Part shown: positions 1-36,239 of the stretch, in pieces
Numbering within the stretch: the stretch's first letter is position 1
How the letters are laid out: each line of letters starts with the position of its first letter
From: an uncultured Bacilli bacterium
Lineage (GTDB): Bacteria; Bacillota_I; Bacilli_A; RF39; UBA660
Reading direction: 5' to 3'
Length of the DNA stretch: 36,239 bases
NCBI GenBank assembly: GCA_944350315.1
Contig: CALVON010000012.1
Span: forward strand, 1-36,239
Notes under the pieces: generated by a model
The model's database searches: none
What the model saw: only the letters and a program-made list of their open reading frames with translations
Told to the model about the DNA's origin: nothing
Made by a program: the position numbers and the translations under genes

Positions 1-52
1 GAATATAAAGAAAAATAATTTGTTTAAAAAGGATTTTAACTATCCTTTGTTT

Positions 53-87
53 AGTCGTGTCAGAATAAAATCTGACATGACTTTTTT
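53..87 (+). terminator. Rho-independent terminator of a gene off the left edge
   Basis: A 12-bp stem (53-64 with 71-82, one G-U pair) with a 6-nt loop is followed by a T run. It most likely ends a plus-strand transcript entering from the left. A weaker hairpin of AGGAT and ATCCT lies just upstream, at about 31-46. Confidence 0.75.
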
Positions 88-123
88 CTTTGTCCTTGAA
101 CAGAGAACTTTCCTATTCCATAA

Positions 124-152
124 AAAAGTAGACCAGAAAAACGTCTACTTTT
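124..152 (-). terminator. Bidirectional terminator after the pilin-like gene
   Basis: AAAAGTAGAC (124-133) pairs perfectly with GTCTACTTTT (143-152). It has T/A tracts on both sides and lies 31 bp past the stop of the minus-strand pilin-like gene, so it probably ends that transcript. Confidence 0.75.
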
Positions 153-183
153 ACTATGCTATAATAAATAAATTTATAAAAAA

Positions 184-498
184 TCATTGACATTCAGTAC
201 CACTAAAAGCATATCCATTTTCAGTAATTTTTATAGTATCTGAATCAGATAGTTTCGTTACCTTATCATCACTAAAGTAATCATTATTTTTTAATTCACC
301 TACGGTAACGCTGTCCTCGTTTGATAGTGAAAAATATATTTTAGCAGAATTTATAGCCAACTGTACTTGAGATTGACATTCTTTAATTTCTTGATTTTCT
401 AGTGATGCACTAATTCCCATAACTACTGTCAAAGAAATCCCAATTAATATAACTATTACTGCTAATAATTCTATTAACGTAAATCCCTTATTATTCAA
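184..498 (-). CDS. Type IV pilin-like (prepilin) protein
   Basis: This 104-residue protein begins with a very short leader ending in Lys-Gly, followed by FTLIELLAVIVIL. That is the classical prepilin peptidase cleavage/methylation site, with Glu at position +5, and the hydrophobic helix that packs pilins into a filament. The rest is a short polar head with a late Cys (near the C-terminus) and one earlier Cys, possibly a disulfide pair. The start is TTG at 498, with AAGGTGAT four bases upstream. It resembles ComGC/ComGD-type pseudopilins or minor pilins of Bacillota, but no other pilus or competence gene is visible nearby, so the filament it joins is unknown. Confidence 0.85.
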   Translation of the reverse strand: MNNKGFTLIELLAVIVILIGISLTVVMGISASLENQEIKECQSQVQLAINSAKIYFSLSNEDSVTVGELKNNDYFSDDKVTKLSDSDTIKITENGYAFSGTECQ

Positions 499-586
499 TT
501 AAATCACCTTCTATATAGCTCTATATTACCACAAAACAATGTATAAGTAAATAAATAGACTCATATCTTTAATTAGGTGAAGGAAT

Positions 587-1405
587 ATGAAATATTTTAA
601 AATAATTGGCTTATTTTGTCTTTTTTGTTTTACATTTATCTACACTGAAAAAGTTATTGATGTTACCATAGAACAAGATGAAATAATGTTAAAAATTAAA
701 GAAGAAGCAAACAAGTTAAATATTAATCCCCAAAATGCACTTATAGAAAATGATACTATAATACCTGGAAATATTGGCAAATATATAGATTATGAGAAAA
801 GTTATAAAGAAATGAAAAAAATTGGTTACTACGATCAAAACTTTTTAATATATGAAGACATTTATCCAGATGTATCTATCTATAATCATTATAATCTATA
901 TATTATTAATGGAAATCAAAAGCAAAAAAATATATCTTTAATATATATTTTAAATAATGACAAAACAATCAATACTATTAAAAATTCAATAAACAAATAT
1001 CAAATTCCCATAAATTTCTTCGTTGATAGTAGCTTTTTAAACAATAATATTAATATAATTGAAAAATTAAATAATAATGAAATATATAATTATGGATTAA
1101 ATGGTAAATATACCAAAGACAATTTAATCATAACTAATAATATTATTAATAATAAAGCAAATAATAAGTCTATTTATTGTCTATTCTTAGAAAAGAATTC
1201 TAATTATCTTGAAAAATGTGCTAATAACAAAATGTTATCAATATATTTATCCAAAAATTCAAATTTAAGTTTTATAAAGAATAATTTACAAAATGGTTCA
1301 ATATTTTTAATAAATAATACTCAAGAACTTGATAGTATTATTGAATATATTTTAAGCAAAGGATATAAAATTGTTCCCTTATCACAAATAATTACAGAAT
1401 ATTAA
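587..1405 (+). CDS. Degenerate polysaccharide-deacetylase-like exported protein
   Basis: This 272-residue protein has one N-terminal hydrophobic segment (about residues 5-21), so it is probably membrane-anchored or exported. From about residue 120 the layout resembles the NodB/polysaccharide deacetylase barrel: a beta strand (SLIYILNND), a helix, then IPINFFVDSSFL where active enzymes have the ATFF-type strand, and a C-terminal LDSIIEYILSKGYKIVPLS, typical of the last helix and strand. The Asp-Asp and His-x-x-x-His metal ligands of the active family are not seen, so it is probably not a metal-dependent deacetylase. It precedes mutS by about 60 bp but mutS has its own promoter. The homology is by pattern only. 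Confidence 0.6.
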   Translation: MKYFKIIGLFCLFCFTFIYTEKVIDVTIEQDEIMLKIKEEANKLNINPQNALIENDTIIPGNIGKYIDYEKSYKEMKKIGYYDQNFLIYEDIYPDVSIYNHYNLYIINGNQKQKNISLIYILNNDKTINTIKNSINKYQIPINFFVDSSFLNNNINIIEKLNNNEIYNYGLNGKYTKDNLIITNNIINNKANNKSIYCLFLEKNSNYLEKCANNKMLSIYLSKNSNLSFIKNNLQNGSIFLINNTQELDSIIEYILSKGYKIVPLSQIITEY

Positions 1406-1465
1406 CTTAAAGTTGCTAAAATTAATACTTTTTTGTTATAATAGAAGTCGAAAGTTGTGATAAAT

Positions 1466-4000
1466 ATGAAATTATGTGAAGTAGATAAAACAAAGTTAGC
1501 ACCCATGATGCAACATTATGTATCCCTTAAAGAAAAAAATCCTGACACTATTATTTTTTATAGATTGGGAGATTTTTATGAAATGTTTTTTGAAGATGCT
1601 GAATTAGTTAGCCATGAACTAGAATTAACTTTAACAGGGAGAAATGCTGGATTAGATGAAAGAGTTCCAATGTGTGGAGTTCCTCATCATGCTGCCGATA
1701 TATATATTGATAAGTTAATAAAAAAAGGATATAAAATTGCTATTTGTGAACAACTAGAAGATCCTAAAAATGCCAAAGGAATTGTTAAGAGAGATATAAT
1801 AGAAGTTGTATCATCAGGTTCTGTTGTAACCTCAAATTCATTAAATGAAAAAGAAAATAACTATATAGGAAGTCTATACTGTTTAGAATATTGCTGCATT
1901 TTAACATATGCAGATATTACCACTGGACAAATATATAGTGAATTACTTGAAAATGACATTAACAATATTATTAACAAAATTATTTTTTTTAACATAAAAG
2001 AAATCATTGCTAATAGTGAAGTAAATTTAGATATTATAAATTCACTAAAAAACATCTACAAAATACCCACTACTATAATTAATGATTTATATGAAGAAGA
2101 TAATTACAATTTCATTTTTGATAACGTAGAAGATAATCGTTATATTCTAGGAGTTAGACATTTAATATATTATCTTACTAATACATTAAAAAGAAGTCTT
2201 TCTCATTTTCAAAATTTAATTATTAAAATAAATAACGACTTTTTGAGAATGGATATTCACACAAAAAGGAATCTAGAATTAACTGAAAGCATTCGTAATA
2301 AAGAAAGAACATACTCCCTACTTTGGCTACTAGATGAAACCAAAACCGCTATGGGAAGTAGATTGTTAAAATCATGGATTGAATCACCAATCATAGATAT
2401 TAAAAAAATTAACTTTCGCTATGACGTTATTGAAACATTATTAGAAAATTTTATTTTAAGTGAAGAATTAAGAAAGTATTTATATGAAGTATATGATTTA
2501 GAAAGATTATGTGGAAGAATATCTTTAGGAACAGCCAATGCCAAAGATTTAATACAACTTAAAGAATCTTTAAGCGTTTTACCAGAAATAAATAAGATTC
2601 TCAAAGAAATTAAATTTAAACAATTGCCAGATGTAAATGAGCTACATGAATTGTTAGAAAATGCACTTTATGAAAATCCACCTGCTTCAATAAAAGAAGG
2701 ATTTTTAATCAAAGAAGGATTTAACAAAGAACTAGATGAGTTAAAAGATCTTCGAAGTGGTGGTAAAAACTTCATTAGTAATTATGAACAAGAAGAAAGA
2801 ATCAAAACAGGAATTAAAAATTTAAAAGTAGGCTTTAACAAGGTATTTGGTTATTACATTGAAATATCAAAAGGAAATTTACCATTAGTAAAAGAAGAAT
2901 ATGGATACATTCGCAAACAAACACTTACTAATTGCGAACGATTTATTAATCCTATTTTAAAAGAAAAAGAAGATCTTGTTTTATCTGCTGAAGAAAAAAT
3001 TATAAACTTAGAATATGAATTATTCATAAGTATTAGAAATGAGTGTAATAATTATATACATAAAATCCAAACTATAGCTAAAATTATAAGTGAAATAGAT
3101 GTATTATCATCATTTGTTATTGTCAGTGAAAAATACAATTATGTAAGACCAACATTAACAACTGATCACAACCTAGAAATAATTGAAGGAAGACATCCCG
3201 TTGTAGAAAAAGTAATGAATGAAAACTATATTCCAAATGACATTATTATGGATTCAAAAACTTCAATAATATTAATAACTGGGCCAAATATGGCAGGTAA
3301 ATCAACATATATGAGACAATTAGGTATCATCACAATTATGGCCCAAATTGGTTGCTACGTCCCAGCAAAAAAAGCTATTCTACCAATTTTTGATAAAATA
3401 TTTACCAGAATTGGAGCAAGTGATGACTTAGTAAGTGGTGAATCAACTTTCATGGTCGAAATGATCGAAGCAGCAAATGCGATAAAGAATGCTACTCCAA
3501 ATAGCTTAATTTTGTTTGATGAACTAGGAAGAGGAACTGCAACCTTTGATGGTATGAGCCTTGCACAAGCAATTTTAGAATATATCAACAACAAAATTGG
3601 ATGTAAAACATTATTTTCAACACACTACCATGAATTAACAGATCTAGAAAACACATTAGATAAATTAGTTAATATGCATGTTTCGGCTGAAGAAAAAGAA
3701 GGAAAAATAACTTTTCTTCATAAAGTTAAAAAAGGATCTATCGATAAAAGTTATGGCATTAATGTTGCTAAATTAGCTAATTTACCAAAAGAAGTAACTG
3801 ATAGAGCTGAAGAAATTTTAAAAATATATGAACAAAAAGAAAACAAACGCGATATTGTTATTCAAACTACTCTTCCTTTAAATTTTGAAAAAAATGAAAA
3901 TTACATTGAAAAAAAATTAAAAGAAACTAATGTTCTAGAAATAACACCAATTGAAGCAATGAATTTATTATATGAATTGAAAAAGAACATTGATAATTAA
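1466..4000 (+). CDS. mutS: DNA mismatch repair protein MutS
   Basis: MutS recognises mismatches and small loops in newly replicated DNA and recruits MutL. The N-terminal mismatch-binding motif is present (GDFYEMFF, with the Phe-x-Glu wedge residues). The C-terminal ABC-type ATPase has Walker A GPNMAGKST (about residue 609), the STFMVEM signature, Walker B DELGRGT and the STHYHEL motif. Length (844 residues) is normal for MutS1. A GTG three codons earlier (1457) is possible, but ATG at 1466 gives the usual short N-terminus. A promoter is visible with -35 TTGCTA at 1413 and -10 TATAAT at 1437. It is not in an operon with mutL, which lies 24 kb away on the other strand. Confidence 0.97.
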   Translation: MKLCEVDKTKLAPMMQHYVSLKEKNPDTIIFYRLGDFYEMFFEDAELVSHELELTLTGRNAGLDERVPMCGVPHHAADIYIDKLIKKGYKIAICEQLEDPKNAKGIVKRDIIEVVSSGSVVTSNSLNEKENNYIGSLYCLEYCCILTYADITTGQIYSELLENDINNIINKIIFFNIKEIIANSEVNLDIINSLKNIYKIPTTIINDLYEEDNYNFIFDNVEDNRYILGVRHLIYYLTNTLKRSLSHFQNLIIKINNDFLRMDIHTKRNLELTESIRNKERTYSLLWLLDETKTAMGSRLLKSWIESPIIDIKKINFRYDVIETLLENFILSEELRKYLYEVYDLERLCGRISLGTANAKDLIQLKESLSVLPEINKILKEIKFKQLPDVNELHELLENALYENPPASIKEGFLIKEGFNKELDELKDLRSGGKNFISNYEQEERIKTGIKNLKVGFNKVFGYYIEISKGNLPLVKEEYGYIRKQTLTNCERFINPILKEKEDLVLSAEEKIINLEYELFISIRNECNNYIHKIQTIAKIISEIDVLSSFVIVSEKYNYVRPTLTTDHNLEIIEGRHPVVEKVMNENYIPNDIIMDSKTSIILITGPNMAGKSTYMRQLGIITIMAQIGCYVPAKKAILPIFDKIFTRIGASDDLVSGESTFMVEMIEAANAIKNATPNSLILFDELGRGTATFDGMSLAQAILEYINNKIGCKTLFSTHYHELTDLENTLDKLVNMHVSAEEKEGKITFLHKVKKGSIDKSYGINVAKLANLPKEVTDRAEEILKIYEQKENKRDIVIQTTLPLNFEKNENYIEKKLKETNVLEITPIEAMNLLYELKKNIDN

Positions 4001-4018
4001 AAATATATCTACTTATTT

Positions 4019-4046
4019 AATAGCCATTTAAAAGTGGCTATTTTTT
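4019..4046 (+). terminator. Terminator of mutS
   Basis: AATAGCCA (4019-4026) pairs with TGGCTATT (4035-4042) and is followed by a T tract. It lies 18 bp after the mutS stop codon. Confidence 0.8.
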
Positions 4047-4082
4047 ATTATTTATAACATATTATAAAGTAATTTTTTAAAT

Positions 4083-4116
4083 AAAAAGCCAACGCCGAAT
4101 TTACGTTGACTTTTAT
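4083..4116 (-). terminator. Terminator of the phosphorelay/surface-protein operon
   Basis: Read on the minus strand, AGTCAACG pairs with CGTTGGCT (one G-U), followed by TTTTAT. It lies about 70 bp beyond the stop of the last gene of the minus-strand operon (4182). Confidence 0.75.
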
Positions 4117-4181
4117 AATTTTACTTATATCTTTAACTATATCACTAGATTCAACATAAGGAGCCCAAAGAATATACAAAA

Positions 4182-6605
4182 CTATTCTTCTTCACTGTCA
4201 TTCTTGTTTTCTTCTTCATCTATTTGATTATTTTTATCCATCTTTTTCTTAATACCAATTGCTCCACCAACTGCTCCTGCGGCTACGCCAATACCTCCTA
4301 CTACTTTTAATATAGTAGATTTTACACCATTTGATTTTTTATTTGGCGTACTTGGAGTAACTGTTGTACTTTGACTGGTATTAATTTCTGTTTTTTCTTC
4401 ATCTTGATTTGGTGTGATAACATTTTCTGGTGAATTGTTTTCCCCAGTATCTGTACCTGATACTATATCATTTTCTCCTGATAAAGTACTATCCTCCTTA
4501 TCACTAGATGAAGATATATTACTGTTTGATGAAGTATTGTTGTTACTATTACTTGAAGAGGCATTATTACTTGATGAAATATTATTACTAGATGATAAAG
4601 TATTGTTACTTGAAGAAGCACTATTGTTTATAGTAGATTCATTTTTATCTTGATTATCTTCCTGATTATTATTTTGTGTATCTTCTATTATTCCAGTATT
4701 TCCAACATCTGTTTCATAACCAGGAGTTAACCCACTTGCACCGCCAGATGGACCTGATAAAATATTTTGACTAATATTTTCTGTTTTATTTTCACTTTCG
4801 GCATTTGTTATAATATCTGATGTTGAAGCATCTATTCCTGCTAAACCATATAACTTATCTAAAACTCTTTCTAATTCTTTTTTTATTTGATCACATATTT
4901 TAATTTGCTCTTCACATGCAGCAATTAAACCACTATTATCAATAGTATATGATCCTATTGTATTTCCATACGCATCTTTTATAAAAAAAGTTCCTTCTTC
5001 TGCTTTTAATGATGCAATTCTTTCATTTAAAATTTTAATAGATTCTATAGTATTTACAAGCTCTACTTCAAAATCTGATATTTTTGAAGTATCTAATTCA
5101 TCATAATCTTCTAAATAATCAAGTAATTTTTTACAAGCATCAGTTATCCCATTTATTAAAGATTGAGCATATTTTATTTTTTTATCACATAATTCACTAA
5201 ACTCATTACATTTATTTCTAATTATGTCCCATTCTTCCCCCTGTAATTTTGTTGTTGATTCACTAGAAAATGAATCAATTATACTTTCTATTTCTTTAGT
5301 ATCAGAAATATCTGTTAAAAGTGTACTAATTAAAAGATTACTATCTGATGTAAAATTGCTTAAAGTTTCTCTATTTATTAATATATTACCATTATTATCT
5401 GATATATCAATTGCTAATGGTGTATCGAAGAATTTATTTACTCCTGATAAATCTATACTATTAATATTATTAACTATATTTGAATCTATAGTACCTGCTA
5501 ATTCACTATCAAGATTTGCATATGACTGTGCTATTACTAAAATATTATTTTGCATAATACTTAATGAACTTAAAAATTGCGTACTGTTACTTGAATAATT
5601 ATTAAATGCATTTACTGCTGATAATAAAGTAGCCGATCCATTTGTCAAACTTGTTATGTTGCCAACGCTTAAAATATTAGTATCTTTAATAGCACCTTTT
5701 AATTTATCCATATACAAATTTATAAATTGATATTCTAAAGATATTATAGATTCACTACCTGTACTTGAATTACCAAAAAATGCTTTTACCTCGTCATATG
5801 ACAAACTTGTATCAGCTTTTTTACCATTTAAGTATTCAGTAAATATAAGTTGTTTTTTACCATCTTGTAATTCACCATTACCTGATATAAAATCTAAAAA
5901 GCCTCTTCTTATTGGTTCAGCACATTTTGTTTCATGACTATATTCAGTACCTTCAAATTCACCCAGTATTGCCTCCCCACCTAATTCAGAATAATCTATT
6001 AGAAGTTTTCTAGTTCCCGTCGTCGTATTATTAGAATTTTCAGAATCAGTAATACCTGTAATAGAAACATCAGCACCAGCTAATAATTTTAAGTCGTCTT
6101 CAAATATTTTACTTCTATTGTGTGAATCATAATAATCTACAACAACAACATCACCAATTGAAATATCAGAATTTCCACGTACACTTTCGGCTGCGGTACT
6201 AACAGCAAACACTGATCCATTACTAGCACCATATAAAGTAACATCATCTTTGTTTCCACCAACCAAATTATATACATAATCCAATTTTTCTAAATTAACT
6301 TGTGCATTAGCCTGCTGCTCAGCATAACCAAAATCACCATTTTCTAATTCTACTACAATAGATGAATTAGCTCCATCATTAAGAATATCTGTACTTACGT
6401 TTCGCCAAGAAGCTTCATTCGAAACACTATCTTCTGAGCTAATTTCTCCCTGAATGTACCCAGCAATATTTGTCTGTGAATTACACCCTTCAGGGAGAAC
6501 AAACGACACACTACTACCAGTATTATTTCCCAGTTCACCAGCCGGTATCTCATATTTAACCCCGCCATTACCTGTTTGTACAATATATTTTTCTAATTCT
6601 TCCAC
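4182..6605 (-). CDS. Large tail-anchored protein: alpha/beta-hydrolase-like head, WXG-like helices, Ser/Asn-rich stalk
   Basis: This 807-residue protein was not recognised as a named family. The start is taken as GTG at 6605, because a perfect AGGAGG lies six bases upstream; a frame-open TTG at 6620 lies inside that site. There is no signal peptide. About residues 75-230 look like an alpha/beta hydrolase: nucleophile elbow LYGASNGS (Ser128), a following acid-rich strand VVVVDYYDSH (Asp near 164) and SHETK (His224). Residues 285-390 and 450-600 are long amphipathic helices; the second begins LQGEEWD (Trp459) and reads like type VII secretion WXG/LXG helical hairpins. A Ser/Asn-rich, low-complexity stalk of about 100 residues follows, then a Gly/Ala-rich membrane helix (about 765-784), KKK and an acidic tail. 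It is the last gene of the phosphorelay operon, 19 bp after the kinase gene. Hydrolase activity and export route are inferences. Confidence 0.7.
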   Translation of the reverse strand: MEELEKYIVQTGNGGVKYEIPAGELGNNTGSSVSFVLPEGCNSQTNIAGYIQGEISSEDSVSNEASWRNVSTDILNDGANSSIVVELENGDFGYAEQQANAQVNLEKLDYVYNLVGGNKDDVTLYGASNGSVFAVSTAAESVRGNSDISIGDVVVVDYYDSHNRSKIFEDDLKLLAGADVSITGITDSENSNNTTTGTRKLLIDYSELGGEAILGEFEGTEYSHETKCAEPIRRGFLDFISGNGELQDGKKQLIFTEYLNGKKADTSLSYDEVKAFFGNSSTGSESIISLEYQFINLYMDKLKGAIKDTNILSVGNITSLTNGSATLLSAVNAFNNYSSNSTQFLSSLSIMQNNILVIAQSYANLDSELAGTIDSNIVNNINSIDLSGVNKFFDTPLAIDISDNNGNILINRETLSNFTSDSNLLISTLLTDISDTKEIESIIDSFSSESTTKLQGEEWDIIRNKCNEFSELCDKKIKYAQSLINGITDACKKLLDYLEDYDELDTSKISDFEVELVNTIESIKILNERIASLKAEEGTFFIKDAYGNTIGSYTIDNSGLIAACEEQIKICDQIKKELERVLDKLYGLAGIDASTSDIITNAESENKTENISQNILSGPSGGASGLTPGYETDVGNTGIIEDTQNNNQEDNQDKNESTINNSASSSNNTLSSSNNISSSNNASSSNSNNNTSSNSNISSSSDKEDSTLSGENDIVSGTDTGENNSPENVITPNQDEEKTEINTSQSTTVTPSTPNKKSNGVKSTILKVVGGIGVAAGAVGGAIGIKKKMDKNNQIDEEENKNDSEEE

Positions 6606-6624
6606 AAAAAACCTCCTCAAAAAT

Positions 6625-8472
6625 TTAATTTTCTTCTATATGCAGCTGTTCTCTCAATATTCTATCCAATTCTAATTGATCAATTGGTTTTGATAAATAA
6701 TCACAAAAACCCTCTTTTAAGTACATATCCTTAGAACCACCAATCGCATTTGCTGTTAAGACAACAACTGGTGTATTAAATCCAGAAGCTCTCTTTTTCA
6801 AATTGTACAAAGTATGAATACCATCCATATCAGGCATCATATGATCTAAAAAGATTAAATCATACTTTTTATTTTTAGTACAATTAATACATTCCAAGCC
6901 ACTCTTAACACTAGTTATATTAAAATTATATCGCTTTAACAACTTTTCAGCAACTTTTAAATTTAACGTATTATCATCAACTAAAAGGATATCATAATTA
7001 CTACCATCAAAATATTTATCAACAACCATTTTTTTATTACTATATTCATCTATATTAGTAATTTTTTCTTTATTTACAATATTCTGAACAATTACTACCG
7101 TAAATGTCGTACCTTTTTGATATTCACTATCAAAAGAAATTTTTCCATCGAGCAAATTAACTAAATGTTTAGTAATAACCAACCCAAGACCTGTTCCTTG
7201 AATATTTTTTTGCTCTTGATCCAACCTCTCAAACTTCTCAAATAGTTTATCATAATTTTCTTTTTTTATTCCTATACCAGTATCAATAATCTTAAAAGTA
7301 ATGGTTGCCTTATTACCAAAATTAATCGATTCTATCTGTAATTTAATACTTCCTTTCATAGTATACTTAACTGCATTTGACAATAAATTTGTAAGTATTT
7401 GATATACCTTTACTTCATCTCCATTTAATTCTTTAGGGATATTTCCTATTATTTCAACTTCAAACTTAACAGGTTTTTCAGCTAAAGACATATTCATAAT
7501 ATTTGTGATTTCCCCAATCATATCTGCAAAATTATAATCTTTATTAACAACAACTGTTTTTCCCTCTTCAATTTTTGTAATATCTAAAATATTATTGATA
7601 ATTTCAAGTAATGTATGTCCCGCCTTATTAATACTTTTAGCATCATCATATATTTCATCAGAAACATTTTCATTTAATATTGCTTCAGATAAACCAATAA
7701 TAACATTCATAGGTGTCCTTATTTCATGACTCATACTAGCTAAAAAATTAGTCTTTGCTTTATTTGCTTCTTCAGCTTTTATTTTTAGTGAATTTAACTC
7801 ATCAATATATTTTAAATCTGGATTTTCCAATGTAAAATATAAAAATATAGTAATTAAACTAATAGCACTATCAATAATTGGAATTTCATGATTATATAAT
7901 TGGAAAAAAGAAATAAATACCAAAATAGCAATAGCTGACAATATAGACCAACTTTTATACTTTGATAAATTTCTGTTGTTTAATACTAACAATATCATTA
8001 AAAATAATGAAGAAAAAATTGCGAATAAATAGACTAAAATAACTCCACTGCCATAATAATAAAATATACTATCATCATAATTAATAGGTAATATAGTCAA
8101 TAAAACCAAAATTAAAAAATCAACTACTAAATAAATCTTTACTAACAAATTATTTTTTACAAAGTCCCTTAAAGTATCATATTTAATGTTTGTGTTATTA
8201 AGCAAAACATAAAGTATAAATAATACCAACCAAAATAATAAACTTAAAAAATAAAACTTTGCTGCTATCATACAAATTACATTTTTAAAGATATCACTAC
8301 TTATTATCAACATATTAAGTATATCAAAAGTCAAAGTGATTCCCGAAAATATTAGTAATAATTTATAGATCCTACTTTCTAAGAAATTATACTTTCTTTT
8401 TAAAAAGTACACAACTGAAAAAATGAATATGTAAACTATACTTATAATTTGACTAAGTGCCACATTATACAT
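6625..8472 (-). CDS. Membrane hybrid sensor histidine kinase with C-terminal receiver
   Basis: About seven hydrophobic segments occupy residues 1-215, followed by a short coiled linker. The HisKA domain has the phospho-acceptor ASMSHEIRTPMN (His about 249 from this start). The HATPase domain shows N box (NLLSNAVKYT), G1 (DTGIGI), F box (FEKFERLD) and G2 (GTGLGL). The C-terminal receiver has VDD, the phospho-acceptor Asp in FLDHMMPDMDG (about residue 543), LTANA and SKP. All catalytic residues are present, so phosphate can pass His-Asp within the protein and on to the HPt protein of the same operon. The start is ATG at 8472, six bases after a GGGTG-type site; an in-frame GTG at 8481 would overlap the upstream gene by 8 bp. 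The stimulus sensed is unknown. Confidence 0.93.
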   Translation of the reverse strand: MYNVALSQIISIVYIFIFSVVYFLKRKYNFLESRIYKLLLIFSGITLTFDILNMLIISSDIFKNVICMIAAKFYFLSLLFWLVLFILYVLLNNTNIKYDTLRDFVKNNLLVKIYLVVDFLILVLLTILPINYDDSIFYYYGSGVILVYLFAIFSSLFLMILLVLNNRNLSKYKSWSILSAIAILVFISFFQLYNHEIPIIDSAISLITIFLYFTLENPDLKYIDELNSLKIKAEEANKAKTNFLASMSHEIRTPMNVIIGLSEAILNENVSDEIYDDAKSINKAGHTLLEIINNILDITKIEEGKTVVVNKDYNFADMIGEITNIMNMSLAEKPVKFEVEIIGNIPKELNGDEVKVYQILTNLLSNAVKYTMKGSIKLQIESINFGNKATITFKIIDTGIGIKKENYDKLFEKFERLDQEQKNIQGTGLGLVITKHLVNLLDGKISFDSEYQKGTTFTVVIVQNIVNKEKITNIDEYSNKKMVVDKYFDGSNYDILLVDDNTLNLKVAEKLLKRYNFNITSVKSGLECINCTKNKKYDLIFLDHMMPDMDGIHTLYNLKKRASGFNTPVVVLTANAIGGSKDMYLKEGFCDYLSKPIDQLELDRILREQLHIEEN

Positions 8473-8473
8473 T

Positions 8474-10105
8474 TCATTCACCCACTTTTGTCATTTCCTC
8501 AAATTCGGATTTAACTTTTTTAAAACTTTCTACTATTTTAGGACTAAATTTTTTACCTGACTCCATTATTATTAATGAAGACACTCTATCGTAATCTACT
8601 GGAGTAATTGTATTAATTAAATTACAATATTCTATTGCTAAAGAGGCAATCTGAGCCACAAGTGGTATACTACTACCACTAAGCCCTTCAGGATAACCAC
8701 TTCCATCATATCGCTCATTATAATATCTAGCTATATCATAACAATATCTAGCATCAATAAAAGTATTATTTTTAGCAAGAACATGTTTAATAATACTACC
8801 ACCATTCACATTTACCATTTTAATAAGGCTTCTTTCTTTCTCTGTATACATTCCTTTTTTATACAAAACAGATTTTGGTAAAGTATAATTACCAATACCA
8901 TAATACATTGCCGAATTAGCTATTTTATCAATCATGTTGCTATTTATATTATATTCAGGATAATCAACAGAAACTTGTAAAGTTAAAGAATGTGTATATT
9001 TTTTAATCATCTTCATACATACGGCATTATCTATTTCATAAGAATCTATCAATGCACTAATAATACTTTTAAGTTCTTTATGTTGTTCAAACATAATATT
9101 ATTAAAAGAATTACTCAAACGATATAAATTAATTAAGTTTTCTATTCTATGACGTACTACCTGAACATTAAATGGTTTCTCTAACATATCTGCAATTTGA
9201 TAACTATAAGCCTTATTTCTAGTATCTTTATCATAATTACCACTAATAATAATAACTGGCAATTTATTTAAATAATTATTATTGTTTAAGTAATCTAACA
9301 CACTAAATCCATCTAATACTGGCATTAATAAGTCTAAAAATATACACGCAAGATTAACTTTAAAACTGCTATGCTCATTATCCTTTAAATAGTCTATTGC
9401 TTCCCTGCCATTATTAACCACGATTGTATCATAATCTTTATCAAATATTTTCTTAATTAATCCACATGTTACTTTATCATCATCAATTATCATAATTGTA
9501 GCTTTTTCATTATCATATAAATTAATTGCATTGTTATTTAAAGCATCATTAAATTCAGGAAATTCGTTAATCATATTTGACAAAATAGAATTAATATACT
9601 CTTTCTTTGAAGAAAAATTACTATCATTATTCATAATATTATGGATTTTAAGTATTGCTAGTCCAACGCAATCAACCATTTTTGATAATTTGACTTCAAT
9701 ATTAGATTCTAAAGTATTGACAATTTTATTTTCCACATCACCAGTTTTTGATACTAAAACAACAACTATTTTCTGCCCATCCAATTCACATAATTTAATT
9801 ACATTATTATATAAATAATATTTGCCATCATTATCTAACATCTTATAATTTAAAACTAGTTTATTTCCATTTGCTTTTTCCAATGCTGATAAAGATAATG
9901 ACTCAACATAATCATCGATATCATTTTGATAAATAAAACTTCGGCATTTATTTAAATAATCCATATATGATTGTTGAGAATCTTCCACCAAATTATTATT
10001 ATCAAACTTATATTTATAAATTTTATCATTAAAAACATCAATTAATAATACATTACAATAATTGGATTTTATTACTTTTTCAACTATTTCATTATAATTA
10101 CTCAC
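8474..10105 (-). CDS. Response regulator: PAS-like, REC and degenerate HD-GYP domains
   Basis: About residues 1-125 resemble a PAS-type sensor. The receiver (about 200-330) is complete: IIDDD, phospho-acceptor Asp in FLDLLMP (258 from this start), IISG and EKP. The C-terminal domain follows HD-GYP order and keeps ERYDGSGYPEGL. However, the metal ligands of c-di-GMP phosphodiesterases are replaced: the HD dyad region reads YYGIGN, the HP-x-x-G site reads NVNGG, and the HH before the GYP loop reads YN. It should therefore bind or signal rather than hydrolyse. The start GTG at 10105 overlaps the HPt stop as GTGA, with AAAGGG 11 bases upstream; GTG at 10114 is in frame but only two bases from that site. 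Confidence 0.9.
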   Translation of the reverse strand: MSNYNEIVEKVIKSNYCNVLLIDVFNDKIYKYKFDNNNLVEDSQQSYMDYLNKCRSFIYQNDIDDYVESLSLSALEKANGNKLVLNYKMLDNDGKYYLYNNVIKLCELDGQKIVVVLVSKTGDVENKIVNTLESNIEVKLSKMVDCVGLAILKIHNIMNNDSNFSSKKEYINSILSNMINEFPEFNDALNNNAINLYDNEKATIMIIDDDKVTCGLIKKIFDKDYDTIVVNNGREAIDYLKDNEHSSFKVNLACIFLDLLMPVLDGFSVLDYLNNNNYLNKLPVIIISGNYDKDTRNKAYSYQIADMLEKPFNVQVVRHRIENLINLYRLSNSFNNIMFEQHKELKSIISALIDSYEIDNAVCMKMIKKYTHSLTLQVSVDYPEYNINSNMIDKIANSAMYYGIGNYTLPKSVLYKKGMYTEKERSLIKMVNVNGGSIIKHVLAKNNTFIDARYCYDIARYYNERYDGSGYPEGLSGSSIPLVAQIASLAIEYCNLINTITPVDYDRVSSLIIMESGKKFSPKIVESFKKVKSEFEEMTKVGE

Positions 10106-10476
10106 ATTGAACACATCCCTTTATATTCTAAAAGCATCTGATATAATTTTTTTACTTCATCAATAAGAATATTGTAGTTTTCAGAAATCCATTCATTTTT
10201 TCCATCCTTACTAGCTAGTTCATGCTGATAAAACATTTCTCCGATTTTATTAAACCCCAAAGTTCTACAATTACTCTTAAGCGCATGAACAACAATTTCA
10301 TAATTATACATGTCATTATTTAATTTAAATTTGTTAAATTTATTAACTTCTTCTGGAAAAAAATCAATAAAATCTAGAATAATTTCATTGTAAGTATCAA
10401 AGTCTCCAGTATTTTCAATTCCCTTTTCAACATCTATACCATTTTTAATTAAAAAATTATATCTTTCATTCATCAT
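10102..10476 (-). CDS. Histidine phosphotransfer (HPt) protein
   Basis: This small all-helical protein (124 residues) carries the HPt signature VVHALKSNCRTLGF, with phospho-acceptor His64 and the conserved Lys two residues on. It has no other domain, so it should act as a cytoplasmic shuttle between the receiver of the hybrid kinase and the receiver of the REC/HD-GYP-like protein encoded downstream. It is the first gene of the four-gene operon and overlaps the next gene by 4 bp (GTGA). The start ATG at 10476 has AGGAG nine bases upstream; a second ATG follows immediately. Confidence 0.92.
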   Translation of the reverse strand: MMNERYNFLIKNGIDVEKGIENTGDFDTYNEIILDFIDFFPEEVNKFNKFKLNNDMYNYEIVVHALKSNCRTLGFNKIGEMFYQHELASKDGKNEWISENYNILIDEVKKLYQMLLEYKGMCSM

Positions 10477-10501
10477 TGACCTACACTCCTAATATAACTC
10501 A

Positions 10502-10530
10502 ATTTTATCATACTAGTAGCATTATTTCAA
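10502..10530 (-). promoter_or_regulatory. Promoter of the phosphorelay operon
   Basis: On the minus strand, -35 TTGAAA (10530-10525), a 17-bp spacer and -10 TAAAAT (10507-10502) lie 25 bp before the HPt start codon. An IS200 terminal hairpin begins only 10 bp upstream of the -35 box. Confidence 0.6.
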
Positions 10531-10540
10531 CAATAAATTT

Positions 10541-10559
10541 CCACCAGCATAGCTGGTGG
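10541..10559. repeat. IS200 right-end hairpin, copy 1
   Basis: CCACCAGC, a 3-nt loop and GCTGGTGG form a perfect 8-bp stem. Copy 2 has the equivalent at 11249-11268 (CCACCAGT/ACTGGTGG), and a third version (CACCTGC/GCAGGTG) lies at 11954-11970. Stem bases differ but stay paired, so the structure is conserved, as expected for sites that TnpA binds as single-stranded hairpins. Confidence 0.7.
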
Positions 10560-10639
10560 TTTTCATTTTTCGCCTATAAGGCTATATTACTTGCATCCAC
10601 TAAAGTGGCCTGTCAACTGCTAAAAGCATATATTACTTG

Positions 10640-11104
10640 CTACCCTTTAAAAGGGTCAAAATCCTCTAACGTCATTTGTTGACTTAGTTGATCTTCTTTT
10701 AATTGATTTGCTATGTATTCTTTTATTTTCTTTGTATTTTTCCCTACTGTATCAACATAATATCCTCTACACCAAAATTCTCTATTTCTATATTGATATC
10801 GCATGTTTGCCCATTTGCTATATATCATCAAACTACTTTTTCCTTTTAGAAATACCATTACACTTGACACACTATATTTTGGTGGTATTTCTATTAACAT
10901 ATGTATATGATCAGGACATACCTCTGCTTCTATTATAGTTATTCCTTTCCACTCACACAGTTGTCTTAATATTGCACCTATTTATAATCTTTTACTTGCG
11001 TAAAAGACTTTTCTTCTATACTTTGGAGCAAATACAACATGGTACTTGCAATTCCATGAAGTATGTGCTAAACTTTTTATATCATTTATTTTGATTTCTT
11101 TCAT
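10640..11104 (-). pseudogene. tnpA: IS200-family transposase TnpA, split by an in-frame stop codon
   Basis: From ATG at 11104 (GGAGG nine bases upstream) the frame runs HTSWNCKYHVVFAPKYRRK and then meets TAA at 10982-10984. The same frame continues as IGAILRQLCEWKG, then the HUH motif DHIHML, and ends with the catalytic-tyrosine region CRGYYVDTVG. Reading through the stop gives 154 codons, the usual TnpA length, so one point mutation (for example GAA to TAA) has inactivated an otherwise intact Y1 transposase. It would cut and rejoin single-stranded DNA at the element ends. Confidence 0.85.
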
Positions 11105-11172
11105 TATAAATGTCCTCCTTCTAATATTATTCTTGCTTCTTGCAGTCGCAACGAATATTATATTAGAAGGAG
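11104..11172 (-). promoter_or_regulatory. Leader hairpin hiding the tnpA copy 1 ribosome binding site
   Basis: The RBS region CTCCTTCTAATATTATTC (plus strand, 11115-11132) is complementary to 11153-11172 in the leader, giving a near-continuous 18-bp stem with two bulged bases. The stem covers the GGAG of the tnpA ribosome binding site. RBS occlusion by a leader hairpin is an established way in which IS200 keeps transposase levels low. Confidence 0.75.
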
Positions 11173-11349
11173 TTATTTTTTTCAACTCAGCGCTAAAGCT
11201 TTATTGAACCCCTAGACTATCTAGGGGTTTTCTATAAACAATAAATATCCACCAGTAGCAACTGGTGGTTTTTAATAAACCCTATAAGGGTTTATTACTG
11301 GCAGCACTCACATGAGTGCTTTTTTCATCCGCCAATCGCCTTTCACACT

Positions 11350-11854
11350 CTAGCGACCCTTAAAAGGGTCTTCGTATTCTTTTACACTTCTTTTATCTTG
11401 AATCATATCTTCTGTTTCTTGTTCTCTTATATATTTAGCAATAACTTGCTTGTTAAGTCCAACTGTACTTACATAATATCCTCTTGCCCAAAATGTTTTT
11501 TGTCCATACTTGTATTTTAAATTGGCATGATTTTCAAATATCATTAATGCACTTTTCAAATATCATTAATGCACTTTTTCCCTTTAAATATTCCATAAAT
11601 TGTGATACACTTAATTTAGGTGGGATTTTCACTAACATATGTATATGATCTATACATGCATGTGCTTCCACTATATCCACATCTTTATATTCACATAATC
11701 TTCTTAAATATACGCCAATGTCCCTTCTCAATTTACCATATATTGCTTTTCTTCTATATTTTGGTATAAAAACAATGTGATACATACAATTCCATCTGGT
11801 ATGGGACAACTGGCTTTCATCAATTTCTCTAGGTTTATTCTTTGTTTTGAACAT
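11350..11854 (-). pseudogene. tnpA: IS200-family transposase TnpA, frameshifted by a 22-bp tandem duplication
   Basis: The start is ATG at 11854 (AGGAGGAG upstream). The frame reads LSHTRWNCMYHIVFIPKYRR, then DHIHMLVKIPPK, and runs out of frame after KSALMIFE, where a 22-bp stretch is exactly doubled (11534-11577). The C-terminal part, with catalytic-tyrosine region ARGYYVSTVG, continues in another frame from 11559. Removing one repeat copy restores a single protein of 160 residues. It is about as related to copy 1 as two different IS200 species, not a recent duplicate. Confidence 0.87.
11534..11577. repeat. 22-bp tandem duplication inside tnpA copy 2
   Basis: The 22-bp unit beginning TCAAATATCATTAATG occurs twice head-to-tail (11534-11555 and 11556-11577) with no differences. 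Twenty-two is not a multiple of three, so it breaks the tnpA frame. Identical copies suggest a recent slippage event or an assembly artefact. Confidence 0.95.
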
Positions 11855-11924
11855 ATTTATCTCCTCCTACTATAACGATTGACTGACATTTTCATTATAG
11901 CATAGGAAGAGATAAATATGTTCA
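11848..11924 (-). promoter_or_regulatory. Leader hairpin hiding the tnpA copy 2 RBS and start codon
   Basis: The stretch 11848-11874 (complement of the tnpA RBS and ATG) is almost perfectly inverted at 11896-11924, with a loop of about 21 nt. In the mRNA, GAGGAGATAAATATGTTC would be paired with the upstream copy, so both the ribosome binding site and the start codon are sequestered. The sequence differs entirely from the copy 1 leader, but the arrangement is the same. Confidence 0.8.
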
Positions 11925-12023
11925 TTACTGACCGCTCTTGCTTTTTGATTTCTCACCTGCATAGCAGGTGGTTTTATTTTTGTTCCTAACTCGGAACAAA
12001 AAATGAGAAAACAAGAAGATTAA

Positions 12024-12326
12024 TTACTCTTTCTTGTTTTCTTTATTTTGTATTGATTCCAATCCAAAATATCCTTTAAACGTCTTATATAGTCCTTGTG
12101 CTCCAATTAAGGTAAATAATCCTACCCATAACGCATATATTATGTTAGAATTATAAAAAGATAATGAATATACTACTCCTATTACAAATGATAAAAACAA
12201 AGATATTATTTTATTAAACATACTCCTTTTATTAAATACTTCTTTTATTTTCTGAATGGCTTGTGAAGATATAAAGCTCGCTATAATAGATACATATATC
12301 ATATTCAAAATTAATTCATTATTCAT
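12024..12326 (-). CDS. Phage holin-like small membrane protein
   Basis: This protein of about 100 residues has an N-terminal hydrophobic helix (about 4-20), a basic amphipathic stretch (QAIQKIKEVFNKRS), two further hydrophobic helices (about 40-55 and 62-80) and a charged C-terminus (ENKKE). Its architecture matches small phage holins that sit beside an XhlA-like protein in lysis modules. The ATG at 12326 is preferred; the frame is open to 12341. It overlaps the end of the upstream small membrane gene. A palindrome TTGTTCC/GGAACAA lies just downstream (about 11980-12000). No endolysin is present, so this is probably a prophage remnant or a domesticated pair beside ssrA. Confidence 0.6.
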   Translation of the reverse strand: MNNELILNMIYVSIIASFISSQAIQKIKEVFNKRSMFNKIISLFLSFVIGVVYSLSFYNSNIIYALWVGLFTLIGAQGLYKTFKGYFGLESIQNKENKKE

Positions 12327-12531
12327 TCTTATCATGAACATAGCTATTAATATAATCTATTTCTGTTTCTGCTTTTGTCATTCTTTCTAAAAGTTGTGCT
12401 AAATCATTCATTTTTTCTTCAATAATATTTATTCTATATTTTAATACTTTGCTCATTGATAAATTGCTAATCAATGATCCAAATATAGTTCCTACTAATG
12501 CTAATCCAGCAATTATTATTTCACTATTCAC
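12319..12531 (-). CDS. XhlA/holin-accessory-like membrane protein
   Basis: This 70-residue protein has a single N-terminal hydrophobic helix (IIIAGLALVGTIFGSLIS) followed by a charged coiled coil (YRINIIEEKMNDLAQLLERM). This is the build of the small membrane/coiled-coil proteins that accompany holins in phage lysis cassettes of Bacillota. The start is GTG at 12531 with GGGAG four bases upstream. It overlaps the holin-like gene by a few bases, indicating translational coupling. A TATAAT-containing promoter upstream faces away from the tmRNA promoter. The function is inferred from architecture only. Confidence 0.6.
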   Translation of the reverse strand: MNSEIIIAGLALVGTIFGSLISNLSMSKVLKYRINIIEEKMNDLAQLLERMTKAETEIDYINSYVHDKNE

Positions 12532-12585
12532 CTATCTCCCTCCCCTATTATATTATAGTTATAATAAGAGTTTCTTTGTAATTAT

Positions 12586-12614
12586 TTGACACAAATCAAT
12601 CTATATGATATAAT
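12586..12614 (+). promoter_or_regulatory. Promoter of tmRNA
   Basis: Consensus TTGACA (12586-12591), a 17-bp spacer and TATAAT (12609-12614) lie 10 bp before the tmRNA 5' end: a perfect sigma-A promoter. Confidence 0.85.
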
Positions 12615-12624
12615 TTTTTTACAT

Positions 12625-12974
12625 GGGGCTGTCTTGGATTCGACAGAAATATGAGGCTTTATTTTGCAGGTCGGGTGTCTACGTTAAAGACAACAAAAAA
12701 ATAACTGGAAACAGAAATAATTTAGCTGTTGCATACGCTTAATATAGCGGCACAGACTTCTTTATTACTTTAGCTTACGAGTAATAAAAGAAGTTCATAA
12801 AGTAAGCTATAGTATATTCGATTTCTATACAATATACCGAATTTTATAGAATAGTAAATATTTGAATTTTGTTAGTTTGCAAAATATTTATAAAATTTAT
12901 AAACTAACTAAGCCTGTAGATAAATACTGATTATTATTTTTGGACAGGGGTTCAATTCCCCTCAGCTCCACCAA
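12625..12974 (+). ncRNA. ssrA: tmRNA (transfer-messenger RNA)
   Basis: The 5' end GGGGCTGTCTTGGATTCGAC and 3' end GGTTCAATTCCCCTCAG...CCACCA form the tRNA-Ala-like acceptor and T arms, with CCA encoded. tmRNA rescues stalled ribosomes together with SmpB and tags the unfinished protein for degradation. Following ATAACT, as in Bacillus subtilis, the resume codon is GGA at 12707, and the tag reads (A)GNRNNLAVAYA, ending with TAA at 12740. The tag end AVAYA differs from the common ALAA. The 3' end of ssrA is a frequent phage integration site, and a holin-like gene pair lies on the other side of the gene. Confidence 0.97.
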
Positions 12975-12986
12975 GTTGTTTTTATC

Positions 12987-13021
12987 GAATACTTGTTTGT
13001 AAGTATTCGTTTTCTTTTTTC
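12987..13021 (+). terminator. Terminator of tmRNA
   Basis: CGAATACTT (12987-12995), a 6-nt loop and AAGTATTCG (13002-13010), followed by TTTTCTTTTTT, begin 13 bases after the tmRNA CCA end. Confidence 0.9.
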
Positions 13022-13036
13022 AACAACAGGTTCAAC

Positions 13037-13046
13037 TTCCACCAGT
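13037..13046. repeat. Direct repeat TTCCACCAGT, left copy (possible att remnant)
   Basis: This 10-bp GC-richer word 63 bp after tmRNA sits within GGTTCAACTTCCACCAG, which resembles the tmRNA T-arm/acceptor end. The same word recurs at 14455-14464, bracketing the zinc-ribbon gene and the candidate toxin-antitoxin locus. A perfect 10-bp inverted repeat (ATAAGACAAT 13086-13095 with 13139-13148) lies just inside it. Confidence 0.35.
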
Positions 13047-13190
13047 CCCCCCACTCCTCTGCTTGAAACACAAAATATCATAAAAATAAGACAATGTCCA
13101 GTTAAAACATCTACTTTTTGTAGAAAATCAAACTATTAATTGTCTTATACTTAATAATATACAAAATTACATAGTAATTTATCATCTAAT

Positions 13191-13997
13191 TTAATTATTT
13201 TTAAATTGGCAACTATGTAAACTATATGAAGTTATTCCAAAATAATATTCAATACTTCTTTCTTTGAATTTACAATATACTGTTACAGTTTCACCCTTTT
13301 TTATATTTGTAAAAGCATCCGAACTATTAAAATATGCATTTAATTCAATTTTATTTGCATTATTACGGTTAGAAATATATTGAATTGTTAAATATTTATC
13401 CCCAAAAAATTCAGTAATATCATAAATTTTACCCTCGAAATAATAATAGTTTCCTTCATATTTATCGTTTGCAGAAATCTCGTTATCTAGATAATCATTG
13501 TGTAATTGTTGGACATCAAGTTTTTGATATTGATCAAAATCAACATAATCAGTATCTTGTAATCCAATACTTACTCCAACAAAAATAACTAATATAAATA
13601 ATACAATAAAAGCCAATACAATATTTTTAGCATTTTGTTTTTCATTCAAACCCTTGAAGTCAAATAATGGATTAAAAGTCTTTCCACAATTTTGACACAC
13701 ATAATATTTGTTATTAATTGTTTTTTTTCCTTTTAATAATGCAATTAAAATCATTATTGGAATACCGATAATAGTCAAAGCTAATACAATATAAATGAAT
13801 ATTGTTAAACAACCTGTATTTTTGGTATTACTAACTATTTGAACTTGGACATTATCACTTCCACAATGCGGACAAATCAGCTTATTAGAAAAAGATTTCT
13901 CTACCTTTTCTTCTTTGACATCAACTTGTTTTCCACAACTAGAACAAAATTTTTGGCTCTCGCCAATTTTTTCTCCACATTCACTACAATATTTCAT
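13191..13997 (-). CDS. Zinc-ribbon membrane protein with C-terminal OB-fold (tRNA_anti-like) domain
   Basis: The N-terminus is a double zinc ribbon: CSECGEKI...CSSCGKQ, then CPHCGSDN paired with CQNCGKTF. Hydrophobic helices occur at about 65-90, between the two Cys pairs of the second ribbon, and at about 125-145. The C-terminal domain from about residue 160 (LHNDYLDNEISANDKYEG...GKIYDI...KGETVTVYCKF) has the pattern of tRNA_anti-like OB-fold domains found in many exported bacterial proteins. The ATG at 13997 has GAGGTG nine bases upstream; the ATG at 14009 is too close to it. Such proteins are common in Bacillota accessory regions, and their role is unknown. Confidence 0.8.
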   Translation of the reverse strand: MKYCSECGEKIGESQKFCSSCGKQVDVKEEKVEKSFSNKLICPHCGSDNVQVQIVSNTKNTGCLTIFIYIVLALTIIGIPIMILIALLKGKKTINNKYYVCQNCGKTFNPLFDFKGLNEKQNAKNIVLAFIVLFILVIFVGVSIGLQDTDYVDFDQYQKLDVQQLHNDYLDNEISANDKYEGNYYYFEGKIYDITEFFGDKYLTIQYISNRNNANKIELNAYFNSSDAFTNIKKGETVTVYCKFKERSIEYYFGITSYSLHSCQFKNN

Positions 13998-14095
13998 TGT
14001 ATCATACACCTCAATTATATTATATCACAAATTAATAAAAATACAAAACACTTATGTAGGCTATTAACCAACTTTTACTATATCGAAATTAAATA

Positions 14096-14124
14096 TTGCA
14101 AAACAAACAAATTTATGTTATTAT
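14096..14124 (+). promoter_or_regulatory. Promoter of a short structured RNA
   Basis: TTGCAA (14096-14101), a 17-bp spacer and TATTAT (14119-14124) would start transcription near 14131, exactly before a GAAA-tetraloop hairpin. Confidence 0.5.
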
Positions 14125-14130
14125 GTATAT

Positions 14131-14243
14131 AGATGAAGGAAACTTCATACAATATTAAAAGGAACATTCAATATTCGCATGTTGAGTGTTGCCATATATA
14201 ATGGAAATCACCTAAATCATTGCTGAGTTAGGTGATTCTTTTA
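14131..14243 (+). ncRNA. Candidate antisense antitoxin RNA (type I toxin-antitoxin)
   Basis: This short transcript of about 110 nt has no credible reading frame. It would fold into a 5' hairpin ATGAAG-GAAA-CTTCAT (14133-14148), a middle hairpin AACATTCAA/TTGAGTGTT (14163-14190) and a terminator AATCACCTAA/TTAGGTGATT (14206-14237) followed by CTTTT. Its 3' end meets the 3' end of the hydrophobic-peptide gene on the other strand. The peptide mRNA would run on through this locus until the middle hairpin, which has a TTTT tract on the minus strand, giving roughly 80 nt of perfect complementarity. This is the txpA/ratA-type arrangement. Confidence 0.5.
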
Positions 14244-14324
14244 ATTTAAAGTTACAAATAGTAAACCTATAAGTAAAAGGATAATGATAATCAATGATGA
14301 GATTAAAAAATCTTTCTTTGACAT
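14241..14324 (-). CDS. Small hydrophobic peptide, candidate type I toxin
   Basis: This 27-residue peptide has a charged start (MSKKDF) and then an almost uninterrupted hydrophobic helix (LISSLIIIILLLIGLLFV), ending TLN. It is preceded by AAGGAGGTGATAAG, an 11-base perfect match to the 16S anti-Shine-Dalgarno, seven bases from ATG, and by its own TATAAT promoter. CTCTTTT upstream can pair with AAAAGGAAG beside the RBS, which may restrain translation. Size, composition and the convergent short RNA match membrane toxins of type I toxin-antitoxin systems, though it matches no named family that I recognise. A free-standing membrane microprotein is the alternative. Confidence 0.55.
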   Translation of the reverse strand: MSKKDFLISSLIIIILLLIGLLFVTLN

Positions 14325-14385
14325 CTTATCACCTCCTTCCTTTTAGAAAAGAGGCATCACCCAACTATTAAATGTTCCTAAATTT

Positions 14386-14413
14386 ATTATAGCAACAAAT
14401 GTATTTCAATCAA
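14386..14413 (-). promoter_or_regulatory. Promoter of the small hydrophobic peptide gene
   Basis: On the minus strand, TTGATT (14413-14408), a 16-bp spacer and consensus TATAAT (14391-14386) give a leader of about 55 nt before the ATG at 14324. Confidence 0.65.
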
Positions 14414-14454
14414 TATAAAAACTACAAATTTTCTATAAAAGGGGTTTGGTAGGT

Positions 14455-14464
14455 TTCCACCAGT
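14455..14464. repeat. Direct repeat TTCCACCAGT, right copy (possible att remnant)
   Basis: Identical to 13037-13046. Here it sits in GGTTTCCACCAGTGGCACCA and is followed 20 bp later by a strong terminator, so the stretch looks like a displaced tRNA/tmRNA 3' end. Its link to integration at ssrA is an inference. Confidence 0.35.
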
Positions 14465-14484
14465 GGCACCATTGATGCAACATC

Positions 14485-14513
14485 CTAACCCCTAGGCGGG
14501 GTTAGTTTTTTTT
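14485..14513 (+). terminator. Strong orphan terminator
   Basis: CTAACCCC (14485-14492), a 5-nt loop and GGGGTTAG (14498-14505) are followed by eight T. No plus-strand gene lies directly upstream, so it may be a leftover of an RNA gene or integrated element. Confidence 0.8.
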
Positions 14514-14682
14514 ATACCCTCTTGGTTCAACAACAAAATATCACAATTTTTCTTTTTTATCTACTCAAATGTGGCAACTTTTGAGATTTTTTTGAGAATT
14601 TTCTGAGAACTTTTGTAGGATTTTTGTAGGTTTATGTGCATGTCTATGTGAGGTATAATTTGAGGATTTTTGAGAATATAAA

Positions 14683-14712
14683 AACATAAGTGTTTTCCAC
14701 CTATGTTTCTAT
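14683..14712 (-). terminator. Terminator of the XRE-family regulator gene
   Basis: On the minus strand, AAACATAGGTG pairs with CACTTATGTTT (one G-U), followed by TTATAT. It sits immediately after the stop at 14715. Confidence 0.65.
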
Positions 14713-14714
14713 AT

Positions 14715-15272
14715 TTATTTGCAATTTCCGCCACGTGAATCTACGCTTTCTTTTATTGCATCAAATACATCTTTAAAGTTTATATACTCTTTTGGATCAA
14801 CATTTAAATTTGTATCATTGGTTTCTATTTTATCTATCATATATGCTGTTTCATTATTTTGCCATACGTCATATGAGTATTCTTTTCCATCAATTATGCA
14901 TTCTATACTTTGCATTGATTCTACTGGTTGTGCATCAAAATAATCTTTACAAAAAACCATAAATAATAATGTTATAATAATTATCACTACTACTAATAAA
15001 ATTATTTTTAGTATATTAATTATTCTTTTAATTAGTTTTTCATTAGTATCTGCCTTTTCAATTAAAATACTTTTTATTTCATTATTAGTTAATTCATCTA
15101 AACTCACATTAAACATTTGTGATAACATTTTTGATTGTGATAAATCAGGAGCTGTTTCTCCTAATTCCCATTTACTTATTGTTTGTCTAGCTACTCCCAT
15201 TTTTTCCGCTAATTGTTCTTGTGAAAAATCATTTTGTTTTCTTAGTTCTAGTATCTTATTTCCTATTTCCAT
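14715..15272 (-). CDS. XRE-family regulator with a membrane segment
   Basis: Residues 1-65 form a typical Cro/CI helix-turn-helix: LAEKMGVARQTISKWELGE is the DNA-binding helix pair and MFNVSLDELT the usual end. A hydrophobic helix follows (about 87-107, IILLVVVIIIITLLFMVF), then an extracytoplasmic part of about 75 residues (SMQSIECIIDGKEYSYDVW) with a C-terminal Cys. The protein would thus bind DNA from the membrane, which suggests that it senses a signal outside the cell or its membrane. The start ATG has GGAGG six bases upstream. Target genes are not evident. Confidence 0.88.
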   Translation of the reverse strand: MEIGNKILELRKQNDFSQEQLAEKMGVARQTISKWELGETAPDLSQSKMLSQMFNVSLDELTNNEIKSILIEKADTNEKLIKRIINILKIILLVVVIIIITLLFMVFCKDYFDAQPVESMQSIECIIDGKEYSYDVWQNNETAYMIDKIETNDTNLNVDPKEYINFKDVFDAIKESVDSRGGNCK

Positions 15273-15362
15273 AGCATCCTCCTTTCATAAACCATTTTAA
15301 ATTGTTTTGTAAAATTACTCTACCATTTTTCAGTGGAAGTATCGCCCATTTTCATAACATTT

Positions 15363-15392
15363 AAAAAGCATCGTTGTTTGATGCTTCTATTT
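15363..15392 (-). terminator. Terminator of the lipoprotein gene (copy A of a repeated hairpin)
   Basis: AAGCATC (15366-15372) and GATGCTT (15380-15386) with flanking A and T tracts form a bidirectional terminator. Nearly the same hairpin recurs at 16370-16390 and, degraded, at 17429-17447, each behind a minus-strand gene. Confidence 0.75.
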
Positions 15393-16289
15393 TTAATTCA
15401 TTCTATGTAATAAAATCTCATTGCCTTCTGAATCAATTCCATATAAATTCTTAGCAACATCATAATCAAATAGCGGTACCAATTTAAATGAAACAATGTT
15501 TTCGGCATTTAATTTGGTATATTTCATGTTAAATGTAAAAAAGTAATTACAATCTTCATCTGACATATAAACATTACCATTTGAAGTTAATATTAATAAA
15601 TGGCCATTTGCAGCACAGCATATAGGTCTTACTGCAATATTTTTAACCGGCTCTTTATCAAATACTATTTTTTCCTCATTTGTTTTTAAGTTTTTTGCAT
15701 ATAATTTATTATTCTTTATATAAACATTATAATCAACAAGTCCATCTTCCCAATTAATGTATTGTCCATTATCATCTATTGATGATTTAAATTTTAATTC
15801 AGTTTTTAATTCAATTTCTTCAGTTGTTGCTTTTTCATATTCATAGTCATCTTCATTTATTTCAAATTCAGCATAAACATTAAAGCTAACAATATTGCTA
15901 TCATGTAACTCGGAATCAGTTTTTTCAAAAATTTCTTTTACTATTCTATATTTACCACTTTTTAACTGACCATATCCATATGCCCAATTAATACTAAATT
16001 CTACTGATTTTCCAGACTCTAATCCATAAGCAGGCAAATTAAATACAACATCATAAATCGTTTGAACTTTACTCCAATTTCCATCAATTTCTTGCTCTAT
16101 GTAATAAGGTTCTCCGTATGAGTAATCAGTATTTGATTCATTTTTTAATATCAATGTAACACCAATAGGAGCCAAAGTACCTTCTTTAACTGTTAAACTT
16201 ACTTTGTTATCAACTCTCTCATTTTTACATCCAGTTAATCCTAATAATAAAATTCCACAAAACAAAATTCCTAATAAATTCTTTTTCAT
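15393..16289 (-). CDS. Lipoprotein with N-terminal Ig-like domain
   Basis: The signal peptide is MKKNLLGILFCGILLLG, followed by lipobox LTGC, so the mature protein would be lipid-anchored at Cys21 on the outer face of the membrane. Residues 30-130 (LTLILKNES-like strand VTLILKNES, then GNWSKVQTI, LESGKSVEFSINW, LKSGKYRIVKEI) match the bacterial Ig-like domain common in small Bacillota lipoproteins. The C-terminal half (about 165-298) has short beta repeats (DYNVYIKNNKLYAKNLKT, LLILTSNGNVYMSDEDC), suggesting a partial propeller. The start ATG has AGAAGGGAG upstream. Its promoter lies in the repeat at 16329-16394. Ligand and role are unknown. Confidence 0.8.
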   Translation of the reverse strand: MKKNLLGILFCGILLLGLTGCKNERVDNKVSLTVKEGTLAPIGVTLILKNESNTDYSYGEPYYIEQEIDGNWSKVQTIYDVVFNLPAYGLESGKSVEFSINWAYGYGQLKSGKYRIVKEIFEKTDSELHDSNIVSFNVYAEFEINEDDYEYEKATTEEIELKTELKFKSSIDDNGQYINWEDGLVDYNVYIKNNKLYAKNLKTNEEKIVFDKEPVKNIAVRPICCAANGHLLILTSNGNVYMSDEDCNYFFTFNMKYTKLNAENIVSFKLVPLFDYDVAKNLYGIDSEGNEILLHRMN

Positions 16290-16328
16290 TTTTACTCCCT
16301 TCTATAACATAAAGTATAATTCTATTGT

Positions 16329-16394
16329 CACTTTCATTATATCATATTATTTTTTTCTTGCAAAGTAAAAAGCATCGATGTTTGATGCTTCTAT
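16329..16394 (-). repeat. Intergenic promoter-terminator repeat, copy B
   Basis: This 66-bp unit is about 80% identical by eye to 17386-17451. On the minus strand it carries the terminator of the gene to its right (AAGCATC/GATGCTT) and then a promoter for the gene to its left: TTGCAA (16363-16358), a 16-bp spacer and TATAAT (16341-16336). Confidence 0.7.
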
Positions 16395-16899
16395 GTTTTT
16401 TGATTTTTAAAATTAAAATAAATAAAACCAATTATTAAAGGTATAATAAATAAATATAATCTTTTCCATTCAGGTTTGTAATAAAAACCCAATTCTTTTT
16501 CAATAGTTAATGCTTTATCTCTTAATGACTTAGGAACATCAACATATAAAATTTTTTCTTTATATAAAGTTAATGATTTATATCGATCACCACTTGTTGA
16601 ATTATTATAAAACTTAACTCCTAAATTTATATTAATGTTTGAACTACCAGTAATGTTTTCGTTATCTTTTACACTGCTAACATATAAATTATATTCATTT
16701 TTATGTTATTTTTATTCTCTATGTACTTAATATTATAATTACAATTACTAGTTTCATTTTCATCATTTACTTCGCAACCATAATCGCTCATTAAATTAAC
16801 AAACTCATTCAATGATAAAACTTGATTAGTAGGAATTAAAACAAAGTACAATACTAACAATGTGCTTAAAATTAATATTACTAATAAAATTTTCTTCAT
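16391..16899 (-). pseudogene. Frameshifted small membrane protein gene
   Basis: From ATG at 16899 the frame encodes an N-terminal membrane helix (MKKILLVILILSTLLVLYF) and then LNEFVNLMSDYGCEVNDEN. It terminates early at MLAV (16669). In the next frame the protein continues naturally as NEYNLYVSSVKDNENITGS and ends with a second hydrophobic helix (YLFIIPLIIGFIYF) and NFKNQKT. One missing A in the A5 run at 16698-16702 explains the break; restoring it gives about 169 residues with an N-terminal and a C-terminal membrane helix. It follows the 17371 gene by about 16 bp. It may be a true lesion or a homopolymer sequencing error. The family was not recognised. Confidence 0.6.
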
Positions 16900-16915
16900 A
16901 ACTTCTGCTGCTTTC

Positions 16916-17371
16916 TTATGCAAAAAACTCTGTTACATACAACCTATTTTCATCTTCAATCCAACAAATAACTATTTCATCTCTATTATCATTTGGATCG
17001 TTATCATACCAATATTTACACTTTGAATATTCTGGTTGTTCTTTTTCTGGAACTTCTATTCTATCTAATTCTTTTTTCATAAATTCTGAATAGCTAGATT
17101 CATATTCTGTTGCTTTTTCTTCTTGTTCCCAATCAAACATTTTTTCAATGTATTTTTCATTCTTATATGAAAATATATGGTATCTAGTGCCATCTCCCAA
17201 AAAACTTGGTCCACTATCTTTATGATAAATTTCCCTATACAAAGACATATAAGGTATTGATATTTTCCAATTTATTTTCATTGTTGTCCAACAATCAGTA
17301 TACCAAAAATAAAGTATTGTAAGTATTGATAGCGTGATTCCAAGTATTATACATAATTTCTTATTTTTCAT
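16916..17371 (-). CDS. Membrane-anchored protein of unknown function
   Basis: This protein of about 151 residues has one N-terminal hydrophobic helix (LCIILGITLSILTILYFWY) and a charged, Trp/Tyr/Glu-rich outer part (DWEQEEKATEYESSYSEFMK, CKYWYDNDPNDNRDEIVICW). The ATG at 17371, with AGGGA upstream, is preferred over the far end of the open frame at 17404, which would overlap the promoter repeat. Its promoter lies in the repeat at 17386-17451. It forms a two-gene unit with the frameshifted membrane gene behind it. I do not recognise the family. Confidence 0.65.
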   Translation of the reverse strand: MKNKKLCIILGITLSILTILYFWYTDCWTTMKINWKISIPYMSLYREIYHKDSGPSFLGDGTRYHIFSYKNEKYIEKMFDWEQEEKATEYESSYSEFMKKELDRIEVPEKEQPEYSKCKYWYDNDPNDNRDEIVICWIEDENRLYVTEFFA

Positions 17372-17385
17372 AGTTTCCCTACTTT

Positions 17386-17451
17386 CACTTTCATTATACC
17401 ACATTGTTTTCCAGCTGCAAAGTAAAAAACATCGATGTGCGATGCTTCTAT
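17386..17451 (-). repeat. Intergenic promoter-terminator repeat, copy C
   Basis: Counterpart of 16329-16394: on the minus strand a weakened GATGC-type hairpin, then TTGCAG, a 16-bp spacer and TATAAT, in front of the 17371 gene. The shared borders on both sides of a two-gene unit suggest that the unit was duplicated or inserted by recombination between such repeats. Confidence 0.7.
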
Positions 17452-17455
17452 TTAT

Positions 17456-17566
17456 TTACTTACAATAATTTTCTTCGTATTCTAGAGTTTCATCTCCAAA
17501 ATACACATCTTTATTCTCATCTAATATATTACACAAAAGCATTCTATAATTATCTTTTTTGTACAT
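17456..17566 (-). pseudogene. C-terminal gene fragment
   Basis: A 36-residue frame (MYKKDNYRMLLCNILDEN, then ending TLEYEENYCK) has no ribosome binding site and stops directly before repeat copy C, in the position of a gene end. It reads like the tail of a lost protein-coding gene. The 135 bases upstream (17567-17701) show no gene. Confidence 0.35.
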
Positions 17567-17676
17567 TTTATTTTACCATTTACAAATTTAATATAATTTC
17601 AAAAATGTTAGATAAGACATGAATAAATCTACCTACGATTTCAAATCCTCTAACATGTTTTGCACGTAAACACACA

Positions 17677-17712
17677 AAGCAAACTAAATTAATAGTTAAT
17701 TTTAGTTCGCTT
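17677..17712 (-). terminator. Bidirectional hairpin at the end of the 17702-18764 gene
   Basis: AGCAAACTAAATTAA and TTAATTTTAGTTCGCT form an imperfect stem across the stop codon, with a T6 run on the plus side and TTTGTG on the minus side. Confidence 0.5.
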
Positions 17713-18764
17713 TTTTAAATAATCTTAAGAGTCTTTTTAATATTCTCTTTGAGTCAAATATAGTTGATTCATCCATTTTTTCAAATTCTTCATAAGAAGT
17801 ACTAAGTTTTTCTTCAATCTGTCTTTTTATTAATTCTGGACTTGATATTTTATAAGTAATAGCGGATAAAATTGAATCTCTATTTAATTCTAAATCACCA
17901 TTAAATCCAGTCTTTTTATACAACATTTCTTTTAAATAATTTAAATAATTTTCACCTCCACTAGTTGATGACTTTCCTACTATGCTATCTTCCATATCTG
18001 TTATGTCCCTTAATGCCTTTAAATCATATGAATCAGGAGTTAATATTCCTAAATTGATTGTATAAATTTCATTTTCATTTCGTGGATTAATAATTCCATG
18101 ATATAAATCATAAATTCTATATAATTTATCTTCACCATCATTGATGTCAAAAATAGCTGACACTTCATCGCCATTTAAATACGTTCTAGTTGAATAAGTA
18201 TTATCACTATTTTTTTTATCATTTGTTAATATAACACAATTATTCATATGTGTTGAGAATTCAGTAAAGTAATCACATTCTGATTTTTTTTCTAATCTTC
18301 TAAGTTTTAAAAGCAATACTCCCAATTTTGTATTATCAAAATCAAAATTATTCAATAATGATTCTAAGGTTTTTTTTGAAAAAACAAATCTTTGTTCTAA
18401 TAGATCGGCTAGTACAAGCTCATTTTTAAATTTATTTGAAAAATCAAATCTTTTTGTAATGATTGAATATATTATTCCATTTGACCTTTTTTCTATTACT
18501 TCACGTATTAAAAAGTTCACCATCAATTTTTACTCGTTCAATAAAATTAGCTCCTCGTTTTGACAAAAATAAAGTATTTTTCGTTACTGCAATGCAAAAA
18601 TTTAAAATTTCTCCATTTCCATTTTCGAAGGAACATTCCCAATCTCCCATATTAAATTTAATATCTTTAATAGCAAACCCTTTTATATACTCTTCAACTT
18701 CTTTTTTTATACATTTGATACTTAATAATTTGCTAAATTTATAAACTTGATTTAAATTTACCAT
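17702..18764 (-). pseudogene. Unrecognised protein gene split by a probable frameshift
   Basis: The 5' part (18501-18764, 87 residues, MVNLNQVYKFSKLL, good AGGAGG site) reads FIERVKIDGELF and stops. The 3' part (open to 17702, about 270 residues) begins in another frame with no RBS, inside the overlap. Removing one T from the T5 run (A5 at 18510-18514 on the plus strand) joins them as DGELLIREVIEKRSNG into one protein of about 355 residues. The N-terminus has beta-rich patches (GDWECSFENGNGEILNF); the remainder is largely helical and charged, ending RILKRLLRLFKKAN. There is no signal peptide or recognised domain. Two overlapping genes remain possible. Confidence 0.6.
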
Positions 18765-18781
18765 AATAGATTCCTCCTAAT

Positions 18782-19374
18782 CTACATTTTATCATAAATT
18801 TTTTTTAATTTATTTATTTAGATTTATTAACAAATATTAAAAATATATGCTATACCATATAAAAAATCATCCTTAATTATAATTTTTATCGCTTTAACCT
18901 TGATATATAGAATCAATCAAAAAAATGTTTTTTTTTTGTTTTTAGAAAACAACCATAAAAAATAAATTGATGTAAAAAATTGTTAAGAAGGTGATTAAAA
19001 ATTACATGTTGCTTTACAATAATACTTTAACTATTATAAATAGCGCTTTTAGAAAAATAGATAAAACAAATAATAAGTATAAAAATATTTAAACATTTTC
19101 AGTCAATCTTAATTATGTGGATACTGAAAGAAAAAAAATAAACACTTATAAAAGGAAATGAGATATCAAAACAATTACTAATATTTTAAAAAGATAAATT
19201 CTTAAAAGTAATATCTTCGCTGAAGGTAATTATTTGAAAAAACTAGAAAATTATATGAGCATTGCTAAAGATTTATATACAAAAAAAATATTGAAAAAAG
19301 TATGTTAAAAGATTTATAAGATACCTACATTAAAAAAGATGATTTTGATTTATTAATCTAATCATCTTTTATAC
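18782..19374 (+). pseudogene. 593-bp gap with a decayed reading frame
   Basis: No intact gene is present. On the plus strand, after GAAGGTGAT, a 28-codon frame starts at 19004 (MLLYNNTLTIINSAFRKIDK). From about 19116 a coding-like, lysine-rich frame reads VDTERKKINTYKRK, then after stops DIKTITNILKR, NYLKKLENYMSIAKDLYTKK and, in another frame, DTYIKKDDFDLLI. This looks like an eroded helical protein gene. I cannot name the parent family; recombinase tails are one possibility. Confidence 0.35.
19335..19372 (-). terminator. Terminator of the 19375-20499 gene
   Basis: AAAGATGATT (19335-19344) and AATCATCTTT (19360-19369) pair perfectly around a 15-nt loop. T tracts follow on both strands. It touches the stop codon of the minus-strand gene. 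Confidence 0.75.
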
Positions 19375-20499
19375 TTATTTTAAGTATAATACTTGGGAAT
19401 AAGAAATATCATTTTGATTACTAAGTGTTAATGAGTTTAAATCGAAAATGCTACACTTCGCTTTAGTATTCATACCTGAACCATAAACAACATTTAATTT
19501 GTTACTAGAAACTAAATTTATGCTATTGATAGAACCGTCAAACTCATATATTTTTTCATTTTTTCCATTTGAATATTTGTTTAAAGTATTCTTATTTACA
19601 TAAATATAATAATCATCAAATGGAATAATAAACGAATTATATATGCTTGTTACAGAACTTGTACTATCGCTGATTTGCTTAAAACTATCATCTTTTATAT
19701 TGTATTCATAGTATTTCCATTTTGAATAATTGTTTATATCATCATATTGTGCATAGATAATTTTTCCGTTATATACATATTCAAATTTGACATTTGAAAC
19801 AATCTCCTTTTTAGAGCCAGTTTTAATATCTATTATGCCAATTGATGATGGTTCATTAGGAATACCTGAAATTAAATATGCCAATTTACTATTTGAAATA
19901 GTATATAACTGAATATTTGTTTTTCTATTAAAGTTGAATTCATTTGTAGTAGTGAATTTTTTAGTATCAATGTTATATTTATATATTCCATCAAATGCAG
20001 ATGATGAAAAATAAATGATGTTATCAACTATTGCAATTGACTCAGGCCATCCTATTGTTGTCACGTCGGATAATTTTGTAAAATTATAATTGTCTGCAGT
20101 CAAATCAATATACCCCAATGTATTATAATCTTTAGATTCTTGAATCACTTCGCCTGTTTCAACATTTGTTTTTCCTGATGTATATTTATACAAATATAAA
20201 TATAATTTACCATTATAATAAGTATATACAACGCCACCATTATATTTAGATACATCCATTAATTCAACTTCGTTGCCACTGTATGTTAAAGCATATATCT
20301 TATCATCAGACTTTTTAGCAATAGATATAATATCGACAACAAAATCATTATTTACTTCAATTATTTCATCGTTAGTAGTAGGATTATCTATTTTTGAAGT
20401 ATTATCTTTATTATCTTTAAATAATAATATTCCTCCAAATACTAGTACCAAACAAACTAATATGCATATAATTAAAATTAAAATTTTATTCTTTTTCAT
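19375..20499 (-). CDS. Membrane-anchored beta-propeller-like extracytoplasmic protein
   Basis: This 374-residue protein has an N-terminal membrane anchor (ILILIICILVCLVLVFGGILLF after MKKNK) and an outer part made of repeated short strand pairs: KIYALTYSGNEVELMD, KLYLYLYKYTSG, NIIYFSSSAFDGIYKYN, KIIYAQYDD and YYIYVNKNTLNKYSNGK. This pattern (a YY-G-x-L-Y type strand, then a description strand, every 45-50 residues) is typical of propeller-like DUF5050-type proteins. No catalytic motif is visible. The start ATG has GAAAGGAG eight bases upstream. It is single in its transcript, with a terminator right after the stop. The role is unknown. Confidence 0.7.
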   Translation of the reverse strand: MKKNKILILIICILVCLVLVFGGILLFKDNKDNTSKIDNPTTNDEIIEVNNDFVVDIISIAKKSDDKIYALTYSGNEVELMDVSKYNGGVVYTYYNGKLYLYLYKYTSGKTNVETGEVIQESKDYNTLGYIDLTADNYNFTKLSDVTTIGWPESIAIVDNIIYFSSSAFDGIYKYNIDTKKFTTTNEFNFNRKTNIQLYTISNSKLAYLISGIPNEPSSIGIIDIKTGSKKEIVSNVKFEYVYNGKIIYAQYDDINNYSKWKYYEYNIKDDSFKQISDSTSSVTSIYNSFIIPFDDYYIYVNKNTLNKYSNGKNEKIYEFDGSINSINLVSSNKLNVVYGSGMNTKAKCSIFDLNSLTLSNQNDISYSQVLYLK

Positions 20500-20511
20500 A
20501 ATACAACTCCT

Positions 20512-21153
20512 TTCATTTTTTATTATACCATAAATTATTGTTAATTAAAATTTTTCGGTGCTTTTTAAAATTTATTTATATAATAATAAAATATATAATA
20601 AAACAAATTTAGAGATTGTTTCTTATATCAATATCTTTGAAAGAAAGTTGTAGATTACTGTGAATCTCTACCAAATTAATTAATACTCTAACTTTTTATT
20701 TAGGAATAATAAATTACTAATAGGAATACTAGTTTTTTATATTTAGAGGAAGTTTGAGCTAAATTAATTGTAAAAATATTTTGAAGTAACTAGTAAATTT
20801 AAAATAACAAAAAAGAATATGCTTATTTTGAATAGACATACTCTTTGTTTATCATAAATATATATTTTATGTGTGGTACTTATTTATTACATAATTCTAA
20901 TTTTTTTCTAAAATGTTTTGAGAAAATACTTTTTTATATTCTGTCAAAATCTAGTAACAGCGCACCTGCTATAATTTGTTCAATTTCTAATCTTAATTTT
21001 TCCATTTCAAAACCACACTTCAATATATTGTACCACCATTTATATTATTATTTTTAATGATATATCGCAATATAATAAAGTTATGAAAATGACTTGCATA
21101 ATACTTATTATAGCTGATATTTTAAAAAAATAATTTTACTATTATCAATTAAA
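20512..21153 (-). other. 640-bp gap with a gene tail remnant and terminator
   Basis: No complete gene is seen. On the minus strand a short frame (20934-21005) encodes MEKLRLEIEQIIAGALLLD and ends DFDRI, preceded in frame by ILKCGFE. It resembles the tail of a lost gene. A real terminator follows it: AAGAGTATG/CATATTCTT with TTTTTT (20845-20813, minus). The rest is low-complexity AT-rich sequence. Confidence 0.4.
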
Positions 21154-21852
21154 TTATATATTTTTTCTTATTCTACTTAATTTTTTAACATGAGCTTCAT
21201 TTTTTGGTGGAAGAAAAACATCTTTTGGCAATATAAAATGAGTCATTTGATATGCTGCAACAATGTCAGCTTTAGTCAAATTACCATTACCATTTAAAAC
21301 ATACCAAAGTTCTCTTGATAAAACACTTTCTTTTATTGGCATAAAAAATCTATATCCTGCATCTATGGCTTTTTCCCTTAACTTTGCTTCTCTTTTGTCT
21401 TCTTTAGAATTTATTTCTGAAATAGGTTTGTTTGGTATTGATGATTCAAATATTTCTTTTTGTCCAAATAATTCACAGTTATCTTTGGCAAATCGATCAC
21501 TAAAAAATTTTTTACGAACGTCTAATATATCCTTATAATTTAATTCTTCATTATAGCCAAAATACCTTAATAATTCTTCTAAATTATAAGCGTTTTTAAC
21601 TACAATTATATCTTTACATGGAATAGCAAATTCTTCGTTATCTGTCATTCCTAAAACAGGATAATAAGGAGACTGATATAATAAATCATTTGCTAATTTT
21701 TTTTCAGTTAAGGTAAACAGCATACTTCTATAGCACTCTATACTATGAAATAATACTTGATGTCTATTTTGAATATTTTCATTCGTATTAATTTTAATAA
21801 CCTTTCCTACATATACATTATCTCTACATACTTTATAACTTATACTATTCAT
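21154..21852 (-). CDS. Conserved-looking protein of unknown function
   Basis: This 232-residue soluble protein begins MNSISYKVCRDNVYVGKV and reads KINTNENIQNRHQVLFHS. A middle acidic region (YFGYNEELNYKDILDVRKKF) and a charged helix (SKEDKREAKLREKAIDAGYR) follow, then LTKADIVAAYQMTHFILPKD and a basic end (KKLSRIRKNI). No membrane segment or catalytic motif is recognised. The ATG has GGAAGGAAAG upstream, and a perfect 16-bp palindrome lies 20 bp before it. It is transcribed divergently from the 22018 gene. The function cannot be assigned. Confidence 0.65.
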   Translation of the reverse strand: MNSISYKVCRDNVYVGKVIKINTNENIQNRHQVLFHSIECYRSMLFTLTEKKLANDLLYQSPYYPVLGMTDNEEFAIPCKDIIVVKNAYNLEELLRYFGYNEELNYKDILDVRKKFFSDRFAKDNCELFGQKEIFESSIPNKPISEINSKEDKREAKLREKAIDAGYRFFMPIKESVLSRELWYVLNGNGNLTKADIVAAYQMTHFILPKDVFLPPKNEAHVKKLSRIRKNI

Positions 21853-21871
21853 TTCTTTCCTTCCAATATAT

Positions 21872-21887
21872 ATAACATTAATGTTAT
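21872..21887. promoter_or_regulatory. Perfect 16-bp palindrome, candidate operator
   Basis: ATAACATTAATGTTAT lies in the leader of the 21852 gene, between the gene start and the divergent intergenic region. A perfect even palindrome in this place suggests a dimeric repressor site; in AT-rich DNA chance is not excluded. Confidence 0.45.
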
Positions 21888-21959
21888 TTTTAGAATAATA
21901 TTTCTTTATATTTTAATTATATCATATTTTTTATAAAATTGAAATTTATATTAAAAATA

Positions 21960-21988
21960 TTGACAATTGAACAAAAGTATGTTAATAT
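21960..21988 (+). promoter_or_regulatory. Promoter of the 22018 gene, shared type with 32485
   Basis: TTGACA (21960-21965), a 17-bp spacer and TAATAT (21983-21988). The spacer ATTGAACAAAAGTATG differs by one base from that of the J-domain operon promoter at 32485-32513, and the leaders after the -10 also match in part. Confidence 0.8.
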
Positions 21989-22017
21989 ATCTCACCGATT
22001 GAAAGAGGGGAGTTTTT

Positions 22018-22575
22018 ATGTTACGATTTAATAGAATTGTTGTAGAAGACTTAAATAGTATATTTAGTCAAGATCAAATTAAAGAATTAATGACTGTTGC
22101 AGCAAGAAAAAGGCAATATTTTGTAAATGCCTATAAATTTAATACTAATAAGACAAGTAAAGATTATACAATAGGAAAAATAGTGTTAGAGACGGTATAT
22201 AGAAAATCTGAATTTATGAAATATAACGACTATGAAAAGGCTTTTTTAGTAGCTAATATGATTTTTCCTAATAATAAAAAATTTATAGAAGCATTGTATC
22301 GTAATAACATTGATGCTTCAGTAATAAAATTATATCTTGATTGCGTTAAATGGTTAAAAGGACATTCTGAAGATACAACGAATCCAAATTATCCAAAAAT
22401 TTTAAAGTTTGTTGAACATTATCGCATTATCATGTCAAAAATTTTTACTATTCAAATGGGTGGTACCGACCCAGAAGTAATAATTAATAAATTAAATCAA
22501 ATTGTTTCTTTAGAGCCAGAATTGCTTGACAGCTATGGTTGTAGAGGCGATCAAAGAAGCAAAAAAATACACTAA
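22018..22575 (+). CDS. Small helical protein of unknown function
   Basis: This 185-residue soluble protein is mostly helical: SQDQIKELMTVAARKRQYFV, YEKAFLVANMIFPNNKKFIE and VIKLYLDCVKWLKGHSED. No known domain was recognised and there is no signal peptide. It has AGAGGGG seven bases before ATG, a strong promoter, and a terminator at once behind it, so it is monocistronic. Its promoter and leader are near-copies of those of the J-domain operon 10.5 kb away. Both transcription units also end with the same AAAATACACTAA (Lys-Ile-His-stop), suggesting a shared origin of the flanks or shared control. Confidence 0.7.
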   Translation: MLRFNRIVVEDLNSIFSQDQIKELMTVAARKRQYFVNAYKFNTNKTSKDYTIGKIVLETVYRKSEFMKYNDYEKAFLVANMIFPNNKKFIEALYRNNIDASVIKLYLDCVKWLKGHSEDTTNPNYPKILKFVEHYRIIMSKIFTIQMGGTDPEVIINKLNQIVSLEPELLDSYGCRGDQRSKKIH

Positions 22576-22582
22576 GAATAAA

Positions 22583-22612
22583 AGGCAATAATTATATAAT
22601 TGTTGCTTTTTA
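22583..22612 (+). terminator. Terminator of the 22018 gene
   Basis: GCAATAATT (22585-22593), a 4-nt loop and AATTGTTGC (22598-22606) are followed by TTTTTATTTT. Confidence 0.85.
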
Positions 22613-22695
22613 TTTTGTAAAGACATCAGTTTCATATTTTTTATTAAGTACTTTTAAATAATTTATGGTATAATTAATATATTGTTGGAGGAATT

Positions 22696-23319
22696 ATGAA
22701 TATAAAATTAAATAAAAAAAATATTGTTACCTATATTTCATTACTATTATTTTTAATTTTAACAATTTTAGTATTTACCAATAATTTTAGTTATATTGAT
22801 GATAAGATAGAAAGTTTTATTTTAAGTATTAGAAATAAAAATTTAACGGATACTATGAATACTATTACAAATATTGGAAGTGCTTATTCATTAATAGTCA
22901 TCACTATATTATTATTGTTTTTTTTAAAAAACAAAAAGACATGCTTATTAATAACATTAAATTTAATATTTTCTTTTTTATCAAGTCAAATTGTTAAATT
23001 TATTCTTCAAAGAGAACGCCCAATTAATATTGGTCTAGTGTCTACTAGTGGTTATAGTTATCCATCTGGTCATTCAATGGTTAGTATGGCATATTTTGGT
23101 TTTATGGCTTATCTTATTTATAAAAACATATCAAATGTCTTTTTGAAAATTATTTTTATAATGTTATTTATACTTCTTTCTATAGTAATTGGCTTTAGTA
23201 GGATATATTTAGGAGTTCATTATTTTTCTGATGTTCTTGGAGGCTTTTTATTATCAATTTTCTATTTATCATTATTTATAAATATTAATAATACTAGAAT
23301 TAATGAGGAAAGAAAATGA
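22696..23319 (+). CDS. PAP2-family membrane phosphatase
   Basis: This 207-residue integral membrane protein has about five to six hydrophobic helices. All three PAP2 catalytic motifs are present: KFILQRERP, then YPSGHS and SRIYLGVHYFSD. The family removes phosphate from lipid phosphates, such as phosphatidic acid or undecaprenyl pyrophosphate, on the outer membrane face. Which lipid is used here cannot be told; undecaprenyl-pyrophosphate recycling for cell-wall synthesis is plausible. The start ATG has TTGGAGGAATT upstream. It overlaps tmcAL by 4 bp (ATGA), so the two are translationally coupled. Confidence 0.92.
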   Translation: MNIKLNKKNIVTYISLLLFLILTILVFTNNFSYIDDKIESFILSIRNKNLTDTMNTITNIGSAYSLIVITILLLFFLKNKKTCLLITLNLIFSFLSSQIVKFILQRERPINIGLVSTSGYSYPSGHSMVSMAYFGFMAYLIYKNISNVFLKIIFIMLFILLSIVIGFSRIYLGVHYFSDVLGGFLLSIFYLSLFININNTRINEERK

Positions 23320-24458
23320 ATGTTATTGGAATAATTGCTGAATATAATCCATTTCATCTAGGTCATGCTTATCAAATAAAAAAAATAAAAGAAATGTATC
23401 CAGAATCAATAGTTGTTTCTATTATTAGCACTTGTTTTACACAACGCGGAGATATTTCAATTATAAATAAATGGGATAAAACAAAAATATGTCTTGAAGA
23501 AGGAATAGATTTAATTATTGAACTACCTACCCTATATGCAACACAATCAGCAGATATCTTTGCATATGGAGCTTTAGCAATATTAAATCAATTTAAAATA
23601 GATACACTCGTTTTTGGAAGCGAAACTAACGATGTTGAACTACTAAAAAAAATGGCAATAACCCAATTACATAATGATGATTATGATAAATCAGTTAAAA
23701 AATATTTATCTTTAGGATATAATTATCCTACTGCTATGAGTAAAGCATTATTTGAAATAGAGAAAATTGAAATAAATAAACCTAATGACTTATTAGCTGT
23801 TTCATATATTAAGCAAATTATAAAAAATAACTATCCAATTACTCCTATTAGCATCAAGAGAATAAATGATTATCATGAAAATAATATTTCAAATATTAAA
23901 AATAATATGGCTAATGCTTCCTTAATTAGAAAAATGTTACTAGATAATAAAGATGTAACTAAATATATACCTTTATCTACAAAAAAATATCTTTTCACTA
24001 TTCCCAAGATTAATGATACATATAAATATTTAAAATATAATATTATTAATAATATTGATACTATGTCATCTTTTCTTGATATTGAAGAAGGAATAGAAAA
24101 AAGAATTATAAAAAATATTAATAAATGTAATTCATGGGAAGAATTAATAATGAATATAAAAACAAAAAGATATACATATAATAAAATCAATCGAATGCTA
24201 CTTCATATTTTATTAAATATTAAAAAAGAAGATAATAATAAAGAGTTTTATCTTAGATTATTAGGATTTAATTCTAGAGGAAAAAGTTATTTAAATAGTA
24301 TTAAGAAAAGTCTAAACATGGAATTATTAACTGGTTATAAACAAAACAAATCAACTATATTAGATATAGAATTTCGTGCTACTTATATTTATTCATTAAT
24401 CGTTAATGACCCATCTTTAATAGAAAAAGAGTATAAAAATAAGCCTATTATAATGTAA
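23316..24458 (+). CDS. tmcAL: tRNA(Met) cytidine acetate ligase TmcAL
   Basis: TmcAL activates acetate with ATP and forms N4-acetylcytidine at the wobble position of elongator tRNA-Met. The N-terminal nucleotidyltransferase fold shows GIIAEYNPFHLGHAYQI with His14 and His17 of the HIGH-like motif, then CFTQRGD, ELPTLYATQSAD and VFGSE, all typical of the YlbM/TmcAL family. The C-terminal half (380 residues in total) is a helical RNA-binding part ending in SLIVNDPSLIEKEYKNKPII. It is the second gene of a pair with the PAP2 phosphatase (ATGA overlap) and converges on the gene at 24463, with only 4 bp between stops. Confidence 0.93.
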   Translation: MNVIGIIAEYNPFHLGHAYQIKKIKEMYPESIVVSIISTCFTQRGDISIINKWDKTKICLEEGIDLIIELPTLYATQSADIFAYGALAILNQFKIDTLVFGSETNDVELLKKMAITQLHNDDYDKSVKKYLSLGYNYPTAMSKALFEIEKIEINKPNDLLAVSYIKQIIKNNYPITPISIKRINDYHENNISNIKNNMANASLIRKMLLDNKDVTKYIPLSTKKYLFTIPKINDTYKYLKYNIINNIDTMSSFLDIEEGIEKRIIKNINKCNSWEELIMNIKTKRYTYNKINRMLLHILLNIKKEDNNKEFYLRLLGFNSRGKSYLNSIKKSLNMELLTGYKQNKSTILDIEFRATYIYSLIVNDPSLIEKEYKNKPIIM

Positions 24459-24462
24459 TAGA

Positions 24463-24882
24463 CTAATTTTTATTATCTAAAATATTTTGTAAACAAACCA
24501 GTAATTTAGCACTCATAAAACTCTTAGCATAAGAATAAATTTTATTTTTTGTAGTTTTAAATAAATATGAAAACTTTAATAAATTATTTTTCTGATTAGT
24601 AATGTTATATATATTTATATAATTAATTACAATATTATTTTTTTCTATACTTTTATATTCAAAATCTTTTTTGCTAAAATTAAAAATATATCTATTAAAA
24701 TGATTGCCATCAACATTATCATATATATCTATAATAATTGCATTTTTTTCTTCGATCATCCTAAATATATAGTTATAATCTTCTAATGATTTATAATCAA
24801 AAATTTCTTTAATAAATAATGTCAATAAATTATTTTTCTCTATCTCTTTTATAAATTTGCTCATCAGTTGTTTTTTATTCAC
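24463..24882 (-). CDS. Small soluble protein of unknown function
   Basis: About 139 residues, beginning MNKKQLMSKFIKEIEKNN. A helical N-terminus is followed by a beta-rich middle (AIIIDIYDNVDGNHFNRYIF, NNIVINYINIYNI) and a basic helix (TKNKIYSYAKSFMSAKLLVC). No domain is recognised. GTG at 24882 is taken as the start, six bases after AGGTG; another GTG at 24891 lies inside the ribosome binding site. It is encoded alone, convergent with tmcAL and divergent from the FemAB gene. Confidence 0.55.
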   Translation of the reverse strand: MNKKQLMSKFIKEIEKNNLLTLFIKEIFDYKSLEDYNYIFRMIEEKNAIIIDIYDNVDGNHFNRYIFNFSKKDFEYKSIEKNNIVINYINIYNITNQKNNLLKFSYLFKTTKNKIYSYAKSFMSAKLLVCLQNILDNKN

Positions 24883-25033
24883 ATCTATCACCTACTTTCT
24901 AAATTTATCATATTAATCTTACTAAGTCAATTTATATTGCTAAAAATAGCGTATTTGTTAACCAATTGGTAACATTTTGCTTTTGTTTTTAATATATTTA
25001 TGTTATAATACAGTGAATAAGGAGATGATAGCT

Positions 25034-26272
25034 ATGAAAATAATTGAATTAACAAATACTCAATATAGAAATTTTTCGAATGCTCATAGCTATAGAAATT
25101 TTGGCCAAAGCATCGAATTTTCTATGATTCAAGTTAATTTTGACAAAAAAAAATTATTCCTTGGCTTGATTGACGAGAAAAATAATATTCATGCTGCAAC
25201 TTTAATTTTAATAACTAATATATCTCCTGGAATAAAAGAAGCTATTTCACCCGATGGTTTTTTAATAGATTATGCTGATTTCGATCTTGTAAAAGTATTT
25301 ACGATGGAAATAAAAAAATATTTATATAAACACAAAGTAACTTATTTAATAACTAATCCAATGTATAAACATAAAGTATATAATAAAAAAGGAAATGTAA
25401 TACAAAATAATGAATATATATTAAATAATTTATATTCACTAGATTATAATAATATTGAATATAGCAACGATTTTGAAAAATATGATGTTATTATTGAAAA
25501 CAATGATAGTTATCATGATATATATAGACATTTTAATCGAAATACAAAAAGAAATATAAAAGAAGCTATGAAATATGGAATTTCGTTAAGTAAAGGAAAT
25601 ATAAAGGATATTGAAAAAGCTTATAATATTTTTAAAAAGAAGACTTCAAATAGTCTTTCTTATTATCAAAATTTAATGAGTATATATAACAATCGTGATA
25701 ATAAAATGGAAATCTTTTTTGCTAAATTAAATCCACATACATTTTTAGTAAAAAGTAAAGAAATATATGAAAAAGAAAAGAAAAAGAATGAAAATATTCA
25801 TAAAATGATTAATGATAGACGAGGAAATGTAACAGAAAAAATTATTAATAAAAAAATAGATTCTGATAAATTATTAGAGAAATGTTATGAAAATTTAAAT
25901 AAGGCGATTCAAATTAATTCTAAATATTCTGAAGATATTATTGTTGGTACATCTTTAGTTATTAGAAATAATAAAGAAATTTATTTTTTAATTGATGGGT
26001 ATCAAGAACTATATCGGACAATTCATTCCACACATATTTTAAAATGGGCAATTATAAAGAAATATTTTAATATGGGTTATCGTATTTTTAACCTTGGAGA
26101 AATATATAAAAATTATTATGATAAATCTAGTAAATATTATGGGCAATATATGTATAAAATTGGATTCGGAGGAAATATTGTTGAATATCCGCCTAATTTA
26201 CTATTAATAATTAATAAACCTTTGTATAAAGCCTATTGCAAAATCAAAAATTTTAATTTCTTAAAAAAATAA
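25034..26272 (+). CDS. FemAB-type peptidoglycan interpeptide-bridge ligase
   Basis: FemA/FemB/FemX enzymes add amino acids from aminoacyl-tRNA to the stem peptide of lipid II, building the cross-bridge. This 412-residue protein has the tandem GNAT-like layout: an early half with NRNTKRNIKEAMKYGISLSK, an inserted charged coiled coil (about 235-300, rich in Lys/Glu) that binds tRNA in the family, and a late half with TSLVIRNNKEIYFLIDGY, HILKWAIIKKYFNMGYRIFN and KIGFGGNIVEYP. The start ATG at 25034 has AAGGAG nine bases upstream; the open frame begins further up within the promoter. It indicates a peptidoglycan wall with a branched bridge. Confidence 0.88.
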   Translation: MKIIELTNTQYRNFSNAHSYRNFGQSIEFSMIQVNFDKKKLFLGLIDEKNNIHAATLILITNISPGIKEAISPDGFLIDYADFDLVKVFTMEIKKYLYKHKVTYLITNPMYKHKVYNKKGNVIQNNEYILNNLYSLDYNNIEYSNDFEKYDVIIENNDSYHDIYRHFNRNTKRNIKEAMKYGISLSKGNIKDIEKAYNIFKKKTSNSLSYYQNLMSIYNNRDNKMEIFFAKLNPHTFLVKSKEIYEKEKKKNENIHKMINDRRGNVTEKIINKKIDSDKLLEKCYENLNKAIQINSKYSEDIIVGTSLVIRNNKEIYFLIDGYQELYRTIHSTHILKWAIIKKYFNMGYRIFNLGEIYKNYYDKSSKYYGQYMYKIGFGGNIVEYPPNLLLIINKPLYKAYCKIKNFNFLKK

Positions 26273-26297
26273 AAACTATCTAAAATTTAGTTTTTAT
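26271..26297. terminator. Shared bidirectional terminator between the FemAB gene and miaA
   Basis: AAAAACTA (26271-26278) and TAGTTTTT (26288-26295) form an inverted repeat that overlaps the ends of both convergent genes, with A and T tracts on both sides. Confidence 0.65.
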
Positions 26298-27183
26298 TTT
26301 TATTATCAATAAATTGACATATTTCTTCTATTGTATTAGAAAAATTAGAAAAATCTACTGTAAACCAATTAATATTAAACTGATTATTAAAAAAAGTATA
26401 TTGTCTTTTAGCATATCGTCTAGAATTTCTTTTTATTAAGTTAATTGCTTCATCATAATCAATAGTTTTATCAAAATAGGCATATAATTCTTTATATCCG
26501 ATACCACTAAGTAATGGTTTAGTTCTTATATTTTTATCATAAAAAGATTTTACTTCTTTAAATAAACCATCTTCTAACATTTTATCTACTCTTTTATTAA
26601 TTCTATCATATAATAACTCTCTATCACATGTTAAACCAATAAATATAGTATCATATAGTAAATTATTACCTTTATTGTTTTCTTTGATTGAATGATTATT
26701 TTGCAGATAATAATTTAATGCTCTAATAATCCTTCTACGATTATTTTTATCTATTTTAATATCCTTATCTAAAGATATTAATCTTTTATATAAATCTTTT
26801 GTTTCAATGTCATTATATTCTCTATTTATAATATTACTTTCATCAAGCGTATAATCAAATAATGCACTTTTAATATATAGCCCTGTTCCTCCTACTATAA
26901 TTGGAGTCTTTCCTCTTTCTTGAATTTCTTGAATTTTCTTTCGGCAATCTTTTTGATAATCATATATTGAATATTCTTCATTTACTTCTTTTATTGAAAA
27001 TAAATGATGTATAATTCCCTCTTTCTCTTCTTCCTTTATTTTTGCCGATCCAATATCTAATCCTTTATATATTTGAATAGCATCACCATTAATAATTTCA
27101 CCATTATATTTTTTTGCTAAATTGATACTTAATTCAGTCTTGCCTACTCCTGTTGGACCGGTTATAACAATTATTTTGTTCAT
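26287..27183 (-). CDS. miaA: tRNA dimethylallyltransferase MiaA
   Basis: MiaA transfers a dimethylallyl group to A37 of tRNAs that read UNN codons. It has the P-loop GPTGVGKTELS at the N-terminus, NGDAIQIYKGLDIGSAK, HHLF, IVGGTGLYIKSAL, and the C-terminal IGYKEL and RRYAKRQYTFFNN motifs. At 298 residues it is of normal length. ATG at 27183 is the start (GGAG nine bases upstream) and shares one base with the TGA stop of the preceding gene; TTG at 27186 is less likely. It is last in a mutL - unknown - miaA operon, the common mutL-miaA pairing with one gene inserted. Confidence 0.96.
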   Translation of the reverse strand: MNKIIVITGPTGVGKTELSINLAKKYNGEIINGDAIQIYKGLDIGSAKIKEEEKEGIIHHLFSIKEVNEEYSIYDYQKDCRKKIQEIQERGKTPIIVGGTGLYIKSALFDYTLDESNIINREYNDIETKDLYKRLISLDKDIKIDKNNRRRIIRALNYYLQNNHSIKENNKGNNLLYDTIFIGLTCDRELLYDRINKRVDKMLEDGLFKEVKSFYDKNIRTKPLLSGIGYKELYAYFDKTIDYDEAINLIKRNSRRYAKRQYTFFNNQFNINWFTVDFSNFSNTIEEICQFIDNKNKN

Positions 27184-27710
27184 CAATTATTTCTCCTTAA
27201 CAACAACTTTCTTTTTGTAATATTGTAATTTAATTTTACTATGAGTTTGTGACTAATTCTTCTTTGCCAAAATTTCATTTCTTTATATTGACAGTATAAC
27301 AATTCATCAATTTGCTCAAAATCTAAAGACTGTTTAGCATTTATAATTTCTTTTATTTTATCCCAAAGAATATCATCTGAAACAATTACTTTAAAGTAAG
27401 GGTAAAAAAATTTATTACTTAATTCATGAGCTTCTTCATCAATCATTAAATTCATATTATTAAAGAAATGAACTACATAAAATAAAAATATATACTCATA
27501 TAAATAACGTTCTTGAGAATTAAAATTTATCTCCATATAATCTTCTTTAATATCATTTAATACGAGCTGAAAACACAAAGTATTTTCTTTATCACCTACA
27601 CTTAGTATAACAAATGAATGATCATTTTCTTCTTGTTCTACTATTTTATAATAAAGTTCTAAGAGGCTATCAAATTCATTAGCAAGACATTCTAATTTAC
27701 TCAAAAACAC
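27183..27710 (-). CDS. Protein of unknown function between mutL and miaA
   Basis: This 175-residue soluble protein starts with GTG (27710) five bases after the mutL stop, with AAGGAG about 12 bases upstream. The sequence is helical and acidic at first (ECLANEFDSLLELYYKIVEQ), with a beta segment (FVILSVGDKENTLCFQLVLN) and an aromatic-rich helix (YLYEYIFLFYVVHFFNNMN). It ends in a strongly basic tail (KRKLLLRRNN). The stop shares one base with the miaA start, so it is tightly coupled. I do not recognise a family. Confidence 0.75.
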   Translation of the reverse strand: MFLSKLECLANEFDSLLELYYKIVEQEENDHSFVILSVGDKENTLCFQLVLNDIKEDYMEINFNSQERYLYEYIFLFYVVHFFNNMNLMIDEEAHELSNKFFYPYFKVIVSDDILWDKIKEIINAKQSLDFEQIDELLYCQYKEMKFWQRRISHKLIVKLNYNITKRKLLLRRNN

Positions 27711-27715
27711 ATTTA

Positions 27716-29518
27716 CTATATGCTCCTTTTAAACATTTTTTCAAGTTCATAGATACTAAAATGAATTATTGCTGGTCTACCATGTGGACAATTGTAAGGA
27801 TTTTTGCATTTTCTTAAATCGTTTATTAGAGATTCCATAGATGGTTTATCAATATATGTATTTGCTTTAATACTCATCTTACAACTAACCATTTTAGCTA
27901 AATTATCATTAAATTTTTCTAAAGAAAAATCTTTTTCTTTATTAATAATAAGTTCTACAATCCTTTTAAATGTCTCTTCTTCATAACCAGTATTCCACCA
28001 TGTTGGATGACTTACTACCCTTACAGAAGATACGCCAAACTCTTCTATTTCTATTTTTAAATTAGCTAATATATCAAGATTTTCTTTAAGTATAAGATAT
28101 TCATTTTGTGGTAATTCTAAAACAATTGGCACTATAGGTCTTATTGTATTTCCATCATGATGACTAAGCTGGTAGCTAACTTTTTCATAATTTATTCTTT
28201 CCTTAGCAGCATGTTGATCTATTAAATAAATTCCTTTTTCGTTTTCACACACAATATAAGTTCCTAAAAGAAGACCTACAGGATATAATTCTGGTAATTT
28301 TTCATTGTCAGAAACAGTTATTACTTCACTTATATTGTTATCTTGTAATACCTCTAATACCTCGTTATCGTCTGAATCTCTATAATTTACTAAATCTTCT
28401 AATTTATTTTTATATTGGCTTTTTTCTTCTTCTACAAAAGATGTTGCTCTTTCAATATTCAAAGTTAGGTTTTCATATTTTTCTTTTTTAATTTCATCTT
28501 CTTTAACTACATTTATATTTGGTATTAATAATTTATCTTTTAAAGCATTAATTATAACTGTCTTAATTAATACTGTTAGTTCGTCAAAATTACTAAATTT
28601 TATATCTAATTTAGAAGGATGAATATTAACATCTAATAAGCTTGGATCACATGTAATATTAATGATACATATTGGATATCTACTATCTTCTTTATAGTTG
28701 CTATAAGCTTCATTTATTATTCTATATAAGGTAGTATTTTTAACAACTCTTCCATTAACAATAGTAGTAATATGATTTTTATTTGATCTAGTTACCTCTG
28801 GCAATGAGATATAACCAGAGATTTCATAGTCGTCATTATCCCCTTTTATACTTATCATTTTTTTAGTAATATTCACCCCATATATACTATTAAAAACTTT
28901 TAGCAAATTACCACTTCCATTAGTAATTAGTAATTCTCTATCATCATTTTTTAAAACGAAACGAATATCTGGATATGACATAGCCATTTTATTGATATAA
29001 TCAATAACATTAGAAAGTTCTGAATAACTACTTGATAAATGTTTAAGCCTTGCAGGTGTATTATAAAATAAATTAGTTATTCTAAAGCTTGAACCTTTTT
29101 TAGAAGCAATATCTTTTTCTTCTAATATTTTTCCACCCTTTATATGAATAAATGTTCCAATTTCTTCATCTTTATAACAGGTTTTTAATTCAACTTCAGA
29201 AACTGCTGCTATAGATGGTAGAGCTTCTCCTCTAAATCCTAATGAACATATATTAAATAAATCATCATCATCATATAATTTACTAGTAGCATGTCTTAAA
29301 AAGGCATTATGAGCATCATCTTTATCCATACCAATACCATCATCAATTATTTTTATTTCTCTAAACCCAGATTCCTTTAGCTCAATAATTATTTCCCTAC
29401 TCTTTGCATCAATTGAATTTTCTACTAATTCTTTAACAACAGATAATATCTTTTCTACAACCTCGCCAGCTGCTATCTTATTTGCTAATGAATCACTCAT
29501 AACTTTTATACTACTCAT
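27716..29518 (-). CDS. mutL: DNA mismatch repair protein MutL (endonuclease type)
   Basis: MutL links mismatch-bound MutS to strand cutting. The GHKL ATPase N-terminus has IAAGEVVEKILSVVKELVEN, DDGIGM, RHATSK, GFRGEAL and FYNTPARLKHL. The C-terminal domain has the metal-dependent nicking motif DQHAAKERINYE (Asp434) and CPHGRP near the end, as in Bacillus MutL; this type acts where MutH is absent. At 600 residues it is of usual length. The region around 335-395 is a variable, charged linker. ATG at 29518 has GAAGGTG upstream. It heads the mutL - unknown - miaA operon. Confidence 0.97.
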   Translation of the reverse strand: MSSIKVMSDSLANKIAAGEVVEKILSVVKELVENSIDAKSREIIIELKESGFREIKIIDDGIGMDKDDAHNAFLRHATSKLYDDDDLFNICSLGFRGEALPSIAAVSEVELKTCYKDEEIGTFIHIKGGKILEEKDIASKKGSSFRITNLFYNTPARLKHLSSSYSELSNVIDYINKMAMSYPDIRFVLKNDDRELLITNGSGNLLKVFNSIYGVNITKKMISIKGDNDDYEISGYISLPEVTRSNKNHITTIVNGRVVKNTTLYRIINEAYSNYKEDSRYPICIINITCDPSLLDVNIHPSKLDIKFSNFDELTVLIKTVIINALKDKLLIPNINVVKEDEIKKEKYENLTLNIERATSFVEEEKSQYKNKLEDLVNYRDSDDNEVLEVLQDNNISEVITVSDNEKLPELYPVGLLLGTYIVCENEKGIYLIDQHAAKERINYEKVSYQLSHHDGNTIRPIVPIVLELPQNEYLILKENLDILANLKIEIEEFGVSSVRVVSHPTWWNTGYEEETFKRIVELIINKEKDFSLEKFNDNLAKMVSCKMSIKANTYIDKPSMESLINDLRKCKNPYNCPHGRPAIIHFSIYELEKMFKRSI

Positions 29519-29572
29519 AAATTCACCTTCTAAAAATATTATATCAAAAATCTGGTAATACTAAAATAAATT

Positions 29573-32050
29573 TTACTTATTTTGGGCTTTTTTTATTTTT
29601 AAAATATCAAATGAAAAGGTAGCTAATATTGATATTATTACTACTAATATTAGATGTTTTATATCTAATCTAGTGGTTCCTACTATTTTATTTAAAAAAG
29701 GAACATATATGATTAGTAATAACATAATTAATATAATAGAGTTTATAAATACTATCGTTTTATCTTTTAAGTCGGCAATTAAATTCTTAATAGCTATTTC
29801 ATTTGATTGAAGTACATACACTAAAAATATATTAGATAATACTAATACTGAAAATGAAAACGTCAAAGCGAAATCTTGATCGTAGCCATTTTTTATTAAA
29901 CAGTAATAGCTTATGAAAAATGCTAAAAATATAGTAAATCCTTGAAAAATACTTTTTATTATGTCTTTTTTTGCAATGATTGAATCTGTTATTTTCCTTG
30001 GTTTTTTGTCCATGACATTTCTTTCAGGCATTATTTTTTGAAAGATAATTGAAGAAGTAGGATCAATAATTAATTCTAGTAGGACAATATGAATAGGTAA
30101 TAATAACATAGGTAAATTAAATAATGGTACAAAAAGTGAAGCTAAAGCTATTGGCATATGTATTGCTAAAATGTATGCTATTGCTTTCTTTATATTGTTA
30201 TAAATAGTTCTACCATTCTTAATTGCCTCTACAATTGTATTAAAATTATCATCCATAAGTATCATATCTGCTGCTTCTTTAGCAACATTTGTTCCCCTTT
30301 GCCCCATAGCAATTCCAATTTCAGCCTTTTTCAAAGCTGGTGCATCATTTACGCCATCTCCAGTCATTGCTACAACTTCATTATTTTTTTGTAGAGCATT
30401 TACGATTCTCATTTTATGATTTGGAAAAACGCGTGCAAATATATTTGTATCTTTAACTTTTTCTATTAGCTCTTCATCACTCATTTTTTCTAATTCAAAC
30501 CCTGTTATAACGTTATCATTATATTTTAATCCAATTTGTTTAGCAATTCCTTTAGCGGTATTTCCATTATCTCCTGTTATCATTATAACTCTAATTCCAG
30601 CATTATAACATGATTTTATGGATTCTTTGACACCTCTTCTAGGTGGATCAACTAAAGCAATAAGGCCACAAAATGATAATTTATTATCCTTTAATTTTTT
30701 AGATATTTTTTTAATATTATCGTTCATAGCTACTGCTAAAACTCTATATCCTAAGCTAGAATATTCATTTATTTTATTTTCAATTTTTTTAATAGATTTA
30801 TTATCTAATTCACATAATGGTAATACATTTTCATATGCACCTTTTACACATAATGTAAATTTATCTTTAATATTCCATATTTGCCCCATCATCTTATCTT
30901 CATCATTAAAGACATATTCATATACTAAATCATTATCATAAATATTTCTTTCAATTTTATTATTAAAACAATATTCTTGAATACCTTTCTCCATTGGATC
31001 ATATGGATCTTTAGGACATGCTAATGCTGCTGCAAGAAAAAAATTTTTATTATTATAATATATATCTTTAACGGTCATTTTGTTTTGTGTCAGAGTACCA
31101 GTTTTATCAGTACATAAAACAGTTACTGCTCCCAAAGTTTCTACTGTTTTCATATTCTTTGTTAAAGTATTCTTTCTAGCTAACTTCCATGCTCCCATTG
31201 CTAAAAAAACAGTTAAGACTACGGGTATTTCTTCAGGAATTGTAGCCATTGCCACAGTAATACCTGATAATATTGAATTTATAATTCTTTCTTGTAGCCC
31301 ATATTGAATATTAGTAACAAAATTAATTAATATAACTGAAACAAAAAATAATAAGCTTATAACAGTACATACCATGATTAATTTTCTAATTTGTTTTTCA
31401 AGTGGAGTCTTTTCTTTAATAATTGAATTTAAAGCTTTCCCTATTTTTCCATATTCTGTATTAATTCCTACACTGGTAACCTTTATAATTGCTGAACCAT
31501 TTGTTACATCTGTCCCAGAATAGCACATATTTAGTTTAAAATGGTTTTCACTATCGTCTTTAATTTTTTTATATACAACTTCAGATTCTCCAGTTAATGC
31601 TGATTCATTTATCCCTAATCCTTGACATTTTAAAATTATTCCATCAGCTGGTATTTTATCGCCCTCTTCTAATAAGACAATATCACCGACGACAATTTCT
31701 CTACTATCGATTGTAATCATTTTACCATTTCTAATTACTTTTACATTTAAAGAAGACAGCATATTAAGAGCATCTAGTGCCTTATCTGTTTTTTGTTCTT
31801 GAATAAATTCTATTCCACTTATAAAAAAAACAAAGCAAAGCATTATTATTCCATCTCCAAAATTTCCTAATATAAAGTATATACTTGCAGTTATAATTAA
31901 TAATAAGAACATCGGCTCAGTAAATATATGCAGTATTTTTTTTAATAAACTTTCTTTTTTCTCTTTTTCAATTTCATTTATGCCATACTTTTCTCTAGAT
32001 TTAATAACCTCTTCATCCGTAAGGCCAACATATTTATTTTTGTTATTCAT
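29573..32050 (-). CDS. P-type cation-transporting ATPase (P2/calcium-pump type)
   Basis: This 825-residue pump has an N-terminal cation-ATPase segment (YVGLTDEEVIKSREKYGIN), actuator loop TGES, catalytic DKTGTLT (Asp315), the ATP-site KGAYENV, and hinge motifs MITGDNGNTAKGIA and GDGVNDAP, plus about ten membrane helices. Membrane helix 4 reads ATIPEEIPVVLTVF, with no CPC motif, which places it with P2-type (calcium-like) pumps rather than with heavy-metal P1B pumps. It lies 21 bp behind an ArsR-type metal sensor gene and is very likely controlled by it. The substrate is probably a divalent cation; calcium is the default guess. AAGGAG precedes the ATG. Confidence 0.92.
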   Translation of the reverse strand: MNNKNKYVGLTDEEVIKSREKYGINEIEKEKKESLLKKILHIFTEPMFLLLIITASIYFILGNFGDGIIMLCFVFFISGIEFIQEQKTDKALDALNMLSSLNVKVIRNGKMITIDSREIVVGDIVLLEEGDKIPADGIILKCQGLGINESALTGESEVVYKKIKDDSENHFKLNMCYSGTDVTNGSAIIKVTSVGINTEYGKIGKALNSIIKEKTPLEKQIRKLIMVCTVISLLFFVSVILINFVTNIQYGLQERIINSILSGITVAMATIPEEIPVVLTVFLAMGAWKLARKNTLTKNMKTVETLGAVTVLCTDKTGTLTQNKMTVKDIYYNNKNFFLAAALACPKDPYDPMEKGIQEYCFNNKIERNIYDNDLVYEYVFNDEDKMMGQIWNIKDKFTLCVKGAYENVLPLCELDNKSIKKIENKINEYSSLGYRVLAVAMNDNIKKISKKLKDNKLSFCGLIALVDPPRRGVKESIKSCYNAGIRVIMITGDNGNTAKGIAKQIGLKYNDNVITGFELEKMSDEELIEKVKDTNIFARVFPNHKMRIVNALQKNNEVVAMTGDGVNDAPALKKAEIGIAMGQRGTNVAKEAADMILMDDNFNTIVEAIKNGRTIYNNIKKAIAYILAIHMPIALASLFVPLFNLPMLLLPIHIVLLELIIDPTSSIIFQKIMPERNVMDKKPRKITDSIIAKKDIIKSIFQGFTIFLAFFISYYCLIKNGYDQDFALTFSFSVLVLSNIFLVYVLQSNEIAIKNLIADLKDKTIVFINSIILIMLLLIIYVPFLNKIVGTTRLDIKHLILVVIISILATFSFDILKIKKAQNK

Positions 32051-32071
32051 ATCATAACATCTCCTTATAAG

Positions 32072-32368
32072 TTATTTTATTATTTCTTCAATATGATCAA
32101 ATCCATATTCAAGAATTCCTCTTACATGTTCATCAGTAATACTATAATATACTGATTGTCCTCTCTTTTCGTATTTAACTAAATTATATAATCTTAATAT
32201 TTTTAATTGATGTGATATTGCCGATTGACTCATCTTTAGTTTTTCGCTAATTTCATTAACATATTTTCCACCATTTAATAATTCGTATAAGATATTTAGT
32301 CTAGTATTATCCCCAAACACTTTATAAAATTCACTTAATTTTGAAATAATATCCATATTATTATTCAT
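32072..32368 (-). CDS. ArsR/SmtB-family metal-sensing repressor
   Basis: This 98-residue winged-helix repressor has DNTRLNILYELLNGGKYVNE, SEKLKMSQSAISHQLKILRL (recognition helix) and a wing KYEKRGQSVYYS. In the last helix, Asp79, His81, His92 and Glu95 occupy the spacing of the alpha-5 zinc/cobalt site of CzrA/SmtB (there Asp, His, His, His/Glu). The Cys-based sites of ArsR/CadC are absent. It heads an operon with the P-type ATPase, and a matching palindromic operator lies at its promoter. The start ATG has AGGAGG five bases upstream. Zinc or cobalt sensing is inferred from the site. Confidence 0.92.
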   Translation of the reverse strand: MNNNMDIISKLSEFYKVFGDNTRLNILYELLNGGKYVNEISEKLKMSQSAISHQLKILRLYNLVKYEKRGQSVYYSITDEHVRGILEYGFDHIEEIIK

Positions 32369-32381
32369 ATAACCTCCTATT

Positions 32382-32432
32382 TATGAATAATTGTTCATAT
32401 ATTCATTATATATAATTACTAAAATTTGTCAA
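32382..32432 (-). promoter_or_regulatory. Promoter and ArsR-type operator of the ATPase operon
   Basis: On the minus strand, TTGACA (32432-32427), a 16-bp spacer and TATAAT (32410-32405) are followed within 6 bp by the palindrome TATGAACAATTATTCATA (32399-32382). This is the typical 12-2-12-like operator form of SmtB/CzrA repressors, placed to block transcription until metal is bound. Confidence 0.8.
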
Positions 32433-32484
32433 TACAATTCTAGTAAAATACACTTATTATATTATATAGTTATTTTTAAAAAAA

Positions 32485-32513
32485 TTGACAATTGAACAGA
32501 AGTATGCTATTAT
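32485..32513 (+). promoter_or_regulatory. Promoter of the J-domain operon, shared type with 21960
   Basis: TTGACA (32485-32490), a 17-bp spacer ATTGAACAGAAGTATGC and TATTAT (32508-32513). The spacer is nearly identical to that at 21966-21982. Confidence 0.8.
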
Positions 32514-32539
32514 ATTCAGCCAGAAAGTGGGGAAAATAT

Positions 32540-33127
32540 ATGACAAAGGAAAAAGCTTTAAAGTTATTAAATTTAATTGAACCATTTACAGAAGATGATT
32601 TAAATAAAGCTTTTCGTTCTCTAACAAATAAGTGGCATCCTGATAAATTTGCATCTGATACTCCTGAATATATACAAACTCAAGAAAAAATGACGGAGCT
32701 AAATATTGCTAGAGATACATTAAAGAAAATACTTAAGGAAAGAGATAAAAATTATAATGCTTATCAGACTGGAATCAATAAGAAGAATATTGATGCTTAT
32801 AAATCTCTATTGGCTGACAAATTGGCTAAATATATATCTGATAAATCTATGAGCACTAGTTTAAAAAAATATTATGATGATATTAGACAATTAATTAGTT
32901 CATTTATTATAGAAACTAAAAATATTTATCAATTTGCTGAGATAAATGCTATTTATGCGGAATATGATAAAAAAATTATTGATGTTTTTTATAAACTTAA
33001 AAAAGATATTTTTAGTAAAATTGGTATTGATGAGAGTGTTGTAACTGAATCAATTAATTACAATTGTACTATTGTAGAGTTTTATGATCAAATAGTTAAA
33101 TTAATAAATAGGTATAAAAAAAATTAA
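32540..33127 (+). CDS. J-domain (DnaJ-like) protein
   Basis: About 195 residues. The N-terminal J domain has helix I (KEKALKLLNLIE), helix II (LNKAFRSLTNKW), the HPD loop (His33-Pro-Asp) and helix III, so it should stimulate an Hsp70 ATPase. The remainder is a charged helical region (YKSLLADKLAKYISDK, YYDDIRQLISSFIIET) without the Gly/Phe, zinc or C-terminal domains of true DnaJ, so it is a specialised co-chaperone. ATG at 32540 follows GTGGGG. The open frame reaches back to 32492, but that would start inside the promoter. The next gene follows after 5 bp, so the two form an operon. Confidence 0.85.
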   Translation: MTKEKALKLLNLIEPFTEDDLNKAFRSLTNKWHPDKFASDTPEYIQTQEKMTELNIARDTLKKILKERDKNYNAYQTGINKKNIDAYKSLLADKLAKYISDKSMSTSLKKYYDDIRQLISSFIIETKNIYQFAEINAIYAEYDKKIIDVFYKLKKDIFSKIGIDESVVTESINYNCTIVEFYDQIVKLINRYKKN

Positions 33128-33132
33128 AAGAA

Positions 33133-33906
33133 ATGTATGAAAGAAAGATTATTGAAGATTTAAGAGATTATGAGCTTAGATCTGTATATGATTACTTAAA
33201 AGATTTTTTCCCATTTGCTATAAAAAATATATTGATTAGGTTAGAAAGAAACAATTTCCGCAATTATGATGATGCACTAAAAAAAGGGAAAAAAGAACTT
33301 GACGAAATTTTTGATATGTATTTTAATTTTTTATCACAATTTAAAGAAATCAGTGATTTTTTAAGTGCACAATCACTAGATGATCCAACGATAATAAAAA
33401 TTTCTTTGCAATATAAAGAAGCTTTGGACGGTTTTAATAATCATATAGCATTATGTGATACTGAAAAAAGATTAAAAAAAATACTTTCTATGATTGATGA
33501 ATATAAGAAAGAAAAAGAAAAACAAAAAAAATTATCTGAAATAGGTGATTACATTAAGACTATTGTTGCTAATTATAATAATGCTATTCATAAATTTACC
33601 TACCCTGATGAATTGTCAAAAGCAGAAGCAGCTACTGATATGCTAAATGTAGTTTTTAAAATGGCTAGATCAGTAGAAAAAGGAATAATTCCTCTTAAAC
33701 TATTTAGTTTATTAATTAATTTAAAGTTTGATAGTTACGACGATGATATTCGCATTTTAGAATTATTTAAACACTATATTCAACGAAAGTCCCATGGTAA
33801 ACAAAATTTTGATTATATTTTCCCATATTTTGAGTCTTATGCAAATCCAGAAGAAAAGAAAATAAATGATGAATTTACTATGCATGAAAATAATAAAATA
33901 CACTAA
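33133..33906 (+). CDS. Helical protein of unknown function, partner of the J-domain protein
   Basis: This 257-residue, highly charged, helical protein starts MYERKIIEDLRDYELRSVYD, with a coiled-coil stretch (KKILSMIDEYKKEKEKQKK, about residues 115-135). No signal peptide, membrane helix or known domain is visible. It begins 5 bp behind the J-domain gene with only a weak AAAAG site, so it is probably translated by coupling and acts with that protein. It ends NNKIH, encoded by AAAATACACTAA, exactly as in the 22018 gene. The function is unknown. Confidence 0.7.
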   Translation: MYERKIIEDLRDYELRSVYDYLKDFFPFAIKNILIRLERNNFRNYDDALKKGKKELDEIFDMYFNFLSQFKEISDFLSAQSLDDPTIIKISLQYKEALDGFNNHIALCDTEKRLKKILSMIDEYKKEKEKQKKLSEIGDYIKTIVANYNNAIHKFTYPDELSKAEAATDMLNVVFKMARSVEKGIIPLKLFSLLINLKFDSYDDDIRILELFKHYIQRKSHGKQNFDYIFPYFESYANPEEKKINDEFTMHENNKIH

Positions 33907-34447
33907 TATTTAAAATTACTATAAATACATTTAATAATTGAAGCTTATTTATAATTACTGGATTATCTAAATTATTACTAAAAAATTTACATAATTATTA
34001 TTAATATTTTTATTGAATTAATTTTTAAAATTTGTAATGATTTTTAAGTTCTAAAATGTTTTCTTATTTTTTAATTTGTTTTTATACTTTTATTTTTCAT
34101 ATCAAAAAAATTTTAATTTAAAACACTATATTCATCTATATACTAATAAATAATAACTTAATAAATTTTTAAATTTATATGTAAAAATAATTAAAGAATA
34201 CAATATGGAATTATCATTTTTTATAAAAAATTCAAAAAAACTAGAACAATAGTGATTGTCTAGTCTTTTTTCAATAGTAATTATATTATCAAAAGATGTT
34301 TTATAATGTATGTAATACAATTATCTTAATTTTTTTCATTTAATGCGGCTTGTACCACTGTCATATTCGTGGGGTGTTTTTTCCTCAAAAATGAATACTA
34401 TTTGACTTATTTTTTTCTTATATAAATAATAATATTTATAAGTAATT
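33907..34447. other. 540-bp AT-rich gap
   Basis: No credible gene is seen; a 62-codon frame on the minus strand (34132-34320) lacks an RBS. It holds a strong terminator (34240-34271) and an odd GC-richer patch (34343-34377) with CCAC/GTGG and a T6 run, which may be a terminator or the remains of an insertion sequence end. Confidence 0.6.
34240..34271 (+). terminator. Bidirectional terminator in the gap
   Basis: ACTAG-A-ACAAT (34240-34250) pairs with ATTGT-CTAGT (34255-34264) around a 4-nt loop, with one bulged A. T6 follows, and a T7 run occurs on the other strand. It could end the J-domain operon and the toxin transcript coming from the right. Confidence 0.75.
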
Positions 34448-34915
34448 TTATTTCAATTCATCTAACATCTTTTGTTTTAAATTATCTATATCAGTAAAAA
34501 ACAAATTTGTTCCTCTTTTCTTTAAACCTAACATATTTTTGAACAAGCTTTTGATTTCGTGTTGCAAGTCAGTTGGAACCTTTAATGGAATACCATCAAC
34601 AGTATGCACATGATCTATGTATTTTTCTAACGTTGGAAATGCATTTTGCAGTAATATGGCAGCATCTTCGTCTGCAATTTTTCTTATTATAATTGTATTA
34701 CAAAAACCATATTTTTCTTGTTTTTTATCTATTATCTTTCTATATTTACCTATTTTAGAACTTATTGGTATAAACCACAAAATATCTTTATCTTTAATAG
34801 TAAAATAAGTTGGTCTCTTTTTACCCTTCTCATGATTTTGCATTAGATTTTCATCATTTACTATATCAAAGTATACATCTTTTATATGATATAAATATCC
34901 TGTTTTAATTTCCAT
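34448..34915 (-). CDS. Type III toxin-antitoxin toxin, ToxN/AbiQ-superfamily RNase (CptN-like)
   Basis: This 155-residue protein reads MEIKTGYLYHIKDVYFDIVN, RPTYFTIKDKDILWFIPISS, KKQEKYGFCNTIIIRK and LQNAFPTLEKYIDHVHTVDG. It fits the ToxN-like endoribonuclease group, most like CptN-type toxins as I recall them. Such toxins cut RNA and are held inactive by the pseudoknots of their own RNA repeats. The ATG at 34915 has GGAG nine bases upstream; the open frame extends to 34951 through two further ATGs too close to that site. Directly upstream are a terminator and two 49-nt tandem repeats under one promoter, the diagnostic gene order. The catalytic residues were not identified by eye. Confidence 0.87.
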   Translation of the reverse strand: MEIKTGYLYHIKDVYFDIVNDENLMQNHEKGKKRPTYFTIKDKDILWFIPISSKIGKYRKIIDKKQEKYGFCNTIIIRKIADEDAAILLQNAFPTLEKYIDHVHTVDGIPLKVPTDLQHEIKSLFKNMLGLKKRGTNLFFTDIDNLKQKMLDELK

Positions 34916-34956
34916 ATGCATCATCTCCGTAAAAATTATATCATAAAACAAAAGAA

Positions 34957-34978
34957 AACTCCATCTTACGATGAAGTT
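34957..34978 (-). terminator. Terminator between antitoxin RNA and toxin gene
   Basis: On the minus strand, AACTTCATC, loop GTAA and GATGGAGTT (one mismatch) are followed by TTCTTTTG. In type III systems this leaky terminator sets the ratio of antitoxin RNA to toxin mRNA. Confidence 0.85.
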
Positions 34979-34988
34979 ATTCTACATT

Positions 34989-35086
34989 TTCAACCAGGAT
35001 CATTTATTAGTCGCACCACCTGGAAGCGAAAAACATTGTCGCCTGGAATCATTTATTATTCGCACCATCCAGAAGCGAAAAACATT
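34989..35086 (-). repeat. Two 49-nt tandem repeats of the antitoxin
   Basis: Units at 34989-35037 and 35038-35086 are equal in length and mostly identical. On the minus strand both begin AATGTTTTTCGCTTC and share TGGTGCGA and TAATAAATGAT. Differences concentrate in the second pseudoknot stem and at the unit end. Confidence 0.95.
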
Positions 35087-35109
35087 TTCACATTTTTCAG
35101 TGCAATATA

Positions 35110-35138
35110 AATATACTATATTTTTATGAAAATGTCAA
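35110..35138 (-). promoter_or_regulatory. Promoter of the type III toxin-antitoxin module
   Basis: On the minus strand, consensus TTGACA (35138-35133), a 17-bp spacer and TATATT (35115-35110) lie about 25 bp before the first repeat. Confidence 0.75.
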
Positions 35139-35195
35139 TTAGTATACATTTATATTATATTCATTTTTCTAAGTAACAATTCATTTTATATTCAC

Positions 35196-35627
35196 TTATT
35201 GTTCGTTTTGATTTATTTCTTCTACTAATTTATCATTAGTTGATTCCCCATCAGTTAATTTTTTTATTAATATTGCTTCATCACCTATTCTGATTGTTTT
35301 ATCACTAGTTCCCGATATATCTGTTGGCTCAACATTCATTTTTTTTTGTTTGGTAGAAAAAAGTGAATTTGATAATAATGTAGGTAAATATGTTGAGACA
35401 TATGTAGTTTCACATATACACATTTTTTCATATACTTTTGCTACTTTTAACTTATCCTTAACAATGTCAAACTTGCCTAAGTCTTCTTTTGTTAAAGGAT
35501 CAAAAATAGTCTCGCTTTTCCCATGAATCTCCATTAAATCTCCAACTTCAACATTATTATCACTTCCACCGTTAATTATTAATGATGTATCGTCTATGAT
35601 TTTTACTACTCTAAACTGATTATTCAT
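35196..35627 (-). CDS. Small protein with possible FlgT C-terminal-like beta domain
   Basis: About 143 residues, starting at ATG 35627 (AAGGAAGGTG with six to seven bases spacing; the open frame to 35654 lies inside the upstream gene). Strands read FRVVKIIDDTSLIINGG, then VEVGDLMEIHGKSETIFDP, LTKEDLGKFDIVKDKLKVAK and KMCICETTYV, the order seen in FlgT C-terminal-like domains (a value-of-property beta barrel). A late RIGDEAILIKK strand and an acidic tail follow. It overlaps the upstream membrane protein gene by 8 bp, so the two are coupled. There is no signal peptide and no flagellar context; the function is unknown. Confidence 0.6.
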   Translation of the reverse strand: MNNQFRVVKIIDDTSLIINGGSDNNVEVGDLMEIHGKSETIFDPLTKEDLGKFDIVKDKLKVAKVYEKMCICETTYVSTYLPTLLSNSLFSTKQKKMNVEPTDISGTSDKTIRIGDEAILIKKLTDGESTNDKLVEEINQNEQ

Positions 35628-36060
35628 TATTTTCACCTTCCTTTGTTTTTCCATTAATAAAATTAGTGATTAATTCCTTTTTAAGATTAGTTCTTTCCTC
35701 TTTTGTTAAATCATTATAGCATAACAATAATCCAATTACCTTATTTGAAAATTCGCGAAGAAGTTCATTATTATATTGTTCTTGCTTTAATTCCATAATA
35801 TTATCTTTATAATTCTGAGCCAGTGCTTGATTTTTACTATACAACTCCTCGTATTTTTTATAAAGTTTTTTTACTTTCATACAATATTTTATTGAATTAA
35901 CAATTAATATAATCACTATAAAAGGTATCACAATATATAATATTTTTTCCAAGTCGTCCAGCTTATTCCAAAAACTAAATATTGCAATAAATGGTATGAC
36001 TGTGAGAATAATATTTATTATATCAAAAGTAAAAAAATTTGGATTACTCTCTTTTTGCAT
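35620..36060 (-). CDS. Membrane protein with cytoplasmic coiled coil
   Basis: This 146-residue protein has two hydrophobic helices (about 14-29 and 40-57) that would form a hairpin with both ends inside. A basic stretch and a long coiled coil follow (KKLYKKYEELYSKNQALAQN, NIMELKQEQYNNELLREFSN), then a Lys/Glu-rich end. Its layout suits a membrane tether for a soluble partner, possibly the small beta-domain protein encoded directly behind it with an 8-bp overlap. ATG at 36060 has AGGTGG four bases upstream. No family is recognised. Confidence 0.65.
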   Translation of the reverse strand: MQKESNPNFFTFDIINIILTVIPFIAIFSFWNKLDDLEKILYIVIPFIVIILIVNSIKYCMKVKKLYKKYEELYSKNQALAQNYKDNIMELKQEQYNNELLREFSNKVIGLLLCYNDLTKEERTNLKKELITNFINGKTKEGENNE

Positions 36061-36184
36061 TATACCACCTACTTCATCAAATCAACTAAATTAATTATAC
36101 CACGAAATACTAATTTTTTTACTTAATTATTGTTTGTTTAAGTTAGCATTATATTTTTTATTACAAAAAAGCTATTTCTAAAAA

Positions 36185-36210
36185 AGACCAAGATTTTGAA
36201 ATCTTAGTCT
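36185..36210 (-). terminator. Terminator of a gene off the right edge
   Basis: AGAC-C-AAGATT and AATCTT-A-GTCT pair around loop TTGA with one mismatch. The T6 run lies on the minus strand side, so it most likely ends a minus-strand gene beyond 36239. Confidence 0.7.
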
Positions 36211-36239
36211 AATTTATATATAAATATCAATTATAATAG

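Follow-up and report, generated by a model that had tools for sequence, protein, structure and literature searches.

The window, a stretch of 36,239 nucleotides (contig CALVON010000012.1) from an uncultured Bacilli bacterium, contains a cassette that we interpret, with a probability of roughly 0.8, as a member of a new, lineage-specific, multicopy family of type I toxin–antitoxin loci. A minus-strand mRNA would encode a single-helix membrane peptide of 27 residues, presumed to be toxic by analogy with known systems, in which peptides of this kind damage the membrane, and a convergent plus-strand RNA would be its antitoxin; the terms toxin and antitoxin denote roles assigned from the sequence. 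Two points make the cassette distinctive: a conserved RNA scheme is combined with several divergent toxin types, and a single hairpin is reused for three jobs.

Organization of the locus

The features of the cassette are listed in Table 1. The initial annotation had described a tiny peptide gene with a perfect 11-base Shine-Dalgarno (SD) sequence and its own TATAAT promoter, facing an RNA with its own promoter, a GAAA-tetraloop hairpin and a terminator. All of these features were present; the strands had to be corrected, to minus for the peptide gene and to plus for the RNA. Three parts had been overlooked: the hairpin H2, its copy in the toxin leader, and a hairpin that would hide the SD sequence. 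The two RNAs overlap at the 3′ end of the mRNA, as proposed, with perfect complementarity from 14157 to 14245; the length is about 89 nt and not about 80. Taken alone, the promoter matches were near chance (8 found vs 5.7 expected). Both are credible because they are conserved across copies, not on the basis of match statistics.

Table 1 Features of the cassette in the window
Feature	Position	Strand	Remarks
Antitoxin promoter, TTGCAA-17-TATTAT, extended −10 (TG)	14096-14124	+	TTG..TATnATGTATATAG kept across copies
Antitoxin RNA (predicted), about 115 nt	14131-14245	+	From fold and covariance model; ends predicted
H1, 5′-terminal hairpin ATGAAG-GAAA-CTTCAT, GAAA tetraloop	14133-14148	+	Near-invariant
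Toxin mRNA terminator U-tract	14153-14160	−	Complement of the conserved AATAAAAAA preceding H2
H2, antitoxin hairpin	14161-14193		On the minus strand, putative terminator hairpin of the toxin mRNA and 3′ pairing partner of its leader
Antitoxin terminator hairpin	14206-14237	+	T-rich tail 14238-14245
Toxin-like peptide ORF, 27 aa plus stop	14241-14324	−	ATG 14324-14322, stop 14243-14241
Shine-Dalgarno sequence AAGGAGGTGAT, 11 nt	14338-14328	−	SD also in homologues
SD-sequestering hairpin CCUCUUUUCU / AGGAAGGAGG	14331-14355	−	Predicted fold
Toxin mRNA 5′ leader, copy of H2	14353-14379	−	Inverted repeat in DNA; predicted to pair with the 3′ end of its own mRNA
Toxin mRNA (predicted full length), about 225 nt	14379 to about 14153-14155	−	From promoter to H2/U-tract; ends predicted
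Toxin promoter, TTGATT-16-TATAAT	14413-14386	−	

The putative antitoxin RNA

The antitoxin RNA folded at −37.7 kcal/mol (z −6.2), better than all 200 shuffles, and its H2 stem showed covariation at 9 of 9 pairs. Compensatory variants of H1 (GTCAAG-GAAA-CTTGCA) and GCAA loops were present in copies found with a covariance model; these variants were read from an alignment fitted to the model, and in copies found by pattern H1 is invariant by construction. Across dozens of genera the H1 sequence was nearly invariant, well beyond the needs of pairing; a role in protein binding or in 5′ stability is possible. No Rfam covariance model matched the RNA at gathering score. At the sequence level, its covariation and its conserved promoter and terminator mark the antitoxin as a separate RNA gene on the strand opposite the toxin, complementary to the toxin mRNA.

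The peptide

The peptide in the window, MSKKDFLISSLIIIILLLIGLLFVTLN, is a single hydrophobic helix of 27 residues, in agreement with the initial annotation. Peptides across copies were diverse and shared only their hydrophobicity, always in the form of one hydrophobic helix. A short hydrophobic peptide was found behind an SD sequence at the expected place in 97 of the 124 distinct pattern-found copies, and about a dozen more had a weaker SD before the peptide. Most of 20 held-out copies found with the model also had a peptide of the same families. Conservation of the peptide and its ribosome binding site in relatives had been named as a test of the locus, and both were kept.

A recognizable peptide was absent in roughly 15 of the 124 antitoxin-like copies. 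Antitoxin-like copies of this kind include L006, L022, L030, L041, L103 and L138; they might be decayed loci or orphan RNAs, possibly acting in trans.

Substitutions in the ORF, pooled over 147 pairs of related and thus non-independent copies, gave a pN/pS of 0.32 (pS 0.43, pN 0.14), which indicates that the peptide ORF is under purifying selection. On this selection, on the recurrence of the cassette in relatives, and on the retention of the peptide and SD sequence, we conclude that the cassette is not due to chance.

Seven representative peptides had no match in Pfam, NCBIfam or PADLOC, and none matched the profile of TxpA/Hol_Tox or another curated toxin family. The earlier impression that the peptide lies outside known families thus held in the family databases searched. 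The PDB contained no entry matching the peptide or the RNA.

Terminators of the two RNAs

Among 115 copies, the terminator hairpin had a T-rich tail on the plus strand in 74% and on the minus strand in 1%. For H2 the pattern was reversed: at least 5 T in the 8 bases after the hairpin were found on the minus strand in 90% and on the plus strand in 12%. These strand-specific tails indicate that the antitoxin stops at the terminator hairpin and that the toxin mRNA reads through it and stops at H2. By this comparison the terminators are nested, not common to both RNAs, and the convergent, 3′-overlapping RNAs with separate terminators have the txpA/ratA-type layout that had been suggested for the window. 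One bidirectional terminator common to both RNAs is contradicted by T-rich tails on one strand only.

The same data bear on whether the cassette belongs to the Fst/par group, in which case the convergent RNAs would have one bidirectional terminator in common and the repeats would be a second pairing region. The Enterococcus Fst/par system as described in PMC7472228 has one bidirectional terminator and direct repeats. The cassette resembles it in its convergent promoters, its small hydrophobic peptide (about 30 residues), its SD-sequestering hairpin, and a second element that is repeated in both RNAs. The differences are that its terminators are nested and one-way, that its repeats are inverted, with no direct repeats found, and that the seven peptides lacked a Pfam or NCBIfam match and showed no Fst motif. 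We regard membership in this group as having a very nearly negligible probability.

Leader and SD hairpin of the putative toxin mRNA

The full toxin mRNA had a fold z of −8.7, beyond that of the antitoxin RNA. Its leader is a same-sense copy of H2. The leader scored 32.9 against its own H2, compared with 18.5 against the H2 of other clusters and 16.9 against shuffles (95 copies). Substitutions from H2 to leader were counted over related, non-independent copies: there were 188 of A to G (113) or C to T (75), and 30 of G to A (18) or T to C (12). The first bias was found in 24 of 28 clusters and the opposite bias in 2, a cluster count that corrects only partially for relatedness. The direction of substitution is the one that G-U pairs would tolerate in a leader paired with the complement of H2, which is the mRNA's own 3′ end.

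At positions where H2 itself has G-U pairs, the leader retained G in 118 of 122 cases and T (U) in 123 of 130; pairing in cis with the 3′ end therefore fits, and pairing with the other arm of H2 in the antitoxin is disfavored. Such pairing in trans would also permit G to A and T to C changes at these positions, and these were seldom seen. RNAduplex energies for the leader against the antitoxin H2 were weakly cognate-specific (cognate −15.7 vs −14.2); the same-sense comparison and the direction of substitution are more telling than these energies. In mRNA folds, at least 8 pairs between leader and 3′ end were predicted for 73 of 86 copies, compared with 18% of controls with shuffled leaders. 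The comparison supports a lock in which the 5′ leader would pair with the mRNA's own 3′ terminator hairpin.

The unpaired probability of the SD sequence was 0.26, vs 0.42 with shuffled upstream sequence (86 copies). This comparison likewise supports a predicted local hairpin that hides the SD sequence.

Distribution and genomic setting

The host organisms form a large uncultured group from gut and rumen and are known as metagenome-assembled genomes (MAGs). Searched at the DNA level, 5 of 7 genomes in the genus carried the cassette: a single detectable copy is present in the window's own genome, and four sister genomes have 3 to 11 copies. Of the 145 genomes sampled from the family, 95 were positive with covariance model R1, built on the antitoxin 5′ region; they contained 470 copies in all, with a median of 4 and a maximum of 20 per positive genome. 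The window's family accounted for 21 of the 22 positive genomes in a sample of the class, and for all 4 positive genomes in a sample of the phylum. A scan with ATGTATNNNNATGAAGGAAACTTCATA, one genome per species, found at least 119 stretches; the matches listed were all, by title, uncultured Bacilli, Erysipelotrichales, Tenericutes or similar MAG records. A single copy with a peptide (L160) was found in a genome of another family in the class (G318), which suggests transfer or else misbinning or contamination.

Tandem arrays of two or three cassettes were present at L067, L071, L077, L081, L093, L094, L109, L115 and L122, with the cassettes mostly 350–510 nt apart.

Scattered and tandem copies in such numbers might be expected of a dispersed selfish repeat, in which the hairpins would be signals for recombination or transposition and the ORF would be incidental. 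This reading is very unlikely given the synonymous bias in the ORF and the conservation of the SD sequence and promoters. In addition, neither terminal repeats nor a transposase is tied to the cassette, and its position is conserved: the genus search found an orthologous copy in the same neighborhood of a sister genome (G002), where the cassette is 96% identical and the flanking gene 79%.

Genes flanking the copies were mostly housekeeping genes, including those for ribosomal proteins, ClpP, pyruvate kinase and Mn catalase. Searches of plasmids and phages gave no match, and viral contigs had no match to the exact H1 pattern. This setting, among housekeeping genes and apart from mobile elements, would suit a small membrane protein that is not toxic and acts in regulation or stress, the antisense RNA only adjusting its level. 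As many as 20 copies whose peptides diverge widely do not look like a dedicated cellular function, and silencing in three layers fits a product whose leaky expression has to be prevented. We consider such a protein improbable, although less so than a selfish repeat, and prefer a toxin–antitoxin locus.

Other elements lie near the cassette in the window. The segment 14440-14513 ends in a strong plus-strand terminator, GGGGTTTGG...CTAACCCCTAGGCGGGGTTAG followed by T8, and is possibly a small RNA. Within a longer match, it still aligns with the G002 orthologue; searched alone in 20 relatives, it gave no match at E ≤ 0.001. A 79-nt repeat with a terminator-like hairpin occurs at 15318-15396, 16322-16400 and 17379-17457, about 1 kb apart. 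The tmRNA gene (Rfam RF00023, 12625-12973) is 1.1 kb from the locus and adjoins small uncharacterized genes.

Discussion

In the mechanism we propose, the full-length mRNA would be doubly locked, by the hairpin over its SD sequence and by its 5′ leader on its own 3′ terminator hairpin. The plus-strand RNA would bind the last ~89 nt of the mRNA, and RNase III, whose gene is encoded in the genome, presumably cuts the duplex as in txpA/RatA. Because they have the same sequence, the antitoxin H2 and the toxin leader would compete for the mRNA 3′ end. Translation of the peptide would be limited to mRNA that is free of the antitoxin and no longer locked at its 3′ end, perhaps after 3′ trimming of the kind that activates AapA3 (PMC6733600).

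We propose tentatively, at odds somewhat below even, that a single hairpin is the antitoxin domain, the toxin mRNA terminator, and the template copied into the leader, the mRNA thus carrying a mimic of its antitoxin. This would be a new type I design that has diversified into many toxin types, and its uncultured hosts, with their small genomes, would be among the most type-I-TA-rich known. A literature search, made largely outside subscription journals, found no description of the cassette family.

The nearest functional model is provided by the B. subtilis systems txpA/RatA, bsrG/SR4, bsrE/SR5 and yonT/SR6, in which an antisense RNA lies over the 3′ end of a membrane-toxin mRNA, RNase III acts on the duplex, and, in bsrG, a structure sequesters the SD sequence (PMC6562991). 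The cassette is like them in its 3′ overlap, its small membrane peptide and, as in bsrG, its predicted SD structure. Unlike those toxins, its peptides are unrelated to them by profile search and are shorter than YonT (58 aa). TxpA is also longer than the cassette peptides. The cassette differs further in its conserved 5′ GNRA hairpin, its many copies per genome, its uncultured lineage, and a toxin leader that copies an antitoxin hairpin and would pair with the mRNA 3′ end.

Helicobacter AapA/IsoA systems have a long-distance 5′-3′ lock of the full-length mRNA, local SD hairpins and several chromosomal copies (PMC6733600). The cassette mRNA is like those of AapA/IsoA and hok/Sok in its 5′-3′ lock and SD hairpin, both predicted here by comparison. 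Unlike hok/Sok, where complementarity is in the 5′ region, the cassette antisense RNA overlaps the mRNA 3′ end; unlike AapA and hok, the cassette leader, itself without an SD sequence, would pair with the terminator hairpin.

Type I systems have been described in few phyla, and the tiny size of their peptides and RNAs makes them difficult to detect (PMC12390103). Here one covariance model retrieves copies by the hundred from a large lineage of uncultured bacteria. The co-varying sets of leader, H2 and terminator are a natural series for testing RNA recognition and toxin specificity, and the question of why as many as 20 of these modules are retained in genomes of about 1.2 Mb becomes testable.
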